Under the pieces are notes generated by a model. It was not told where the DNA came from, did no database searches, and saw only the letters and a program-made list of their open reading frames with translations. Shown one piece after another: positions 1 to 64,000 of a stretch of DNA of 64,000 nt (position 1 is the first letter of the stretch; each line of letters begins with the position of its first letter). A program made the translations under genes and the position numbers. Source of the stretch: Flavonifractor sp. An112 (GTDB lineage Bacteria > Bacillota > Clostridia > Oscillospirales > Oscillospiraceae); assembly GCF_002161085.1 (NCBI RefSeq), contig NZ_NFLU01000001.1:248001-312000 (forward strand), written 5' to 3'.

Positions 1-995
1 ACCTGGCCGAGGAGGTGGCCCGGTTCCACGGCTACAACAACATCCCTGTCACCCTCATGCGGGGCCAGACCACCCTGGGCGGCTTCTCTGCGGAGGAGCA
101 GCTGGAGCGCCGGCTGGGCTCCCTGTGCCGGGCCATGGGCTATGACGAGATCATCACCTACTCCTTTATCTCCCCCACCTGCTACGATAAGATCCGCTGG
201 GACGCCGACGATGCCCGCCGCCAGTCCTTCAAGATCCTCAACCCCCTGGGCGAGGATACCTCCATCATGCGTACCACCGTACTGCCCTCCATGCTGGAGA
301 TCCTGACCCGGAACTACAACTACCGCAACCAGAACGTCCGCCTTTACGAAGTGGGCCGCATTTACCTCCCCGGCGGCGAGGACGGCCTGGCCGTGGAGAA
401 CAAGGTGCTGTCCATGGGCGCCTATGGCAGCGATATGGACTTCTACGCCCTCAAGGGCTGTTTGGAGGCCATTCTCAAGGATCTGCGGGCCGAGGATGTC
501 CACTTCGAGGTCCCCAGCGAGACCAATCCCTCCTATCACCCCGGCCGGGTGGCCGATGTGTACGCCGGTGACCAGCGCATCGGTGTGCTGGGCCAGGTCC
601 ATCCCCTGGTGGCGCAGAACTACGGCGTGGACGCCCAGTTCTACTGCGCTGAGCTGGAGCTGAACGCACTGATGGCCGCCAAGGGCGCCGATCCCGAGTA
701 TGTACCTCTGCCCAAGTTCCCCAACCTCACCCGCGACATCGCTGTGGTGTGCGACGAGGCGGTGACCGTGGGCGCTCTGGAGGCCTGCATCCGCAAGGGA
801 GCCAAGGGCCTGCTGAAGGAGTGCAAGCTCTTCGACATCTACCGCGGCAAGGGCGTGGACGAAGGCAAGAAGTCTGTGGCCTTCAACCTGGTCCTCCGGG
901 CCGACGACCGCTCCCTCACCAGCGAGGAGGCCGATGCCGACGTGAAGTCTATTCTGGAAGCTTTGGAGAAGGAACTGGGCGCCGTGCTGCGCTAA
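1..995 (+). CDS. pheT: Phenylalanyl-tRNA synthetase beta subunit, C-terminal part
   Basis: Charges tRNA-Phe with phenylalanine in the cytoplasm as part of the alpha2-beta2 enzyme. The frame is open from base 3, so the gene starts outside the window; the last 330 residues are present. They cover the end of the B5 domain (AEEVARFHGYNNIP), the catalytic-like core, and a C-terminal FDX-ACB anticodon-binding domain (around residues 230-330 of this fragment, beginning near PKFPNLTRDIAVV). A strong terminator follows 14 bp after the stop. The family assignment is clear. Confidence 0.95.
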   Translation, partial: LAEEVARFHGYNNIPVTLMRGQTTLGGFSAEEQLERRLGSLCRAMGYDEIITYSFISPTCYDKIRWDADDARRQSFKILNPLGEDTSIMRTTVLPSMLEILTRNYNYRNQNVRLYEVGRIYLPGGEDGLAVENKVLSMGAYGSDMDFYALKGCLEAILKDLRAEDVHFEVPSETNPSYHPGRVADVYAGDQRIGVLGQVHPLVAQNYGVDAQFYCAELELNALMAAKGADPEYVPLPKFPNLTRDIAVVCDEAVTVGALEACIRKGAKGLLKECKLFDIYRGKGVDEGKKSVAFNLVLRADDRSLTSEEADADVKSILEALEKELGAVLR

Positions 996-1010
996 CTTCC
1001 CCAAAATGTG

Positions 1011-1045
1011 AAAAGTCCCCCCGGCAGTGCCGGGGGGACTTTTTA
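1011..1045 (+). terminator. Intrinsic terminator of pheT
   Basis: A 13-bp G+C-rich stem (AGTCCCCCCGGCA pairing with its complement) is followed by a run of T. Confidence 0.9.
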
Positions 1046-1134
1046 TGTTGAGAGGTTTGCCGCATTTTTGCCCAGGAACAGCACAACCCCCCGGCCATCC
1101 ATCGTGACCGGGGGGCTACTTTTCGACCTGGGGT

Positions 1135-1371
1135 TCAATCACTTGGTCTACCTCTACTTTCTACAGATTTGCCACGCATTGGGAAGGACTCGGTTTTGGG
1201 ATTCGCCTGGATCACTGTCTCCTGCAACGTACTACCCTGATTTCCGTCTTCAGCGAACTTCGCATCTGAGGTTTCCGGGTCTCCTCGCTTCAATGAGTTT
1301 GTTGGGAACACGTGTTGCCTAAAACGAACCGTTCCTTTTCCTTCTGCGTTGAGGCTTTGATGATTTGGACT
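1135..1371 (-). other. 78-codon open frame without a start, downstream of a strong promoter
   Basis: The minus strand is open for 78 codons from just after TAG TAA (1377-1372) to a TGA at 1137-1135. The same frame contains the GTG at 1392 that follows the 1411-1439 promoter. The first internal GTG would give a 58-residue peptide. No domain is recognised. It may be a decayed gene, or the region may be a non-coding RNA. A stem of six G/C pairs lies beyond it at about 1087-1115. An open frame of this length can occur by chance. Confidence 0.3.
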
Positions 1372-1410
1372 TTACTAGCCCATTGGGTTCACCTCTTTCT
1401 TTCTGGCTTT

Positions 1411-1439
1411 AGTATACTATTTGGTCTGCCGTTTGTCAA
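1411..1439 (-). promoter_or_regulatory. Near-consensus promoter reading leftward
   Basis: On the minus strand TTGACA (1439-1434), a 17-bp spacer and TATACT (1416-1411) are visible. It points into the non-coding region toward pheT. A purine-rich stretch ending AAGAG and a GTG codon (1392) follow, but that reading frame meets TAG and TAA after five codons. Confidence 0.7.
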
Positions 1440-1540
1440 GTCTTTTTTATTCGTTTTTCACAATTTCTTATCTTCTCTCTTATTGGCTTCCAGTATATTT
1501 ACACATACCCGGATCCATCCCACTTACCCGAAATTCAGGA

Positions 1541-1569
1541 TTGACACCTGCATTGACCTGTGGTATAAA
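1541..1569 (+). promoter_or_regulatory. Near-consensus promoter of the structured RNA
   Basis: TTGACA (1541-1546), a 17-bp spacer and TATAAA (1564-1569). Transcription should start near 1576. Confidence 0.8.
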
Positions 1570-1575
1570 TTGTAT

Positions 1576-1912
1576 GTTCGTTTTTGAACGCCTGTGCGAA
1601 TGCACGTCCTGACCATCCTTTCACAAGGATCAAGGCTACACGGACGGCCGGGTCAAATGCCGAAAACCCGTCGAAGAGCCGGGGACCGTACCGCGGGTAC
1701 GGATTGGCAACTTTGTTGCCTTATTGATTGAGCGGAAAGGCTCAAGTTTTATAAGTTGGTTACTTCATAACCGATGCGTAGATACGCACATCAACTTGTG
1801 AACGGTCAATAAGAGTGATGAATCGGACTGCACGGTACGGGCCCCCGTAACAGGCGAACTATAACTCTCTTTGTGTTCCAGCCATGGTGTGTATCTGCGC
1901 CATGGCTTTTTT
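1576..1912 (+). ncRNA. Highly structured RNA of about 335 nt, family not identified
   Basis: The segment lies between the promoter at 1541-1569 and a terminator at 1880-1912 (AGCCATGG stem, then six T). It is packed with perfect hairpins: GTGC/GCAC (1594-1605), ATCCTT/AAGGAT (1615-1630), CCGTACC/GGTACGG (1686-1702), GGCAAC/GTTGCC (1706-1720), TTGAGC/GCTCAA (1728-1745), TACGGG/CCCGTA (1836-1849), and a branched element closed by AAGTTG/CAACTT (about 1757-1798). I see no long reading frame and no match to tmRNA, RNase P RNA or SRP RNA. It could be a free-standing RNA (the raiA-type class of Firmicutes is one candidate) or a leader controlling the peptidase gene whose ATG is 42 bases past the terminator. 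Confidence 0.6.
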
Positions 1913-1953
1913 GCTGCCTTTCCGCTCCACACGTTTGGAGGAGAGAAAAAAAG

Positions 1954-4131
1954 ATGAGGAAACGCCTGATTGCCGCAACCGCCGCAGCAGCTCTGCTGCT
2001 GTCCCTGACCGCCTGCTCCCAACCGGATGAGCAGCCGGAGCCCTCTGCCGGACAGGATACTCAGGCCCTGGTATCCGCCTATCTGGAACAGGTAGACCAG
2101 GAATACGCCTACCAGATCGCCGAGACCCTGGCCTACGATCCCGCCTATCTGTCCAACGAACTGGGCTGGCGCACCGCCGGTTCCGATGCCGAGCACGCTG
2201 CCGCCGACTACATCGCCGCCGAGATGGAGTCCATCGGCCTGACGGTGGAGAAGGTGCCTGTCACCGTGGATAAGTGGCAGTTCAACGACGCCTCTCTCAC
2301 CATCGCCGACACCGACATCCAGATCATGCCCGCCTCCTACGCCACCAACGGCACGGACGCTGACGGCATTACCGCCCAGCTGGTGGATGTGGGCACCGGT
2401 ACCGCCGCCGAGTACGAGGGGGTGGACGTGGAAGGCAAGATCGCTCTGGTGGGCGTGGACCAGTGGAATGTGGCCTGGATCGACCAGTATATGAATGAGG
2501 CCGCTCTCCACGGCGCCAGCGCCATCGTCACCTACGATGTGGGCGGCTACGCCACCTATTCCGACGACATGATCAATATGCAGGACGTTTGCTCCAAGGA
2601 TGTGATCCCCTGCGTCAGCATCAGCAAGAACCAGTATCTCCAGCTGGCGGAGGCTCTGGCCGCGGGACACGACACCGCTACCCTGATGGTGGACAACGTC
2701 ATGGAGCCGGAGCAGGGAACCAGCTACAATGTGGTGGGCACCCTGAAGGGCCGCAGCTCTGAGCAGCAGATCCTGGTGGCCGGCCACTATGACGTCTACT
2801 TCAACGGCTTCCAGGACGACAGCTGCGCCATCGGCCTGGTGCTGGCCATGGCCAAAGCCATGGTGGATTCCGGTTACCAGCCGGAAAACGACATCCGCTT
2901 CATCGCCCACGGCTCCGAGGAGTGGGGCGCCTCAGGCACCCAGTTTGACTGGACCACCGGCGCCTGGGAAATGATCAACACCGCCCATCCCGAGTGGGCC
3001 GGCAAGACCATCGCTCTGCTGAACTTTGAGCTGCCCGCCTTCTACGACGGCATGGAGGAGGGACAGATCAGCTGCGTCCCCGAGTTTTCCACATTGACCC
3101 AGTCCTTTGTGGAAGAATCCGGTCTTTTGACCCAGCCTGTTAACAACGTGTACCCCGGCGGCATCAGCGGCCAGTCGGTGGACACCAACACCATGGAGGA
3201 CGGCGTCTCCTACCGGGCCTCCGGCGTACCTTACTTCATCAACATCCCCGGCACCCAGGACGGCGAGGAGGGTTGGATTCAGCAGCGCTACCACACCGCC
3301 GCCGACGACCGGGATACCTACAGTGCCGACGTGATGCACACCAATCTGAACACCTTCGGTACGCTGGCCATCTACCTGGATCAGACGCCCGCCCTGGAGC
3401 TGGACCTGACCGCCACCTGCGACGATCTGGCGGAGGCTCTGGACGCCGATCTGGTGGCCGCCGCCGGCGGCGACGGCGAGGCCTACACCACCGCCCTGGA
3501 GACGCTGCGGACAGCTGCCGACGGGTGGAACCAGGAAATCGCCGCTGTCAACAGCCGCTATCAGCAGGCTCTGTCCGAAGGAGCCAGTCAGGAGGACCTG
3601 GATGCCATCCGGGCCGAGGGCCGGGCACTGAATGCCAAGACCCTGGAGGCCTTCCGCTTTGTCCAGGACCACTTCATCGGCATCGCTTCCACATCCACCA
3701 TCCTCATCAAGCATCAGGCCTATCAGGAGAATATCGCTCTGATCTCCGGCGTGGTCGACGCCCTGGCGCAGGGAGTCCTGGGCAACGAGGAGGGCACCGG
3801 CGCGCTGGATCTGGCCTGGATGATCAACGGCGGCACCGAGTACGGCTACTATAATTTCAGCCTGGAGACCAACGCCCGGTCCAAGGAGGCTCTGCTGGAG
3901 GACTCCAACCCGGGCAACCTGTTCTGGGGTACCGGCAAGGGCTCCATCCTGGCGGAAACCTATCCCGCCACGATGTCTCTGCTGGCCAAGAGCATGGAGG
4001 ATGCCCCCTCCTTTGATGAGGAGATTGCCCTCTACAATGACGCTCTGTCCCAGCAGCAGCAGCTTCTGGCCCAACAGGTGGCTGAAGAGACGGCCGCCAT
4101 GGGTGAGCTGACCCAGCTGCTTCAGGCTTAA
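1954..4131 (+). CDS. M28-family zinc peptidase lipoprotein
   Basis: A 725-residue secreted metallopeptidase of the aminopeptidase Y/PSMA type. The start at 1954 is set by GGAGGAGAG upstream and by the lipoprotein signal that follows (basic start, hydrophobic core, LTAC lipobox). A PA-like insert occupies about residues 90-250. The M28 zinc site is visible as GHYD (H278, D280), QDDS (D288/D289) and GSEEWG (E322/E323). A helical, probably dimerization-type region fills the C-terminus. It probably sits on the outer face of the membrane and trims peptides or amino acids; the substrate is unknown. It stands alone between the structured RNA and a convergent terminator. Confidence 0.88.
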   Translation: MRKRLIAATAAAALLLSLTACSQPDEQPEPSAGQDTQALVSAYLEQVDQEYAYQIAETLAYDPAYLSNELGWRTAGSDAEHAAADYIAAEMESIGLTVEKVPVTVDKWQFNDASLTIADTDIQIMPASYATNGTDADGITAQLVDVGTGTAAEYEGVDVEGKIALVGVDQWNVAWIDQYMNEAALHGASAIVTYDVGGYATYSDDMINMQDVCSKDVIPCVSISKNQYLQLAEALAAGHDTATLMVDNVMEPEQGTSYNVVGTLKGRSSEQQILVAGHYDVYFNGFQDDSCAIGLVLAMAKAMVDSGYQPENDIRFIAHGSEEWGASGTQFDWTTGAWEMINTAHPEWAGKTIALLNFELPAFYDGMEEGQISCVPEFSTLTQSFVEESGLLTQPVNNVYPGGISGQSVDTNTMEDGVSYRASGVPYFINIPGTQDGEEGWIQQRYHTAADDRDTYSADVMHTNLNTFGTLAIYLDQTPALELDLTATCDDLAEALDADLVAAAGGDGEAYTTALETLRTAADGWNQEIAAVNSRYQQALSEGASQEDLDAIRAEGRALNAKTLEAFRFVQDHFIGIASTSTILIKHQAYQENIALISGVVDALAQGVLGNEEGTGALDLAWMINGGTEYGYYNFSLETNARSKEALLEDSNPGNLFWGTGKGSILAETYPATMSLLAKSMEDAPSFDEEIALYNDALSQQQQLLAQQVAEETAAMGELTQLLQA

Positions 4132-4139
4132 CCCAATGA

Positions 4140-4179
4140 AAAGACGCGGAGCACGGCAAAACCGTGCTCCGCGTTTTCT
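4140..4179. terminator. Bidirectional terminator between convergent genes
   Basis: ACGCGGAGCACGG pairs with CCGTGCTCCGCGT. T runs lie on the outer side on both strands, so it can serve the peptidase gene and spoVAC. Confidence 0.85.
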
Positions 4180-4190
4180 GTTTATAGCAA

Positions 4191-4631
4191 TCAGGCACCC
4201 AGCAGTACCAGAATCACACCATAGATCACACTGGCCACCAGGCCATAGACAATCACCGGCCCGGCGATGATAAACATCCTGGCGCCTACCCCCAGCACCA
4301 GTCCCTCGCTTTTGAACTCCAGAGCGGGAGAGGCCACCGCATTGGCAAAGCCGGTGATGGGTACCAGAGTACCCGCTCCAGCGTGCTGGGCCAGCTTATC
4401 AAACCACCCCAGGGCGGTGAAAAAGGCGGAAAGGAAAATCAGCGTGACGGACACCGCTGTCCCTGCGTCGGTCTTATCCAATCCCCAGCTCTGGTACAGG
4501 TCGCTCAGCCCCTGTCCCAGGGTGCAGATCAAACCGCCCACCAGAAAGGCCCAGATCAGATCCTTCCACAGGGGAGAGGGCTTGGCCATCCCAGCCACAT
4601 AGCGGCTGTACTCCTCGTTGGTCATGTCCAT
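4191..4631 (-). CDS. spoVAC: Stage V sporulation protein AC
   Basis: A 146-residue membrane protein that in spore formers belongs to the SpoVA channel moving calcium-dipicolinate into the forespore and out at germination. Family hallmarks are visible: an N-terminal YVAGMAKPSPLWKDL segment, FLVGGLICTLGQGL, DAGTAVSVTLIFL, GTLVPITGFANAVASPALEFKSEG and the hydrophobic C-terminus. The start at 4631 has GGAGG eight bases upstream; an in-frame ATG at 4625 is the alternative. The usual partners spoVAD and spoVAE are not next to it. It is divergent from the MerR operon and shares a terminator with the peptidase gene. Confidence 0.93.
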   Translation of the reverse strand: MDMTNEEYSRYVAGMAKPSPLWKDLIWAFLVGGLICTLGQGLSDLYQSWGLDKTDAGTAVSVTLIFLSAFFTALGWFDKLAQHAGAGTLVPITGFANAVASPALEFKSEGLVLGVGARMFIIAGPVIVYGLVASVIYGVILVLLGA

Positions 4632-4700
4632 GGTACGCGCCTCCTTTTCCTCCATTATGTCCGCCAGCCACGGGAATATGTACAATGGAATATTTTTTTC

Positions 4701-4729
4701 TTGACTTTCCACCCGGTGGAGGGTATACC
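4701..4729 (+). promoter_or_regulatory. MerR-type promoter with operator in the spacer
   Basis: TTGACT (4701-4706), a 17-bp spacer and TATACC (4724-4729). The spacer carries a dyad centred on CCACCCGGTGG (4709-4719) that extends outward as ACTTTCCAC/GTGGAGGGT. This is where MerR-family dimers bind, so the operon is probably autoregulated. Confidence 0.7.
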
Positions 4730-4752
4730 TTTTTGCGTCGGAGGTGAGCGGC

Positions 4753-5403
4753 ATGAAGATCAACGAGGTGGAGCAGCTTGTGGGCGTCACCAAGCGCAAC
4801 ATCCGCTTTTATGAAAAAGAGGGGCTGCTGAACCCCGGGCGCAATGCGGACAACGGTTACCGGGACTACACCGACGCCGACGTGGAGGCCCTGCGTAAGA
4901 TCAAGCTGCTGCGGAAGCTGGACGTACCTATGGAAGAGATCCGGAAAATGCAGCAGGGCATCCTGACCCTGGACGACGGCCTGCGCCGTCACATCATTCA
5001 GTTGGAACGGGAGCAGGCCAACCTGGCCACCATCCGGACCCTGTGCCAGACATTGGCCGACGCCGGCCAGCAGCTGGCCGACCTGGACGCGGACCGGTGG
5101 CTGTTGGAAATGGACCGTATGGAAGGAGAGGGGACCCGCTTTGTGAACATCCATAAGAAAGATACTGTGTCCCACTACATCCCGCCGGTGGTATGCGCCC
5201 TACTGTTCGTGGTCCTGATGGGGGGCGTCATGGCCCTGGTGGTGTGGGTCGCTGTGGCCTTCCCCACCGACGCGCCCCCGCTGCCGGTAGTGGTGGTACT
5301 CACCCTGATCCCGGCTGTGTTCATCGTCGGGGTCCTGCTGGCTCTGATCCAGCGCATCAAGCAGATCCAAGGAGGAGAAGAAAATGCTGCTTCTAAATAT
5401 TGA
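4753..5403 (+). CDS. MerR-family regulator with two C-terminal membrane segments
   Basis: A 216-residue predicted transcription factor. Residues 1-70 form the MerR winged helix (KINEVEQLVGVTKRNIRFYEKEGLL). A coiled coil follows at about 75-115. The C-terminus holds two hydrophobic stretches (about residues 138-162 and 170-195) and a short basic tail. GGAGGTGA before 4753 fixes the start. The membrane part is unusual for MerR proteins and may let it sense the envelope. It is the first gene of an operon with YbjQ and an ABC exporter, which it probably controls through the dyad in its own promoter. The signal is unknown. Confidence 0.85.
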   Translation: MKINEVEQLVGVTKRNIRFYEKEGLLNPGRNADNGYRDYTDADVEALRKIKLLRKLDVPMEEIRKMQQGILTLDDGLRRHIIQLEREQANLATIRTLCQTLADAGQQLADLDADRWLLEMDRMEGEGTRFVNIHKKDTVSHYIPPVVCALLFVVLMGGVMALVVWVAVAFPTDAPPLPVVVVLTLIPAVFIVGVLLALIQRIKQIQGGEENAASKY

Positions 5404-5701
5404 GTATATCCCCGGCAAAGAGATCCAGGCCCTGGGTATCGCCAAGGGCAGCGTGGTCCAGTCCAAGCACTTCGGCAAGGACTTTATGGCCGGTATGAAG
5501 ACCCTGGTGGGCGGCGAGATCGAGAGCTATACCAAAATGCTCACCGAGGCCCGTCAGATCGCCACCAAGCGCATGGTGGATGATGCCGAGGCCATGGGGG
5601 CCGACGCCGTGGTGGGCGTACGCTATACCTCCGCCTCCATCATGCAGGGCGCGGCTGAGATCACCGCCTACGGCACCGCCGTCAAAATCGTGGAGGGATA
5701 A
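5384..5701 (+). CDS. YbjQ/UPF0145-family protein
   Basis: A 105-residue protein of the YbjQ (DUF74) family, small pentameric or decameric cytoplasmic proteins of unknown biochemical role, sometimes called heavy-metal-binding. The typical features are there: IPGKEIQALGIAKG near the start, GGEIESYTKMLTEAR in the middle, and ADAVVGVRYTSA before the final beta strand. It overlaps the end of the MerR gene by 20 bp and has its own GGAGGAG site; the ABC ATPase gene follows after 3 bp. The operon position suggests a link with envelope stress or transport. Confidence 0.88.
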   Translation: MLLLNIEYIPGKEIQALGIAKGSVVQSKHFGKDFMAGMKTLVGGEIESYTKMLTEARQIATKRMVDDAEAMGADAVVGVRYTSASIMQGAAEITAYGTAVKIVEG

Positions 5702-5704
5702 CCC

Positions 5705-6424
5705 ATGCTGCACATCGAACACTTTTCCAAGAGCTATCCCGGTCACAAGCGGGCGGTGGACGACCTGAGCCTCCATGTGGCTCCCGGTGAGATCTTCGGG
5801 TTCATTGGCCACAACGGTGCGGGCAAGACTACCACCCTCCGGGCGGTAGCCGGCGTCATGGACTTTACAGAGGGCACCATCACCATTGACGGGCACAACG
5901 TCCGCACCGACGCCCTGGCTGCCAAGAAGGTCACCGCCTTCCTGCCCGACAACCCCGACCTCTATGAATTTCTCACCGGCATCCAGTTTCTCAATTTCAT
6001 CGCCGATCTATACGAAATCTCCGGGGATACCCGTCAGAATCTCATCGCCAAGTACGGCGACGCTTTCCAACTCACCGGCAATCTGGGCAGCCCCATCGGC
6101 AGCTATTCCCACGGCATGAAGCAGAAGCTGGCTCTCATCTCCGCCCTCATCCGCCAGCCCAAGCTGCTCATTTTGGACGAACCCTTTGTGGGCCTGGACC
6201 CGTCGGCGGCCCACCTGCTCAAGCAGTTCTGGGCGGAGCTGTGCGCGGCCGGCAGCGCGGTGTTCTTCTCCACCCATGTGCTGGAGGTGGCGGAGAAGCT
6301 GTGTCATCGGGTGGCTATCATCAAGCAGGGCAAGCTGATCCGCATGGGCAATACCGCTGAACTGGTGGGAGACTCCACCCTGGAGGACGTATTCCTGGAA
6401 CTGGAGGGAGACGGGCATGGCTAA
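5705..6424 (+). CDS. ABC exporter ATP-binding protein
   Basis: A 239-residue nucleotide-binding subunit. Walker A is GHNGAGKTT (about residues 35-43), the signature is SHGMKQK, Walker B is LLILDEP, and the switch histidine is in STHVLEVAE. The sequence resembles ABC-2 type exporters for drugs, peptides or lipids. It overlaps the permease gene by 8 bp, so the two are translationally coupled. The exported substrate cannot be told from sequence. Confidence 0.92.
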   Translation: MLHIEHFSKSYPGHKRAVDDLSLHVAPGEIFGFIGHNGAGKTTTLRAVAGVMDFTEGTITIDGHNVRTDALAAKKVTAFLPDNPDLYEFLTGIQFLNFIADLYEISGDTRQNLIAKYGDAFQLTGNLGSPIGSYSHGMKQKLALISALIRQPKLLILDEPFVGLDPSAAHLLKQFWAELCAAGSAVFFSTHVLEVAEKLCHRVAIIKQGKLIRMGNTAELVGDSTLEDVFLELEGDGHG

Positions 6425-8006
6425 ATTCCTCGCCCTGCTGAAGCTGAATTTCCGGGCCCTGCTCTCCGCCATACGGGTGGGCCGGAAAAAGCGCTCCTTC
6501 TCCGGCATAGGCGCCCTGGCCCTTCTGGCCGGGTTGTCGCTCTATATCTCCGGGGTGTACAGCTCTCTGCTGGCCGGACAGCTGGCGGCGGTGGGGGCCC
6601 TGCCCCTGCTGCTGGTGCTCATGTCCCTGGTGGCGGTCCTGCTGGGTTTCTTTTTCTCCCTCTTTGCAGCCCAGGGCGTGGTATATGGAGCCAAGGACAA
6701 CGACCTGATGCTCTCCCTGCCCATTTCCCCCTTTACCCTCATGCTCTCCCGTACCCTGGCCCTCTATCTGGAGAACCTGGTATCCACCGTGTTCGTGCTC
6801 CTCCCCGCCGGGGTGATCTACCTGTGGTACGGCGGGCCGGGGGGTTGGGCGGTGCTCCCGCTGCTGCTGGTTTCCGCCCTCTTTCTGAACCTGCTGCCCA
6901 CCCTGCTCACCCTCATTATAGGCTTTGTGCTGGCCTGGCTGTCCGGCCGGTTTTCCCGGAAGGCCCTGGCCTCTACCCTGCTCCAGCTGCTCCTACTGGC
7001 TCTGATTCTGGTAGGTTCCTTCTGGCTGAGCAGCTCCATCAACAACGTGGAGACCGCCGTTCCCGCCATTCTATCCTTCTTCCAGGGCTGGGGCCGGCCC
7101 TTCCTGCTGCTGGCAGAGGGGGTGAGCGGCGGAAATCTGCTCCAGCTGGCGGCTCTGTGGGCCCTGTGCCTGGTCCCCTTCCTGGTGGTAGTGTGGCTGT
7201 TGGCCTGGCAGTATAAGGCCATCATCACCCGGCTGTCCACCCACCGGACCCGCTCGGATTACAAGCTGGGCAAGCTGTCCTCCTCCGGCCAGCTAGGGGC
7301 TCTGCTGCGAAAGGAAGCCCGCCGGTGGTTCGGCACACCCAGCTATGTATTCAACACCGGTATCGGTCTGCTTCTGCTGCCGGGGGCTGGGGTGGCCGCT
7401 CTGATCTACCGGGAATCCATCGCACAATTTTTAGAGATGGCTGGCGGCCTAGCTCTGGCTCCGCTGCTGCTGGCAGGCGTTACGTTCTGCCTGTCCACCG
7501 TTGCCATCACCGGTTCCTCCATCAGCCTGGAGGGCAAACAGCTCTGGCTGCTCCAGTGCGCCCCCGTTCCGGTGACCACCATTCTGGGCATGAAGGTGGC
7601 CTTCCAGCTGCTGGTCATCCTACCCTGTCTGGCAGTGGGGTGGCTCATGCTCTGTCTGGCCTTTGCCCTAGCTCCGGCGGAGTGGGTACTCCTGCTGGTT
7701 GACGGATTACTCTTTGCCCTGATGTGCGCCCCCTTCGGGCTGTGGATCAACCTCCACTTTCCCAAGCTGGACGCGGTCAACGACGCCGTGGTGGTCAAGC
7801 AGTCGGCCTCCGCCATGCTGTCCACCTTCCTGCCCATGGTTCTGGTCCTGCTTCTTTTCCTGCTGTGGTTCTTTCTTCTGGAGCCTCTGGGCAGCGTGGG
7901 TTTGCTGCTGGTATACGCCGTTATTCTGGCCGCTGCGGCCGTCCTCTCCTTCCTTGCACTTGTGCGCCAGGGGCCCGCATTGTTCCGCAGTCTGGAGGAA
8001 AAATGA
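6417..8006 (+). CDS. ABC transporter permease, large membrane subunit
   Basis: A 529-residue polytopic membrane protein with about 12 hydrophobic segments arranged in two halves around a soluble loop (about residues 265-305). It is the membrane partner of the preceding ATPase, whose gene it overlaps by 8 bp. Large permeases of this type pair with one ATPase in Firmicutes exporters. No substrate motif is visible. It ends the MerR-YbjQ-ABC operon. Confidence 0.85.
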   Translation: MAKFLALLKLNFRALLSAIRVGRKKRSFSGIGALALLAGLSLYISGVYSSLLAGQLAAVGALPLLLVLMSLVAVLLGFFFSLFAAQGVVYGAKDNDLMLSLPISPFTLMLSRTLALYLENLVSTVFVLLPAGVIYLWYGGPGGWAVLPLLLVSALFLNLLPTLLTLIIGFVLAWLSGRFSRKALASTLLQLLLLALILVGSFWLSSSINNVETAVPAILSFFQGWGRPFLLLAEGVSGGNLLQLAALWALCLVPFLVVVWLLAWQYKAIITRLSTHRTRSDYKLGKLSSSGQLGALLRKEARRWFGTPSYVFNTGIGLLLLPGAGVAALIYRESIAQFLEMAGGLALAPLLLAGVTFCLSTVAITGSSISLEGKQLWLLQCAPVPVTTILGMKVAFQLLVILPCLAVGWLMLCLAFALAPAEWVLLLVDGLLFALMCAPFGLWINLHFPKLDAVNDAVVVKQSASAMLSTFLPMVLVLLLFLLWFFLLEPLGSVGLLLVYAVILAAAAVLSFLALVRQGPALFRSLEEK

Positions 8007-8092
8007 CAAATTGCTACAAAGTGGGGACGGGCCTTGCGCCCGCCCCCGCTTTGCTCTAAAATGGGGTTACATAATATTACGGGAGGCGTACT

Positions 8093-9982
8093 ATGAAACT
8101 TCGCTTTCGCCTGCCGGCCGTCGGGCTGGCCGCAAGCCTTTTGCTGACAACCGCTGCCCAGGCGCTCAATCCCTCGCAGGCTCTGACGCTGCTGAACTGG
8201 TACTACCTGGACCCTCTTCCCGACCAGGTATTTGAGCAAACGGATATGAACGGGATTATCCAGGCCCTCGGAGACCCCTACACCGAATATTTTACCGCCG
8301 AAGAGTATGCCGCCTTTCACGCCTCTCTCTCCGACTCTGAGCTGGTAGGCGCCGGCGTTTCCATTCAGCTGGCTGACGATGGTCTGCTGGTAACCCGCGT
8401 GATCCCCGGCTCCGCCGCAGAGGCGGGTGGTCTGCTGGCAGGAGACGTAATTACCGCCATCGATGGCCAGTCTTGTATGAAAATCAGCCTGGAGCAGGCC
8501 TCCGCTCTGCTGGGCGGCGAGGTGGGGACCTCCTTCCAGCTGACTTATCTGCGGGACGGCCAGGCCCACACCGTCACCCTGACCCGCTGCGCCTTTGTGG
8601 TGCCCACCGCCTATACTGAACTTTGGGAGGACCACATCGGCTATGTGGCCTGCGACGCCTTTGGTCCTGAAACCGCCGGTCATGTGCAGGAAGGTTTGGA
8701 AACCTATGGCAGTCAGGCCGACCACTGGATCATGGACCTGCGCAACAACGGCGGCGGAGAAGTGACCGCCGCCCTCAACACCATCAGCTATTTTGCTGGT
8801 CCCAACGATCAGCTGGTTTATATGCGGGCCAGCGACGGCTCCATCAACGCCCAGGGCAGTCAGAGCGCCCAGATCACCGATGAACCGCTCATCGTCCTGA
8901 CCAACTTCTATTCGGCCAGCGCCTCCGAGCTGTTTGCCTCCGCCATTCGGGACACCGGCTCCGGCCTGCTGGTGGGAGACCGCACCTACGGAAAAGGAGT
9001 CGCTCAGATCCTGTTGGACAGCACCCTCTTTCCTGCCTTTTTCTCCGAGGGCGATGCTCTGAAAATGACCGCCTATCGCTTTTTCGGGCCTGCCGGTACC
9101 AGCAACGACACCATCGGCGTCATGCCGCACCTGCTGCTGAATCCGTCCCTGGCGGACGAGGCCGCCGTGCTTCTCTCCAGTCCCGAGCCCCAGGGAGACA
9201 CCTCCGGTACGGCGCGCATTGATCTGAACGGTGCCTGGTACATCGATTTGGAACAAGCCTGCTCCACCTCCTACCAGGCTGCCTTTACCGCGCTGCTGGA
9301 GGCTCTGCCCGACGGAGTCCTGCTGCGGACAGGCACCGGTGATGGCTGGGAGGCCACCACCGCCGCCGATCTGGCCGCCGCCTGCGGCCTCAGCGGCTAT
9401 CATCATCGGGGGTTCTCCGACACCGATCAGTCCCCCTATGCCGATGAAATCGGCCTGCTGGCCACCTACGGCGTGGTACTGGGCGCGGGAGACGGCACCT
9501 ATCGTCCCGCGGAAGCTCTGACCCGGGGACAACTCTGTACCCTGCTGGCCCAGGCCCTGAACTGCAAGGTTCCTACCGGGGAGAGCGCCTTTACCGACGT
9601 GTCCATGGACGACTGGTACGGTCCCTCCGTCAATGCCCTGGCCTCCATGGGACTGGTAAACGGCGTAGGCGGCGGCCGCTTCGCCCCCAACGATCCTGTG
9701 AGCCACGAGCAGTTTATCACCATTCTGTCCCGCCTGGGCAGGAAACTTGATCTGGATCTGATCCAGACCTGGCAGAATCGTCCGGAGGCGGCGTCCGCCG
9801 AGTATCAGAACTATTCCTCCTGGTCCTGGGAGTCGGTATGGCTGCTGGCACAGGATGAGGACGGCCTGCTTTGGGCCGCCCCCAGTGAGATCGATCCCGC
9901 CGGAGTCACCACCCGGGAGGAGGCTGCCGCCCTGACCTGCACTCTGCTGTGCAAGCTGAATCTGCTTCCCTCCCTGATCTGA
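8093..9982 (+). CDS. Secreted S41 (C-terminal processing) peptidase with SLH repeats
   Basis: A 629-residue exported serine protease. A signal peptide (MKLRFRLPAVG, hydrophobic core, AQA cleavage site) is followed by a short N-terminal helical region, a PDZ domain (about 75-165) and the S41 domain with the Ser/Lys dyad S274 (FYSASASE) and K301 (TYGKG). The C-terminal part (about 430-600) contains SLH-type repeats (FSDTDQSPYADEIGLLATYG, FTDVSMDDWYGPSVNALASMG) that would anchor it to secondary cell-wall polymers. The start at 8093 has GGGAGG upstream. It is monocistronic and ends in a terminator. The cleaved substrate is unknown. Confidence 0.92.
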   Translation: MKLRFRLPAVGLAASLLLTTAAQALNPSQALTLLNWYYLDPLPDQVFEQTDMNGIIQALGDPYTEYFTAEEYAAFHASLSDSELVGAGVSIQLADDGLLVTRVIPGSAAEAGGLLAGDVITAIDGQSCMKISLEQASALLGGEVGTSFQLTYLRDGQAHTVTLTRCAFVVPTAYTELWEDHIGYVACDAFGPETAGHVQEGLETYGSQADHWIMDLRNNGGGEVTAALNTISYFAGPNDQLVYMRASDGSINAQGSQSAQITDEPLIVLTNFYSASASELFASAIRDTGSGLLVGDRTYGKGVAQILLDSTLFPAFFSEGDALKMTAYRFFGPAGTSNDTIGVMPHLLLNPSLADEAAVLLSSPEPQGDTSGTARIDLNGAWYIDLEQACSTSYQAAFTALLEALPDGVLLRTGTGDGWEATTAADLAAACGLSGYHHRGFSDTDQSPYADEIGLLATYGVVLGAGDGTYRPAEALTRGQLCTLLAQALNCKVPTGESAFTDVSMDDWYGPSVNALASMGLVNGVGGGRFAPNDPVSHEQFITILSRLGRKLDLDLIQTWQNRPEAASAEYQNYSSWSWESVWLLAQDEDGLLWAAPSEIDPAGVTTREEAAALTCTLLCKLNLLPSLI

Positions 9983-9985
9983 GCC

Positions 9986-10018
9986 AAAGCGCCCTTCGCT
10001 GTGCGAAGGGCGCTTTTC
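9986..10018 (+). terminator. Intrinsic terminator
   Basis: The stem AGCGCCCTTCGC pairs with GCGAAGGGCGCT, followed by TTTT. Confidence 0.85.
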
Positions 10019-10074
10019 CGGCTTTCTTCACAGAAACTTTATCATTTCCACCCTCCTTTCTCCCTGTTTCCGCA

Positions 10075-10103
10075 TGGACTTTTCTCTTCCGCTATGGTAG
10101 AAT
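10075..10103 (+). promoter_or_regulatory. Candidate promoter of the tagA-tmk operon
   Basis: TGGACT (10075-10080), a 17-bp spacer and TAGAAT (10098-10103). Confidence 0.45.
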
Positions 10104-10145
10104 GGTGTGAAATTGTGGACTTGATCCAATCGGAGGCAATTCATT

Positions 10146-10868
10146 TTGAGGACAGATGTTTTGGGCGTCGGCTTCGACGACCTGACGTTGGATGAGGCGG
10201 TACAGACTGGCTCCGGGCTGGTGGAAGCGGACGGCTTTCACTATGCTGTGACCCCCAACCCGGAATTTATCCTGGCCGCCCGGAAAAACCCCGAATTCAA
10301 GCAGGCCCTGCTGGGGGCTGACCTGGTGCTGGCCGACGGCATCGGTGTGATCTACTCCGCCAAGATTCTGGGCCGCCCCCTGAAAAGCAAAGTGCCGGGC
10401 ATCGATTTTGCCCAGCGGCTGGTGGCATGGATGGCGGAACACGGAAAGCGGCTCTTTCTGCTGGGCGCCAAACCCGGCGTGGCCGAGCTGGCCGCTGCCA
10501 ACCTGAAGAGTACCTATCCCGGACTTATTGTCTGCGGTACCCACGACGGCTACTTCAAGGAGGACGGTCCGGTGGTGGAGGAAATCCGCGCCGCCGCCGC
10601 AGATGTGGTCTTTGTCTGTCTGGGCGCGCCCAAGCAGGAGTTCTGGATGGTACAGAACGGTCCCGCTACCGGCGCGCACCTGATGATCGGCCTGGGCGGC
10701 TCCCTGGACGTCTTTGCCGGCGTGGTGGAACGGGCTCCCAAGGCCTTTCAAAAGCTGGGGCTGGAGTGGCTCCACCGGCTCATCAAGGAGCCCAAGCGCA
10801 TCGGGCGCATGGCCAAGCTCCCTCTGGTGCTGTGGTATGCCGTAGGCGCCCGGATCAGGAGGCGCTGA
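10146..10868 (+). CDS. WecG/TagA/CpsF-family glycosyltransferase
   Basis: A 240-residue GT26-family enzyme. Relatives add ManNAc (or ManNAcA) to GlcNAc-PP-undecaprenol in teichoic acid or exopolysaccharide synthesis at the inner face of the membrane. Family motifs are clear: TPNPEFILAARKNPEF, LADGIGVIYSAKILGR, LFLLGAKPGVAE, FVCLGAPKQEFW and GLGGSLDVFAG. The start is a TTG codon at 10146 with GGAGG nine bases upstream; no ATG fits. It is the first of four closely packed genes (kinase, DJ-1, cyclo-ligase). The actual sugar is inferred from the family only. Confidence 0.9.
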   Translation: MRTDVLGVGFDDLTLDEAVQTGSGLVEADGFHYAVTPNPEFILAARKNPEFKQALLGADLVLADGIGVIYSAKILGRPLKSKVPGIDFAQRLVAWMAEHGKRLFLLGAKPGVAELAAANLKSTYPGLIVCGTHDGYFKEDGPVVEEIRAAAADVVFVCLGAPKQEFWMVQNGPATGAHLMIGLGGSLDVFAGVVERAPKAFQKLGLEWLHRLIKEPKRIGRMAKLPLVLWYAVGARIRRR

Positions 10869-10869
10869 C

Positions 10870-11541
10870 ATGGCAGGAAAGCTGATTGTGTTTGAAGGAA
10901 CCGACGGCTCCGGCAAATCCACCCAGTTCAAGCTGCTGTGTCAGCGGCTGGAGCAGGAGGATATCTCCTTCCGCCGTCTGGTCTTTCCCCAGTATCAGGA
11001 GCCCTCTTCCGCCCTGCTGCGGATGTATCTGGGCGGTGAGTTTGGCTCCCATCCCTCTGACGTAAATCCCTATGCCGCCTCCACCTTCTACGCGGTGGAT
11101 CGGTACGCATCTTGGAAGAAGGTGTGGGGAGACTACTACCGGAACGGCGGGCTGGTACTCTCTGACCGGTACACCACCTCCAACGCCGTCCACCAGGCCA
11201 GCAAGCTACCTGAGGACCAGTGGGAGGAGTTCTTTCATTGGCTCTTTGACTTTGAATGTAGCAAATTGGGACTGCCCTTCCCCGACCAGGTGATCTATCT
11301 GGATATGCCCACAGAACGGGCCGTGGAGCTGCTGCGCAGCCGGGAGGCGGCCACCCATACCAAAGGCGATATTCACGAAGTAGATACCGATTATCTGGCC
11401 CTGTGCCGCCGCACCGCTCTGCGGGCGGCTGACTGCCTGGGCTGGCACAAGGTCCCCTGCGTGGACCAGACAGGACGTCTGCGCTCCACGGAAGAAATCC
11501 ACCAAGACATCTGGGCTATGGTGGCCCAAATCATAAAATGA
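10870..11541 (+). CDS. Thymidylate kinase-like P-loop kinase
   Basis: A 223-residue nucleotide kinase of the dTMP kinase family, expected to make dTDP from dTMP. The P-loop FEGTDGSGKST covers residues 8-18, and the DRY-type substrate motif appears as SDRYTTSN (around residue 98). The LID-like segment carries RSREAATHTKGD. The region around the substrate motif differs from classical Tmk (TTSNAVHQ rather than a typical SLAYQ), so it could be a paralogue with another substrate. It starts one base after the stop of the glycosyltransferase gene. Confidence 0.8.
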   Translation: MAGKLIVFEGTDGSGKSTQFKLLCQRLEQEDISFRRLVFPQYQEPSSALLRMYLGGEFGSHPSDVNPYAASTFYAVDRYASWKKVWGDYYRNGGLVLSDRYTTSNAVHQASKLPEDQWEEFFHWLFDFECSKLGLPFPDQVIYLDMPTERAVELLRSREAATHTKGDIHEVDTDYLALCRRTALRAADCLGWHKVPCVDQTGRLRSTEEIHQDIWAMVAQIIK

Positions 11542-11552
11542 GGTGCTGTTGA

Positions 11553-12098
11553 ATGGTAGCTATTTTACTGGGTAACGGGTTTGAAGAGAGCGAAGCTCTG
11601 GTCCCCGCCGACCTGCTGCGTCGGGCTGGTGTCAAGGTAGCTCTGGTGGGCCTGGACGGACTTCAGGTCACCGGCAGCCACGGGATCACTGTCACGGCGG
11701 ACACCACGCTGGACCAACTGGAGCCCGACCAGCTGCGGATGCTCATGCTTCCCGGCGGACTGGGCGGCGTAGAGGCCATCAGCGGTGATATGCGGGCTCA
11801 GGCCCTCATCCAGCGCTGCTATGATCACGGCTGCTGGCTGGCCGCCATCTGTGCTGCTCCCACCATTCTGGCCAACCTGGGGATGCTGGACCGCCGCAAC
11901 GCGGTGTGTTACCCCGGTATGGAGGATCTGATGGGTTCCGCTGTGGTGCAGAAGGGTTGCTCCGTCGTGGTGGATGGCCACATCGTCACCGGCGAGGCCG
12001 CCGGTTCCGCCTTCCCCTTCGGCCTGAAGCTGGTAGAGATTCTGAAGGGGCCTGCCGCTGCTGCCCAGGTAAAGGATGCCGTCCACTATCACGGCTGA
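11553..12098 (+). CDS. DJ-1/PfpI-family protein (YajL-like)
   Basis: A 181-residue flavodoxin-like cytoplasmic protein. The nucleophilic cysteine is C100 in AAICAAP, and the conserved acidic residue lies in NGFEESEA (E11/E12). The length and motifs match the DJ-1/YajL/ThiJ group, proposed to act as chaperones or glyoxalase/deglycase-type enzymes; the in vivo role is uncertain. It lies 11 bp after the kinase and overlaps the cyclo-ligase by 23 bp. Confidence 0.88.
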   Translation: MVAILLGNGFEESEALVPADLLRRAGVKVALVGLDGLQVTGSHGITVTADTTLDQLEPDQLRMLMLPGGLGGVEAISGDMRAQALIQRCYDHGCWLAAICAAPTILANLGMLDRRNAVCYPGMEDLMGSAVVQKGCSVVVDGHIVTGEAAGSAFPFGLKLVEILKGPAAAAQVKDAVHYHG

Positions 12099-12660
12099 GA
12101 AGGCCCGCCTGCGCCGTCAGGCACTGGACTGGCTGGCCACGCTGTCATCTCAGGCGCGGATTGCCGGAGATGAAGTCCTGTTTCGCCGTTTTCTGGCCCT
12201 GCCTCAGATAGAGTCCGCCCGGACCGTCCTGCTCTACCACGGCATGGACACCGAACCGGACACCGTCCGGCTGCTGTCACCCCTGTGGGATATAGGAAAG
12301 CAGGTGTGTCTGCCCAGGTGCCTGCCGGGGAACCAAATGGAGGCCAGGCTCGTCCAAAGGGACAGTACCCTCATCCGCCATCCCTACGGAATGCTGGAGC
12401 CGGGCCTGGACTGTCCCCTCATCCCACCGGACCAGATCGATCTGGTTCTGGTGCCTGGACTGGCCTTTGACCGCTCCGGCGGCCGTCTTGGACGTGGCGG
12501 CGGGTATTACGACCGCTGGCTGGCCGGATTTTCCGGCGTCACTGCCGCGCTGTGCCGGGATGGACTGCTGATGGAGGCCATTCCCCGTCTCCCCCACGAC
12601 CTGGGGGTGGATCTGGTGATCACTGAAACCAGCCTGTACGGCCCGTCCGCACCGGGATAG
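12076..12660 (+). CDS. 5-formyltetrahydrofolate cyclo-ligase
   Basis: A 194-residue enzyme converting 5-formyl-THF to 5,10-methenyl-THF with ATP, in one-carbon metabolism. The family signature LGRGGGYYDRWLA is at about residues 138-150, preceded by the substrate-site stretch VLVPGLAFDRSG. The N-terminal basic helix (EKARLRRQALDWL) is typical. It overlaps the 3' end of the DJ-1 gene by 23 bp, which suggests coupled translation. It is the last gene of the operon. Confidence 0.9.
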   Translation: MPSTITAEKARLRRQALDWLATLSSQARIAGDEVLFRRFLALPQIESARTVLLYHGMDTEPDTVRLLSPLWDIGKQVCLPRCLPGNQMEARLVQRDSTLIRHPYGMLEPGLDCPLIPPDQIDLVLVPGLAFDRSGGRLGRGGGYYDRWLAGFSGVTAALCRDGLLMEAIPRLPHDLGVDLVITETSLYGPSAPG

Positions 12661-12662
12661 GA

Positions 12663-12692
12663 GAAAAGCGGGGCCTGAGGCCCCGCTTCCCC
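12663..12692. terminator. Bidirectional terminator
   Basis: AAGCGGGGCCTGAGGCCCCGCTT forms a perfect stem. On the minus strand it ends in CTTTTC, giving a fair terminator for the cysteine-rich gene; on the plus strand the T run is weak. Confidence 0.7.
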
Positions 12693-12706
12693 GCGGTACG
12701 TACGGC

Positions 12707-12859
12707 TTAGCAGCAGCCGTCGTTGCAACCGCAGTTGTTGTTGCAGCCGCAGCTGTTGCCGCAGCTGTTCCCGCCGCCGCAGCAGCAGCACAGCAGGATG
12801 ATGATCAGGATGATCCACAGGCAGCTGCTGCCGCCAAAACCGTTATTGCCGAAACACAT
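12707..12859 (-). CDS. 50-residue cysteine-rich small protein
   Basis: A short gene on the minus strand with AGGTGA upstream of its ATG. It encodes 50 residues: MCFGNNGFGGSSC, a hydrophobic run (LWIILIIILL), a CCCC block, then a Gly/Asn/Cys tail with repeated CG and NCG patterns. There are 13 cysteines in all. It resembles the small high-cysteine, chorion-like proteins often annotated in Clostridia. The function is unknown; a spore-coat or membrane-anchored metal-binding role is possible but only inferred. A terminator follows. Confidence 0.7.
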   Translation of the reverse strand: MCFGNNGFGGSSCLWIILIIILLCCCCGGGNSCGNSCGCNNNCGCNDGCC

Positions 12860-12960
12860 TGTCGTCTCACCTCACTTGCTTGAACTGACCTATTCTATGC
12901 AGGGGCGGAGATCCTGGTTCCGGCAAGCTACTGTTTTTCATTCGATTAGGAGTTGAACCT

Positions 12961-14196
12961 ATGTCTCAGGAAGATTATCGCAACGAGGGCCGCCGGGAGC
13001 CCCCTTCCCACGCCAATCACGGTGGAAAGCGCCTGGCACCTTCCAGCCGCCCTTCCAGCCGTCCGTCTAACCGCCCGTCCGGCCGCTCCTCCTCCGACCC
13101 GGAGCATCAGACTCAGCCCCGGCCCCGCAAGAAGCGCAAACGTCTGGGCTCATGGGGTATTCTGATCTATGTGGTATGCGTGCTGGGCGCCTCCGTCCTG
13201 CTGGCGGGGGTCAGCTGGATGTGGGCCAACGACATTCTCGCCCTGAACAAGGCCCCCCTCACCGCCGTGGTGGAGATCAAGGAGGGCGACACGGTGGATC
13301 AGGTGGCCGACAAGCTGAAGGATGCGGGCCTGATCGAATACAAATTTGTATTCAAGCTCTTCTGCAGCTTTACCCACGTCTCGGGCCAGGCCGGAGACGA
13401 CGACGCCAAGATCACCCCGGGCAGCTATGAGCTGAACACTGATATGGACTACCGTGCCCTCATCAGCAGCATGGGCTCCAGTTCCGCCAACCGGCTCACC
13501 ACCACGGTGACCATCCCGGAGGGCACCACCGAGGCCCAGATCTTCGAAATGCTGGAGAAGGCAGGCGTGGCCACGGTGGAGGATCTGACCGAGACTGCCG
13601 CCAACTACGACTTCAAGTTCTCCTTCCTCCAGGGCGTGCTGCCTCTGGGAGACGCCAAGCGTCTGGAGGGCTACCTCTTCCCCGACACTTACGAGTTCTA
13701 TATGGGCGAGGACCCGGTGAGCGTGCTCAACAAGATGATCCTTCGCTTTGACGAGATCTTCACCGATGAGATGCGCCAGACCATGACGGACAAGGGCATG
13801 AGCGTCAACGACGCCGTCATCATCGCCTCCATGATTGAGAAGGAGACCGACGGCACCGATCAGGGCAAGATCTCCTCGGTGATCTACAACCGTCTCAACA
13901 AGCCCACCAGCGAGACGGCGGGCTATCTGAACATCGATGCCACCATCCTGTATGTCACCGGAGGCACCCAAGTAAACACCCAGGCGGATACCCCCTATAA
14001 CACCTATACCCACAAGGGGCTTCCCCCCACCGCCATCTCCTGTCCCGGTGTGGACGCCCTGAAGGCGGCGGTGAACCCCGACTCCACCAATTACTACTAC
14101 TACGCCCTGGGCGACGACGGGGTACACCACTTCTTCCGCTCCAGCAGTGAGCACCAATCTTTCCTCAAGAGCCAGGAGCTGTACAAGAATGACTAA
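12961..14196 (+). CDS. mltG: Endolytic transglycosylase MltG
   Basis: A 411-residue YceG/MltG-family enzyme that cuts nascent peptidoglycan strands and sets glycan length at the outer face of the membrane. The N-terminal 60 residues are disordered and rich in Ser/Pro/Arg. A transmembrane helix follows at about 66-88, then a LysM-like region (VEIKEGDTVDQVADKLKDAG) and the catalytic domain. The catalytic glutamate is in IASMIEKET, and the substrate-groove motif YNTYTHKGLPPTAI is present. Its last 8 bp overlap the U32 peptidase gene. Confidence 0.93.
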   Translation: MSQEDYRNEGRREPPSHANHGGKRLAPSSRPSSRPSNRPSGRSSSDPEHQTQPRPRKKRKRLGSWGILIYVVCVLGASVLLAGVSWMWANDILALNKAPLTAVVEIKEGDTVDQVADKLKDAGLIEYKFVFKLFCSFTHVSGQAGDDDAKITPGSYELNTDMDYRALISSMGSSSANRLTTTVTIPEGTTEAQIFEMLEKAGVATVEDLTETAANYDFKFSFLQGVLPLGDAKRLEGYLFPDTYEFYMGEDPVSVLNKMILRFDEIFTDEMRQTMTDKGMSVNDAVIIASMIEKETDGTDQGKISSVIYNRLNKPTSETAGYLNIDATILYVTGGTQVNTQADTPYNTYTHKGLPPTAISCPGVDALKAAVNPDSTNYYYYALGDDGVHHFFRSSSEHQSFLKSQELYKND

Positions 14197-15403
14197 ACAA
14201 ATCGAACTGCTCTCCCCCGCCGGGGACATGGAACGGCTGAAAATGTCCCTGGCCTACGGGGCGGACGCGGTCTATCTGGCGGGCAACGATTTCGGTATGC
14301 GGGCCTTTGCCGGCAACTTCACTCCGGACGAGATGCGCCAGGCGGTGGAGCTGTGCCACAGCAAGGGCGTGTCCATCCACGTCACCTGCAACACCATGCC
14401 CCGCAACGACGAGGTAGCCCGGCTGCCCCAGTGGCTGGAGTACCTCCAGGACCTGGGGGTGGACGCCGCCATCGTGGCCGACGTGGGGGTGCTCTCCCTG
14501 CTGAAAAAGCACGCCCCCAAGGTCAAGGCCCATATCTCCACCCAGGCCAGCATCTCCAACTATCAGGCCGCCCGGGCCTGGTATGAGCTGGGGGCCAGCC
14601 GGGTGATTCTGGCCCGGGAGCTGTCTCTGGACGAGATCCGGGAGATTCGGGCCAAAGCCCCCAAGGAACTGGAGATCGAGGCCTTTGTCCACGGGGCCAT
14701 GTGCGTCAGCTACTCCGGCCGGTGTCTGCTCTCCAACTATATGACCGGGCGGGACGCCAACCGGGGCGCCTGTGCCCAGCCCTGCCGCTACAAGTACGCC
14801 CTGATGGAGGAGAAGCGCCCCGGGGAATACTTCCCCATCGGCGAGGACGAAGGGGGCGCCTATATCATGAACTCCCGGGATATGTGCATGATCGACCATA
14901 TTCCGGAGCTGATGGAGGCCGGGCTCAACTCCCTCAAGGTAGAGGGCCGGGCCAAGAGCGCCTACTACGCCGCCGCCGTCACCGCCGCCTACCGCCACGC
15001 CATCGACGCGGCGGCGGAGGGCCGTCCTCTGGACCCGGTGTGGCGGGAAGAGGTGGAGAAAGTGAGCCACCGCCCCTACTCCACCGGCTTCTACTTCGGC
15101 CAGCCCGGCCAGTACACCGGCGACGCCCGCTATGTCCGGGAGTGGCAGGTGGTGGCCATCGTCACCGCCTGCGATTCCGAGGGCAACGCCACCCTGTCCC
15201 TGCGCAACAAGTTTGCCGTGGGGGACACGCTGGAGCTGGTGGGCCCCAACGTGTCCGCCACCCCCTTTGCCGCCGGTGCCATGGAGGACGAAAACGGCTG
15301 GCCCCTCACCGAGCCCCGCACCCCCCAGATGATATTCCGCATGAAGCTGCCCCGTCCGGTGCCCCCCCTGTCCATCCTTCGGGCCTGCCGGGAAAATTCC
15401 TGA
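14189..15403 (+). CDS. U32-family peptidase (collagenase-like)
   Basis: A 404-residue protein of the peptidase U32 family. The start at 14189 overlaps the mltG stop by 8 bp. Family marks are the N-terminal LLSPAGDMERLKMSLAYGAD, the signature EAFVHGAMCVSYSGRCLLS with its cysteines, NRGACAQPCRYKY, and SLKVEGRAKSAYYAA. Relatives act in tRNA hydroxylation (TrhP/RlhA) as well as proteolysis, and iron-sulfur cysteines are likely, so tRNA or rRNA modification is a real alternative to peptidase activity. Confidence 0.9.
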   Translation: MTKQIELLSPAGDMERLKMSLAYGADAVYLAGNDFGMRAFAGNFTPDEMRQAVELCHSKGVSIHVTCNTMPRNDEVARLPQWLEYLQDLGVDAAIVADVGVLSLLKKHAPKVKAHISTQASISNYQAARAWYELGASRVILARELSLDEIREIRAKAPKELEIEAFVHGAMCVSYSGRCLLSNYMTGRDANRGACAQPCRYKYALMEEKRPGEYFPIGEDEGGAYIMNSRDMCMIDHIPELMEAGLNSLKVEGRAKSAYYAAAVTAAYRHAIDAAAEGRPLDPVWREEVEKVSHRPYSTGFYFGQPGQYTGDARYVREWQVVAIVTACDSEGNATLSLRNKFAVGDTLELVGPNVSATPFAAGAMEDENGWPLTEPRTPQMIFRMKLPRPVPPLSILRACRENS

Positions 15404-15406
15404 TAT

Positions 15407-15441
15407 AAAAAGTCCAGGCGAAGTTCGCCTGGACTTTTTTG
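15407..15441 (+). terminator. Intrinsic terminator
   Basis: AGTCCAGGCGAA pairs with TTCGCCTGGACT, followed by six T. Confidence 0.9.
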
Positions 15442-15490
15442 TGACCTGAGCCCTCGCCCAGTCGTTATATGGGTGAAAGGAGGCGGTACG

Positions 15491-15982
15491 ATGAAAGAAA
15501 ACGACCCTTTGATCCGCCGGTTTGAAGCCGCCTATTCCGCCCATGGTACTTCGGTTTACCGGCTGGCCATGGTCTATCTGGGCCGCCCGGCGGACGCCGA
15601 GGATGTGACTCAGGAGGTCTTTCTCAAGCTGCTGTACAAGGCCCCCGCCTTTGCCGACGGGGAACACGAAAAGCGCTGGCTGCTGCGGGTGACCGCCAAT
15701 CTGTGCCGGGACCAGCTGAAAACTTTTTGGCGGCGGCAGACAGTGGCCCTGGATGAGAGCTGCCCTGTGCGGTCAGGGCCGGATCGGGCGGTGCTGGAGA
15801 CCATTCTGGCCCTGCCCGAGACCTACAAGGGCCCCATTCACCTCCACTACTACGAGGGCTACTCGGTGGCGGAGGTGGCCGAGATCCTGAAGCTGAGCCA
15901 GTCGGCGGTCAAAATGCGGCTAAAGCGAGGCCGGGAGCTGCTGAAACTGGAACTGGACACCGGATGGGAGGGAAGCGTATGA
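15491..15982 (+). CDS. ECF-type RNA polymerase sigma factor
   Basis: A 163-residue sigma-70 family protein. Region 2 spans about residues 10-75 (AEDVTQEVFLKLL) and region 4 about 105-155 (YEGYSVAEVAEILKLSQSAVKMRLKRGRE). AAAGGAGGC upstream fixes ATG 15491. Its stop overlaps the ATG of the next gene (ATGA), a membrane protein that looks like its anti-sigma factor. The signal is unknown. Confidence 0.92.
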   Translation: MKENDPLIRRFEAAYSAHGTSVYRLAMVYLGRPADAEDVTQEVFLKLLYKAPAFADGEHEKRWLLRVTANLCRDQLKTFWRRQTVALDESCPVRSGPDRAVLETILALPETYKGPIHLHYYEGYSVAEVAEILKLSQSAVKMRLKRGRELLKLELDTGWEGSV

Positions 15983-17394
15983 ACACCCGGAATTATCGCA
16001 ACGCAATGGACCAGCTGAACCCCGCCCCCGAGCTGGAGGAGCGCATCAAAGGGCAACTGAATCTGCCCCCCAGGCGGCAGGCCCACCCCCGCAGGCTGGC
16101 TGGCAAAGCTCTTGCGGCGGCGGCCGCCATCGCCTGCACCTTTATGGTGGCTATAGCGGTAAGCCCCCAACTGCGGGCGGCGGTGCTCACCTTCTTCCAC
16201 CTTGAGGAAACCGAGCAGGTGCCCGGCCCTGTGGGCGAGGCGCCGGAGGAGCCGGAAATGACCCAGACCACCATTGACGATCTGGTGGAGGCCCAGTATA
16301 TCCGTCTCCCCAATGCGGGGGCGGGTTATGACTACGGCGTCGGCACCCTGTTTCAGGCGGAACGAGCCGATGACGGTTCTCTCCTGGACTTCCACTACTG
16401 GGCGGCGGAAGGGGATCAGCTGGTCCCCCTGGAGACCTGCACCACCGAATTTTCCACCACCTGGGAGGGCGTGACTTATACCGACACCGTCTACTGGTGC
16501 GAGTATGAGGGGTCCATCTCCTGCTACTGCAACGGCACCGCCGGCTATGCCCTGGACTACGACTGTAATACCATCGCCATCCCCGGCTCCGCCGACAGCG
16601 TCATCCTCCGTCTCAGCCAGGGCAGCCAAATGGACTACCGGCAGTACCCAGTGCTGCTGGACCTGGAAACCGGTGAAGTCACCGACCTGCTGGGCGGCAC
16701 CGGCTGGGAAAAGGCCGCCCCCCTAACCGATGTGCGGTGGACGGACGATCTGTCCGCCGCCATCCTGTCCAGCGACCGCACGGGCTGGTTCTACTGTGAC
16801 CGGGCAGCCAAGACCACCACCGCCCTGGACGAGCTCACCGGCCTGGAGGTATTCAGCGCCTGGTTTGGTCAGGACGGCGCCCTGATCCTGCTGACCCTCT
16901 CCGGGTCGGAGGGGGACTGCTACGATGTCTGGACCTGGCAGCCGGAGAACGGCCAACTGAAACGCACCTTTTCCCAGCTGCCGGTCTACCAGTCCCGGGA
17001 GGAGAACCCTTACGGCTTTCAGTTCTTCTTTGGCGGCGGACGGGGCATTTATGTGGCGGAGGACGGCACGGTATCGGTGCTGGACCTGGTTACCGGCGGG
17101 ACCACCATTGTGGAGGATTTCTCGTTGTCCCAGCAGGAGAACGCCACCTTGATCGCCAATGCTTCCGGCACCAAGGTCCTGTTTGCCAGCTATGACGGCC
17201 AGGCCGACGGGCTGGGAATTTCCAGCCTGGGGGTGATGGACCTGGAAAAAGGCGTGTTCACCCTGCTGGACCGGGAAAACTACGACGCCCTGCAGGAGGG
17301 CTCTCTGAGCTGGTTCGACGAGGACCGGGTGGCCATCACCGCCCACGGCAAGGAGGACTACAACGAAACCTATCTCTACCTCTACCGGTTCTGA
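15979..17394 (+). CDS. Probable anti-sigma factor with extracytoplasmic sensor domain
   Basis: A 471-residue single-pass membrane protein. A short cytoplasmic N-terminus (about 45 residues; ELEERIKGQL) would bind the sigma factor encoded just upstream. One transmembrane helix lies at about 48-68. The outside part of about 400 residues is beta-rich and reads like a propeller-type sensor (repeated strand patterns such as VLLDLETGEVTDLL and VLDLVTGGTTIVEDF). Start and stop codons of the pair overlap. The family name is not certain; the assignment rests on gene order and topology. Confidence 0.7.
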   Translation: MNTRNYRNAMDQLNPAPELEERIKGQLNLPPRRQAHPRRLAGKALAAAAAIACTFMVAIAVSPQLRAAVLTFFHLEETEQVPGPVGEAPEEPEMTQTTIDDLVEAQYIRLPNAGAGYDYGVGTLFQAERADDGSLLDFHYWAAEGDQLVPLETCTTEFSTTWEGVTYTDTVYWCEYEGSISCYCNGTAGYALDYDCNTIAIPGSADSVILRLSQGSQMDYRQYPVLLDLETGEVTDLLGGTGWEKAAPLTDVRWTDDLSAAILSSDRTGWFYCDRAAKTTTALDELTGLEVFSAWFGQDGALILLTLSGSEGDCYDVWTWQPENGQLKRTFSQLPVYQSREENPYGFQFFFGGGRGIYVAEDGTVSVLDLVTGGTTIVEDFSLSQQENATLIANASGTKVLFASYDGQADGLGISSLGVMDLEKGVFTLLDRENYDALQEGSLSWFDEDRVAITAHGKEDYNETYLYLYRF

Positions 17395-17540
17395 CCGGCA
17401 GGCGGGCCGCCTATTTCGTGTTGGAAACAGATTGTTGTTATTGTCACAACAAGGAGAAAATGGTTCTCAGTTTTCCACATTTTCAAATCTAAACCAATCG
17501 GTTTCGTTTTAAAATGTTATTGTCATATTTTTAACATATA

Positions 17541-17567
17541 CGTTACAAATATAACGATATTTCGTTA
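17541..17567. promoter_or_regulatory. Three alternating CGTTA half-sites spaced by 11 bp
   Basis: CGTTA (17541), its complement TAACG (17552) and CGTTA (17563) are spaced exactly 11 bp apart, just upstream of the -35 of the alcohol dehydrogenase promoter. A further dyad, TTGTTG/CAACAA (17432-17452), lies upstream and loosely resembles Rex redox-repressor sites. These look like regulator binding sites in an A+T-rich region. Confidence 0.45.
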
Positions 17568-17590
17568 AAAAATAAACTTTTTAAAACTTA

Positions 17591-17619
17591 TTGACAGCTT
17601 TCATCTGGCAGATTATACT
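17591..17619 (+). promoter_or_regulatory. Promoter of the alcohol dehydrogenase gene
   Basis: TTGACA (17591-17596), a 17-bp spacer and TATACT (17614-17619). Confidence 0.8.
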
Positions 17620-17668
17620 TGCGTCAATCATTTGGGCGCAGGCGCCCGGCACAAGGAGGAAATCTGCT

Positions 17669-18826
17669 ATGTCCACTTACTACTTCCTGCCCACCCGCAA
17701 TGTGTTCGGTGAAGGAGCCGTCAATGAGATCGGCGCGCTGATGAGCAGCCTGAACGTCAGTCACGCCATGATCGTCACCGACAAGTTCCTGGCCCAGTCC
17801 GGCATGGCCGCCTCCATCCAGGAGATCCTGTCCGGCTCTGGCATCCGGTCGGTGGTCTTTGACGGAGCCGAGCCCAACCCCACCGACAAGAACGTGGAGG
17901 CAGGCGTGACCTTCTTCCAGCAGAACGGCTGCGACTCCATTATTTCTCTGGGCGGCGGCTCCTCCCACGACTGCGCCAAGGGCATCGGCCTGGTGGCCAG
18001 CAACGGCGGCACCATCCACGACTACGAGGGCGTGGACAAGGCCTCCAAGGACGTGGTTCCCCTGATGGCCATCAATACCACCGCCGGCACCGCCTCTGAG
18101 ATCACCCGCTTCTGCATCATCACCGACACCACCCGCAAGGTGAAAATGGCCATTGTGGACTGGCGAGTCACCCCCAAGATCGCCGTCAACGACCCGGTCC
18201 TCATGAAGGGGATGCCCGCTTCCCTCACCGCCGCCACCGGTATGGACGCCATGACCCACGCCATTGAGGCCTATGTCTCCACCGCCGCCAACGTGCTCAC
18301 CGACTCCGCCGCCCTGATGGCGGTGAAGATGATCTACCAGTACCTGCCCAAGGCAGTGGCCAACGGCGACTACATGAAGGCCCGGGACAAGATGGCCTAC
18401 GCCCAGTATCTGGCAGGCATCGCCTTCAATAACGCCTCTCTGGGCTACGTCCACGCCATGGCCCACCAGCTGGGCGGCTACTACAACCTGCCTCACGGCG
18501 TATGCAACGCCATCCTGCTGCCCTATGTGGAGGAGTTCAATCTCATCGGCAACCTGAATCGCTTCCGGGATCTGGCCCAGGCCATGGGGGAACAGATCGA
18601 CGGCCTGTCCACCGGGGATTCCGCGGCCAAGGCCATCCAGGCCATCCGCACCATCAGCCGCCAGGTGGGTATCCCCTCTGATCTGAAGCAGTTGGGGGTC
18701 AAGCCGGAGGACTTTGAGATTATGGCGGAAAACGCCATGAAGGACGTCTGCTGCCTCACCAATCCCCGCAAGGCCACCAAGGCCCAGATCATCGAGATCT
18801 ACCGCCGGGCCTACGAAGGCGAATAA
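17669..18826 (+). CDS. Iron-containing (group III) alcohol dehydrogenase
   Basis: A 385-residue NAD(P)H-dependent dehydrogenase interconverting alcohols and aldehydes, probably disposing of fermentative reductant. The nucleotide-binding stretch is SLGGGSSHDCAKG, and INTTAGTASEITRFCII follows. The metal ligands lie in GMDAMTHAIEAY, YVHAMAHQLGGYYNLPHG and the preceding aspartate region. AAGGAGGA precedes ATG 17669. It is a single gene with a near-consensus promoter and conspicuous upstream dyads. 1,3-propanediol, butanol or ethanol dehydrogenase activity cannot be separated by eye. Confidence 0.92.
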   Translation: MSTYYFLPTRNVFGEGAVNEIGALMSSLNVSHAMIVTDKFLAQSGMAASIQEILSGSGIRSVVFDGAEPNPTDKNVEAGVTFFQQNGCDSIISLGGGSSHDCAKGIGLVASNGGTIHDYEGVDKASKDVVPLMAINTTAGTASEITRFCIITDTTRKVKMAIVDWRVTPKIAVNDPVLMKGMPASLTAATGMDAMTHAIEAYVSTAANVLTDSAALMAVKMIYQYLPKAVANGDYMKARDKMAYAQYLAGIAFNNASLGYVHAMAHQLGGYYNLPHGVCNAILLPYVEEFNLIGNLNRFRDLAQAMGEQIDGLSTGDSAAKAIQAIRTISRQVGIPSDLKQLGVKPEDFEIMAENAMKDVCCLTNPRKATKAQIIEIYRRAYEGE

Positions 18827-18834
18827 GAATCTCC

Positions 18835-18866
18835 GCCGGGCGTGCCTCAAGGCACGCCCGGCTTTG
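18835..18866 (+). terminator. Intrinsic terminator
   Basis: GCCGGGCGTGCC pairs with GGCACGCCCGGC, followed by a short T run. Confidence 0.85.
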
Positions 18867-18903
18867 TCGTCCCTTCATTTTATCGTTTTTCAATAAATTT
18901 ATA

Positions 18904-18932
18904 TTGACTTTCAGTTTCCCGCATGGTAGGAT
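18904..18932 (+). promoter_or_regulatory. Candidate promoter of the following membrane-protein genes
   Basis: TTGACT (18904-18909), a 17-bp spacer and TAGGAT (18927-18932). Confidence 0.6.
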
Positions 18933-18954
18933 GGCCTCGAAAGGAGCGATTCTT

Positions 18955-19470
18955 ATGACTCCGTCACCTGCCTCCCGGTTGGGGGGATTTGCAGCGGGAC
19001 ATTTTGTGATCACTGCCCTCTGCGCTCCGCTGTTGTTCTTAGGGCCCCAAGTGTTTGCATCCGTTTCCTCACCGCTTCAGGCACTGTGGATGATGGTCCT
19101 CTATCTTCCCGCCGGGTGGATCATGGCTGCCGTCCGCAGCTGGAACCGGCCCACACCGAAAGAGGGCGTAAAGGCTGTTCTTTGGCCCGCCCTGCTTGCC
19201 TGGGGCTGGGCCTTTGGAGGGTGGCTTCTGCTTATCTGTCCTTCCCTTCTCTCCGGCATAGGCTTCTGGATGCTGACAAGCACCTACTTTTTGGCGTGCC
19301 CCTCCTTTGTGTTCATGCTGGCCGCCCTGGGGCAGAATGCAGATCTTACCGCCTGGAGCACCTTCGGCTTCACCTGGTATTTTTCCATGTTTCTGGCCGG
19401 TCTGCTGCCGCCGCTGCTCTTCTTTCTGGGGTCTCTGCTGCCCCGCCCTGTCCGCACGGTCCGCAACTGA
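18955..19470 (+). CDS. Small polytopic membrane protein, unknown function
   Basis: A 171-residue hydrophobic protein with about five membrane segments. The start at 18955 follows AAAGGAGCG at a good distance and lies just after a promoter. I recognise no family. The next gene, also an unknown membrane-associated protein, follows 26 bp later, so they probably form a two-gene operon. Confidence 0.65.
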   Translation: MTPSPASRLGGFAAGHFVITALCAPLLFLGPQVFASVSSPLQALWMMVLYLPAGWIMAAVRSWNRPTPKEGVKAVLWPALLAWGWAFGGWLLLICPSLLSGIGFWMLTSTYFLACPSFVFMLAALGQNADLTAWSTFGFTWYFSMFLAGLLPPLLFFLGSLLPRPVRTVRN

Positions 19471-19496
19471 TACGCCCCCTGGAAAAGAGGTCCGCT

Positions 19497-19949
19497 ATGA
19501 AAAGAAAACACATTCTATTGACCGTCGCCTGTCTCCTCCTTGTGGCCGGAGCCATCGGCTGGAGGGTTCTCTCCAGTTACACCCTGGCGCTGCGCCTGAA
19601 CTGGGGGATCTCCATTCCTTTTTGGGCCCGTCCCGTTCCATGCTATGAAAAGGATTCCGGCCCCAGTTTTCTGGGGGACGGTATCCGATACCATATATTC
19701 TCCTATCAGTACGAGGATTTCATTGACCAGATGTTCGCCTGGGCCAGCGTGGACCGGGAGACCATCTACTGCGACAGCCTCACCCAGGCCGCCGAAACCT
19801 GGCTGGACGAGATTGAGGTCCCGGCTGAGTACCGCCCCGACTACGACGCTTGTTCCAACTGGTATCGCGCCAAGTCGGACAACAGCGAAATCATCTTCTT
19901 CTGGGACGCGGAACGGAACCGGCTCTACTGCCTGGAATCCTTTCTCTGA
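19497..19949 (+). CDS. Hypothetical membrane-anchored protein
   Basis: A 150-residue protein with an N-terminal basic stretch and one hydrophobic helix (about 5-25), then a soluble domain probably outside the cell. The soluble part has aromatic and acidic residues and several cysteines (PCYEKD, YCDSLTQ, DACSNWY, YCLESFL), which might form disulfides. GGAAAAGAGG precedes the ATG. No family is recognised. It lies 26 bp after the preceding membrane-protein gene. Confidence 0.6.
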   Translation: MKRKHILLTVACLLLVAGAIGWRVLSSYTLALRLNWGISIPFWARPVPCYEKDSGPSFLGDGIRYHIFSYQYEDFIDQMFAWASVDRETIYCDSLTQAAETWLDEIEVPAEYRPDYDACSNWYRAKSDNSEIIFFWDAERNRLYCLESFL

Positions 19950-19981
19950 CCGCTCGGCGCCGGTTCTCCCCGAAAAGGCGG

Positions 19982-20009
19982 TTGACAACGGCGAAAAATG
20001 TGATAGAAT
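19982..20009 (+). promoter_or_regulatory. Promoter of alaS
   Basis: TTGACA (19982-19987), a 16-bp spacer and TAGAAT (20004-20009), immediately upstream of the T-box leader. Confidence 0.75.
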
Positions 20010-20014
20010 AAGGC

Positions 20015-20247
20015 AGTTGAAGCGCAATGACGAAGCCAAGCAGACCACGCCGCGACGAGCGAGAGGGGACGGTGAGAGCCCTCCGCGACACGAGCCTGCG
20101 CGCCACTTCTGAGCGGCCCGGGAGGACCGGGACGATTCATCCCCGTTACCGGATGCAATGAGATGCGCTCTTTGGGCGCAGATCAGGGTGGTACCGTGGA
20201 GTGAACATTGCTCCGCCCCTGACATGGGGGCGGGGCTTATTTTTTTG
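20015..20247 (+). promoter_or_regulatory. T-box riboswitch of alaS
   Basis: A leader that binds uncharged tRNA-Ala to allow transcription. The diagnostic T-box AGGGTGGTACCGTGG lies at 20185-20199; its TGGTACC portion faces the tRNA acceptor end. The competing terminator GCTCCGCCCC/GGGGGCGGGGC (20210-20236) ends in a T run. The upstream stem I region holds the specifier loop, which I did not pin to a single codon; the downstream alaS gene makes alanine the expected specificity. Confidence 0.92.
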
Positions 20248-20265
20248 CAGAGGAGATTGAATCAT

Positions 20266-22938
20266 ATGCCCAAGAAGTTCGGTCTGAACGAACTGCGCGA
20301 GATGTTCCTGTCCTTCTTTGAGACCAAGGGACACCTGCGCCTGCCCAGCTTTTCCCTGATTCCCCAGAACGACGCCTCCCTGCTGCTCATCAACAGCGGC
20401 ATGGCGCCCATGAAGCCCTTCTTCACCGGCGAGCAGGAGCCCCCCCGCCACCGTGTGACCACCTGCCAGAAGTGCATCCGCACCGGCGACATTGAGAACA
20501 TCGGTCACACCGCCCGTCACGGCACCTACTTCGAGATGCTGGGCAACTTCTCCTTCGGTGATTACTTCAAGAAGGAGGCCATTCACTGGGCCTGGGAGTT
20601 CCTGACCTCCCCCGAGTGGGTGGGCCTGGACCCCAACCGCCTCTACCCCTCTGTGTTCGCCGGCAATGAGACCACCCCCGCCGACGACGAGGCTTTCCGC
20701 ATCTGGAACGAGGAGATCGGCATCCCCGCCGACCGCATCTTCAAGTTCGGCAAGGAGGATAACTTCTGGGAGCACGGCTCCGGTCCCTGCGGCCCCTGCT
20801 CCGAGATCTACTACGACCGCGGCGAGCAGTGGGGCTGCGGCAAGCCCGGCTGCACCGTGGGCTGCGACTGCGACCGCTATATTGAGGTGTGGAACGTAGT
20901 GTTCTCCCAGTTCGACAACGACGGCGAGAACCACTACACCGAGCTCAAGCAGAAGAACATCGACACCGGCATGGGCCTGGAGCGTCTGGCCTGCGTGTGC
21001 CAGGATGTGGCCTCCCTGTTTGACGTGGACACCGTCATGAACATCACCAACAAGGTGAGCGAGATCACCCACGCCCACTACGGCGAGACCGCCGCCAAGG
21101 ACGTGTCTCTTCGCGTTATCACCGACCACATCCGCTCCGCCACCTTTATGATCTGCGACGGCGTGCTCCCCTCCAACGAGGGCCGGGGCTACGTCCTCCG
21201 CCGCCTGCTCCGCCGGGCCGCCCGCCACGGCAAGCTGCTGGGCGTCAACGATCCCTTCCTGTATGAGGTGTGCGACACCGTTATTCACGAGAACGAGGGC
21301 CACTACCCCGAGCTTCGGGAGCGCCAGGACTATATTACCAAGGTCATCCGCACTGAGGAGGAGAACTTCGCCCGCACCATCGACGGCGGCCTGAAGATCT
21401 TCAACGATATGCTGGAGGGCCACAAGGCCGGCGGCGAGACCGTGTTCTCCGGCGCTGACGCCTTCAAGCTGTACGACACCTACGGCTTCCCCATCGACCT
21501 GACCATCGAGATGGTGGAGGAGCAGGGCATGACCGTGGATCAGGCCGCCTTCCAGAAGCTGATGCAGGAGCAGAAGGAGCGCGCCCGTAAGGCCCGCGAG
21601 GCTCTGGGCGATCTGGGCTGGGCCGGCGTGGAGTTCGGCAAAGACGTGCCCGAGACGGAGTTTGTGGGCTACGAGAACACTGCCATTGACGACGCCAAGG
21701 TTGTGGCTCTGGTGGTGGAGAACGAGCAGGCCGAAGAGCTGATGCCCGGCGTGGAGGGCATCGTGGTGCTGGATAAGACCCCCTTCTACGCCGAGATGGG
21801 CGGCCAGGTGGCCGACCATGGCACCATCACCACCGCTGGCGGCGCTCAGTTCCAGGTCACCGACGTGCAGAAGAACAAGGGCGGCAAGTATATGCACTAC
21901 GGCAAGCTGACCGAGGGCACCCTCAAGCTGGGCGACACTGTCACTGCCTCCATCGACGTGTCCCGCCGGAAAGCCATCATGCGCGCTCACTCCGCTACCC
22001 ACCTGCTGGACAAGGCCCTGCGTACCGTGCTGGGCGACCACGTCCATCAGGCCGGTTCTCTGGTAGAGCCCGACCGGCTGCGCTTCGACTTCACCCACTT
22101 CTCCGCTATGACTGCCGAGGAGCTGGGCCAGGTGTCTGCCATGGTCAACGAGGCCGTGCTGGAGGGCTACGACGTCCACACCGACGTGCTGCCCATCGAG
22201 GAGGCCAAAAAGAAGGGCGCCATCGCCCTGTTCGGTGAGAAGTACGGCGACACCGTCCGCGTGGTGGACATGGGCGAGGGCTACTCCGTGGAGTTCTGCG
22301 GCGGCACCCACCTGGACAACACCGCCAAGGTGGGCGTGTTCCACATCGAGAGCGAGTTCTCCGTGGCCTCCGGCGTCCGCCGTATTGAGGCCACCACCGG
22401 CGCTCAGTCCCTGAAGATTATGAACCAGAACCAGCAGAAGCTGTTTGAGGCCGCTGCCGTGCTCAAGGCCAAGCCCAGCGATCTGCGGGAGAAGGCCGAG
22501 CAGACCATCAGCGAACTGCGCGAGCTGCGCCACATGGTGGAGGGCTTCAAGGCCAAAGAAGCCATCAATCAGGCTGGCAACTTCCTGATGGGCGCCAAGG
22601 ACGTGGGCGGCCTGAAGGTGCTTACCGCCACCCTCAACGATGCCGATGCCGACCGTCTGCGCAAGATGGGCGATTTCCTGCGGGATAAGGACTCCAGCGT
22701 AGTAGCCGTTCTGTCCAGCGTGAAGGACGGCAAGATCACCTTCCTGTCCGTGTGCGGCAAGGACGCCGTGGCCAAGGGCATCAAGGCCGGTGACCTGGTG
22801 AAGCAGGTGTGCTGCTGCTGCGGCGGCAAGGGCGGCGGCAAGCCCGACAGTGCCATGGGCGGCGGCTCCGACGTCCTCAAGCTGGACGACGCTCTCGCCA
22901 AAGTGGACGACTTTGTGGCCGAGAAGCTGGGACTGTAA
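20266..22938 (+). CDS. alaS: Alanyl-tRNA synthetase
   Basis: An 890-residue class II aminoacyl-tRNA synthetase. The catalytic domain opens the protein (LNELREMFLSFFETKGH; GSGPCGPCSEIYYDRG; class II motif 3 in the ITDHIRSATFMI/RGYVLRRLLRRA region). The editing domain carries the zinc/editing motifs AHSATHLLDKALR and EFCGGTHLDNT. A C-terminal C-Ala domain ends in a Gly-rich stretch with a CCCC run. The start at 20266 is chosen because it follows AGAGGAG after the T-box terminator. A partial copy of its 3' end recurs at 23092-23120. Confidence 0.97.
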   Translation: MPKKFGLNELREMFLSFFETKGHLRLPSFSLIPQNDASLLLINSGMAPMKPFFTGEQEPPRHRVTTCQKCIRTGDIENIGHTARHGTYFEMLGNFSFGDYFKKEAIHWAWEFLTSPEWVGLDPNRLYPSVFAGNETTPADDEAFRIWNEEIGIPADRIFKFGKEDNFWEHGSGPCGPCSEIYYDRGEQWGCGKPGCTVGCDCDRYIEVWNVVFSQFDNDGENHYTELKQKNIDTGMGLERLACVCQDVASLFDVDTVMNITNKVSEITHAHYGETAAKDVSLRVITDHIRSATFMICDGVLPSNEGRGYVLRRLLRRAARHGKLLGVNDPFLYEVCDTVIHENEGHYPELRERQDYITKVIRTEEENFARTIDGGLKIFNDMLEGHKAGGETVFSGADAFKLYDTYGFPIDLTIEMVEEQGMTVDQAAFQKLMQEQKERARKAREALGDLGWAGVEFGKDVPETEFVGYENTAIDDAKVVALVVENEQAEELMPGVEGIVVLDKTPFYAEMGGQVADHGTITTAGGAQFQVTDVQKNKGGKYMHYGKLTEGTLKLGDTVTASIDVSRRKAIMRAHSATHLLDKALRTVLGDHVHQAGSLVEPDRLRFDFTHFSAMTAEELGQVSAMVNEAVLEGYDVHTDVLPIEEAKKKGAIALFGEKYGDTVRVVDMGEGYSVEFCGGTHLDNTAKVGVFHIESEFSVASGVRRIEATTGAQSLKIMNQNQQKLFEAAAVLKAKPSDLREKAEQTISELRELRHMVEGFKAKEAINQAGNFLMGAKDVGGLKVLTATLNDADADRLRKMGDFLRDKDSSVVAVLSSVKDGKITFLSVCGKDAVAKGIKAGDLVKQVCCCCGGKGGGKPDSAMGGGSDVLKLDDALAKVDDFVAEKLGL

Positions 22939-23120
22939 GTCATCTAGTTGTCCTAGCGGACGTCGTTTAGCCCCGCCGCAAGTGCGGCGTTCCAAGCGTT
23001 TTGCCAAAGGCAAAACCTTGATGCCGGGACAATTCACTTGCCCCGCGCAGATAAAATAACAGGGTCCCCACACGACAGGGTCGTGTGGGGCGGCCGAGAA
23101 GCTGGGGCTGTAAATCACCC
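22917..23120. repeat. Duplicated 3' end of alaS flanking a hairpin-rich insert
   Basis: The last bases of alaS (22917-22944) recur at 23092-23119 with 25 of 28 positions identical, including the stop codon. Between the copies lie about 147 bp with three perfect hairpins: CGCCGCA/TGCGGCG, TTTTGCC/GGCAAAA and CCCCACACGAC/GTCGTGTGGGG. This looks like the footprint of a small inserted element or a local duplication. Confidence 0.65.
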
Positions 23121-23163
23121 CCACTTTGAAGTATTTTAGACACAGAAAGTAGGCACATTTTTC

Positions 23164-23343
23164 ATGTTTCCCCAAGATCCCATGATTCTGCTCAGTTATG
23201 TCAACACCAAACTGCGGGACTTCTATCCCTCCCTGGACGCCCTGTGCGACGATCTCCAGGCAGATAAGGACGAGATCTCCCAGAAGCTGGCCGTGCTGGA
23301 TTGCCAGTACGATCCGGACCGGAACCAGTTTGTACGGATGTAA
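23164..23343 (+). CDS. DUF4250 domain protein
   Basis: A 59-residue protein too short for many gene callers. The pattern DPMILLSYVNTKLRDFYPSLDALCDDL and the ending YDPDRNQFV match the small DUF4250 family of Firmicutes, which is often found alone and has no known function. It begins 225 bp after alaS, past the duplicated element, and is followed by a terminator. Confidence 0.75.
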   Translation: MFPQDPMILLSYVNTKLRDFYPSLDALCDDLQADKDEISQKLAVLDCQYDPDRNQFVRM

Positions 23344-23360
23344 TCTGCACAGAATCAATT

Positions 23361-23396
23361 TGGGCCCGCTGCATAGCGCAGCGGGCCCATTTTTAT
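23361..23396 (+). terminator. Intrinsic terminator
   Basis: TGGGCCCGCTGC pairs with GCAGCGGGCCCA, then TTTTTA. Confidence 0.88.
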
Positions 23397-23406
23397 ATCC
23401 GTATCT

Positions 23407-24051
23407 TCAAAATTCCTTTTTGGCGTAGATCCCCTGTGCGATAAAATAGGAGATCAGGTAGCCGCCAATAGCCAGCAATCCCAAGAGGACGGGCAGGGCG
23501 GTCAGCAGCCACGCCGGAGGCGTGGGCAGAGTGATCTGGTTCTTGTCCAGTCCCCCAAGCAGCACAGCGCCGCCAAAAATCACTACAAAGGTGATCATGC
23601 TGATCACTCTGGCCTTCTCCGCCCCATACTTGAGCAGGAAGGGCAGAATGATGGCGTCCAACACCAGCGTAAGCACGCCGCAGGACAGGGCAATGAGTAC
23701 CAGATCATCCAGCGTTGTCTCGGTCAGTCCGGCCAAGGAAAGGCACACCATCAGGCCCGCCGCCACCGCCACACTGACCACGATTACCAACAGGGTGAAC
23801 ACATATTTCCCGGCCACCACCCCCCGCCGTCCGGCGGAGGTGGCCACCGCGTACCGGTCCCAATGGGCGGCATCGTCCAGTGCCACCGAGGACACGGGAA
23901 TGGTGAGACCGAATACGGCTACCAGAGCCCCCAAGATGGAGAAATCAAACACCCCGGTCACGCAGAAGCCTCCGTACACGACGAGAAAGAGCAGCAGGGT
24001 GGAAAGCTGCTTGCGCAAAGCCACAATATCCTTATAGATCAGCCCGGTCAT
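23407..24051 (-). CDS. ABC-2 type transporter permease
   Basis: A 214-residue membrane protein with six hydrophobic segments, the typical size of permeases in small GntR-controlled ABC systems. The start at 24051 overlaps the ATPase stop by 4 bp (ATGA). It begins MTGLIYKDIVALRKQL and contains ALDDAAHWDRYAVATSAGRR, a pattern of the ABC2_membrane_5-type family. Likely an exporter with the upstream ATPase; substrate unknown, though YtrA-type systems often answer cell-wall antibiotics. Confidence 0.85.
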   Translation of the reverse strand: MTGLIYKDIVALRKQLSTLLLFLVVYGGFCVTGVFDFSILGALVAVFGLTIPVSSVALDDAAHWDRYAVATSAGRRGVVAGKYVFTLLVIVVSVAVAAGLMVCLSLAGLTETTLDDLVLIALSCGVLTLVLDAIILPFLLKYGAEKARVISMITFVVIFGGAVLLGGLDKNQITLPTPPAWLLTALPVLLGLLAIGGYLISYFIAQGIYAKKEF

Positions 24052-24908
24052 TGGGCATCCCCCTTTCCGGTAAAGACCATGATATCCTCCAGGGTAGCGG
24101 GGTCCACCGTTAGGCCCGGATAGCGGCGGGCAAAGGCGTACCGGTCCTTTACCAGGGCCTCGCACCCGAACTGTCCCACCCGGCTGCCCGCCAGCAGGGA
24201 CCGGTCCACCCGCTCCAGATCGGCGCGGCTGCACACCAGCTTGCCGTAGGAGTCCAGCAGTTCGTCCTTGGCGCCGGACAGAACCACCCGCCCCTTGTGG
24301 AGATAGGTTACATAGTCCGCGGCCTTCTCCAAGTCGCTGGTGATATGGCTGGAAATGAGGATAGAATGCTCCTCGTCCTGAATAAAGTTGAGAAACTCAT
24401 CCAGAATCTCATCCCGCACCACCGGGTCCAGGCCGGAGGTGGCCTCGTCCAGGATCAGCAGCCTGGGTTTGGCTGCAAAGGCAGCCGCAATAGCCAGCTT
24501 CATTTTCATGCCCCGGGAAAAGGTCTTGACGGTCTTTTTCTCCGGCAGCTCAAATTTCCGCAGATAGCTCCCGTAGCACGTTCCATCCCAGTTGGGATAG
24601 AGTTTGGACAGGATCTTGCCAATCTGGACCGGGTTGAGGGTATCGTGGAAGAGGGACTCGTCCAGTACCACCCCCACCTGACTCTTTACTGCCCGCTCGT
24701 CACGGACAGCGTCCAGCCCAAAGACGGAGATCTCCCCGCCGTCCCGGTGGATCAGGTTCAGAATACATTTGATGGTGGTGGACTTCCCTGCCCCGTTCTC
24801 CCCGATCAGACCCATAATGGTGCCGCCGGGCACAGTGAAGGACACGTCGTCCAGCTTGAAGGAGCCGTAATCCTTAGTGAGATGGCATACTTCCAATGCA
24901 TTGCTCAT
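24048..24908 (-). CDS. ABC transporter ATP-binding protein
   Basis: A 286-residue ATPase with Walker A GENGAGKSTT (about 37-46), signature FSRGMKMK, Walker B LLILDEA and switch SSHITSDLEKAADY. The last 80 residues are an extension typical of the YtrB/bacitracin-type subfamily. It overlaps the GntR gene upstream and the permease downstream by 4 bp each, so the three form a tight operon. Confidence 0.92.
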   Translation of the reverse strand: MSNALEVCHLTKDYGSFKLDDVSFTVPGGTIMGLIGENGAGKSTTIKCILNLIHRDGGEISVFGLDAVRDERAVKSQVGVVLDESLFHDTLNPVQIGKILSKLYPNWDGTCYGSYLRKFELPEKKTVKTFSRGMKMKLAIAAAFAAKPRLLILDEATSGLDPVVRDEILDEFLNFIQDEEHSILISSHITSDLEKAADYVTYLHKGRVVLSGAKDELLDSYGKLVCSRADLERVDRSLLAGSRVGQFGCEALVKDRYAFARRYPGLTVDPATLEDIMVFTGKGDAQ

Positions 24909-25285
24909 ACTGTTTCCTCTCCATACAGAAGGCTGAGGGTCTCGGTCAGCTCCGCCAGGGTGACGCCGCCGGTCTTGGCGATGTCCACCGCTTGGGAGAG
25001 ATGCTCCTCCGCCCGGCGGAGGGTCTCCTCATGGACCAGCTCCAGGTTTCGTGGGGCTACAAAGCACCCCTTCCCCGGCACGGTGGTGATGAAGCCGTCC
25101 CGCTCCAGCTCTTCATAGGCTCGTTTGGTGGTGATGACAGAAATACGCAGTTCCTTGGCCAGCAGCCGCATGGAGGGAAGGGCCTCCCCCTCGGCCAGCT
25201 CTCCCCGGAGGATGAGGCCCTTCATCTGCCGGGTGATCTGGTCGTAAATGGGCACGCCGCCGGAGTTGCTGATGATGATATCCAT
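24905..25285 (-). CDS. GntR-family regulator (YtrA subfamily)
   Basis: A 126-residue repressor with an N-terminal winged helix (GVPIYDQITRQMKGLIL ... GEALPSMRLLAKELRISVITTKRAYEELERDGFI) and a short C-terminal dimerization helix pair, as in the YtrA group. GAGGTG precedes the ATG at 25285. It is the first gene of the ABC operon and lies directly downstream of a perfect dyad that should be its own operator. Confidence 0.92.
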   Translation of the reverse strand: MDIIISNSGGVPIYDQITRQMKGLILRGELAEGEALPSMRLLAKELRISVITTKRAYEELERDGFITTVPGKGCFVAPRNLELVHEETLRRAEEHLSQAVDIAKTGGVTLAELTETLSLLYGEETV

Positions 25286-25303
25286 GGTGCACCTCGTTGT
25301 CAT

Positions 25304-25355
25304 ACTGTATATACTTGACATATACAGTAATAACACATAGATACGCAGTTGTCAA
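25304..25355 (-). promoter_or_regulatory. Promoter and palindromic operator of the GntR-ABC operon
   Basis: On the minus strand TTGACA (25355-25350), a 17-bp spacer and TATTAC form the promoter. A perfect 9-7-9 palindrome, ACTGTATAT/ATATACAGT (25304-25328), lies against the -10. This is the layout for repression by a YtrA-type GntR regulator. Confidence 0.8.
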
Positions 25356-25435
25356 GGGGCGGGAAAAATTTTCTTGCCAGAAAGAGTTGGAACCGGTATG
25401 ATGGGGACAGAGGATCATCAAAGGAGGAACGTGTC

Positions 25436-26506
25436 ATGTATGCGCCTATCCTGGAGATCAACACAAAAAAAGTGACCGAAAACGCCAAAAAGCTCCATGA
25501 TTTCTGTGCATCCAAGGGGGTGGAGCTGGTCTTTGCCACCAAAGGCTTCTCGGCCCGGCCGGAGGTGATTCGGGCGGCCATGGCAGGGGGCATCACCTCC
25601 TTTGCCGACAGCCGGATGAAGAATATCATGGCCGCCAAGGAGGCTATCCCCGGCCTCAAGTACCTGCTCATCCGTATCCCCGCTATCCTGGAGGCCGAGG
25701 AGGTGGTCCGCTGGGCAGACTGGAGTCTCCAGAGCCAGATCGAGGTGATCCGGGCAGTATCGGAGGCCGCCCTCCGGCAGGGCAAGGTCCACCCCATCAT
25801 CCTGATGATTGACGTGGGAGATCTGCGGGAGGGGGTGTTCGGCCGGGAGCAGCTGGACGAGATCGTACCCCAGATTCTGGACTGCCCCGGTGTGAAATTA
25901 GTGGGGTTAGGCACCAACGTGGGGTGCTACGGCAGTGTGCTGCCCTCGGTGGACAACACCGCCATTCTGGTGGAGCTGCGGGACTACCTCAACAGGACCT
26001 ACGGCTGCTCCATCTCGGTGCTGTCGGCAGGAGGCACCTGCGCCCTCAAGCTGCTGGAGGACGGCGTTATGCCCGCCGGAATCAATCAGCTGCGGGTGGG
26101 TGAAGCGGTACTTTTCGGCGAGGACACCACCGGCAACCGGTTCCTGGACGGCTATCATCAGGATGCCTTCCTGTTCAAGGCCCAGGTGGTAGAGCTGCGG
26201 CGCAAGCCTTCGGTACCCATCGGTGAGCTGGGCCGGGATGGCAAGGGGGACACCCCGGAGTATCCTGACCGTGGTGTGCGCCTGCGGGCCATCTGCGCCG
26301 CCGGAAAACAGGACGTAGCCTGGGCCGCCCTCACCCCCACCCTGCCGGGGGCGGAGATGATTGGAGCCAGTTCCGACCATTTGATCGTGGACGTGGAGGA
26401 CTGCGGCGGCCAGGTGCAGGTGGGCGACTGGCTGGAATTCCGGTGCGGCTATATGGCAGTGCTGGACGCCACCACCTCCGCCTATGTAGATATTGTGGTG
26501 AAGTAA
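25436..26506 (+). CDS. Alanine/ornithine racemase family PLP enzyme
   Basis: A 356-residue fold-type III PLP enzyme. The N-terminal TIM-barrel domain carries the likely PLP lysine K36 in VFATKGFSARPE, and the phosphate-binding stretch LSAGGTCALKLL is present. C-terminal motifs (RVGEAVLFGEDTT, SSDHLIVDVED) match the alanine/ornithine racemase-like family; Orr from Clostridium makes D-ornithine. Substrate could be ornithine, alanine or another amino acid. AAAGGAGG upstream fixes the start. It is a single gene, divergent from the GntR operon. Confidence 0.85.
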   Translation: MYAPILEINTKKVTENAKKLHDFCASKGVELVFATKGFSARPEVIRAAMAGGITSFADSRMKNIMAAKEAIPGLKYLLIRIPAILEAEEVVRWADWSLQSQIEVIRAVSEAALRQGKVHPIILMIDVGDLREGVFGREQLDEIVPQILDCPGVKLVGLGTNVGCYGSVLPSVDNTAILVELRDYLNRTYGCSISVLSAGGTCALKLLEDGVMPAGINQLRVGEAVLFGEDTTGNRFLDGYHQDAFLFKAQVVELRRKPSVPIGELGRDGKGDTPEYPDRGVRLRAICAAGKQDVAWAALTPTLPGAEMIGASSDHLIVDVEDCGGQVQVGDWLEFRCGYMAVLDATTSAYVDIVVK

Positions 26507-26507
26507 A

Positions 26508-26547
26508 TAAAAAAGGTCCCGGGCCGCTGGTCCGGGACCTTTTTTGC
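26508..26547. terminator. Bidirectional terminator
   Basis: AAGGTCCCGG pairs with CCGGGACCTT, with A and T runs on the two sides. It serves the racemase gene and the remnant on the other strand. Confidence 0.88.
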
Positions 26548-27385
26548 CTATTGCGTTGTGTCCGGCAGGAAAATGGAGCAGTCCCCAAACTGGATGTGGT
26601 CGATCCGCTCCAGCGGGATGGGGATATCAAAGGCCGAGACGCCGTAGAAGTAATCTCGTCCTCCTGGTCCATCCGGACCTGGATCGCCATATCCGTTTGC
26701 CCCGTTGATGGTGACGGTGGAACCATCCTTACAGACTAGCGTTAATTCATAGTGGACAAAGGATCCCGCGTCCTGCGGATAGGAGAGGGTGAAGCTGACC
26801 GACAGCGGGGAGAGGGTCAGCGATTCCAGCGTGACCATAGTCTGGGTCTCTGTGTCCAGGCGGACAGCCCCGGCTGGGTCTACCTCCAGAATCTTGCTCC
26901 GGTAGAGATGATCCAGTGCAAAGCTCCACGTTCCCTCCAGAATCATAGGCTCCTCTCCAGAGGTACCCTCCCTAGGGATAAGCGCCAGATCGGTGAGATA
27001 CAGCGTCTTGGATACGCCATCGTTCCAGTTTACACCGCCCGGCCGGCCATAGAGGATAAAGACCAGCTCCACCACATTGTCCCCAGGGGTGCTGTCAGGC
27101 AGGAACCGCGCTTTCTGCACTCCCCAGTCCAGTCTTTCGCCGGTGGCGGTGTCCCGCAGGTCCACATCCAGGAACACATGATCCTCCTGAGTACCCATAT
27201 CGGGCAGGACCGTGCCCTCCGGGGCCTCCACCCGCAGGCGGAGGTAACAGTTGTACGCATCGGCCACCGAGGCCAGCGGGGTAATGGTAATGCCGTTGCT
27301 GGTGGAGGGGGCCAGATCGGTGGTACCCATCTCGTCCAGCAGGGCCTTCTGCCCCTCGTCCAGGGGGGGGCGCTTTCAATGGTAA
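26548..27385 (-). pseudogene. Remnant of an anti-sigma-like protein, N-terminus missing
   Basis: The open frame encodes about 260 residues that look like the extracytoplasmic C-terminal part of a membrane anti-sigma factor (beta-rich, ending with DHIQFGDCSIFLPD). The frame continues upstream for a few codons (LDEGQKALLDE) and then hits a TGA. There is no cytoplasmic domain, membrane helix or convincing start. The break sits by a run of eight G (27363-27370) next to the truncated sigma gene. I infer an internal deletion that removed the end of the sigma gene and the start of this one. Confidence 0.6.
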
Positions 27386-27392
27386 AAAAGAA

Positions 27393-27728
27393 TCAAAGAG
27401 ATTGCCGGGGCCCCGGATCGCCGGAGGGCTCCAGGTCCAGAAGATCCTCCTCCAGAGGCAGCTCCTTCCCCAGTTCCCGCAGGCGGTTTTTGGCTCTGTT
27501 GCGGACAATCGCACTGAGATAGCCCCGCACCCGGCCGGGCACCAGCTTGTGGGCGTTATTCCACAGGGCCAGGAAGGAATCGGACACCACCTCCTCCACA
27601 TCCCTGGGGGCGTCCCGCAGAATGGAGGAGGCCACTCCGCAGGCAAAGGCCATGTCCCGGTCCATCAAAGCCTCCAGAGCGGCAGGGTCACCCCGCTTCA
27701 TCCGCCGGATCAGTTCTCCTTCCTCCAT
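27393..27728 (-). pseudogene. Truncated ECF sigma factor lacking region 4
   Basis: The 111-residue frame starts well (GGAGGTGAG before the ATG at 27728; EEGELIRRMKRGDPAALEAL). It contains sigma region 2 (RDVEEVVSDSFLALWNNAHKL ... RGYLSAIVRNRAKNRLR) but stops right after PSGDPGPRQSL, where region 4 should begin. Without region 4 it cannot recognise a -35 element in the usual way. The next frame downstream is the decapitated anti-sigma-like gene, so the pair appears to have been damaged by one deletion. A short product acting otherwise cannot be excluded. Confidence 0.65.
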
Positions 27729-27745
27729 CCGCTCACCTCCACACT

Positions 27746-27759
27746 TGAAAGCGCTTTCA
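27746..27759. promoter_or_regulatory. Perfect cre-like palindrome
   Basis: TGAAAGCGCTTTCA matches the CcpA catabolite-response element consensus and is a perfect palindrome. It lies 18 bp before the start codon of the truncated sigma gene. A LacI/CcpA-type protein is the likely binder. Confidence 0.6.
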
Positions 27760-27914
27760 CCTATCTTAACACAAAAAACGAGCATCTGGTTTCAACCAAC
27801 ACAGACCAAACCCAAAACCGCGCCGTGTTCCGACCATATTTTTCCAGCTTATGGGTTACACTGTCTCTGATACCGGAAGGGCAAATACGCCCCAAAGCAA
27901 AGGAGACAGGGACC

Positions 27915-30260
27915 ATGGCAACAAAAGAGAAGCTGAAAACCAAGGCGGCGCGGCTGCGGGAGGAGGCCCGGGAGACGGGAAAGGTGGTATTCCGTGCCCC
28001 GGCGCTGGTGCGCTTTGCCGAATGCGTCATCCGCTTTTTGCTGGGGGCCCTGCTGGCGGGGGCGGAAATCTTCGGGGGGTACGCCCCCTTTGGACTGGGA
28101 CTGGTGGGAGCCTCCGGCTCCGGGCTGGACGGCTTCTGCGCCCTGCTGGGGGCCTGCTTCGGCTACCTGACCATGGAGGGCTTTGTGGAGGGCCTGCGGT
28201 ACGCGGCGGCCTGTGTGCTGGTCTTTTCGGTGGCCTTCGCCTTCTTTGACGTAGGGGCCTACCGGAAGAGCTGGTTTATGCCGCTGGCCGCCGCCGCCAT
28301 CGACGGGGCTACCGGCTTCATCTACCTGTCCGACCAAGGCTGGACGCCGGAAAGTTTGATCTTCTTCGGCACTGAACTGCTGTTGTGTGGGGCGTCGGTA
28401 TACTTCTACCGCATTGCCTTCACCCCCTGGACCGAAAAGCGGGAGGAGGAGGGGCTGACCGCCCGGCAGACCATCAGCCTGCTGCTGCTGTTAGGTACCC
28501 TGCTGCTCACCCTGTCCAAGCTGACCCTGCTGGGGGATCTGTCGGTAGGCCGCTTTGCCGCCGCGGTGGCGGTGATGGCGGTGGCCTACAAGGGAGGCGT
28601 CAGCATCGGCGCCACCGCCGGCGTGGCGGTTGGTCTGGGTATGGACCTGTCCACCGGTGGGATGCCCTTTTACGCCATGGCCTACGCCCTGTCCGGGGTG
28701 ATGACCGGCGTGTTCCACCGCCAGGGCAAGCTGGCCGCCACCCTGGCCTATGTACTGTCCAACGCTCTGGCGGTATTGTGGACCTGGAAGGACGGACTGC
28801 ACATTCCTCTGCTCTATGAGGTGTTTGCCGCCTCGGTAGTCTTTCTCCTGCTGCCGGACAAGCTGCTGCGGCAGGTGGGCGCCCTGGTGGCCCGGGAGCC
28901 CAAACACGGCACTCAGGAGCGAGCCATGGCCTATGTAAAGGGCCGGATGGAGGACACCGCCGCCGCCTTCAAGAGTCTGTACGAATCCATGCGGGGTACC
29001 CTCCACACCGGACGTCCCAACGATAACGACACTGCCGCTATCTTTGACCGGGCGGCGGACCGGGTGTGCAAGCGCTGCCCGCTCCAGACCTCCTGCTGGC
29101 AGCGGGATTATGTGTCCACCTACAACGCCCTCAACGACGCCCTGCCCGCCATGCTGGAGCGGGGCCGGGGCGAGGGGGGCGACTTCCCCGCTTATTTCTC
29201 CAACCGCTGCATGAAGTTTGCCGACTTCCTCACCGCCGTCAACGAGGAGCTGGCAGGACTGCTCTACCGGCGGCAGTACCAGAGCCGTCTGCGGGAGAAT
29301 CGGGCGGCGGTCTGCCGGCAGTACGGCGAGCTGGCTGAGGTGCTGGGCACGGCGGCGGCGGAGCTGAGCGCCGAGCTCATCCCCGACCCGCTGCGGGAAA
29401 AGCGGCTGAGGCAATATCTCACCGCCCAGGGCGTGGAGTGCGAGCTAGCCGTGTATTACGACGAAGCGGGCCACTTACGGGTAGAGCTGGAGGGGGCCGG
29501 GCTCTCTCCCCTGCGGCAGAGCAGCCAGGTGGACAAGCTGGCCAAGCTGATGAACTTCCCCCTCCGGCTGGTGGAGGAGGGCCGCCGGGACAGGCTGGTG
29601 CTGGTGCAAAGCGAGCCGCTGATGGCGGTGGCCGGGGTGGCCGCCCGAAAGAAGGACGGGCAAACCGTGTCGGGTGATACGGGGGCCTGGTTTAAACACG
29701 ACGACGGCGCCCTCTATGTGCTGCTGTGCGACGGCATGGGTTCCGGACGGCTGGCCCAGCGGGAGAGCACCCTGGCGGTGCGGCTACTGGAGCAGTTCCT
29801 CCGGGCGGGCGTGCGGCCGGAAAATGCCCTGCGGACTCTCAGCTCCGCCCTGGCCCTCCGGGGTGAGGATGAAATCGGCTTCACCACCATCGACCTTTTG
29901 CGGGTGGATCTTTTCACCGGCGAAGGCGACATCTACAAATACGGCGCGGCCCCCAGCTATGTAAAAAAAGGGACCGCCGTCAGCCGGGTTACCGGCTGCG
30001 CCCTCCCCGCCGGGCTGGCGGGCGGCGAGGGCGGCGCCCCCGATGTAACCCACCTAAAACTGGAGGCGGGAGACTGCGTACTGCTTATCAGCGACGGAGT
30101 CACCGGCGGACAGCCCGACCAGTGGGTACGGGACAAGCTGGCCGCCTTTGACGGCCAGAGCCCCCGGGAACTGGCCCAGGAGCTTATTGACGAGAGCGAT
30201 CAGCAGGCCGGCGCGGCGGACGACCGCGCCGCTCTGGTGCTCCGGCTCAGCAAGCGGTAA
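27915..30260 (+). CDS. spoIIE: Stage II sporulation protein E
   Basis: A 781-residue membrane serine phosphatase that dephosphorylates SpoIIAA, activates sigma-F in the forespore and acts in asymmetric septum formation. The N-terminal third holds about ten membrane segments (roughly residues 30-325). A regulatory middle region includes a Cys motif (RVCKRCPLQTSCW). The PP2C-type domain covers about residues 560-781, with the metal-binding LLCDGMGSG and LLISDGVTGG motifs and the ending AADDRAALVLR. GGAGACAGGGACC precedes ATG 27915. Its presence shows the host is an endospore former. A bidirectional terminator follows. Confidence 0.95.
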   Translation: MATKEKLKTKAARLREEARETGKVVFRAPALVRFAECVIRFLLGALLAGAEIFGGYAPFGLGLVGASGSGLDGFCALLGACFGYLTMEGFVEGLRYAAACVLVFSVAFAFFDVGAYRKSWFMPLAAAAIDGATGFIYLSDQGWTPESLIFFGTELLLCGASVYFYRIAFTPWTEKREEEGLTARQTISLLLLLGTLLLTLSKLTLLGDLSVGRFAAAVAVMAVAYKGGVSIGATAGVAVGLGMDLSTGGMPFYAMAYALSGVMTGVFHRQGKLAATLAYVLSNALAVLWTWKDGLHIPLLYEVFAASVVFLLLPDKLLRQVGALVAREPKHGTQERAMAYVKGRMEDTAAAFKSLYESMRGTLHTGRPNDNDTAAIFDRAADRVCKRCPLQTSCWQRDYVSTYNALNDALPAMLERGRGEGGDFPAYFSNRCMKFADFLTAVNEELAGLLYRRQYQSRLRENRAAVCRQYGELAEVLGTAAAELSAELIPDPLREKRLRQYLTAQGVECELAVYYDEAGHLRVELEGAGLSPLRQSSQVDKLAKLMNFPLRLVEEGRRDRLVLVQSEPLMAVAGVAARKKDGQTVSGDTGAWFKHDDGALYVLLCDGMGSGRLAQRESTLAVRLLEQFLRAGVRPENALRTLSSALALRGEDEIGFTTIDLLRVDLFTGEGDIYKYGAAPSYVKKGTAVSRVTGCALPAGLAGGEGGAPDVTHLKLEAGDCVLLISDGVTGGQPDQWVRDKLAAFDGQSPRELAQELIDESDQQAGAADDRAALVLRLSKR

Positions 30261-30269
30261 AACGGCATG

Positions 30270-30310
30270 AAAAAGGGCTCCCATCGGAACATTCCGATGG
30301 GAGCCCTTTG
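30270..30310. terminator. Bidirectional terminator
   Basis: AAGGGCTCCCATCGGAA pairs with its complement, with T runs on both outer sides. It separates spoIIE from the convergent rhomboid-like gene. Confidence 0.9.
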
Positions 30311-30318
30311 CGTATCTT

Positions 30319-31203
30319 TTATTCGATATGAACGTGGTTGTGGATATGCTCTGAGCAGTAGCAGTAGTAGCCGTTGCACTTGGAGCAGTACCGGAACTCC
30401 TCGTCGGGGTAGTCGGTGTCGGTCTTGCCGCAGACGGCGCACTTGTGGATATAACCCTTGGTTTGCTGGGCGTGCTTGGTAGCCTGCTTGAAGTTGACGG
30501 TCTGGCGGGAATGGCGGTGGGCCGTCTGCCGCTTCACCCGTCCCAGGCTGGCCATCAGGTCGTCCCAGAAGAAGATCAGGTAGTTGAGGATGGCCACGAT
30601 GGGAGCCACGATGCCCGCCAGTGCAAACATCCCGACCGTGGGGAGCTGCACCAGGTTGTAAATGATGTCGTAGGCAAAGAGAGCGGCGTCCAGCCAGGCC
30701 AGCCATTTGACCTTTACCGGAATCACGAAGAAAAGCAGTACCTGCATTTCCCCGTACAGGGTGGCAAAGGAGAAGAACATGGACAGGTTGACGTAGTGCA
30801 TAGTGGCGGTCTCCACGGGCAGAGGGATAAACAGATAGACCAGGAAGCCCGCAATGATATTAAGCACCACCCCAAGCAGGTAGAACACCGTAAACTTGGT
30901 CACGCCCCACTGCCGCTCCAGGATGGAGCCGATCCAGTAGTAGAAATACAGGGAGATGGCCAGGAAAAAGAGATTACTGGTCGTAGGCACAAAGATAAAG
31001 GTGAGCAACCGCCAGATCTCGCCTTTGTGGATGATATAGTAGGGCGCAAAGCACAGGGCGGACGACAGGGAAAAGCCCTGACTGAACTGATCCAGCAGCC
31101 ACACCAGAACATTGCCGATGACCACCACCAGCATCAGGTTGGGGATACCGAACCGGGGATGCTTATAACAGAACCGGTCCAGCCAGCGTTGAATCACACT
31201 CAA
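30319..31203 (-). CDS. Rhomboid-like membrane protein with C-terminal zinc-finger-like tail
   Basis: A 294-residue protein. A TTG start at 31203 with GGGAGGT upstream fits. About six membrane segments follow in the order of a rhomboid fold (GEIWRLLTFIFVPTT resembles the loop-1 WR motif; FYYWIGSILERQWG follows). The GxSG catalytic serine motif is missing; the equivalent region reads NLSMFFSFATLYG, so it is probably a non-proteolytic relative. The tail has paired cysteines (HKCAVCGKTD, YCSKCNGYYCYC) and ends in His residues (HIHNHVHIE), suggesting metal binding. Confidence 0.75.
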   Translation of the reverse strand: MSVIQRWLDRFCYKHPRFGIPNLMLVVVIGNVLVWLLDQFSQGFSLSSALCFAPYYIIHKGEIWRLLTFIFVPTTSNLFFLAISLYFYYWIGSILERQWGVTKFTVFYLLGVVLNIIAGFLVYLFIPLPVETATMHYVNLSMFFSFATLYGEMQVLLFFVIPVKVKWLAWLDAALFAYDIIYNLVQLPTVGMFALAGIVAPIVAILNYLIFFWDDLMASLGRVKRQTAHRHSRQTVNFKQATKHAQQTKGYIHKCAVCGKTDTDYPDEEFRYCSKCNGYYCYCSEHIHNHVHIE

Positions 31204-31308
31204 AGATCATTACCTCCCGATGGGCGGAATACCCGCCCCATCTTCAATGTGCCCAGTTTAGCAGGGCCAGGGAGAAAATTCCCAAACAATTTGTAAACTT
31301 TCCATCCG

Positions 31309-33627
31309 TTATTTCAGGATCTTGCGGATCTTCTCTTTCATCTTGGGGGTGAGAACCTTGGCCGCCGCCCGGTAAGGCAGCGGAGGCGGGGTCAGGTATT
31401 TCTGCTCCACCTGCTCAAAGGGCATGGCGGCAAAGGCAGCGAAGAAGGCCCCACGCTTGGCGTTGTGGGTCAGAGGAGAGGCCAGCCGGGGATTGCCCGC
31501 CACAGCCTCGGCCAGAGGCCGCTCCACCTGGCCCAGCTTGTCCGCCAGAGCGTCAAAGACCTTCTGTCCCTTGGCGCTGTTGACCAGAACCAGAGAAACA
31601 CCCTTCTCCCGGTCAGTGGGCAGCTTCAGCTTGGGGTCAAGGCCCCAGAAGTCACCCAGAGTCAGGTCCGCCGGACGGCTGGCGCTGGTATACCGGCACT
31701 TGGCACATACCGGCCGCAGGAAGAGCTGCATCCCGAAGCCCCGGCCAAAGGTGGTACGATGGAGGGGGGTAGTGGTGCTGCCTCCGTCGGCAAAGCGGAC
31801 CGTCATATGGGAGTGGGACCAGCCGTGGGCCTTGTCCCGGAACCGCAGCCCGGTGACCGGCGCGCCGTGCTCCATCCCCAGCTTTTTCAGATAGGCCTGG
31901 AACACCGCCGGAGAGGGTACGCCGTTACACACCAGATCGCAGGTGAGCAAGTTGTCGTAATCCCGGCCCAGGTAATGCTTCAGACCGTCCACCTGGCAGG
32001 CAAGGCCGGTAAAGAGCACCGGCTTACCCGCCTCCAGCTGTTCTTTCACCTGATGGAAGGTTTCCCCAAGATCGCTCTGAACATACTTGGAGCCCCGCAT
32101 GGCGGCCACTTCCTCCATGGAGGCGGCACAGGTATGGCGCACTGCCATGTAGCCGTCAAAGGCAGCGCCGTACACCACGCCTCCCTGGTCCAGTACATGG
32201 CCGGCCAGCAGAGAGAACACGCCGCCGGAGGAGCTGCCCGAGCGCACCTCGTCATTTTTGTTCCACACCCCGTGGGCGCAGTTGGGATCGGGGCCCTTTA
32301 CCGGCTCAGTCAGGGCGGGACAGGCGTTTTCACACTTGCGGCAGAGGATGCACTTCTCCCCCACCACAGGCCGCAGGAAGCCCTCATGGTCGGGTTTCAT
32401 CTCAATGGCCCCAACCGGGCAGACAGCGGCACAGGCGGTGCAGCCGGTGCAGTCCTCCGCCTTGCACAGATTGGGCTTGGCCCGCTCCTGGGCCGCGCCC
32501 ATTTCCTCCGGAAGAGCGGTGCCCTCCACCGCCGCTTTCAGATAGGCCAGGGAGTCCGCCCGGGCGGCCTCCAGCTTTTCGTAAACCTGGTCATAGTCCA
32601 TCTTGGCGTCGATGGGCGCAGTAGTATCCAGACCGATGATGCGGTCGGCGCACCCCAGCCGGGAGAGCAGGCTGTAGATCCGGGAGAAGGTGGGCTCCCG
32701 CCGCTCCTTGGGGGACATGGAGGTGAAGAAATCCTTCTTGAACTGGAGGGAGAAGGCCGCCCCGTGGAAGGAGTTGGTCACCACTGCGGCGGCGTGCTGG
32801 AACAGGCCCAGGAACTCCCGGGGGCCGGCGTCAAAGACGATCTCCTTGGCCCCGTCGATCTTCCGGCGGGCTCCCGCCAGCTGGACGATGGGCCACCCCG
32901 TCTGTCTGGACAGCGCCTGGGCATAGGGGGCCGCCTCTCCGGGATCGGAGACAAAGTAACACAGGATGTAAGGCCCCTGGTGTCTGGGGGCCGCGGCCAG
33001 CTTGCCCCAGTCCTCGCCGTTCAGCAGCAGGGTGGGGTCCAGCACTACCCGGGCCTCCCGGCCGGCTGCCTGACGCACCAGCACCTGGCCCCGCTTCTCA
33101 CGGACCGACAGGGCGGAGAAGGGTGCCAGAAAGCGCTTCAGCTCCGCTGCCTTGTCCTCCGGCAGTTGGGGCACGCCCAGGCTGGGGGCATAGGCAATGC
33201 GGCGGCCCTCCTGCACAAAGTCCAGCAGGAAGGCGGGGTCAAACTGCTTGGTCTGGAAAATGTAAGGATTCCAGATCTGATCGCTGCCCGACACATAGAC
33301 ATCGTAGGCCGGAGGCGCGTCCTGAAGTTGTCTGAAATCGGTATACCGCTGGGGAGACAGCTCCATCTCCTCCGCCACAAAGGCCTCAAAGCGCTGGAAC
33401 CGGCGCTGGAAGGCGGCGTAATGGAGGGCGGTATGGGCGTCTGACGCCATATCCCGCACAGAGGTGCTCTTCTTGAACAGCTGATTGGTGCGGGTGGTAT
33501 GGGGCAGGCGGTAATCAATGATCTGGCACTCATGCCCCAGGCGCTGAATGGCCTTCATGGTGGCCAGGGCCTGGAGCTGAGCGCCGTAGTGATGAGCAAA
33601 ATGGAATGTGATAAGACCGGTGCGCAT
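31309..33627 (-). CDS. Polysaccharide pyruvyltransferase fused to FrhB-like iron-sulfur protein
   Basis: A 772-residue two-part protein. Residues 1 to about 375 match the polysaccharide pyruvyltransferase (CsaB/WcaK) family (TFHFAHHYGAQLQALATM; YVSGSDQIWNPYIF; VVTNSFHGAAFSLQF), which adds ketal-pyruvate to wall or capsule sugars. Residues about 385-440 form a two-cluster ferredoxin (CTGCTACAAVCPVGAI; CILCRKCENACP). The rest matches the coenzyme F420 hydrogenase/dehydrogenase beta-subunit family (SSGGVFSLLAGHVLD, FTGLACQVDGLKHYLG, DLTLGDFWGLD). Such fusions occur in surface-polysaccharide loci of gut bacteria. Here the gene stands alone, so its substrate is unknown. Confidence 0.88.
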   Translation of the reverse strand: MRTGLITFHFAHHYGAQLQALATMKAIQRLGHECQIIDYRLPHTTRTNQLFKKSTSVRDMASDAHTALHYAAFQRRFQRFEAFVAEEMELSPQRYTDFRQLQDAPPAYDVYVSGSDQIWNPYIFQTKQFDPAFLLDFVQEGRRIAYAPSLGVPQLPEDKAAELKRFLAPFSALSVREKRGQVLVRQAAGREARVVLDPTLLLNGEDWGKLAAAPRHQGPYILCYFVSDPGEAAPYAQALSRQTGWPIVQLAGARRKIDGAKEIVFDAGPREFLGLFQHAAAVVTNSFHGAAFSLQFKKDFFTSMSPKERREPTFSRIYSLLSRLGCADRIIGLDTTAPIDAKMDYDQVYEKLEAARADSLAYLKAAVEGTALPEEMGAAQERAKPNLCKAEDCTGCTACAAVCPVGAIEMKPDHEGFLRPVVGEKCILCRKCENACPALTEPVKGPDPNCAHGVWNKNDEVRSGSSSGGVFSLLAGHVLDQGGVVYGAAFDGYMAVRHTCAASMEEVAAMRGSKYVQSDLGETFHQVKEQLEAGKPVLFTGLACQVDGLKHYLGRDYDNLLTCDLVCNGVPSPAVFQAYLKKLGMEHGAPVTGLRFRDKAHGWSHSHMTVRFADGGSTTTPLHRTTFGRGFGMQLFLRPVCAKCRYTSASRPADLTLGDFWGLDPKLKLPTDREKGVSLVLVNSAKGQKVFDALADKLGQVERPLAEAVAGNPRLASPLTHNAKRGAFFAAFAAMPFEQVEQKYLTPPPLPYRAAAKVLTPKMKEKIRKILK

Positions 33628-33900
33628 AGGCTCACTCCTCGTTTGCAGGCTATCCGTAATGATTCTATTTAGTATACCACAGGAATGGGCTGTTGTATAT
33701 CGTCAGAATGGAAATCCGCTGCTTTCATAGACATTCCGCTCCTTCTGTCGGAAATATTGACAGGATTCCCATTTTGTCTATGGCATTGCGGACGTCAAAC
33801 CGGTATGATATGCTATAGATTATTATGGACAGGCTGTCCCCTGCCCTTTTTGGGGGACGGGCCTTCTTCTTACTACAGGGCGAAAGGAGGGTATACATCA

Positions 33901-34854
33901 ATGAGCATTCCGGCCCGGCTCAAGGCGTTTGGCATCTCCAAAGCCTTGGATTATCTGGATCGCGACCCGGATGCCAACCTCCCCAGGCTGATGGAGTGGC
34001 TGGACAAATACGCTGGGGAACGACTCTCTCCTCCCTATCAGGCGTTGTTCCACCAGGTTATGACCGACCCGGACAACAACTGGCACCAGTTGATCCGCAG
34101 TATGTATACCGATATTGATAATAGTATCCTGAAAAAGATCTTTGAAAACTTTATCATTCACGGCCACCTGCTGGATTGGCCGGCAAAAAAAGAGTCCGGT
34201 CAACTTGGGCAGTCCGAGGCACCCTGGTCGGTGATCATTGACCCCTCCTTCCCCTGCACCATGGACTGCACCGGCTGCGGCGCCTCCATTTTCGGCGTGC
34301 GCCCCTCCATGGAGTTCGACAGTTTGGATGAGGAGCTGGAGGCCCGCAAGGCCAGAGGCTGCCACCTGTTTATTTTCAGCGGCGGCAATCCCCTGGCCCG
34401 CCAGGAGGAGATCATTGCTCTGTGCAACAAGCACACCGACTGTGTATTCGCCGTGTTTACACCGCCCACCTCCATTACCCCCTCACTGTGTGAGGATTTG
34501 CTGCGGGTACGCAACCTCTTCCCCGCCATTCAGGTGGATGTGGACCCGCTGGACGCCGAGCGTGCCTCCGTACTGCTGCGGACGCACAGGCTCCCCTTTG
34601 GCGTGGCCTGCCGCTGTACGGCGGAAAATGCGGATCGGGTAGCCACTGAGGAGTACTACGATCGGATCATCGGCAGCGGAGCCAAGTTCTGCTGGTTCTT
34701 TACCTGCCCCGCTTACGGCGGGCCAACCTCACCCACCCAGGCGCAGCTGCTGGACCTGCACCAGCGGGTCCAGGCTTTCCGGAAAACCAAGCCCCTGCTT
34801 ACCCTTGATTTCTGGGACGGGCCCAGCCCCTCAGCGCCCCCCCAAGGAGGTTAA
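33901..34854 (+). CDS. Radical SAM protein, short form
   Basis: A 317-residue predicted radical SAM enzyme. The iron-sulfur motif is PCTMDCTGCGA (CxxxCxxC, about residues 117-124), and the SAM-binding GGNP-like motif appears as FSGGNPLAR. The N-terminus (IPARLKAFGISKALDYLDRDPDANLPRLMEWLDKYAG) is that of a Firmicutes radical SAM group whose members I recall as about 450 residues long; this copy ends early after the barrel. AAAGGAGG before 33901 fixes the start. It lies 4 bp ahead of ahcY, so the two are an operon, hinting that it handles products of SAM chemistry. The reaction is not known. Confidence 0.75.
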   Translation: MSIPARLKAFGISKALDYLDRDPDANLPRLMEWLDKYAGERLSPPYQALFHQVMTDPDNNWHQLIRSMYTDIDNSILKKIFENFIIHGHLLDWPAKKESGQLGQSEAPWSVIIDPSFPCTMDCTGCGASIFGVRPSMEFDSLDEELEARKARGCHLFIFSGGNPLARQEEIIALCNKHTDCVFAVFTPPTSITPSLCEDLLRVRNLFPAIQVDVDPLDAERASVLLRTHRLPFGVACRCTAENADRVATEEYYDRIIGSGAKFCWFFTCPAYGGPTSPTQAQLLDLHQRVQAFRKTKPLLTLDFWDGPSPSAPPQGG

Positions 34855-34858
34855 TGAC

Positions 34859-36103
34859 ATGAGTATTGTAAAAGATCCTTCCCTGGCCCCCTCTGGACGC
34901 CGCAAAATCAACTGGGTGCGGGACTTTATGCCCGCTCTGGGCGGCATCGAAGCCCGTTTTGAAAAGGAGAAGCCCTTTGCCGGTCTGCGGGTGGCCGTAT
35001 CCGTCCATCTGGAGGCCAAAACTGCCAATCTGGGCTATGTGCTGGCCAAGGGCGGCGCTCAGGTACATCTGACCGGCTCCAACCCCCTGTCCACTCAGGA
35101 CGACGTAGCCGCCGGTCTGGCCGATATGGGCGTAGAGACCTTCGGCATCCACGGCGCTATGGGGGAGGACTATGAGAATCTGCTCATTGAGACCCTGAAG
35201 TTCAAGCCTCATCTCATCATCGATGACGGCGGTGATCTGGTGGATCTGCTGGGCGGCAAGTGCGCCGATCTGGGCGAAAACCTCATCGGCGGCTGCGAAG
35301 AGACCACCACCGGCATTCTGCGCCTCAAGGCCCGGGAGCGGGAGGGCATCCTGCCCTGCCCCATGATGGCGGTCAACGACGCCAAGGCCAAGCACTACTA
35401 TGACAACAAGTACGGCACCGGTCAGTCCGTGTGGGACGCCATCATGCATACCTCCAACCTGGTGGTGGCCGGCAAGACCGTGGTGGTGGCCGGCTACGGC
35501 TGGTGCGGCAAGGGCGTGGCCATGCGGGCCGCCGGTCTGGGCGCCAACGTCATTGTCACCGAGGTGGACCCCTTCAAGGCACTGGACGCCACCATGAACG
35601 GTTTCCGGGTCATGCCCATGGATGAGGCCGCCAAGTACGGCGATGTCTTTGTCACCGTCACCGGCTGCAAGGACGTCATCACTCCCCGCCACTTTGCCGT
35701 TATGAAGCACAACGCCATCCTCACCAACGCCGGTCACTTCGACTGCGAGGTGGATGTGAAGGGACTGGCCGAAATGGCTGTCAAGCGTGAACTGCGCCGG
35801 GATAACATTGAGGGCTTCACCCTGCCCGACGGCCGGGTGCTCAACGTCATCGGCGAGGGCCGCCTGGTCAACCTGGCTGCCGGCAACGGCCACCCCGCCG
35901 AGATCATGGATATGTCCTTCTCCGTCCAGGCCCTGGCTCTGGAGTGGCTTCTCAAGCATCAGGACACCCTGGAGAAGAAGCTCTATCAGGTGCCCGCCGA
36001 GATCGACGACGAGATCGGCCGGGTCAAGCTGGCCGCCATGGGTTTTGCCATCGACAAGCTCACCCCGGAGCAGGTGGACTATCTCAATGGCTGGAAGGCC
36101 TGA
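34859..36103 (+). CDS. ahcY: Adenosylhomocysteinase
   Basis: A 414-residue enzyme cleaving S-adenosylhomocysteine to adenosine and homocysteine. The catalytic/substrate regions are visible (EAKTANLGYVLAKGGA, IIDDGGDLVDLL, GGCEETTTGILRLKARE, MAVNDAKAKHYYDNKYGTGQS). The NAD-binding loop is VAGYGWCGKGVAMRAAG, and the C-terminal stretch AILTNAGHFDCEVD is typical. AAGGAGG upstream fixes the start at 34859. It sits between a radical SAM gene and the SAM-regulated metK, a compact methyl-cycle cluster. Confidence 0.95.
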   Translation: MSIVKDPSLAPSGRRKINWVRDFMPALGGIEARFEKEKPFAGLRVAVSVHLEAKTANLGYVLAKGGAQVHLTGSNPLSTQDDVAAGLADMGVETFGIHGAMGEDYENLLIETLKFKPHLIIDDGGDLVDLLGGKCADLGENLIGGCEETTTGILRLKAREREGILPCPMMAVNDAKAKHYYDNKYGTGQSVWDAIMHTSNLVVAGKTVVVAGYGWCGKGVAMRAAGLGANVIVTEVDPFKALDATMNGFRVMPMDEAAKYGDVFVTVTGCKDVITPRHFAVMKHNAILTNAGHFDCEVDVKGLAEMAVKRELRRDNIEGFTLPDGRVLNVIGEGRLVNLAAGNGHPAEIMDMSFSVQALALEWLLKHQDTLEKKLYQVPAEIDDEIGRVKLAAMGFAIDKLTPEQVDYLNGWKA

Positions 36104-36148
36104 GGAAGCAAGTTCTTCTAACTCTATACAAAGCCCGGTTTTTGTCTA

Positions 36149-36177
36149 TTGAAAAAGTGGGAAAAAGTCGATAAAAT
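36149..36177 (+). promoter_or_regulatory. Promoter of metK
   Basis: TTGAAA (36149-36154), a 17-bp spacer and TAAAAT (36172-36177), just upstream of the SAM riboswitch. Confidence 0.6.
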
Positions 36178-36198
36178 ACCCACAGTCAATTGAATAGC

Positions 36199-36337
36199 CT
36201 TATCGAGAGTGGTGGAGGGAACGGCCCGATGAAGCCCGGCAACCTGCTTTGCTGCAAGGTGCCAAATCCGGCGAGGAAATCGAAAGATGAGGATGGAAGA
36301 GCCCAATGCGCTCCGCCGTCCGGCGGAGCGCGTTTTT
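36199..36337 (+). promoter_or_regulatory. SAM-I (S-box) riboswitch with terminator
   Basis: The aptamer core shows the S-box consensus: CTTATCGAGAGTGGTGGAGGG, the segment GATGAAGCCCGGCAACC, then GGTGCCAAATCCGGCGAGG and AAAGATGAG closing P1 near 36292. The expression platform is a perfect GCGCTCCGCCG/CGGCGGAGCGC terminator (36308-36331) plus TTTTT. High SAM should stop transcription of metK. Confidence 0.95.
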
Positions 36338-36367
36338 GCTCCAGCTTAGAAAGGAAGGTAATTACCA

Positions 36368-37549
36368 ATGGCAAACCGTCTGTTTACCTCGGAGTCCGTT
36401 ACCGAGGGTCACCCCGACAAAGTGTGCGACCAGATCTCCGACGCTGTCCTGGACGACATCCTGGCCGCCGACCCCACCGCCCATGTGGCCTGTGAGACCT
36501 TCACCACCACCGGCATCGTCACCGTAATGGGCGAGATCACCACCAGCCACTACACCGACATTCCCTCCATTGTCCGCCGCACCGTGCAGCGCATCGGCTA
36601 CACCGATCCCGCCTACGGCTTTGACTATCGCTCCTGCGCCGTTATGACCGCCATTGACGAGCAGTCCCCCGACATCGCCATGGGCGTCAACCAGTCCTTT
36701 GAGCACCAGGAGGGCGGCACCGACGCCGCCGACCTCATCGGCGCCGGTGACCAGGGCATGATGTTCGGCTATGCCTGCGATGAGACCCCCGAGCTGATGC
36801 CCGCCCCCATCTCCATGGCCCACAAGCTGTCCCGCCAGCTCACCGACGTGCGCAAGGCCGGCAAGCTGAAGTGGCTCCGCCCCGACGGCAAGAGCCAGGT
36901 CACCGTGGAGTACGACGACAACGGCAAGGTGCTCTCCTGCCCCGCCATCGTGGTGTCCACCCAGCACGACCCCGATATCGCTCTGAAGGACCTGCGTGAG
37001 GCCGTGGTGGAGGAGATCATCAAGCCCATCATCCCCGCTCAGTACATCACCAAGGACACCAAGTTCTACGTCAACCCCACCGGCCGCTTCGTGGTGGGCG
37101 GCCCTGTGGGCGACACCGGCCTCACCGGCCGTAAGATCATCGTGGACACCTACGGCGGTTCCGCTGCCCACGGCGGCGGCTGCTTCTCCGGCAAGGACCC
37201 CACCAAGGTGGACCGCTCCGCTGCCTACATGGCCCGCTACATCGCCAAGAACCTGGTGGCTGCCGGCCTGTGCCGCAAGTGCCAGATCGAGCTGGCCTAC
37301 GCCATCGGCGTGGCTCACCCCGTCAGCGTGCTGGTGGACACCTACGGCACCGGCGTCCTCTCCGAGGAGAAGCTGTCCGCTATCGTCAACGAGTGCTTTG
37401 ATATGCGTCCGGCCAAGATCATCGAGAAGCTGGACCTGCGCCGTCCCATCTACGAGCAGACTGCCGCTTACGGTCACTTCGGCCGTACCGACATCGATCT
37501 GCCCTGGGAGCACACCGACATGGTGGAGAAGCTGAAGAGCTATCTGTAA
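36368..37549 (+). CDS. metK: S-adenosylmethionine synthetase
   Basis: A 393-residue enzyme making SAM from methionine and ATP. Family signatures are present: [22 protein letters not shown] near the start, the hexapeptide GAGDQG, and the P-loop-like stretch [28 protein letters not shown]-type spacing precedes ATG 36368. It is preceded by an S-box, so SAM controls its expression. Confidence 0.97.
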
Positions 37550-37556
37550 GCTTTCT

Positions 37557-37601
37557 AAAAAGACCTGCCATCCGCATTTTGCGGATGGCAGGTCTTTTTA
37601 T
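37557..37601 (+). terminator. Intrinsic terminator of metK
   Basis: A 19-bp stem (AAAAAGACCTGCCATCCGC and its complement) is followed by T-rich sequence. Confidence 0.92.
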
Positions 37602-37693
37602 TTTTTGCGCTCTGATTTCCAGCACTTGTCCCATTTTCCAGCTTATGAGATAATACATAAATAAAGCTTCTCAGGAAAAGGGGCGATGTGTTC

Positions 37694-40234
37694 ATGGAGC
37701 AGGACCGGAAGCTGCTGGTCCTTCTGGACCGGGATCCGGAGCAGGGCATGGCGGACTTGATCGAAGGGTACAGCGGCCTGCTTTGGTCAGTATGCCGCAC
37801 CTATCTTCAAAGTGCCGAAGATATCAAGGAGTGTGTCAACGAGACCTTCTCGGAATTCTACTTACAGAGGGACCACTTTGATCCCAGCAAGGGCACCCTG
37901 AAAGGATACCTGGCCGTCATCGCCCGGCGGTGTGCCATCCGCCGGTACCAGGAAAATTGCCGTTGGGAGCGTTCCTCCTCACCACCGCCGGAGGAACCAG
38001 CGGACCCCTTCGCACATATAGAACAGCAGGATGAACTGGAGCGGGCCCTGTCGGAGCTGGACCCGGTAGACCAACAGATCATCCACCTGAAATATTACGG
38101 CGGACTGACGGCCCGTGAGATCGCCGCCTCCCTGGGCCTGCCCTATGAGACGGTGAAAAAGCGGCAGCAGCGCAGTCTGAAAAAGCTGCTGCGGGCGCTG
38201 TCCCTGGGTCTGCTGGTGGCCCTCATCCTGGCCGCGCTGGCTGCCTGCGCCTACATGATCCTGCGCCACTTCGGCTTCGTGTCCGGCTACGGCGTTGACT
38301 CCGATCCTCAGGCCGGCACCTACATTCTGGAGCAAAGCGCTGTCATTCAGGGTGAGCTGTACGAGATCCATCTGGAGGACGCCTATTGGCAGAACGGCTC
38401 CTTCCTGGCCGATCTGAGCCTGTACGGCCAAACCAGTCCCTACCTCACGCCTCTGGATATCTCTCTCAGCGGCCTGGATAACCTCCAGCCCATCTCCATC
38501 AGCCAGAACGGGCTGGACGTTCTCGGAGCTTACTCCCTGCGGCTGATCTATGAGGGAGATCTGCCGCAGTCCTCCGCCTCCTCCCTGGAGCTGATTCTGA
38601 CCCTGGATGGTACCGACCTGCCCATCACCCTGGTGGCCGCGGAGGAAACTGCCCTGGAGCAGGCCGGATTCTACTCGGTGACTGAGGCCGACGGCGGCCT
38701 GCTGGCGGTGCCCCGGCTTGAAAATGGGGAGCTGGTGGTCTCCATCCACCCGCTGAACACCGGCCCATTCAAGACCTCTCCCTCCCTGACCAAAGGGATC
38801 TGGAGCGACTACGGAGGACCTCAGTTGCCTATCACCGTTACCGCGCCGGACGGCACCGTACTGGAGGGCGAGCCCGCCTCTTATTCTACCTTCAATGGCG
38901 ATACCTATCTGGACTGGTATTTCGGCCCTGCTGAGCCGGGGGATTATGTGCTCAACGTCCCCTATGTCTATCAATATCCAGCCGCCGGTACAGACTCCCC
39001 CACGGTACAGCTGTCCCTCTCTGCTTCTGACGGAGCACCGGCCTCCCTCTCCCTGCCCGGCGGTACGCTGACTCTGGATCGCCCCTTCTCCATTGACGAC
39101 GTCACCGCCTACTGTAGCACCATTTCCCACTCCTATGACGAGGCTGGCTACACCTGGTGGGCTACGGAGGCCACCTGGGAGGGAGAGGACCCGGAGCGTG
39201 TCCCGGCAGCCATTCCGGTATTGGAGGACGGGGCCGGCACTGTGATACTGAACAATACGACCTACCACAATGTGGAGGCCGGTCTATGGACAGAGCCGGT
39301 CTATGATTCGGACGGGCAATATACCCAGTTCCGAGGCTATGTGGTAGGCACACTGAACGGGCTGGATCAGGCCACCCTCTCTCTGCCTGCGGAAAAACTC
39401 TGTTACCGCTGGAACCACCCCTTCACCATTTCCATGACGGTACAGCCGGAACCGGAGCGGCCTTCCTATACCGGCACATCGGGAAACTACAGCCTTACCG
39501 CCACGCCACGCCGGACCGACGGCGCAGTGGTTCTTAATTTGTCCCCCGCCTCCTCCGACAAATATATGATTCCCACCAGCACGCTGACCCGCAGCCCATT
39601 GACTGCTCTGGGCGCCACGGACGCGCCCATTACCCTGACGGCCGCCGACGGCACCGTATATGAGGGAGAATATCAGCCCGGACGGCAGAACGACGCCAGT
39701 GACTGGAACTTTGGAGACATCCCCGCCGGGGATTACACCCTCCATGTCCCCTACCTCTACCTGACGGCGCCGGAAAGCTGGCATATGGCCATTCCCCTGC
39801 CCCAGCAGCAGGGGCAGGTTCTGCCTGTGGGACCGGTCTATACCTGCTTCTCAGGCCGGATCGAGCTGTCATCCATCACCGGGATAGGGACCGACCCGTC
39901 CATCCTGGAGCAGTTTGCCGCCGCCGTCATCACTTACCCCTCCGGCGGAATCAACCAGCCCCAGGAGGCCCCTCTGGTATCCCGGCTGGACCTCTCCCTC
40001 CACTCCGACATGGAGGACTATACCCTGGTAGATGTGGGTCTTCAGCTCTTTTTGACCGACGAGGCCTACTTTTCCGGCGCCTGCGAGCGACAATATGTCT
40101 TTGAGGAGGGTGAACCCCGGCTGACCAGCCTGCTGCTGCGCCACGCACCCGGCCTCTATGCCACAGACCTTACCTTTACCGATCCTGTCTTACGCTGGAA
40201 CCACCCCTTCGATATCCCCGTCACCATTCCATAG
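37694..40234 (+). CDS. Membrane-tethered ECF sigma factor with large extracytoplasmic domain
   Basis: One 846-residue chain. Region 2 of an ECF sigma factor spans about residues 22-90 (AEDIKECVNETFSEFYLQRDHFDPSKGTLKGYLAVIARR), region 4 about 117-168 (GGLTAREIAASLGLPYETVKKRQQRSLKKL), and one transmembrane helix 168-190. About 650 residues then lie outside. The outer part is internally duplicated: GTVLEGEP...PGDYVLNVPYVY recurs as GTVYEGEY...AGDYTLHVPYLY, and RWNHPFTISMTV recurs as RWNHPFDIPVTI. It looks like sigma and sensor/anti-sigma halves in one protein. Activation would need proteolysis or bending of the tether. The start is ATG 37694 (GTG 37688 is possible). There is no frameshift or stop between the parts. 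Confidence 0.8.
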   Translation: MEQDRKLLVLLDRDPEQGMADLIEGYSGLLWSVCRTYLQSAEDIKECVNETFSEFYLQRDHFDPSKGTLKGYLAVIARRCAIRRYQENCRWERSSSPPPEEPADPFAHIEQQDELERALSELDPVDQQIIHLKYYGGLTAREIAASLGLPYETVKKRQQRSLKKLLRALSLGLLVALILAALAACAYMILRHFGFVSGYGVDSDPQAGTYILEQSAVIQGELYEIHLEDAYWQNGSFLADLSLYGQTSPYLTPLDISLSGLDNLQPISISQNGLDVLGAYSLRLIYEGDLPQSSASSLELILTLDGTDLPITLVAAEETALEQAGFYSVTEADGGLLAVPRLENGELVVSIHPLNTGPFKTSPSLTKGIWSDYGGPQLPITVTAPDGTVLEGEPASYSTFNGDTYLDWYFGPAEPGDYVLNVPYVYQYPAAGTDSPTVQLSLSASDGAPASLSLPGGTLTLDRPFSIDDVTAYCSTISHSYDEAGYTWWATEATWEGEDPERVPAAIPVLEDGAGTVILNNTTYHNVEAGLWTEPVYDSDGQYTQFRGYVVGTLNGLDQATLSLPAEKLCYRWNHPFTISMTVQPEPERPSYTGTSGNYSLTATPRRTDGAVVLNLSPASSDKYMIPTSTLTRSPLTALGATDAPITLTAADGTVYEGEYQPGRQNDASDWNFGDIPAGDYTLHVPYLYLTAPESWHMAIPLPQQQGQVLPVGPVYTCFSGRIELSSITGIGTDPSILEQFAAAVITYPSGGINQPQEAPLVSRLDLSLHSDMEDYTLVDVGLQLFLTDEAYFSGACERQYVFEEGEPRLTSLLLRHAPGLYATDLTFTDPVLRWNHPFDIPVTIP

Positions 40235-40245
40235 TACCTCTATCA

Positions 40246-40284
40246 GATCCGCCTCCTCCCCCATTGGAAGGAGGCGGATTTTTC
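40246..40284 (+). terminator. Intrinsic terminator
   Basis: ATCCGCCTCC pairs with GGAGGCGGAT, followed by TTTTT. Confidence 0.85.
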
Positions 40285-40354
40285 CCAATCTTTTGTCCAT
40301 CTGTCCCCTTTTTCCCTTTTGCCTGCAATTAGTATGTGGAAGGGAGGGACACAC

Positions 40355-40861
40355 TTGGACGATCGACAGCTGCTGGAACTGTTGGATGCTGATCCCATTG
40401 CAGGTATGGACCTGCTGTGGAAGCGCTACGGGGAGCCGGTTCGCTTTGCCGCCGCTCAAAAGCTGGATTGCGACGAGGATATTCATATTTGCGTGCAGGA
40501 TACCTTTTCTGACTTTTATCTGCAAAGAAAGCAGTTCGATCCGGAAAAAGGAAGTCTGCGAGCCTATCTGACGGCCATCTCCGAGCGCAAAGCCATTCGG
40601 CGCTGGAGGCAAAATCAGCAGCAATGGCTGGCAGCACAGTCGGCAGACCCACCTGATGATCCCATCGCAGTCTGGGAACAACAGGAGCACTTCCGTCAGG
40701 CGCTGGCCCGGCTCCCCGAACTGGACCGTGAGATCTTGCAGCTGAAATACTTTGAAGGACACACCATCAGAGAAATTGCCATTCGCTTGAATATCGACTA
40801 CGAGCGGGTCAAAAAACGGGCCCAGCGAGCCCTGAAAAAGCTACCCCAATTTCTGGAGTAA
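40355..40861 (+). CDS. ECF-type sigma factor
   Basis: A 168-residue sigma factor with region 2 (EDIHICVQDTFSDFYLQRKQFDPEKGSLRAYLTAISERKAIRRW) and region 4 (GHTIREIAIRLNIDYERVKKRAQRALKKL). The start is probably TTG 40355 with GGGAGGG upstream; ATG 40334 is an alternative. It is clearly related to the sigma half of the preceding membrane-tethered protein (same QRx-FDPxKGxLxxYL block), so the two are likely paralogues, one with and one without the outer domain. It is followed 31 bp later by a WG-repeat lipoprotein gene. Confidence 0.88.
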   Translation: MDDRQLLELLDADPIAGMDLLWKRYGEPVRFAAAQKLDCDEDIHICVQDTFSDFYLQRKQFDPEKGSLRAYLTAISERKAIRRWRQNQQQWLAAQSADPPDDPIAVWEQQEHFRQALARLPELDREILQLKYFEGHTIREIAIRLNIDYERVKKRAQRALKKLPQFLE

Positions 40862-40892
40862 GCCACCCTATCTGAAAAGGAGATCTGACACT

Positions 40893-42140
40893 ATGAAGCG
40901 CACAACCGGAAAAGTTTTTGCACTGACAGCGCTGAGCAGCCTGCTTCTGCTGGCCTCCGCCTGCGGACAGTCCTCCGGCCAGTCCCCCTCCGGCTCCGCC
41001 AGCGGATCGGAGCCGGCCGGCGGCAACGCCTCCTACACCGACACCTACGATCCCGACGCCCTGTTCCAGTACGGCATGACCCCCGCCAAGGACAGCGAGA
41101 CAGGAAAATACGGCTACAAAAATCTCCAGGGGACATGGGTAATCGAGCCTCAGTATACCTTTGCCCGTGATTTCCAAGTCAACGGTACCGCCTTTGTGCG
41201 CACCGGCAGCAACAGCGACGAGTTCCGCCTCATTGACCGGGAGGGCAACTTTGTCTCGGACTATATCTTCATGCGCTTTTTTGACGAGCTGGCCTTCTCC
41301 GCCAACGGCATCGCCGTGGGGACGGTATGTGAGGCCGACGGCACCAAACTGGGCACCGGCTACTTCTACCTGGAGGACGGGGAGATCGTCTTTGAGCCCC
41401 GGGAGGAAGAGAGCTTCACCGCCTTTTCCGACGACGGTTACGCCGTGGTGGACAACAAGGCCGTCATCAACGATCAGTTTGAGTATGTCATTGAACCCCA
41501 GGAGGACTACTATCTGGTCCAGGTATCCAATGGCATGGTGAGCTTTGATTTCAAGAACACCCCGAAGGGGTACTCTGAGTACGGCTACATGGATGTGGAA
41601 GGCAATATCGTCATCCGGGGCCTGAGCTCCCGGGGCGGTCCCTTCGCCGACAACGGCATCGCGGTGGTGGAAAACCAACTCATCGACAAGAGCGGCAACG
41701 TGGTCTTTGATGTAGCCGACAGCCACTATTCCACCATCACCAGCAACTTCAACAACACCGACTGGGTGGAGGTCTCCTCCCACCTCTCCAGCCGGGGCGG
41801 TACCGACTTCAACTTCATCAACGCCGAAGGCGAGACCTTCTTCCCCACCGACGCCTACGAGCACTCCCACATGGACGGCTCCCTGGCCATCAAGAACGGG
41901 GTCTATGTGGGTCCGGCGCCCGTCCTCAAGGATGATCAGGGCAACATCACCGGCATTGGCGGCACTGAGGACTACGCCACTGTTGCTGTCAATGAGGATA
42001 TGGAGATCCTGTATGTCCCCTACGACAAGGGTATCCAGGATGTGAGCGCCTATTATTCCGACGGCTATGCCAAGGCGGAAACCCAGGATGAACAACGTGT
42101 GATCGTCGATCTGGAAGGCAATATCGTCATGGAATATTGA
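40893..42140 (+). CDS. WG-repeat lipoprotein
   Basis: A 415-residue exported lipoprotein: signal MKRTTGKVFALTALSS..., lipobox SACG (Cys near residue 25), a Ser/Gly linker, then beta-rich repeats of the WG type (KYGYKNLQGTWVIEPQYTFARDF; RLIDREGNFVSDYIF; YGYMDVEGNIVI; VDLEGNIVMEY). WG repeats fold into propeller-like surface domains of unknown ligand. An AAAGGAGATC site precedes it. It is probably co-transcribed with the sigma factor gene and could be part of its signalling or regulon. Confidence 0.82.
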   Translation: MKRTTGKVFALTALSSLLLLASACGQSSGQSPSGSASGSEPAGGNASYTDTYDPDALFQYGMTPAKDSETGKYGYKNLQGTWVIEPQYTFARDFQVNGTAFVRTGSNSDEFRLIDREGNFVSDYIFMRFFDELAFSANGIAVGTVCEADGTKLGTGYFYLEDGEIVFEPREEESFTAFSDDGYAVVDNKAVINDQFEYVIEPQEDYYLVQVSNGMVSFDFKNTPKGYSEYGYMDVEGNIVIRGLSSRGGPFADNGIAVVENQLIDKSGNVVFDVADSHYSTITSNFNNTDWVEVSSHLSSRGGTDFNFINAEGETFFPTDAYEHSHMDGSLAIKNGVYVGPAPVLKDDQGNITGIGGTEDYATVAVNEDMEILYVPYDKGIQDVSAYYSDGYAKAETQDEQRVIVDLEGNIVMEY

Positions 42141-42284
42141 CGCTGTGCCCCCGGAACTGCCTCCCCGCTGCGGCAAATATCAGACAGTTCCTCTTCGTCT
42201 GCTGCTTCCATTCCTTTCCCTTCATTCAGCGGAACATTTCGACTGTCTCTTGCCGCCCCGGAAGTTCCGGCCAGAACGTGCGAT

Positions 42285-42328
42285 AAAAAACCGGCGGACT
42301 GCTGTTACAGCAGTCCGCCGGTTTTTAT
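42285..42328. terminator. Bidirectional terminator
   Basis: AAAACCGGCGGACTGCTGT pairs with its complement, with A/T runs on both sides. It separates the WG lipoprotein gene from the convergent lacI-type gene. Confidence 0.9.
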
Positions 42329-42338
42329 CGTTCAGCCC

Positions 42339-43382
42339 TCAGATTACATCCACGCCTCCGGCGGTGGCCCGCCGGAACAGGACAGGAGGGACAATTTTAT
42401 GGACGGGGGCCGACTCCGCCAGCGGCTTTCCCTGTTTGCGGACCTTGATTTGGTCCACCAACAGCTGGACCGCCTCATGGGCCAGCCGGTCCACCTGCTG
42501 CCCAACTGTACTGAGCGGAATAATGGCCTCTCTGGACGTGGGCGAGTTATCAAACCCAACGATGCAATACTCCTTGGGCAGATAACCATACCGCCGGATA
42601 ATCAGGTTCAGCAGGGTGTTGGCCGTAGTATCGTTGGCCATAAACACACCGATTTTCTTGCGGGCGTATTTCTTGTCCCATTCCCTCAGAATGTCCTGCA
42701 GGATGGCCTGGTCCTCTTCATAGGACCGGTCCAGCTCCCGCAGAATCACCTCATGAGCCAGACCGTTGGTCTGGCAATAATCCTCAAACCCCCGGATGCG
42801 CCCGTAGGCAGGGATGCGGGGATCTGTAGGGGAGTTGATATGGATGAGAATATCACACTGCTGCTCCTCCAGCAGGGCAGCCGCCTGCCGTCCTCCCGCC
42901 TCATTGTCGGTATTCACGCTGCACACGAACTGGTCCTCCCGCTCGATGGCCACCACCGGGATCTGAAACTGAGCCAACTCCTGGGAGGAGAGGGTGTGGC
43001 TCAATACAATCATGCCCTCGATCTGATAGGAGAGCAGCTCTTTGATGTACCGGCGCTCGCTCTCCTTATTATTGTTGCCGATAAACACCAGGAATTTATA
43101 GCCAAAGGTCTCGTAAGTGGCCAGAATCTGGTTGAGCACCTCTGAATAAAAGCGGTGGTAAAACTCGGGGACGATGACGCCGATGAATTCCGTCTTTCCC
43201 ATGGCCAGAATGCGGGCCACCCGGTTCTCATGGTAATCCAGCTTCTCCAGTGCATCGGAAATGATTTGCTGGCTTTTCTCCGTCAAAGAATCCGGGTCGT
43301 TAAAATATCTGGATATGGTTGTCTTGGAAAAATTGGTATATCTGGCAATGTCGTCAAAGGTCACTCTTTTTTTCTCTTCCAT
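42339..43382 (-). CDS. LacI-family transcriptional regulator
   Basis: A 347-residue sugar-responsive regulator. The N-terminal HTH and hinge (VTFDDIARYTNFSKTTISRYFNDPDSLTEKSQQIISDALEKLDYHENRVAR) are followed by a periplasmic-binding-protein-like effector domain (IGVIVPEFYHRFYSEVL; GFEDY; IVGFDNSPTSREAIIPLSTVGQQV). It is divergent from the sucrose operon and most likely represses it in the absence of its sugar, through the ACCGGTT repeats between the two. Confidence 0.92.
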   Translation of the reverse strand: MEEKKRVTFDDIARYTNFSKTTISRYFNDPDSLTEKSQQIISDALEKLDYHENRVARILAMGKTEFIGVIVPEFYHRFYSEVLNQILATYETFGYKFLVFIGNNNKESERRYIKELLSYQIEGMIVLSHTLSSQELAQFQIPVVAIEREDQFVCSVNTDNEAGGRQAAALLEEQQCDILIHINSPTDPRIPAYGRIRGFEDYCQTNGLAHEVILRELDRSYEEDQAILQDILREWDKKYARKKIGVFMANDTTANTLLNLIIRRYGYLPKEYCIVGFDNSPTSREAIIPLSTVGQQVDRLAHEAVQLLVDQIKVRKQGKPLAESAPVHKIVPPVLFRRATAGGVDVI

Positions 43383-43500
43383 ATCAAGCCCTTCAATCTG
43401 CCGAGGTCATGTACCAATCTGCTTTGGCGCAGACAGAACACACGGCTGGTAAAACCTTGAAGATAAATGCGCGATTTCTTCTCGGAATTGATTGAATTTT

Positions 43501-43529
43501 ATTATAGCAAAGAGAAGAAATGGATGCAA
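43501..43529 (-). promoter_or_regulatory. Promoter of the LacI-type regulator
   Basis: On the minus strand TTGCAT (43529-43524), a 17-bp spacer and TATAAT (43506-43501). Confidence 0.6.
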
Positions 43530-43626
43530 TCCCTTGGTCTCGGGGAAGCTGGGTGTAATTGTGCATAATTTCAAGCACTGGAAATGAGGCGGATTTTACA
43601 AAAATATTTCCAGCGGGGGAAAAGCA

Positions 43627-43699
43627 TTGACGGAAGCTCATCACAAGGAGTAATATTATTTAAGAATAACCGGTTCCATTACCGGTTACATAACCGGTT
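43627..43699 (+). promoter_or_regulatory. Sucrose operon promoter and triple ACCGGTT operator
   Basis: A candidate promoter TTGACG (43627-43632), 18-bp spacer, TAATAT (43651-43656) is followed by three ACCGGTT copies at 43669, 43681 and 43693, exactly 12 bp apart. Two are full AACCGGTT palindromes with the central CG typical of LacI-family sites. The position downstream of the -10 fits repression by the divergent LacI regulator. Confidence 0.6.
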
Positions 43700-43755
43700 T
43701 TTATATTCTTTCGTCACAAATTCAAAGAAAAAAAGAGGAAACAGGAGGAGAGACA

Positions 43756-45132
43756 ATGAAGAAACACGCATTGACCAAATTCATTGCGTTGGGTCTTTCG
43801 GCTTCCCTGATGGCTGGAATGCTGTCGGGATGCCGGTTCGGCTTTGCCAGCGATCCGGACGACCCCAACGCGGTGGAAGCGGTGGAGCCCATCGATATGT
43901 CGGTGGACACCTTTGAGTACGACCCGTCCCTGAGCGGCACCAACATCACCCTGCTCAACTCCAAGGCCGAGATCCAGACCGCTCTGGTGGAAATGGCGGC
44001 GGCCTTCGAGGAAAAGTCCGGTGTACACGTGGAAGTCATGCCCGTCACTGACGGCGACTCCCCCTATACCAAAGTAGTCAGCCTGTACAACTCCGGTAAT
44101 CCCCCCACGCTGTCCATTTTGGACACCACTGACGTCATCGCCCTGGCTGAGGAAAAGGCGGCTGACCTGTCCGACCAGCCCTGGATCGCCGAGGCAGAGG
44201 GCTATACCACTGAAATCAACGGCAAAGTGTACAGCTTCCCGCTCTGTATTGAGGGCCGCGGCATCATCTACCACAAGGAAGTCATCGAGGAGACTCTGGG
44301 CGAGCCCTTTGATCCCACCACCATCCGGACCCAGGACGACTTTGTGGCCCTGCTGGACCGGCTGGTGGAAGCCGGCATGGAGCACCCCATCTCCCTGGCT
44401 ATGGAGGACTGGTCCCTGGGCGCCCATCACCTGCAGTACATCTACGAGACCTACGACGGCACCTCCGACGGCGCTGCCGAGTGTATCAACCTCATTAAGG
44501 GCGGTCAGCTGGATCTGACCACCTATGACCGTATGTCCCAGTTCCTGGATATGTTTGACATCCTGAAGAAGTACAACGTGGCCTACCGGGACCCCCTGGG
44601 CGCCGACTATGACGAGATGGCCATTGACCTGGCCGACGGCAAGACGGCTTTCTGGTTCAATGGCAACTGGGCCTGGCCCAACCTGGCCGAGGCCGACGCC
44701 GAGGAGGACGACGAGTACGGCTTCCTGCCTTACTTCATGAACAACGACCCCGACGACTTTGTCAACCAGCAGATCCAGGCCTCTCCCTCCAAGCAGATCA
44801 TGCTGGACGGCATTGTGGCCACGGAGAAGGAGCAGGCCGCGGCCAAGGAGTTTTTGAACTGGATCGTGTTCAGCGAGATCGGCCAGCAGATGCTGGTCAA
44901 GACCTGTAAGATCATCCCCCCCTTCCAGAACAACCCCTATGAGCCTTCCGATCCCCTGAGCCGGGATATCTACAGCCGGGTGCATGAGGGCAAGGCCTTC
45001 AACGCGTCCGCCATTGTCCCCAACGACCACTGGTCCGTCCTGGGCGCCGCCCTGCAGAAGTATCTGGCCGACAGAAGCGACCGGGCGGAGCTGATCGATT
45101 CCATCGTGGCCTACTGGGACGAGCAGCAATAA
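43756..45132 (+). CDS. Sugar ABC transporter substrate-binding lipoprotein
   Basis: A 458-residue family-1 solute-binding protein. A signal peptide with lipobox LSGC (Cys near residue 26) anchors it outside. The body shows the usual pattern: ALVEMAAAFEEKSGVHVEV, YSFPLCIEGRGIIYHKEV, MAIDLADGKTAFWFNGNWAW, AAKEFLNWIVFSEIGQQML. GGAGGAGAG precedes the ATG. It is the first gene of the operon with two permeases, GH32 and a fructokinase-like gene, so sucrose, kestose or a raffinose-type oligosaccharide is the probable ligand. Confidence 0.9.
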   Translation: MKKHALTKFIALGLSASLMAGMLSGCRFGFASDPDDPNAVEAVEPIDMSVDTFEYDPSLSGTNITLLNSKAEIQTALVEMAAAFEEKSGVHVEVMPVTDGDSPYTKVVSLYNSGNPPTLSILDTTDVIALAEEKAADLSDQPWIAEAEGYTTEINGKVYSFPLCIEGRGIIYHKEVIEETLGEPFDPTTIRTQDDFVALLDRLVEAGMEHPISLAMEDWSLGAHHLQYIYETYDGTSDGAAECINLIKGGQLDLTTYDRMSQFLDMFDILKKYNVAYRDPLGADYDEMAIDLADGKTAFWFNGNWAWPNLAEADAEEDDEYGFLPYFMNNDPDDFVNQQIQASPSKQIMLDGIVATEKEQAAAKEFLNWIVFSEIGQQMLVKTCKIIPPFQNNPYEPSDPLSRDIYSRVHEGKAFNASAIVPNDHWSVLGAALQKYLADRSDRAELIDSIVAYWDEQQ

Positions 45133-45144
45133 GGAGGAGCTAGG

Positions 45145-46017
45145 ATGAAAAGAAAAAGCGGAGGAAAAGATTTCTGCGGATTTGCCCTGCCCGGCCTGTT
45201 CTGTTTCGCGGCAGTGGTAATCATCCCCTTTATCTACGGTATTTACCTGACCCTGACCGACTGGAACGGCGTCTCTGATACAAAGAACTTCATCGGCGGC
45301 GCCAACTTCCTCAGCGTACTGAAAGACAGCCAGTTCTGGTCCTCCCTGCTGCTGACCTTCAAATATGTGGTGGTCGTGGTAGTGGTGGTCAACATTCTGG
45401 CCTTTGCCATCGCCTACCTGCTGACCCGTGGCTTTAAGGGCCAGAACTTCTTCCGGGCCGGCTTCTTCACCCCCAACCTGATCGGCGGCCTGGTGCTGGG
45501 CTACATCTGGCAGTTCGTGTTCTCCCGCGTGTTCGTGGGCATCGGCGAGGCCACCGGCTGGGAGCTCTTCGGCGCCTCCTGGCTGTCCGACCCCACCCTG
45601 GCCTTTGTGGCCCTGGTGTTCGTCTCCGTTTGGCAGCTGTCCGGCTATATGATCCTCATTTATGTGGCCGGCTTTATGGGCCTGAACAAGGACGTGATGG
45701 AGGCCGCCAGCATTGACGGCGCCACCGGCTGGACCAAGCTGCGCCACATCATCCTGCCCCTGATGATGTCCTCCATCACCATCTGCCTGTTCCTCACCCT
45801 GTCCCGCGCCTTTATGGTGTACGATGTCAACCTGTCCCTGACCGCCGGCGCCCCCTACGGCACCACCGAGATGGCCGCCATGCACGTCTACGAGAAGGCC
45901 TTTACCTCCCGTCAGTTCGGCGTGGGCCAGGCCGAGGCTCTGATCCTGTTTGTGATCGTGGCCATCATCAGCGGTATCCAGGTGTACCTGACCAAGAAAC
46001 GTGAGGTGGATGCGTAA
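45145..46017 (+). CDS. Sugar ABC transporter permease (MalF/UgpA type)
   Basis: A 290-residue inner-membrane permease with six predicted helices. The EAA loop is MEAASIDGATGWTKLRHIILPLM. AAGGAGGAG precedes the start. It pairs with the next permease (one-base overlap) and the preceding binding protein. No ATPase gene is in the operon; a shared MsmK-type ATPase encoded elsewhere is expected. Confidence 0.92.
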   Translation: MKRKSGGKDFCGFALPGLFCFAAVVIIPFIYGIYLTLTDWNGVSDTKNFIGGANFLSVLKDSQFWSSLLLTFKYVVVVVVVVNILAFAIAYLLTRGFKGQNFFRAGFFTPNLIGGLVLGYIWQFVFSRVFVGIGEATGWELFGASWLSDPTLAFVALVFVSVWQLSGYMILIYVAGFMGLNKDVMEAASIDGATGWTKLRHIILPLMMSSITICLFLTLSRAFMVYDVNLSLTAGAPYGTTEMAAMHVYEKAFTSRQFGVGQAEALILFVIVAIISGIQVYLTKKREVDA

Positions 46018-46877
46018 TGAATAATTCGACCATCGGCGGCACCAAGCGCAAGGTCGCCAACGCGCTGGCCATGACCGGCATGATCATCATCTTCATCGCC
46101 TATATGTTCCCCTTCATCATGGTGGTCATTAACTCCCTGAAGGAAAAGCGGGATATCATCACCGACCCCTTCTCCTGGCTGTTTACCATCAAGGGCCTGT
46201 CCTTCGACAACTTTGTGAAGGCCTTTACCCAGATGGACTTCCTCAATGCCTTTAAGAACTCCCTCATCGTCACCGTTTCGGCCACCGTGCTGGTCACCCT
46301 GCTGTCCTCCATGCTGGCCTACTACATCGTCCGCCGCAACAATATGATCTCCAAGATCGCGTTTGCCCTGATGGTGGCCTCCATGATCATCCCCTTCCAG
46401 GCCATCATGATCCCCCTGGTGAGCATCTACGGCGGCACCCTCAACGTGCTCAACCACCGCATCACCCTGATCTTCATGCACACCGGCTTCTCCATGGCCA
46501 TGTCGGTGTTCATGTTCCACGGCTTTATCAAGGGCAATATCCCCATCGCCCTGGAGGAAGCGGCCTACATCGACGGCTGCACCCACCGGCAAACCTTCTT
46601 CAAGATCGTCTTCCCCTTGCTCAAGCCCATCATCGCCACCATGGTGATCCTCAACTCCCTGGCTTTCTGGAACGACTACCTGCTGCCCTCCCTGGTGCTG
46701 ACCGACAAGGAGCTGCTCACTCTGCCCCTGTCCACCTACAGCTTCTACGGTACTTATTCCGCCGACTACGGCACCATCATGGCCGGCCTGCTGCTGTGCG
46801 TTATCCCCATTCTCATCCTCTATGTGATCCTCCAGAAGCAGATCATCGGCGGCGTTGTTTCCGGCGCAGTCAAATAA
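46017..46877 (+). CDS. Sugar ABC transporter permease (MalG/UgpE type)
   Basis: A 286-residue permease with six helices and the EAA loop LEEAAYIDGCTHRQTFFKIVFPLL. Its ATG shares one base with the stop of the first permease gene (TAATG). It completes the membrane part of the importer. Confidence 0.92.
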   Translation: MNNSTIGGTKRKVANALAMTGMIIIFIAYMFPFIMVVINSLKEKRDIITDPFSWLFTIKGLSFDNFVKAFTQMDFLNAFKNSLIVTVSATVLVTLLSSMLAYYIVRRNNMISKIAFALMVASMIIPFQAIMIPLVSIYGGTLNVLNHRITLIFMHTGFSMAMSVFMFHGFIKGNIPIALEEAAYIDGCTHRQTFFKIVFPLLKPIIATMVILNSLAFWNDYLLPSLVLTDKELLTLPLSTYSFYGTYSADYGTIMAGLLLCVIPILILYVILQKQIIGGVVSGAVK

Positions 46878-46889
46878 CAAAACCCGTTC

Positions 46890-46928
46890 AATTCTACCAC
46901 AAGGGTCTCTTGCCCTTGTGGTAGAATT
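46890..46928 (+). terminator. Perfect hairpin between importer and enzyme genes
   Basis: ATTCTACCACAAGGG pairs perfectly with CCCTTGTGGTAGAAT around a short loop, followed only by TTTCGG. The weak T run suggests partial termination or an mRNA-stabilising element that lowers enzyme relative to importer expression. Confidence 0.55.
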
Positions 46929-46991
46929 TCGGTTATACTGGCTTTCAGCATTGCCCTCAGGGGCTACAGGGAAAGGAGAAAAAGCACACCC

Positions 46992-48332
46992 ATGCGGAAA
47001 GATACCCTGCATTTGAAAGCGCCGGGAAACTGGATCAACGATCCCAACGGCTTTATTTATTATCGAGGTGAGTACCACCTTTTTTATCAACACTTCCCCT
47101 ATGCCCCCCGGTGGGGCACCATGCACTGGGGCCACGCGGTAAGCCGCGACCTGGTCCATTGGGAGCACCTGGGGGTAGCCCTCTATCCCACCAAGAGCTA
47201 CGATCAGAACGGCGTTTTTTCGGGCAGTGCTCTGGAACGGGACGGAAAGCTGTATCTGTACTACTCCGCCGTGCGCTACCTCCAGCAGAACGAGGAGGAT
47301 ATCCACATTCCCCCCAACGACGCATTTGTGACCAGTCAGGCCATGGTAATCTCCGACGACGGCCGGACCTTTGACAACATGGGGGCCAAGCAGCAGATCA
47401 TCCCGGTACTGACCGACGAATCCATCGGTGACCCCAAGGACACCAGAGACCCCAAGGTGTGGGAAAAGGATGGACAGTATTACATGATTCTGGGCAGCAC
47501 CTTCCGCAAGGAACAGGGCAAGGCTCTCTTTTACCGCAGCCGGGACGCTCTACACTGGGACTATGTGAACCAGTACTCCTCTCCGGAGTTCCGCACCATG
47601 CTGGAGTGCCCCGATCTGGTCCGGCTGGGGGAGGAATTTGTGCTTCTGGGCTCCCCCATGGGCGTCACCCAACCGGAGATTGAATATGCCCACCACGCCA
47701 TGTGGGGACTGGCGGACTTCGACCACCGGACCTGCACCCTGGCCCTCAAGGGGCCGATGCAGTTTGTAGATTATGGTCTGGATCTCTATGCCCCCCAGAC
47801 CGCTGTGGATCAGGAGGGCCGTCGGGTGCTCATCGCCTGGATGCGGATGCCCCAGGCGGCAGAGGACCCTGGGGACGGCCGGGGCCCCTGGAATGGCATG
47901 ATGAGCCTGCCCCGGGTACTGGAGCTGCGGCAGGGCAAGCTTTGCTTTGTCCCCCATCCCAATGTAGAAGGGCTTTTCCGTCCTGTGGACGGCAGCTGGG
48001 ACCAGGCGGTGCGGAACCGTCCCTTCCGCCTGAAAACCACCCTTCGGTCCGGGGACGTGCTGGACGTGTGCGGCTACCGGATTGCGCTGGAGGACGGCCG
48101 GATCGTCACTGACCGCAGCCAGGTATTCCCCCATCTGCCCAACTATCGGACCACCGCCCAGACTCCGGCGCTGGGCGAGGATTGCTGCCAGCTGGATATA
48201 TTTGTAGACGACCATCTGATCGAGATATTTGTGGACGGCGGCCGTTATGTGGTCAGCCATGTGGTATACGGCCTGAAGGACCGGCTGGAAGGTCCGGTGG
48301 AGCAGCTGCTTACCCTCAGGGAGGACGGCTGA
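46992..48332 (+). CDS. GH32 sucrose-6-phosphate hydrolase / beta-fructofuranosidase
   Basis: A 446-residue glycoside hydrolase of family 32 that cuts sucrose, sucrose-phosphate or fructo-oligosaccharides. The nucleophile D17 lies in NWINDPNGF, the RDP motif in DTRDPKVW and the acid/base glutamate in MLECPDLV. A C-terminal beta-sandwich follows (FVDDHLIEIFVDGGRYV). There is no signal peptide, so it works inside the cell. Because uptake is by ABC transporter rather than PTS, free sucrose is the likelier substrate. It lies 114 bp after the permease, past a hairpin. Confidence 0.92.
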   Translation: MRKDTLHLKAPGNWINDPNGFIYYRGEYHLFYQHFPYAPRWGTMHWGHAVSRDLVHWEHLGVALYPTKSYDQNGVFSGSALERDGKLYLYYSAVRYLQQNEEDIHIPPNDAFVTSQAMVISDDGRTFDNMGAKQQIIPVLTDESIGDPKDTRDPKVWEKDGQYYMILGSTFRKEQGKALFYRSRDALHWDYVNQYSSPEFRTMLECPDLVRLGEEFVLLGSPMGVTQPEIEYAHHAMWGLADFDHRTCTLALKGPMQFVDYGLDLYAPQTAVDQEGRRVLIAWMRMPQAAEDPGDGRGPWNGMMSLPRVLELRQGKLCFVPHPNVEGLFRPVDGSWDQAVRNRPFRLKTTLRSGDVLDVCGYRIALEDGRIVTDRSQVFPHLPNYRTTAQTPALGEDCCQLDIFVDDHLIEIFVDGGRYVVSHVVYGLKDRLEGPVEQLLTLREDG

Positions 48333-48366
48333 GGACCTATTTCAAGGAGAAAGGGAAGGATTGTCC

Positions 48367-49323
48367 ATGATGGATATTACCGCCATTGGAGAAGTATTGA
48401 TCGACCTGACCCAGACCGGGGTCAATGAACAAAAGGTACCGCTGTTTGCCGCCAATCCCGGCGGCGCCCCTGCCAACGTAGCAGTGGCTGCCGCCCGGCT
48501 GGGGGCCAATACCGCGTTTATCGGAAAGGTGGGCCAGGACGGATTCGGCGCCTACCTGACCCGGGTACTGACTGAGAACCAGGTAGACGTGTCTGGCCTG
48601 CGGACCGACGATGCTGCCACCACCATGGCTGTGGTGGCCGTGTCCGACACCGGCGAGCGCTCCTTCCGCTTTGTGCGGGGGGCAGACTGCAACCTGAAGC
48701 CGGAAGAGGTGGACACTGGGCTGATCGCCGGAAGCAAAGTGCTCCACTTTGGCTCGGTCAGCCTGACCGCCGGTCCCGCCCGGGAGGCCACCCTCTTTGC
48801 CGCACAGAGAGCCCGGGAGGCCGGTGTGCTGGTAAGCTACGATCCCAACTACAGAGACGCCCTGTGGAACAGCCAGGCGGAGGCGGTAGAATGGATGAAG
48901 AAGCCCCTGCCCCTGGTGGACGTGCTCAAGCTGTCCGACGAGGAGCTGCCTCTCATCACCGGCACCGACGCCCCCGAAGAGGGAACCCATCGGCTGGAGG
49001 CTGAAGGGATTCGCTTGATCCTTGTGACCCTGGGCGACAAGGGCGCTTTTTACCGCTGGCAGGGCCGGACCGGCCTGGTGCCCGGCGTAGCCACCACTGT
49101 GGCCGATACCAACGGCGCCGGGGACACCTTCCTGGGCGCGGTGCTCAGCCGTCTGGTACGCCGGGGTGAAAAGCCTCTGGAGGGCCTGACTGCCCCGGAA
49201 CTGGAAGCCATCCTTGCCTTTGCCAACCGGGCGGCCTCCAAGACCTGCTCCCGCAGCGGAGCCATTCCCGCCATGCCCACCATGGCGGAGCTGGAGGAAG
49301 GAGACAACGCCCATGAAGCGTAA
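48367..49323 (+). CDS. PfkB-family sugar kinase, probable fructokinase
   Basis: A 318-residue ribokinase-like enzyme. The N-terminal signature is TAIGEVLIDLTQTG, then NPGGAPANVAVAAARLGANTAFIG. The C-terminal catalytic motif is ADTNGAGDTFLGA, with the base Asp in GAGD. In this operon it should phosphorylate the fructose released by GH32. Start ATG 48367 follows AAGGGAAGG. Its last 11 bp overlap the next gene. Confidence 0.9.
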   Translation: MMDITAIGEVLIDLTQTGVNEQKVPLFAANPGGAPANVAVAAARLGANTAFIGKVGQDGFGAYLTRVLTENQVDVSGLRTDDAATTMAVVAVSDTGERSFRFVRGADCNLKPEEVDTGLIAGSKVLHFGSVSLTAGPAREATLFAAQRAREAGVLVSYDPNYRDALWNSQAEAVEWMKKPLPLVDVLKLSDEELPLITGTDAPEEGTHRLEAEGIRLILVTLGDKGAFYRWQGRTGLVPGVATTVADTNGAGDTFLGAVLSRLVRRGEKPLEGLTAPELEAILAFANRAASKTCSRSGAIPAMPTMAELEEGDNAHEA

Positions 49324-51316
49324 GCAGACCAAGGAAGCCGCCCCGACCACTGCCGGACAGACCGACCGGCTGATCCAGCAGGCGGCGGAGACAACCGCCC
49401 CCAAGGCGTCCAAACCCAAAAAGAAAACTAAGGCGGCAGCGCCCCTGACCCCCGCCCAGGTGGGGATCGGAGAAGATTCCTCCGTCTTTGAGCACCGTCT
49501 GGCCCGGCACTACGATGAATTGAAGTGGCTCTACTGCGAGCTGTACCACGGCGATTTGGGCGCCTTTGACTACTTCACCCAGATGCTCCGCCGGAGCTGG
49601 GAGGACCGCAAGGCGGACCTGCGGGTGCAGGACGCCCAGCGGGAAGCCGACCCCAACTGGTACCGCCGCCGGGAGCTGCTGGGCATGATGCTCTACACCA
49701 ACGCCTTTGCCGGCACCCTCAATGGGGTGGCTGAGAAGCTGCCCTATCTGAAGGAGTGCGGGGTCAACTATCTCCATCTGATGCCCCTGCTGGAGAGCCC
49801 CAAGGGCCGCAGCGACGGCGGCTACGCCGTCTCCAACTTCCGGAAGGTACAGCCCGAGCTGGGCACCATGGCCGACCTGGAGCATCTGGCGGATTCCTGC
49901 CGGAAGGACGGCATCAGCCTCTGTCTGGATTTCGTCATGAATCACACCAGCGAGGACCACGAGTGGGCCAAAAAGGCCCGGGCCGGTGAGCCTGGCTATC
50001 GGGAGCGCTATTTCTTCTATGACAGCTGGGATATCCCCCGGGAGTTCGAAAAGACAGTGCCCCAGGTCTTCCCCACTACCGCCCCCGGCAGCTTTACCTG
50101 GCTGGACGACTGCAAGCAGGTGGTCATGACCAACTTCTACCCCTACCAGTGGGACCTGAACTACGCCAACCCCATGGTATTTAACGACATGACCGAGAAC
50201 CTGCTCTACCTGGCCAACCGTGGTATCGACGTGATCCGGCTGGACGCGGTGCCCTACATCTGGAAGCAGCTGGGCACCGACTGCCGCAACCTGCCCCAGG
50301 TCCACACCCTGGTACGGATGATGCGCATGGTGTGCGAGATCGTCTGCCCCAGCGTGCTGCTGCTGGGCGAAGTGGTCATGGAGCCAGCCAAAGTGGCTCC
50401 CTACTTCGGCTCCACCGACAAACCGGAATGCCATATGCTCTACAACGTGACCACCATGGCCACCACCTGGCACACCCTGGCCACCGCCGATGTGTCCCTG
50501 CTGCGCCACCAGGTGGACGCGGTGTGCGCCCTGCCCCGGGACTTTCTCTTCCTCAACTATCTGCGCTGCCACGACGACATCGGCTGGGGCCTGGACTACC
50601 CCTGGCTGAAGGAGCACTTCGGCACCGACGAGGTCGCCCACAAGAAGTATCTCAATGATTTCTTTACCGGTAAGCTGCCCGGCAGCAACAGCCGGGGCGA
50701 ACTCTACAACGACGATCCCCGGCTGGGCGACGCCCGGCTGTGCGGCACCACCGCCTCCCTGTGCGGAGTGGAGGCCGCCGACTATGAGCGTGACCCCTTC
50801 AAGCTGGAGCGGGCAATCTCCTGCGACCTGATGCTCCACGCCTGGATGCTCACCCAGAGCGGCATCCCCGTGCTGTACAGCGGGGACGAAGTGGGGCAGC
50901 TCAACGATTACTCCTACCACCACGACGGCGAGAAGTGGGACGACAGCCGCTACATCCACCGGGGCGACTTCCAGTGGGACCTGGCCAAGATGCGCCACGA
51001 TCCCACCACCCGCCAGGGCAAGCAGTTCATCGGCCTGCGGCGTCTGGAGGAGCTGCGGGCAGCAGAGCCCGCCTTCGACGCCCGGGCGGAGATGTGGACC
51101 TTTGACACCGGGGACAGCCGGGTGCTGGGCATCGGCCGGTGGTACCAGGGCCGCAAGCTCATCGCCTTCTTCAATTTCAGCCAGGAATTTGTCACCGTCT
51201 CCAACGCTGACCAGGGTCCCTTTGAGGAGCTGATCTACGGCGGGACCTTTGATGATCTCAGGCAGGTAAAGCTCTACCCCTACGGCTTTGCCTGGTACCT
51301 GCACACGGAGGAGTGA
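49313..51316 (+). CDS. Amylosucrase-like GH13 enzyme
   Basis: A 667-residue GH13 protein of the amylosucrase (GH13_4) type, which builds alpha-1,4-glucan from sucrose and releases fructose. A Lys/Ala-rich leader of about 45 residues precedes a helical N-domain. The barrel shows LMPLLESPKGRSDGGYAV, LDFVMNHTSEDHEWA, the nucleophile in GIDVIRLDAVPYIW, the acid/base in LLLGEVVM and the stabiliser in RCHDDIGWG. B- and B'-like insertions are present. It overlaps the fructokinase gene by 11 bp. Sucrose hydrolase or phosphorylase-like activity remains possible. It would let glucose from sucrose be stored or elongated. Confidence 0.85.
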   Translation: MKRKQTKEAAPTTAGQTDRLIQQAAETTAPKASKPKKKTKAAAPLTPAQVGIGEDSSVFEHRLARHYDELKWLYCELYHGDLGAFDYFTQMLRRSWEDRKADLRVQDAQREADPNWYRRRELLGMMLYTNAFAGTLNGVAEKLPYLKECGVNYLHLMPLLESPKGRSDGGYAVSNFRKVQPELGTMADLEHLADSCRKDGISLCLDFVMNHTSEDHEWAKKARAGEPGYRERYFFYDSWDIPREFEKTVPQVFPTTAPGSFTWLDDCKQVVMTNFYPYQWDLNYANPMVFNDMTENLLYLANRGIDVIRLDAVPYIWKQLGTDCRNLPQVHTLVRMMRMVCEIVCPSVLLLGEVVMEPAKVAPYFGSTDKPECHMLYNVTTMATTWHTLATADVSLLRHQVDAVCALPRDFLFLNYLRCHDDIGWGLDYPWLKEHFGTDEVAHKKYLNDFFTGKLPGSNSRGELYNDDPRLGDARLCGTTASLCGVEAADYERDPFKLERAISCDLMLHAWMLTQSGIPVLYSGDEVGQLNDYSYHHDGEKWDDSRYIHRGDFQWDLAKMRHDPTTRQGKQFIGLRRLEELRAAEPAFDARAEMWTFDTGDSRVLGIGRWYQGRKLIAFFNFSQEFVTVSNADQGPFEELIYGGTFDDLRQVKLYPYGFAWYLHTEE

Positions 51317-51322
51317 TTGGTC

Positions 51323-53017
51323 ATGAACAAAACATGGTGGAAAGAGAGCGTTATCTATCAGATCTATCCCCGCAGCTTCTGTGACTCCAACGGCGACGGG
51401 ATCGGCGACCTGCCCGGCATCACCAGCAAACTGGACTACATCAAGGAGCTGGGCGCCAATGTGATCTGGCTCTCCCCCGTCTACCGCTCTCCCAACGACG
51501 ACAATGGCTACGACATCAGCGACTATCAGGCCATTATGGAGGAGTTCGGCACCATGGCCGACTTTGACCGCCTGCTGGCCGAGGCCCACGCCCGGGGAAT
51601 CAAGATCGTTATGGATCTGGTGGTCAACCACACCTCTGACGAGCACGCCTGGTTTGTGGAGAGCCGCCAATCCCGTGACAACGCCAAGCGGGACTTCTAC
51701 ATCTGGCGGGAGGGCAAGGCGGGTAAAGAGCCCAACAACTGGGGCTCCGCCTTCTCCGGCTCCGCCTGGACCTATGATGACGCCACCGATATGTACTACC
51801 TCCACTGCTTTTCCCCCAAGCAGCCCGACCTGAACTGGGATAATCCAGCGGTGCGTAACGCCGTCTTTGACATGATGACCTGGTGGTGCGACAAGGGTAT
51901 CGACGGTTTCCGCATGGACGTGATCTCCATGATCTCCAAGCGGGAGGGTCTGCCCGATATGCCCACCGGCGGCGCCCCCTATGCCTCCTGCAATCTGGGC
52001 TGCTGCAACGGCCCCCACGTCCACGAGTATTTGCAGGAGATGCGCCGGAAGGTACTCTCCAAGTATGACCTGCTCACCGTGGGTGAGTGCGCCGGTGTAA
52101 CCATCGACCAGGCCAAGCAGTACGCCAACGCCCAGGGCACCGAGCTGAACATGGTATTCCAGTTCGAGCACGTAGACCTGGACGGCGGCGACGCGGTCAC
52201 CGGCAAATGGAGTACCCGAAAGATCGATCTGGTAGCCCTCAAGAAGCTGCTGTCCCGGTGGCAGAACGAGCTGGAGGACGTGGCCTGGAACAGCCTCTAC
52301 TTCTGCAATCACGATCAGCCCCGCATCGTCTCCCGGCTGGGAGACGACTCCCCCCGGTATCGGGAACTGTCGGCCAAGTGCATCGCCACCTGCCTCCACC
52401 TGATGCAGGGCACCCCCTACGTCTATCAGGGGGAGGAGCTGGGCATGACCAACGTGCCCTTTGGGCCCATTGAGAACTACCGGGACCTGGAGTCCATCAA
52501 CGCCTACCATGACCTCACCGCCCGAGGCGTCTTTCAGCCGGAGGAACTGCTGGAGGCCATCGCTTACAAGAGCCGGGACAACGCCCGCACCCCCTTCCAG
52601 TGGGACGACTCCCCCAACGCCGGATTTACCACCGGCGATCCCTGGATCATGGTCAATCCCAACTACCGGGAGATCAACGCCAAGGAACAGCTGGGCCGGG
52701 CGGACTCCGTGTTCCGCTACTACCAGAAGCTCATCGCCCTGCGCCGCAATTCCCCGGACAGCGAGCTCATCGTGTACGGCAGCTACAAGCTGATCCTGCC
52801 GGACCATCCCCAGCTGTTTGCCTACCTGCGCACCCTGGAGGGCAAGACCCTGCTCACCGTGTGCAACCTGTCCGGCCAGTCGGCGGCCTTCGCCCTGCCG
52901 GAAGAGCTGGCGGGCCGGAAGAGCCGCCTGCTCATCGCCAACTGGGATGAAGCGCCCGCCGTCCCCGGGACGCTGGAGTTCCAGCCCTGGCAGGCCGCCG
53001 CCTGGGTGCTGGAGTAA
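51323..53017 (+). CDS. GH13_31-type alpha-glucosidase / oligo-1,6-glucosidase
   Basis: A 564-residue cytoplasmic GH13 enzyme. Conserved regions: DLVVNHTSDEHAWF, nucleophile in GIDGFRMDVISMI, acid/base in LLTVGECAGV, stabiliser in FCNHDQPRIVS. The start VIYQIYPRSFCDSNGDGIGDLPGI is typical of oligo-1,6-glucosidase, trehalose-6-phosphate hydrolase and sucrose-isomerase relatives. In this operon it may trim glucans made by the amylosucrase or hydrolyse imported glucosides. It begins 6 bp after the preceding stop. A shared terminator follows. Confidence 0.88.
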   Translation: MNKTWWKESVIYQIYPRSFCDSNGDGIGDLPGITSKLDYIKELGANVIWLSPVYRSPNDDNGYDISDYQAIMEEFGTMADFDRLLAEAHARGIKIVMDLVVNHTSDEHAWFVESRQSRDNAKRDFYIWREGKAGKEPNNWGSAFSGSAWTYDDATDMYYLHCFSPKQPDLNWDNPAVRNAVFDMMTWWCDKGIDGFRMDVISMISKREGLPDMPTGGAPYASCNLGCCNGPHVHEYLQEMRRKVLSKYDLLTVGECAGVTIDQAKQYANAQGTELNMVFQFEHVDLDGGDAVTGKWSTRKIDLVALKKLLSRWQNELEDVAWNSLYFCNHDQPRIVSRLGDDSPRYRELSAKCIATCLHLMQGTPYVYQGEELGMTNVPFGPIENYRDLESINAYHDLTARGVFQPEELLEAIAYKSRDNARTPFQWDDSPNAGFTTGDPWIMVNPNYREINAKEQLGRADSVFRYYQKLIALRRNSPDSELIVYGSYKLILPDHPQLFAYLRTLEGKTLLTVCNLSGQSAAFALPEELAGRKSRLLIANWDEAPAVPGTLEFQPWQAAAWVLE

Positions 53018-53022
53018 CCAAT

Positions 53023-53067
53023 GAAAAAAGAGGATCTGCTGCACAATGCAGCAGATCCTCTTTTTTA
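53023..53067. terminator. Bidirectional terminator
   Basis: AAAAAAGAGGATCTGCTGC pairs with its complement. It ends the sucrose operon and overlaps the stop codon of the convergent alpha-galactosidase gene. Confidence 0.9.
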
Positions 53068-55245
53068 TACCGCTTTGATCTGATACTGTACCGCCTGGCA
53101 CTCGTCCAGGAACGGGAGGGCCAGTCCCGCGTACATCAGCTCGTCGCCTCCGTATACCTTACCCTCCACCAGATAGTCCTTGTCCGGGTCCAAGCCTTTC
53201 ATCCGCAGCAGGGGGCGCACCGGATTGGCGTGGCGCTGGGTCTGGACCACACTGACTACCGCCCGCTCCCGGTCGGGTGAGACGTGCATCCAGGCACAGA
53301 AACTTTCATGCCGGAAGGGGTCGGTCAGGCGGTAATAGTCCCCCCGCATCACCACATCCCAGTAGGACCGGAAGGCGTCGATCTGGACCGCCACCTCCTC
53401 CAGTTCCTCCTGAGACAGCTCATTCAGGTCCAGCTCATAGCCGAAGGTACCGGCAGCGGCCACCACGCCCCGGGTATGGAGGGGAGTGGACCGGTGGGTC
53501 AGGCCGTTGGGTACAGCGGACACATGGGCACCCATGGTACAGCAGGGGTAGCAGTAGGAGGTACCGTACTGGATACGCAGCCGGTCCATGGCGTCGGTGT
53601 TGTCGGAGCACCAGATCTGGGGGGTATAGTAGAGCATCCCGCAGTCGAACCGGCCGCCACCGCCGGAGCAACCCTCAATGAGCAGATTGGGGAACTCCTG
53701 ATGGAGGGCCTCCAGGATCTCATATACGCCCAGCACAAAGCGGTGGTACACCTCGCCCTGGCGCTCAGCGGGCAGACCAGCGCTCCACACATCGGTGAGG
53801 CTGCGGTTCATGTCCCACTTGACATAGGAGATGTCAGCGCTCTTGAGCATGGTCCGCAGATTGTCCAGAATATACTGCCGCACCTCGGCACGGGTGAGGT
53901 CCAGCACCAGCTGGTACCGGCCCCGGGTGACAGGACGGCCGGGGGCCTGGAAGGCCCAGTCAGGGTGGGCCCGATAGAGGTCGGAATTCTCATTGACCAT
54001 CTCCGGCTCCACCCAGATGCCGAACTTCATACCCAGGCCCTTGATGCGCTCCGCCAGAGGTGCCAGTCCGCCGGGCAGCTTCTCCTGGTTAACGTTCCAG
54101 TCTCCCAGTCCGCCAAAATCGTCGTTGCGCTGGCCAAACCAGCCATCGTCCATCACCATCATTTCCACGCCTACCTTGCTGGCAGCCCGGGCAATGGAAT
54201 AGATCTTGTCCGCATCGAAGTCGAAGAGAGTGGCCTCCCAGTTGTTGATGAGGATGGGACGGCGGGCGTCCTTCCAGGGGCCCCTGCACAGATTGAGGCG
54301 GATGGCCCGGTGGAACAGGCGGCTCATATGGCCCAGACCCTGCCGGGTGAACACCATAGCGGCCTCCGGCGCGGTGAAGGTCTCGCCGGGCGCCAGCTGC
54401 CAGCAGAAGTGGAACGGATGGATCCCCATGGTCATCCGGGTCTCATGGAACTGGGTGTGCTCCACCGAGGCCAAGAAATTGCCGGAGTACACCAGAGCCA
54501 TGGCCCAGCAGCGGCCGGTATCCTCGGTAGTATCCGGATCGCACAGTACCAGGAAGGGGTTCTGCTGGTGGCTGGAGGAACCACGGACGCTGCCCGCGGT
54601 GTGGACACCCTGGGTCAGGGCAGTCCGTACCGGCTCGCGCTCCCGGGCATAGGCACCGCCCAGGGTAATGAAATCGTGATTGCCAACGGGGAAATCCAGG
54701 CAGGCGGAGGTTACCCGAGTCAGCCGGATGGGGGCGGCCCCGTTATTGCGCACCCGGACGGCCCGGGTGATCATATCGTACTCCTCCAGAACGCCATACA
54801 GCAGCTCCACCGTCAGGCCGCTGCACTTGTCCTGGAGCTCCACGGTCAGCGTCTGGGCGGTCACACCCTCACCGTAGAAGGCGGGCAAACCCTCCAGCGC
54901 ATACTTGCCCTCGGCAACCGTGTGGCTGACGTAGCGCAGGTCCACAATGTGGCTGCCATCCGCTAGGTCGGCCTCCAGGGCAGGCTGCCGGAAGTCACCC
55001 ACACCGCTGGAAGAATACTCCTGGGGCTGAGTATCCAGCGACCAAGTGCGATCCATCCCTACCTCGTCCGGGTTGGGAGAGAAGCCCCGGTCCTCGGGGC
55101 AAATCAGCCGGGAAAGATCTCCCTTTCGCAGTTTCTCACCATAATAGGTGTGAAGCAGCACGCCGGTGGCATCGATCTTCATCTGATAGCTGGTGCTGCG
55201 GGTGTGCAGCGTGATGGTACGGCGTTGAGGATCATATTGAATCAT
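53065..55245 (-). CDS. GH36 alpha-galactosidase
   Basis: A 726-residue cytoplasmic alpha-galactosidase that removes galactose from raffinose, stachyose or melibiose. An N-terminal beta-supersandwich precedes the barrel. The nucleophile aspartate is in YVKWDMNRSLTD and the acid/base aspartate in CSDNTDAMDRL. VMDDGWFGQRNDD and WVEPEMVNENSDLY are further GH36 marks. No signal peptide is seen. It faces the sucrose operon tail to tail. Raffinose cut here would yield sucrose for the neighbouring enzymes. Confidence 0.95.
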   Translation of the reverse strand: MIQYDPQRRTITLHTRSTSYQMKIDATGVLLHTYYGEKLRKGDLSRLICPEDRGFSPNPDEVGMDRTWSLDTQPQEYSSSGVGDFRQPALEADLADGSHIVDLRYVSHTVAEGKYALEGLPAFYGEGVTAQTLTVELQDKCSGLTVELLYGVLEEYDMITRAVRVRNNGAAPIRLTRVTSACLDFPVGNHDFITLGGAYAREREPVRTALTQGVHTAGSVRGSSSHQQNPFLVLCDPDTTEDTGRCWAMALVYSGNFLASVEHTQFHETRMTMGIHPFHFCWQLAPGETFTAPEAAMVFTRQGLGHMSRLFHRAIRLNLCRGPWKDARRPILINNWEATLFDFDADKIYSIARAASKVGVEMMVMDDGWFGQRNDDFGGLGDWNVNQEKLPGGLAPLAERIKGLGMKFGIWVEPEMVNENSDLYRAHPDWAFQAPGRPVTRGRYQLVLDLTRAEVRQYILDNLRTMLKSADISYVKWDMNRSLTDVWSAGLPAERQGEVYHRFVLGVYEILEALHQEFPNLLIEGCSGGGGRFDCGMLYYTPQIWCSDNTDAMDRLRIQYGTSYCYPCCTMGAHVSAVPNGLTHRSTPLHTRGVVAAAGTFGYELDLNELSQEELEEVAVQIDAFRSYWDVVMRGDYYRLTDPFRHESFCAWMHVSPDRERAVVSVVQTQRHANPVRPLLRMKGLDPDKDYLVEGKVYGGDELMYAGLALPFLDECQAVQYQIKAV

Positions 55246-55332
55246 ACGGTTTCATCCTTTAACAGAAAGAGTAGAGCATGGCAAAAATCAGGGAAACAGC
55301 GGTCCCCATATCGCCCCTGCTTAACGGACCAT

Positions 55333-55338
55333 ATTATA
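55333..55338 (-). promoter_or_regulatory. Extended -10 element of the alpha-galactosidase gene
   Basis: On the minus strand TGATATAAT forms an extended -10 (TATAAT at 55338-55333). No good -35 is visible, so an activator may be needed. The rest of 55246-55775 holds the hairpin at 55417-55457, a short AGATAG/CTATCT terminator-like hairpin near 55551-55576 and the paired GTTGCCA repeats; I see no gene there. Confidence 0.5.
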
Positions 55339-55416
55339 TCACATTGCAGGCTGCGTTTCATCTGCTTTGTCGGATTCTTCTGCCAGATTTCCACTTTACC
55401 TCCATATCGCATTATA

Positions 55417-55457
55417 AAAGCCGGCAAAGCATTGCGACGCAATGCTTTGCCGGCTTT
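55417..55457. terminator. Long perfect hairpin upstream of the alpha-galactosidase gene
   Basis: AAAGCCGGCAAAGCATTGC pairs perfectly with GCAATGCTTTGCCGGCTTT. On the minus strand it would stop transcripts arriving from the mobile element before they reach the galactosidase gene. Confidence 0.7.
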
Positions 55458-55576
55458 GTTGGCTCATTTCCACTCGCTCCTGTCAGAAGTTTTCTAAACA
55501 GATTTGTTTATGAGATTTAGTTCAGATTATTGGTATTCTTTTCATTATTCAGATAGTAAGGGCTATCTGATTTTTT

Positions 55577-55595
55577 GTTGCCATTGTGTTGCCAC
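55577..55595 (+). repeat. Left pair of integrase-arm-like repeats
   Basis: GTTGCCA at 55577 and GTTGCCAC at 55588, 11 bp apart. The same arrangement is found at 57831-57849. Confidence 0.6.
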
Positions 55596-55775
55596 GGATG
55601 CAGGTCATAGTTACTATAACCCATCATCTCATTTTACCTCGCCAGCTTAGCGCTATTTTACAAGATCATATCCTGCGGCATCGTTTTCACTCTTGTCGTA
55701 TGCATTGTTAATATATTTAGTAGGATTCAGATGCCTCTATCCCCAAAAATCCTATTTTCACAGGTCTACACGGGA

Positions 55776-56339
55776 TTACCGCTCATCCCGGTTATACCGC
55801 CGCGTTTGACTGCGTTTCTGCTCTTTTTCCGCCTGTTCCTGCCGCTTAACAGCGGCCACCGTTTCGGCTACCCGCTCCGGCCCATAGGCCCGGCACAGCC
55901 GGTCATAGTCTCTGGCGGTTTCCTGCAATTCCGCGTTTTCGTCCCTGACCTCGGCCAACTGCTTTTTTAAATACGGAACCTCCGTATCATATTTGCGCTG
56001 CAACAACTCAAATTTCTGGCAGACATCCAGATAAGCCCGGTAAACGGAGCGCACCACCTTGACGATTTTCTCCAACAGCGGTTTGGACTTTTTCTCCCGG
56101 TAGGATTTGGCGGACTCCATACGATCAGGGAGCGGTAGCAGGTCCTCCGGGTCGGAGGAATACTCGGCCGCCAATTTCTCCATGTGTTTTAGTTTAGGCG
56201 CTAATAGGCGGAGTTCCGTCTGCGCTTCTTTGGCCGCCTTCTCGGCTTCGGCCTTATCTGTCCGAAGCTGGCCGATCTCCGCCTGAACCTCCGATTTTTC
56301 TGTTTGCAGCTCCGCCAGCCGCGCCTGTTCTCTTTCCAC
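55776..56339 (-). pseudogene. C-terminal fragment of a MobV/Pre-type mobilization protein
   Basis: About 188 residues of coiled coil and charged sequence (LRLLAPKLKHMEKLAAEYSS, ESAKSYREKKSKPLLEKIVK, ETARDYDRLCRAYGPERVAE) resemble the C-terminal part of plasmid recombination/mobilization proteins. The N-terminal relaxase domain is absent. The fragment begins right where the integrase frame breaks off near 56340, so a deletion joined the two genes out of frame. Confidence 0.65.
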
Positions 56340-56608
56340 CTTAGCTTGGTGCAGATGATATGCTCCTTGGTGGCCCAGGTGTTCTCCTTGAGCCGGGTTT
56401 TCATGTCCGCCGTATAGAGGTCCACGAAGCTCTTGAAGGTCATGTCCAGGTCGGCACTGGCCTTATTGAGCTGTTCCCGCTCCCATGCCTGTGCCTCCCG
56501 CTTGGTCTTGAAGCCCCGCTTCTGGGTCTGCTTGCGCTCGCCGTTCCAGTCTGTATAGCGGTAGACCGCCCGCCAGGTGTTGGTCTTTTCTTCCTTATAG
56601 ACCGCCAT
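56340..56608 (-). pseudogene. N-terminal fragment of a tyrosine integrase
   Basis: The frame begins at 56608 with the arm-binding domain (MAVYKEEKTNTWRAVYRYTDWNG ... KRGFKTKREAQAWEREQ) and the start of the core-binding domain (MTFKSFVDLYTADMKTRLKENTWATKEHIICTK). Homology ends there; the frame runs on out of phase into the Mob fragment to 56201. The catalytic domain with its Arg-His-Arg-Tyr residues is gone, so it cannot recombine DNA. Its ATG overlaps the stop of the excisionase-like gene (TGATG). Confidence 0.75.
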
Positions 56609-56808
56609 CAGATACCCCTCCCTTCCTTTTCGCCGTAGCACATCTTCTCATAGAAGAACTTTCGGTTCACTCTGCCGGATATGGTCAAGTAACCAAGGCT
56701 TTTCAGTTCCGCATTGAGTTTCTGTACGATCTTGTAAGCATAGGACTTGGAAACGCCCAATTCCTGCGCCACTTCATCGACTCGCATAAACGACTGTTTT
56801 TCTGCCAT
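56608..56808 (-). CDS. Excisionase-like HTH protein
   Basis: A 66-residue DNA-binding protein. An HTH is visible at about residues 8-35 (MRVDEVAQELGVSKSYAYKIVQKLN), followed by a beta-hairpin-like part (LGYLTISGRVNRKFFYEK). Small proteins like this precede integrase genes in Tn916-like and other conjugative elements and act as excisionase or regulator. AAGGAAGG precedes ATG 56808. It is coupled to the broken integrase gene. Confidence 0.7.
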   Translation of the reverse strand: MAEKQSFMRVDEVAQELGVSKSYAYKIVQKLNAELKSLGYLTISGRVNRKFFYEKMCYGEKEGRGI

Positions 56809-57093
56809 ACACAAAAATACCTTCCTTTCCTTGCTGTAATCGTTTCTTGTTTGCCGTTTCACCCTTCAGACTCTGGCAGGCAACCCTTCCCGGCGCTGTG
56901 CCGTTTGTTCTTCTCCTTGGCACGCTCATATTGTCGCCTGCTTCCCCGGAGAAAGTATCTGTCGGACGGTCATTCAGTTTTTCAGTGTTTGAAATTCCCC
57001 CTTTCACTTTACAACGGACATTTTTTCGCCGTTTTGAGGGCGTCCAATTTGTAAAATTTCCGTGACTTAAATTTATTTGCTTATACTACTCTC

Positions 57094-57122
57094 ATTGTAC
57101 TAAGCATAACAGTTAAAGTCAA
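57094..57122 (-). promoter_or_regulatory. Leftward promoter of the element's excisionase-integrase unit
   Basis: On the minus strand TTGACT (57122-57117), a 17-bp spacer and TACAAT (57099-57094). The leader of about 280 nt before the excisionase start has no recognised gene. Confidence 0.65.
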
Positions 57123-57165
57123 GCGGCTTGTAAAAAAATATTAAATAAATTTGTTTAAAATTTTC

Positions 57166-57194
57166 TTGACTATCCTAAACATTTCTGCTATGCT
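57166..57194 (+). promoter_or_regulatory. Rightward promoter of the XRE regulator
   Basis: TTGACT (57166-57171), a 17-bp spacer and TATGCT (57189-57194). Divergent from the promoter at 57094-57122. A CTATC/GATAG dyad lies between the -10 and the ribosome site. Confidence 0.65.
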
Positions 57195-57229
57195 GAATCT
57201 ATCAAGAATCTAGATAGGAGTTGGCCGTT

Positions 57230-57766
57230 ATGGCGATTGGAGAGCGCATTCACTTTTTCCGTACCCTGCGGGGCATGACACAGAAATATCTTGGTATGGC
57301 GCTGGGCTTCCCGGAGAAGTCCGCCGATGTCCGCCTTGCCCAATATGAGAACGGGTCGCGGACACCCAAAGCGGACCTGACTGCCGCGCTGGCACAGATA
57401 TTGGATGTCTCCCCCCATGCGCTGGCCGTACCGGACATTGATTCCTATGTGGGGCTTATGCACACACTCTTTACCCTGGAGGACCGCTACGGCCTAAAAA
57501 TCTGCGAATGCGACGGAGAAATACATCTTCGAGTGGACGTGTTCCAAGGTAAAGACGCGGCCAGACTCCATGAGATGCTCTGTGCCTGGGGCAAACAGGC
57601 GATTAAGTTGCAGTCGGGGGAGATCAGCAAAGAGGACTACGACCGCTGGCGTTACCGCTACCCGGAGTTTGATACTACAGGCCACTGGCACAAGGTTGTC
57701 CCCTCCCAGAGCCTCAGCGATCTGCTGGTGGATGAATTGAAGAAGCAGCCTGACAAAGATGAGTAA
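57230..57766 (+). CDS. XRE-family HTH regulator of the element
   Basis: A 178-residue regulator. The N-terminal XRE helix-turn-helix (IGERIHFFRTLRGMTQKYLGMALGF ... RLAQYENGSRTPKADLTAALAQILDV) is followed by a C-terminal domain with no recognised fold. AGGAG precedes ATG 57230. Homologues sit in conjugative elements of gut Firmicutes and probably control the divergent excisionase/integrase promoter. This gene appears intact and a terminator follows. Confidence 0.82.
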   Translation: MAIGERIHFFRTLRGMTQKYLGMALGFPEKSADVRLAQYENGSRTPKADLTAALAQILDVSPHALAVPDIDSYVGLMHTLFTLEDRYGLKICECDGEIHLRVDVFQGKDAARLHEMLCAWGKQAIKLQSGEISKEDYDRWRYRYPEFDTTGHWHKVVPSQSLSDLLVDELKKQPDKDE

Positions 57767-57771
57767 AACGA

Positions 57772-57811
57772 AAAGAGCTACCTGACTTTCACAAATCAGG
57801 TAGCTCTTTAT
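57772..57811 (+). terminator. Intrinsic terminator
   Basis: AAAGAGCTACCTGA pairs with TCAGGTAGCTCTTT. Confidence 0.88.
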
Positions 57812-57830
57812 CTTTGGAATAATGAAAACT

Positions 57831-57849
57831 GTTGCCAAATCGTTGCCAC
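57831..57849 (+). repeat. Right pair of integrase-arm-like repeats
   Basis: GTTGCCA at 57831 and GTTGCCAC at 57842, 11 bp apart, matching the pair at 55577-55595. From here to 58215 the sequence is A+T-rich; apart from the possible att core at 57907-57918 I see no gene. Confidence 0.6.
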
Positions 57850-58215
57850 AGAGGGCATCAAGTCTTGAAAAACCCAGTAATCACGGGCTTTTCCGGGCCT
57901 CTGAAATCATTCCCACTCCTCAACCGAAACAACAACTAAAACAAATTTAGTTTAGTTTTGGCTGTCATGGTATCTTGAGAGAGCGTATTATCTTCATTCC
58001 CAATTCATTTCAAACTGTGCACAATCAAATTTCAATCACAGATTGCAATCAATGAATTGATAGTCTAAGAATACATCATAAACAATTCTCTGTCAAGCTA
58101 ATGCGCTAAATTTTTGTTATGAAGCCAGATCACTGACATCTCCTGATTTAACTTCCTGAGAACCGCACAGTAGATCAATGGTACAGGACTGATCGTCCTA
58201 TTGATATCCAGCCAA

Positions 58216-58254
58216 TTGACAACGCACACAAATTGCACTATAATCGTAGTGCAA
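58216..58254 (+). promoter_or_regulatory. Consensus promoter and palindromic operator of the toxin-antitoxin operon
   Basis: TTGACA (58216-58221), a 17-bp spacer and TATAAT (58239-58244). A perfect inverted repeat TTGCACTA/TAGTGCAA (58233-58254) spans the -10, as expected for repression by the antitoxin or the toxin-antitoxin complex. Confidence 0.85.
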
Positions 58255-58267
58255 GGAGGTACGATAC

Positions 58268-58522
58268 ATGGACACCAATATGACGTTTCGGATGGACAGT
58301 CAAACCAAGGCAAAAATGACCGAAATTTGTGCTAATCTGGGTATGACCACATCTACCGCCTTTAATATCTTTGCAAATGCCTTTGTCCGAGCCAACGGCA
58401 TGCCCTTCCCCGTTAAATTGGACACTCCAGCGCCCACAACAGTAACCCGGTCCCAGATGCTGGCCGATGCAGACGATATCTTGAGCGATTTTGCCCAGGA
58501 TTACAAGAGGATGGCGGAATGA
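58268..58522 (+). CDS. RelB/DinJ-family antitoxin
   Basis: An 84-residue antitoxin with an N-terminal ribbon-helix-helix domain (NMTFRMDSQTKAKMTEICANLGMTTSTAFNIFANAFV) and a flexible C-terminus that would wrap the toxin. AAGGAGG precedes the ATG. It overlaps the toxin gene by 4 bp. The partner is a Doc-type protein rather than RelE/YafQ. Confidence 0.88.
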   Translation: MDTNMTFRMDSQTKAKMTEICANLGMTTSTAFNIFANAFVRANGMPFPVKLDTPAPTTVTRSQMLADADDILSDFAQDYKRMAE

Positions 58523-58905
58523 TTTGGATCACGGCAGATGATGTGATTGCCATCCACGCCCGTGTGATCGAAAAAAGCGGCGGTTTGGATGGACTGCGGG
58601 ACAGGAGCATTCTGGAGTCTGCAGTTTCCGCACCGCTCCAATCCTTTGGCGGAAAGGAACTATTTCCCACTGATCTTGAGAAGATCGCCAGGATCGGCTT
58701 TGGACTGGCAGCCAATCATGCGTTTCTAGACGGAAACAAGCGCATCGGGGCTATGGTGGTACAGCTTCTACTCAAATGGAACGGCTATATCCTCCAGCTA
58801 CAGCAAGGCGAACTGGCGGATTTGTTTATTGCCATCGCTGACGGTTCCGCAAAAGAGGAAGATTTGCTGCGCTGGATCAAACAGCATTTATACAATAACT
58901 TTTAA
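58519..58905 (+). CDS. Doc-type (death-on-curing) Fic toxin
   Basis: A 128-residue toxin of the Doc branch of the Fic fold; Doc phosphorylates EF-Tu and halts translation. The active-site loop is HAFLDGNKR (H67 to R75), matching HxFx[D/N]GNKR. The start overlaps the antitoxin stop (ATGA). Gene order, length and motif all fit a complete toxin. Confidence 0.9.
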   Translation: MIWITADDVIAIHARVIEKSGGLDGLRDRSILESAVSAPLQSFGGKELFPTDLEKIARIGFGLAANHAFLDGNKRIGAMVVQLLLKWNGYILQLQQGELADLFIAIADGSAKEEDLLRWIKQHLYNNF

Positions 58906-58917
58906 GCTACCTTTCAC

Positions 58918-58957
58918 AGGAGAGGCAACATGAATTGTTGTCTCTCCTATCCTTTTG
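58918..58957 (+). terminator. Terminator of the toxin-antitoxin operon
   Basis: AGGAGAGGCAACA pairs with TGTTGTCTCTCCT (one G-T pair), followed by a pyrimidine-rich tail. Confidence 0.7.
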
Positions 58958-59035
58958 TCGTACAAGAAAATACTTTTCAGTATGGACATAATGGGAAGTT
59001 AATAATGAACAAAAGCAAAAATAAATCTGTTCTTT

Positions 59036-60412
59036 TTATTTCTTATATACAAAAACAAGCCAGTCTTTAATTTTAGTAAATTCCTCTCTTTCCTCAAGAG
59101 GTAAATCATTTTTTACAAGACGTTGGTATAAAGCCGTTTTCAATCGCTCACAGTATCCTACTTTAGGAACAATATTTTGTACCGTAGATAGCAACAACCA
59201 AGAATACCCAGTGGCTTGCTCAACCAAAAAATCATATGCCTTATCATATTTTTTCAAGCTTTCATAAATACTGACCATTGCATAGCTGATTTCTTGCTTT
59301 ACCGTATGCTCATCTTTGCCTATCTGAGCTCCTGCAAGAATAAGTTCATCTAAATTGTCTTCCCAGAAGTCTTGCCCCATTTCTACAACATAAGCAGCCT
59401 TACAATGTCCGCTCCCCAACACATCAAGATAAAAATGGTACGCCTGTACATTAAGTAATTTTTCTTTAGCGATAAGCTCTTTTGCTTTTTTATTTACCTC
59501 TGCCGTTGTTCTGCTTAATTGGCTTTCTTTTTCAGAAAGAAATTGCTCTTTTTTCCCTAACTCCTCAGATTTTTTTGTAAGTTCGGCAAGTTGGTTTTGA
59601 TATTGCATCTTTAACTCATCAACTAAACCCAAAACCGGCTTACATTCCTCTGCAACACAGGGTGCAATATCATCGTCAAGTTGTAAGTAATACTGCTTTG
59701 CTATATACCCATTTAGAATATTGTTGCCCTTGGCAATTTCAATCCATTTCCACTCCTGTTTACCATCAATATCCGTGAGTGCAGAGTATGTTGAGGGACT
59801 AATAAATATCGTTCCATTTCCTACGGCTCCGCTAAATTTGCAGGCAAGATTTGTGCTGTTGCCAATCCAAGCAATACCAAACTCGTTTTCCGCATTCTCC
59901 TGCTGTTCTTTTCCTTTCATACCAACTTTTGATAAAGTAATTTTACCGGTATGTATACCTACCCCACAGGAAATCCTATGCTTAATTGCCTGATCCAGGG
60001 CTGGATTCAGCAGTTTATCGACCGCAGTTGTAATATATCTCGCTGCGTGAACGGCTTTATCTTCTGATTTTCCATCCTCACTATCGATAAATACAGCAAG
60101 GACTCCGTCTCCCATGAAATCTCTCACAACGCCACCAGAATAGCGAATCGCCTGCACAATAGTGCGAATATAACTTCTGTATATTTTTACAAGTTGATCG
60201 GCGTTGAATTTTTCAGGAAGTTTTGTTGATTCACGCATATCAACAAAAAGAATGGATGCTTTCCCACAGTAAATCTTATTGGAGTCAGTAAGATCGTTTG
60301 TTAACGGCAATTGGTTAGACATAATACTTTGAAGCACTTCGGACGAAATAATCCTACTAATAGCCGTTGACAGCAGGTCAACCTCTGTTTTCTTGATTTT
60401 GTCTTCACTCAT
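59036..60412 (-). CDS. Class III nucleotide cyclase with coiled coil and C-terminal domain (second Pycsar cyclase)
   Basis: A 458-residue predicted nucleotidyl cyclase. The cyclase domain spans about residues 45-245: metal aspartates D58 (LFVDMRESTK) and D102 (RDFMGDGVLAVF), transition-state Asn N188 in GNSTNLACK. The usual Arg four residues later is K192 and the adenine-specifying Asp position is A181. A coiled coil follows at 263-322, then about 135 residues of helical sequence with no recognised family. AGGAGG precedes ATG 60412. It is the third gene of an operon with a PycTM-like effector and another cyclase, 16 bp after the latter. I infer a pyrimidine (cCMP or cUMP) cyclase of a Pycsar defence system. 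Confidence 0.75.
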   Translation of the reverse strand: MSEDKIKKTEVDLLSTAISRIISSEVLQSIMSNQLPLTNDLTDSNKIYCGKASILFVDMRESTKLPEKFNADQLVKIYRSYIRTIVQAIRYSGGVVRDFMGDGVLAVFIDSEDGKSEDKAVHAARYITTAVDKLLNPALDQAIKHRISCGVGIHTGKITLSKVGMKGKEQQENAENEFGIAWIGNSTNLACKFSGAVGNGTIFISPSTYSALTDIDGKQEWKWIEIAKGNNILNGYIAKQYYLQLDDDIAPCVAEECKPVLGLVDELKMQYQNQLAELTKKSEELGKKEQFLSEKESQLSRTTAEVNKKAKELIAKEKLLNVQAYHFYLDVLGSGHCKAAYVVEMGQDFWEDNLDELILAGAQIGKDEHTVKQEISYAMVSIYESLKKYDKAYDFLVEQATGYSWLLLSTVQNIVPKVGYCERLKTALYQRLVKNDLPLEEREEFTKIKDWLVFVYKK

Positions 60413-60428
60413 ATGGGGCCTCCTGCGG

Positions 60429-61160
60429 TTAATGATTTGACTCCAGATAAAATGCCTCACCATTCCCTATTGAAGTAAAATGTATTCTCCCACCCTTGCT
60501 GGAAGGCCATTCGTTTTTTACTTTTTTAGAAACTTTCACCTTGTTTTCAGTTTCGTTTGCGTAATGAGATGCTACGTTTATGCAATCTCCAAACGCTTTA
60601 ACATCATACGAATCAGCAATTCCAATTTTAGTCACGATTACACTGTCGAATGTAACGCCCACTCCGATGCTAATGTCCGGACCAAGATTTTCTTCTTGAA
60701 TAATACGATTAATTACGTCCTCACGAACAGCAAGCATATCTCTTCCACATAAACCAGCATTTTGTACTGCCAGTGTTTTCACCATGTTATCTTTTTCACG
60801 TGCGGCTTTCCCTCCCCAAAAAACCATTAGCCCGTCACCCATAATATCAATTACTTTCCCTTGATAGTGTTTGACGACTTCTAATAGTGCCGTGAGAAAG
60901 ACGTGCATTGTTAGGAACGTCTTTTCCGGGCCTACTTGCTGCGCACGCATCGTAGATCGCCTCATATCCACAAATAGAACAGCATAGTTTTCCTTGTCGT
61001 ATGATCCAAATTCGAGTTTATCTGCTTCAAAACCAGGGATCACGTCTGAAATAGCGGCAGCACTATGCTCAAACAATACTCTCGTGTTCCGAATATTATT
61101 GCGTGCTTGGTTAAAATGTTCCAAAGTACTTTGGTAAATAGCGGAAATATCAACAGCCAT
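60429..61160 (-). CDS. Class III nucleotide cyclase, probable Pycsar cyclase
   Basis: A 243-residue compact cyclase. Metal aspartates D65 (LFVDMRRSTM) and D109 (DIMGDGLMVF) are present, as is N195 (GDCINVASH). The Arg of the NxAxR motif is replaced by H199 and the adenine-specifying Asp position by K188, compatible with a pyrimidine rather than a purine substrate. There is no membrane or sensor domain, as in stand-alone PycC enzymes. AAGGAGGG precedes ATG 61160. It starts 11 bp after the effector gene, so effector and cyclase are co-transcribed. Confidence 0.8.
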   Translation of the reverse strand: MAVDISAIYQSTLEHFNQARNNIRNTRVLFEHSAAAISDVIPGFEADKLEFGSYDKENYAVLFVDMRRSTMRAQQVGPEKTFLTMHVFLTALLEVVKHYQGKVIDIMGDGLMVFWGGKAAREKDNMVKTLAVQNAGLCGRDMLAVREDVINRIIQEENLGPDISIGVGVTFDSVIVTKIGIADSYDVKAFGDCINVASHYANETENKVKVSKKVKNEWPSSKGGRIHFTSIGNGEAFYLESNH

Positions 61161-61171
61161 GGTAGCCCTCC

Positions 61172-61732
61172 TTATAATGCAGATAAGAGAAATAACACGG
61201 CGATAGCCGCAATAATTATTAAGGACGCAGAAAAAGAACGTAAGGCCCACTTGTTAGTGGCTTGTTTTTGCCGGTTAATATCATTTAACTTGTAAAGTTC
61301 AGCTGCCATATTTACGATGACATCCTCATCGCTCATGGAAAGGACATCTGCCTTATACGCATCGAACGAATATTCCTTCGTAGATTGAGGCAAGAACCAT
61401 TTCGATTTATACCCAATTTTTGATACATGGCTTCGAATTGTCAAGATACCAAACACAAACATACTGATGGTACTTACAGCAAGTAAGGCAGCCAAAACAA
61501 AAAGAGCCACCCCTTGCCAACTACAAGGTTTCACCGAAGCAATGAGCTTTCCGATAGGTTCGTAGCAAGCAAAAAGCCCAACGATGAGAGCAACAGCAGC
61601 AGCCATAATTATAGATACTTTAGTATCAGCTAATTGTATATAGGCCGAAATATCGGAAATGGCGCTGGATAAGAAAGCCTGCTTAATCTCATCTGTTTTT
61701 TTCTCCTCATTTGCGGTATTAGTATTGTCCAT
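61172..61732 (-). CDS. PycTM-like membrane effector (DUF5706 family)
   Basis: A 186-residue membrane protein with three predicted helices (about residues 39-58, 74-99 and 163-186). The segment SDISAYIQLADTKVSIIMAAA is the family hallmark I recognise (DTK just before the first helix). Homologues are effectors of Pycsar: they bind cCMP or cUMP made after phage infection and damage the inner membrane, killing the infected cell. The start at 61732 follows AGGGAG; an upstream ATG (61816) is less likely. It heads a three-gene operon with two cyclases, 177 bp downstream of hsdR. Confidence 0.82.
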   Translation of the reverse strand: MDNTNTANEEKKTDEIKQAFLSSAISDISAYIQLADTKVSIIMAAAVALIVGLFACYEPIGKLIASVKPCSWQGVALFVLAALLAVSTISMFVFGILTIRSHVSKIGYKSKWFLPQSTKEYSFDAYKADVLSMSDEDVIVNMAAELYKLNDINRQKQATNKWALRSFSASLIIIAAIAVLFLLSAL

Positions 61733-61909
61733 TAATAATTTCTCCCTTATCAGTTTATTAATGATGTTCTGGGGGTGTTTCAGATCGGAAAGTGCAAATT
61801 TGAATGATGCGTCCAAATACTATGGGATATATAGGACTATTATCGAAATCCACAGAGTTATCTTCATAGAAAATTAACTTCCCATTATTGCTATAACCCG
61901 TATTTATAG

Positions 61910-64000
61910 TCAAGCCCCCTGATCCGTCCACATCTCACACTGGCTCATGACCGTCTTTACCGCATCCTCCATTCCCTCCGGCGGGTACTTGTGCTTTTTC
62001 AGCAGGCGCTTCACCAAACGGCGCATACCAGCTCTGGCACTCTCTTTCTTCTGCCAGTCGATGGTGCGGTTTTTCCGCAGCAGATCAGTCAGCTCTTTTG
62101 TGATGGCAATCAACTCGTCATGCTCATAAAAATCTTTGATAGCCTGGGGCTTGGCTAGCGCATCATAGAAAGCCAACTCCTCAGCGGACAAACCCAGATT
62201 CTCTCCCTCCGCATTGGCAGCAGCAATGTCCTTTGCCAGCTTCAGAAGTTCCTCAATGACCTCCTCATTGGTCAGCATCCCGTTAAGATAGCGGTTCATG
62301 GCACTTTGGATGATCTCAGAGAACTTTTCCGATTTCACCACATTGGTGCGCCGGTAGACGGAGACCTGCTCGGCAATCAACTTTTTCAGCAGCTCCACCG
62401 CCAGGTTCTTCTCCTTCATGCGGGAGATCTCTTCCAGGAACTTAGGATCAAACAAGGAAAACTCCGTATCAACATCGGAGAACAGATTGATGACTCCTTC
62501 GCTCTTGATGCTGTGTTTCAGCAGCTCGTTGATCCGCTGGTTGACCTCCGGCAAAGTAAATTTCTTTCCCGTACCACCGGTGGCCAAACGGACAAGCATG
62601 GTTCGCACCGCTTCAAAGTAGGCCGCTTCCATCCGAGTCTTGCTGTCCACCAGACTACCGCATAGAGAAAGAGCCTGCTTGAGCAGCAGAGCCTCCTTAA
62701 TGTAGACATTCTGGGTCTTTTCCTTGTCGGGCAGGTCATGCTCAGCCACCGACTTACCCAGCAGGAAGTTGACGCCGCCGCTGATCATCCGGGCCTTCTC
62801 CAGATCATCCCCGGTCAAAAATGCGGTGTAGTCAAAGCCGTGGAACAGATCCCGGCATATCTCCAGCTTCTCCAAAAACTTGGGATAGGCCGCTTTGCTC
62901 ACGTCCGGGTCACCGTAGTTCTTTTTGTCCCGCACGGTGTAGTCATTCATGGCCTGTTTCAAGGCAGCGGCGATACCTACGTAGTCCACCACCAGGCCGC
63001 CCTCCTTGTCCCTAAAAACCCGGTTGACCCGGGCGATGGCCTGCATCAGGTTGTGGCCGGACATGGGCTTATACACATACATGGTGGCCAGGGACGGCAC
63101 ATCAAAGCCGGTGAGCCACATATCCACCACGATGGCGATTTTCATGGGGGAATCGTTGTCCTTGAATTTCCGGGCCAAGTCCTCTTTGTGGGCCTTGTTG
63201 CCGATGATCTCCCGCCACTCCTCCGGATCGTTGTTGCCCTGAGTCATGACCACGCCCACCTTTTCTGTCCAGTCGGGGCGAAGTTCCAGAATACGCCGGT
63301 AGATTTTCATGGCAATGGGGCGGGAGTAAGCCACGATCATGGCCTTACCGGTGAGCAGATCGGCCCGGTAATTCTCGTAGTGGTTCAGAATGTCGTCCAC
63401 CAAAGAGGCGATGGTCTGGTCAGCGCCCAAAATCGCTTCCATCTGACCCAGTTCCTTTTTGCTCTTCTCAATCACATAGGGATCGGCATTTTGGGCCATA
63501 ATCTCATATTCAACGTCAATCCGGTGCAGGGTTGCCTCATCCAGTTTCAGATGGATAACCCGGCTCTCATAGTAGACCGGGCGGGTAGCGCCATCCTCTA
63601 CTGCCTGGGTCATATCGTAGATGTCGATATAGTCACCGAACACTTCCCGGGTACTGCGATCCTTGGCGGAAATGGGCGTACCAGTAAAACCGATGTATGT
63701 AGCGTTGGGCAAGCTGTCCCGGATGATGCGGGCGGTACCGATGGAGGTCTTGACCTCCAGCTCTCCCCTTTCGTTTTGCTTGGTGACCACCTTTTCCGTC
63801 AGACCGTACTGCCCCCGGTGAGCCTCGTCCGCCATGACCACAATATTCCGGCGCTCTGACAGAGGCTCCCCGGTCTCCTCAAACTTCTGCATGGTGGTAA
63901 AAATGATGCCGTTGGCCTGACGGCCCGCCAGCAGCTCCTGCAGGTTCTGCCGGCTCTCGGCCTGTTGGGGCGTCTGGCGCAGGAAGTCCTTGCAGCGGGA
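61910..64000 (-). CDS. hsdR: Type I restriction enzyme R subunit, 3' part
   Basis: The motor/nuclease subunit of a type I restriction-modification system. The frame is open to the right edge, so the N-terminal nuclease domain and start lie outside; about 696 residues remain. Visible helicase motifs: II ([10 protein letters not shown]), III (GFTGTPIS), and late motifs including [17 protein letters not shown] and [13 protein letters not shown] helical C-terminal region for HsdM contact follows. It is followed by the Pycsar operon on the same strand. The hsdM and hsdS genes should be to the right of the window. Confidence 0.93.

Follow-up and report, generated by a model that had tools for sequence, protein, structure and literature searches.

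Sigma factors that are fused to membrane extensions are already known. IutY of Pseudomonas putida (ECF243) is activated by a proven two-step proteolysis that involves Prc and RseP; for ECF48, ECF52 (SCO4117) and ECF53 of Actinobacteria the proteolytic removal of a C-terminal membrane extension is predicted, and ECF36 is, also by prediction, a sigma factor with a membrane extension (PMC8999054). SCO4117 has an extracytoplasmic carbohydrate-binding domain (PMC8999054). Regarding separate anti-sigma factors, RsiV, a DUF4179 protein, is cut just outside the membrane by signal peptidase I as site-1 protease, and a helix lying on the membrane is proposed to guard the site until lysozyme binds (PMC6066255), while the site-1 protease of RsiP is the signal peptidase SipP (PMC8844934). 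In addition, lipoprotein signal peptides are processed by Lsp and then by Eep, to judge from the title of Denham 2008 as cited in PMC10202637.

Here, we describe a gene of Flavonifractor sp. An112 that belongs with these systems in its general layout and departs from each of them. It lies in the window, meaning the whole stretch of 64,000 nucleotides that was analysed, and, like all features below whose strand is not given, on the forward strand, at 37694..40234, from an ATG at 37694 to a TAG at 40232-40234; an in-frame GTG is found at 37688, 5' of this ATG. The product (P0001) is 846 aa long, has no internal stop, and is composed of an ECF sigma factor, a transmembrane (TM) helix with a lipobox, and an ectodomain. 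As in IutY, an N-terminal ECF sigma, a membrane segment and an extracytoplasmic part are joined in one polypeptide, but IutY has a fused FecR-like anti-sigma and serves iron cell-surface signalling, whereas in the Clostridia fusion the stretch from region 4 to the membrane helix was found to hold no anti-sigma domain. The membrane extension is C-terminal to the sigma, as in ECF48, ECF52 and ECF53; the extensions of those groups, however, include an anti-sigma domain of the zinc-finger type as well as one or two TM helices, and no lipobox is described for them in PMC8999054. The DUF4179 anti-sigma factors (RsiV, BAS1627) can be compared with the fusion on account of a distant fold match of its ectodomain and of the helix-guarded site-1 cut of RsiV, but they are separate proteins, have a cytoplasmic part that binds the sigma, and carry a site for signal peptidase I, whereas here the anchor is attached to the sigma directly and a lipobox is the candidate site. 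The Clostridia family is distinct by its lack of a detectable anti-sigma domain, its lipobox, its free-paralogue circuit and its hosts.

In searches with Pfam and NCBIfam, PF04542, PF08281 and TIGR02937 were all over cut-off in the fusion, and these comprise only sigma regions 2 and 4, both intact. Region 2 (Sigma70_r2, E 1.3e-11) covers residues 22-86 (37757..37951), and region 4 (Sigma70_r4_2, E 9.1e-12) residues 113-165 (38030..38188); both are strongly conserved among the homologues, and the closest solved structures of this part are ECF sigmas. One hydrophobic helix, residues about 168-191, comes directly after region 4. Residues 166-846 gave no match to an anti-sigma family, or to anything else over curated cut-offs, in Pfam and NCBIfam, and neither Pfam nor the continuous predicted helix 151-191 leaves a zinc-finger anti-sigma domain between region 4 and the TM.

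The rest of the protein, residues 192-846 (38267..40231), is an ectodomain, which is all-beta in an AlphaFold2 model of residues 192-590 (pLDDT 91.7). It includes two repeats, copy 1 at residues 327-426 (38672..38971) and copy 2 at residues 591-689 (39464..39760), which are 37.6% identical (E 6e-17); the second is missing from shorter fusions such as P0006 and P0007. These results bear out the first-pass annotation, which had described an intact ECF sigma with regions 2 and 4 that runs without a stop into a transmembrane helix and about 650 extracytoplasmic residues with two repeated modules. The sensor role that it gave to the ectodomain draws on its position and on a weak structural similarity to the ectodomain of an anti-sigma factor: in a Foldseek search of the PDB, 3FBQ alone was a significant match (E 2.1e-4, probability 1.00), and a distant one (TM-score 0.19/0.25). 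According to PMC6066255, this structure shows the extracellular part of BAS1627, a DUF4179 anti-sigma factor of Bacillus anthracis. A sequence profile of the ectodomain had no match in the PDB, no Pfam or NCBIfam family was over cut-off, and the DUF4179 signature was found neither in P0001 nor in 49 ectodomains; the separate protein P0011, a relative, has a weak DUF4179 match.

The family is widely distributed. A search of 99 related genomes recovered homologues in one single frame within the genus (84%, 49% and 49% identity), along with a shorter version in another genus, and a scan of the GTDB representative collection gave 75 loci, of which nearly all encode a fusion (roughly 580-890 aa); the ectodomain, searched alone, was found in 6 of 400 genomes of the family. 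In all, about 75 homologous fusions come from Oscillospiraceae, Lachnospiraceae and relatives, and their hosts include Flavonifractor, Neglectibacter, Gemmiger, Ruthenibacterium, Pseudoflavonifractor, Lachnoclostridium, Dorea, Faecalicatena, Mordavella, Sporofaciens and further relatives. The statistics given below refer to an alignment of 77 rows, in which one genome is present twice (P0007 and L087). Four loci (L078, L079, L083, L091) each have two sigma fusions in tandem. Long open sigma frames that a genome search offered as further fusions were rejected, as they were mostly read-through upstream frames.

That an artefact of assembly or a frameshift had joined two genes is almost certainly wrong: apart from the textbook rarity of such an arrangement nothing is in its favour, and the single frame is present in independent genomes, including the isolates Neglectibacter timonensis, Gemmiger An120, Flavonifractor An82 and Pseudoflavonifractor phocaeensis. 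The first-pass annotation had named two separate genes in relatives, with a frameshift here, as the case to look for, and what was found is one intact frame in relatives of 84% and of 47-63% identity as well as in more distant ones. The fusion of sigma, anchor and ectodomain in one polypeptide is genuine and conserved.

Regarding the anchor, an AlphaFold2 model built on a 59-sequence alignment (ma20b8ca5bc13, mean pLDDT 85.9) predicts a single continuous helix for residues 151-191 (38144..38266), in which the recognition helix of region 4 runs into the membrane helix (about 168-191). Pfam limits and this helix agree that only a few residues, and no linker, separate region 4 from the hydrophobic segment. 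If the recognition helix continues into the membrane helix as predicted, the tethered form should be inactive; on this model the tethered sigma would be unable to engage both the -35 DNA and the polymerase, so that tethering itself would be the inhibition.

Near the outer end of the membrane helix there is a lipobox, L182-A-A-C185 (38237..38248), and this is a candidate site for signal peptidase II. No other position from the end of region 4 to the start of the ectodomain is as conserved as Cys185, which is present in 75 of the 77 rows and in 54 of 55 representatives below 70% identity; position -3 is L in 71 rows, position -1 is A or G in 73, the strict box [LVI][ASTVI][GAS]C is found in 70, and a PROSITE-type core in 72. 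The distance from the last K/R to the Cys is 17-18 residues in 66 of the 77, compared with 14-18 (mode 17) in the ordinary lipoproteins of the same loci (n=23). As a control, membrane proteins encoded beside related sigma genes were inspected, and a lipobox at that spacing occurred in 1 of 36. The one is the product of a separate anti-sigma-like gene beside a related sigma (L135, G625), with the lipobox VTAC, and for this reason the trait may extend beyond the fusions. P0009, an unrelated sigma-TM fusion of the same genome, has a TM without a Cys. Besides P0001, this genome encodes two sigma-TM fusions of a different family. One has 700 aa (G000:C38, L031:4004-6106, minus strand), and the other, truncated at a contig end, has at least 353 aa (G000:C3, L032:2975-4033); their TM comes about 80 residues or more after region 4, with an Ala-rich linker, and the 700-aa protein has no lipobox.

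The lipobox is not universal in the fusions, as two rows lack the Cys, with Arg in Flavonifractor An82 and Ser in L108, and five more break the strict pattern, three with V or F at -1 and two with F or A at -3; in those five the Cys can evidently persist without a good lipobox. A close relative of the An82 protein, the ortholog in Flavonifractor AGMB03687 (G018, L003/L050), has an in-frame TAG late in the ectodomain, and this stop together with the lost Cys in An82 makes decay of the system in this sublineage possible. Compared with a bacterial prolipoprotein, the fusion has likewise a positively charged stretch, a hydrophobic segment of the same length, the lipobox and a small residue after the Cys, but it differs in the 168-residue sigma before the hydrophobic segment and in what comes after the Cys. 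Five uncharged, mostly hydrophobic residues follow it in 64 of the 77 rows; in the reference fusion these are AYMIL, then R, and they are helical in the AlphaFold2 model. The flexible polar segment that ordinary lipoproteins have right after the Cys is absent here, so Cys185 may simply sit within a transmembrane helix. Column conservation outlines a segment after the Cys, C-[AGT]-Y-x-V-L-R-[HY]-F-G-x-x-P-G-Y-G (residues 186-200, 38249..38293), which by analogy with RsiV could guard the cleavage site. As lipoproteins are usually processed constitutively, such a guard has to be assumed.

The gene is set apart from metK, which ends at 37549, by an intrinsic terminator (37556..37600) with a 20-pair stem and a T run, and it is preceded by an ECF-type promoter, TGTCCC-N17-NNAAT, at 37627..37654, which overlaps a 9/12 match to the housekeeping consensus (TTGTCC-17-GATAAT). 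The same promoter is found at 40302..40329, before a free, unanchored ECF sigma paralogue (P0002; 40355..40861; TTG start; 168 aa) that has regions 2 and 4 and no TM, and is 47-48% identical to the sigma part of the fusion. In the genome of 2,957,674 bases, TGTCCCNNTTN15AAT has exactly two matches, at the fusion and free sigma genes, while the reversed control has one; the strict pattern therefore yields only the two sigma genes as targets. In most of 13 other fusion-carrying genomes, the matches include sites before the fused or the free sigma gene. Moreover, TGTCCC occurs within 160 nt upstream of 17 of 24 free paralogues against 0.8 expected from mononucleotide shuffles, in 14 cases at exactly 17 nt from NNAAT, and upstream of 13 of 71 fusion genes against 1.5 expected from such shuffles, in nine cases at 17 nt. 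Two loci (L065, L067) have a perfect sigma-A promoter, TTGACA-17-TATAAT, at the fusion gene and TGTCCC only at the free sigma. Such a split would fit an order of events in which the anchored sigma is produced first and the free sigma when needed, and suggests that the anchored sigma is made from a housekeeping promoter or by self-activation and, once freed, turns on the free copy.

The free sigma gene is followed after 31 bp by a WG-repeat lipoprotein gene (40893..42140; PF14903, E 1.8e-15; N-terminal lipobox LASAC), which is probably co-transcribed with it as its output. The genes downstream vary among loci, from SLH-domain proteins (L059, L064) and other large secreted proteins (L102) to lipoproteins (L087 and the present locus), and their products are often exported, in keeping with an envelope role. 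The free paralogue adjoins the fusion in many loci, and most Lachnospiraceae loci have none within the examined flanks. In many Lachnospiraceae, the gene just 3' of the fusion encodes a conserved, cytoplasmic-looking protein of 309-318 aa with the motif RPEL (L070, L071, L076, L090, L096, L098, L101, L105, L107, L116), which is a probable functional partner of the fusion; the two examined, from L098 and L070, have no Pfam match over cut-off. Elsewhere in the window, there are two further ECF sigma genes, at about 15533-15733 (+) and 27468-27650 (-), among 31 sigma region 2 matches in the genome. Between 57000 and 62000, the G+C content falls to about 41% (58-62 kb), compared with about 60% elsewhere, and this segment is possibly acquired. 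As for the first-pass annotation, its reading of one polypeptide stands and is extended by conservation, while the lipobox, the free sigma paralogue, the common promoter, and the fact that sigma-membrane fusions exist elsewhere (IutY; ECF36, 48, 52, 53) had escaped it.

How these parts might work together can be proposed as follows. The ECF sigma, for which no anti-sigma domain was detected, would be kept inactive by the continuity of its recognition helix with the membrane helix. An extracytoplasmic event, sensed by the beta ectodomain on the presumed outer side, would expose the lipobox near the outer helix end; lipid modification by Lgt and then cleavage at the lipobox by signal peptidase II would make the site-1 cut, and a site-2 protease would cut the remaining helix and free the sigma. 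The freed sigma would then transcribe from TGTCCC-N17-NNAAT, that is, its own gene and the free sigma paralogue with its lipoprotein gene, and the response would be amplified. Over curated cut-offs, the genome has single lspA and lgt genes and one or more genes for M50 site-2 proteases; as such genes are near-universal, they allow the proteolysis model and lend it little support. Taken as a one-protein device that signals from envelope to genes, with a tethered sigma freed via lipobox and site-2 cleavage to activate its own gene and the free sigma, the proposal has in our view about an even chance of being right. The more specific statement, in which the sigma is the N-terminal passenger of a prolipoprotein whose maturation by Lgt and signal peptidase II is a gated first cut, so that the sensor stays outside as a lipoprotein while the sigma becomes active inside and turns on the free copy, we hold tentatively, as a little less than an even bet.

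Regulated proteolysis could also begin with signal peptidase I, or another site-1 protease, before the site-2 protease acts, and the Cys would then have some other function, such as redox sensing, the packing of helices or the formation of a dimer through a disulfide. RsiV and RsiP are known to be cut at site 1 by signal peptidase I, the residues A-C-A also fit an AxA site, and the Cys is kept in the five rows with an imperfect lipobox; what this reading leaves unexplained is the Leu at -3 and the lipoprotein-like spacing of 17-18 residues, and we regard it as unlikely, though worth serious attention. The first-pass annotation had offered two fates for a tethered sigma, action at the membrane or release by proteolysis, and release is the better supported, because the recognition helix runs into the membrane and the conserved lipobox is a candidate cleavage site. 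A sigma that is never cleaved and recruits RNA polymerase at the membrane, like the one-component regulators ToxR and CadC, is accordingly improbable: regulation of the ToxR type is established elsewhere, and a single TM and an intact sigma domain are strictly all that the sequence holds, but ToxR and CadC possess linkers, and a region 4 helix that is predicted to be continuous with the membrane helix has none with which to dock on both the -35 DNA and the polymerase.

It is more improbable still that the sigma domain of the fusion acts chiefly on the adjacent free paralogue, as its decoy or regulator, and has no sigma activity of its own. The adjacency of the two genes in many loci and their common promoter motif would fit such a role, but regions 2 and 4 are well over cut-off and strongly conserved, and most Lachnospiraceae loci have the fusion without a free paralogue in the examined flanks.

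The origin of the family can be approached through its nearest unfused sigma relatives (L006, L128-L139). These are two-gene ECF/anti-sigma systems of the same order, in which a stand-alone sigma gene is followed, usually with an overlap of a few nt (often -4, -8 or -13), by a gene for a membrane protein, as is usual for sigma and anti-sigma genes. In place of a direct fusion to the sigma, this membrane protein has roughly 40-85 cytoplasmic residues ahead of its TM and ectodomain. Given this layout in the more distant sigma relatives, a two-gene system probably became a single protein, with loss of the cytoplasmic anti-sigma domain. In a tree of 118 sigma domains (quick IQ-TREE, SH-aLRT support only), the fused forms and their free neighbours are one group (99), apart from all two-gene relatives, and the fused and free labels need five changes. 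The fusion is therefore probably the outcome of one event, or of a few, at the base of this group, and the free paralogues probably go back to about three or four duplications in which the extension was lost or left out; the tree itself is blind to gain versus loss.

A search of the literature, which covered few of the subscription papers, found nothing on the fused-sigma family of Clostridia or on signal peptidase II as a sigma-releasing protease. For annotators, the "sigma factor" genes of 600-850 codons in such genomes are real and not misassemblies. If the proposed mechanism is true, signal peptidase II, a housekeeping maturation enzyme, would become a regulated transcription switch, and the story of signal peptidase I with RsiV and RsiP would be extended to a system that dispenses with the anti-sigma factor. 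The minimal parts are one protein, two promoters and one free paralogue, and can be tested in a laboratory host. The family that carries them is widespread in gut Clostridia, in which envelope sensing is poorly known.
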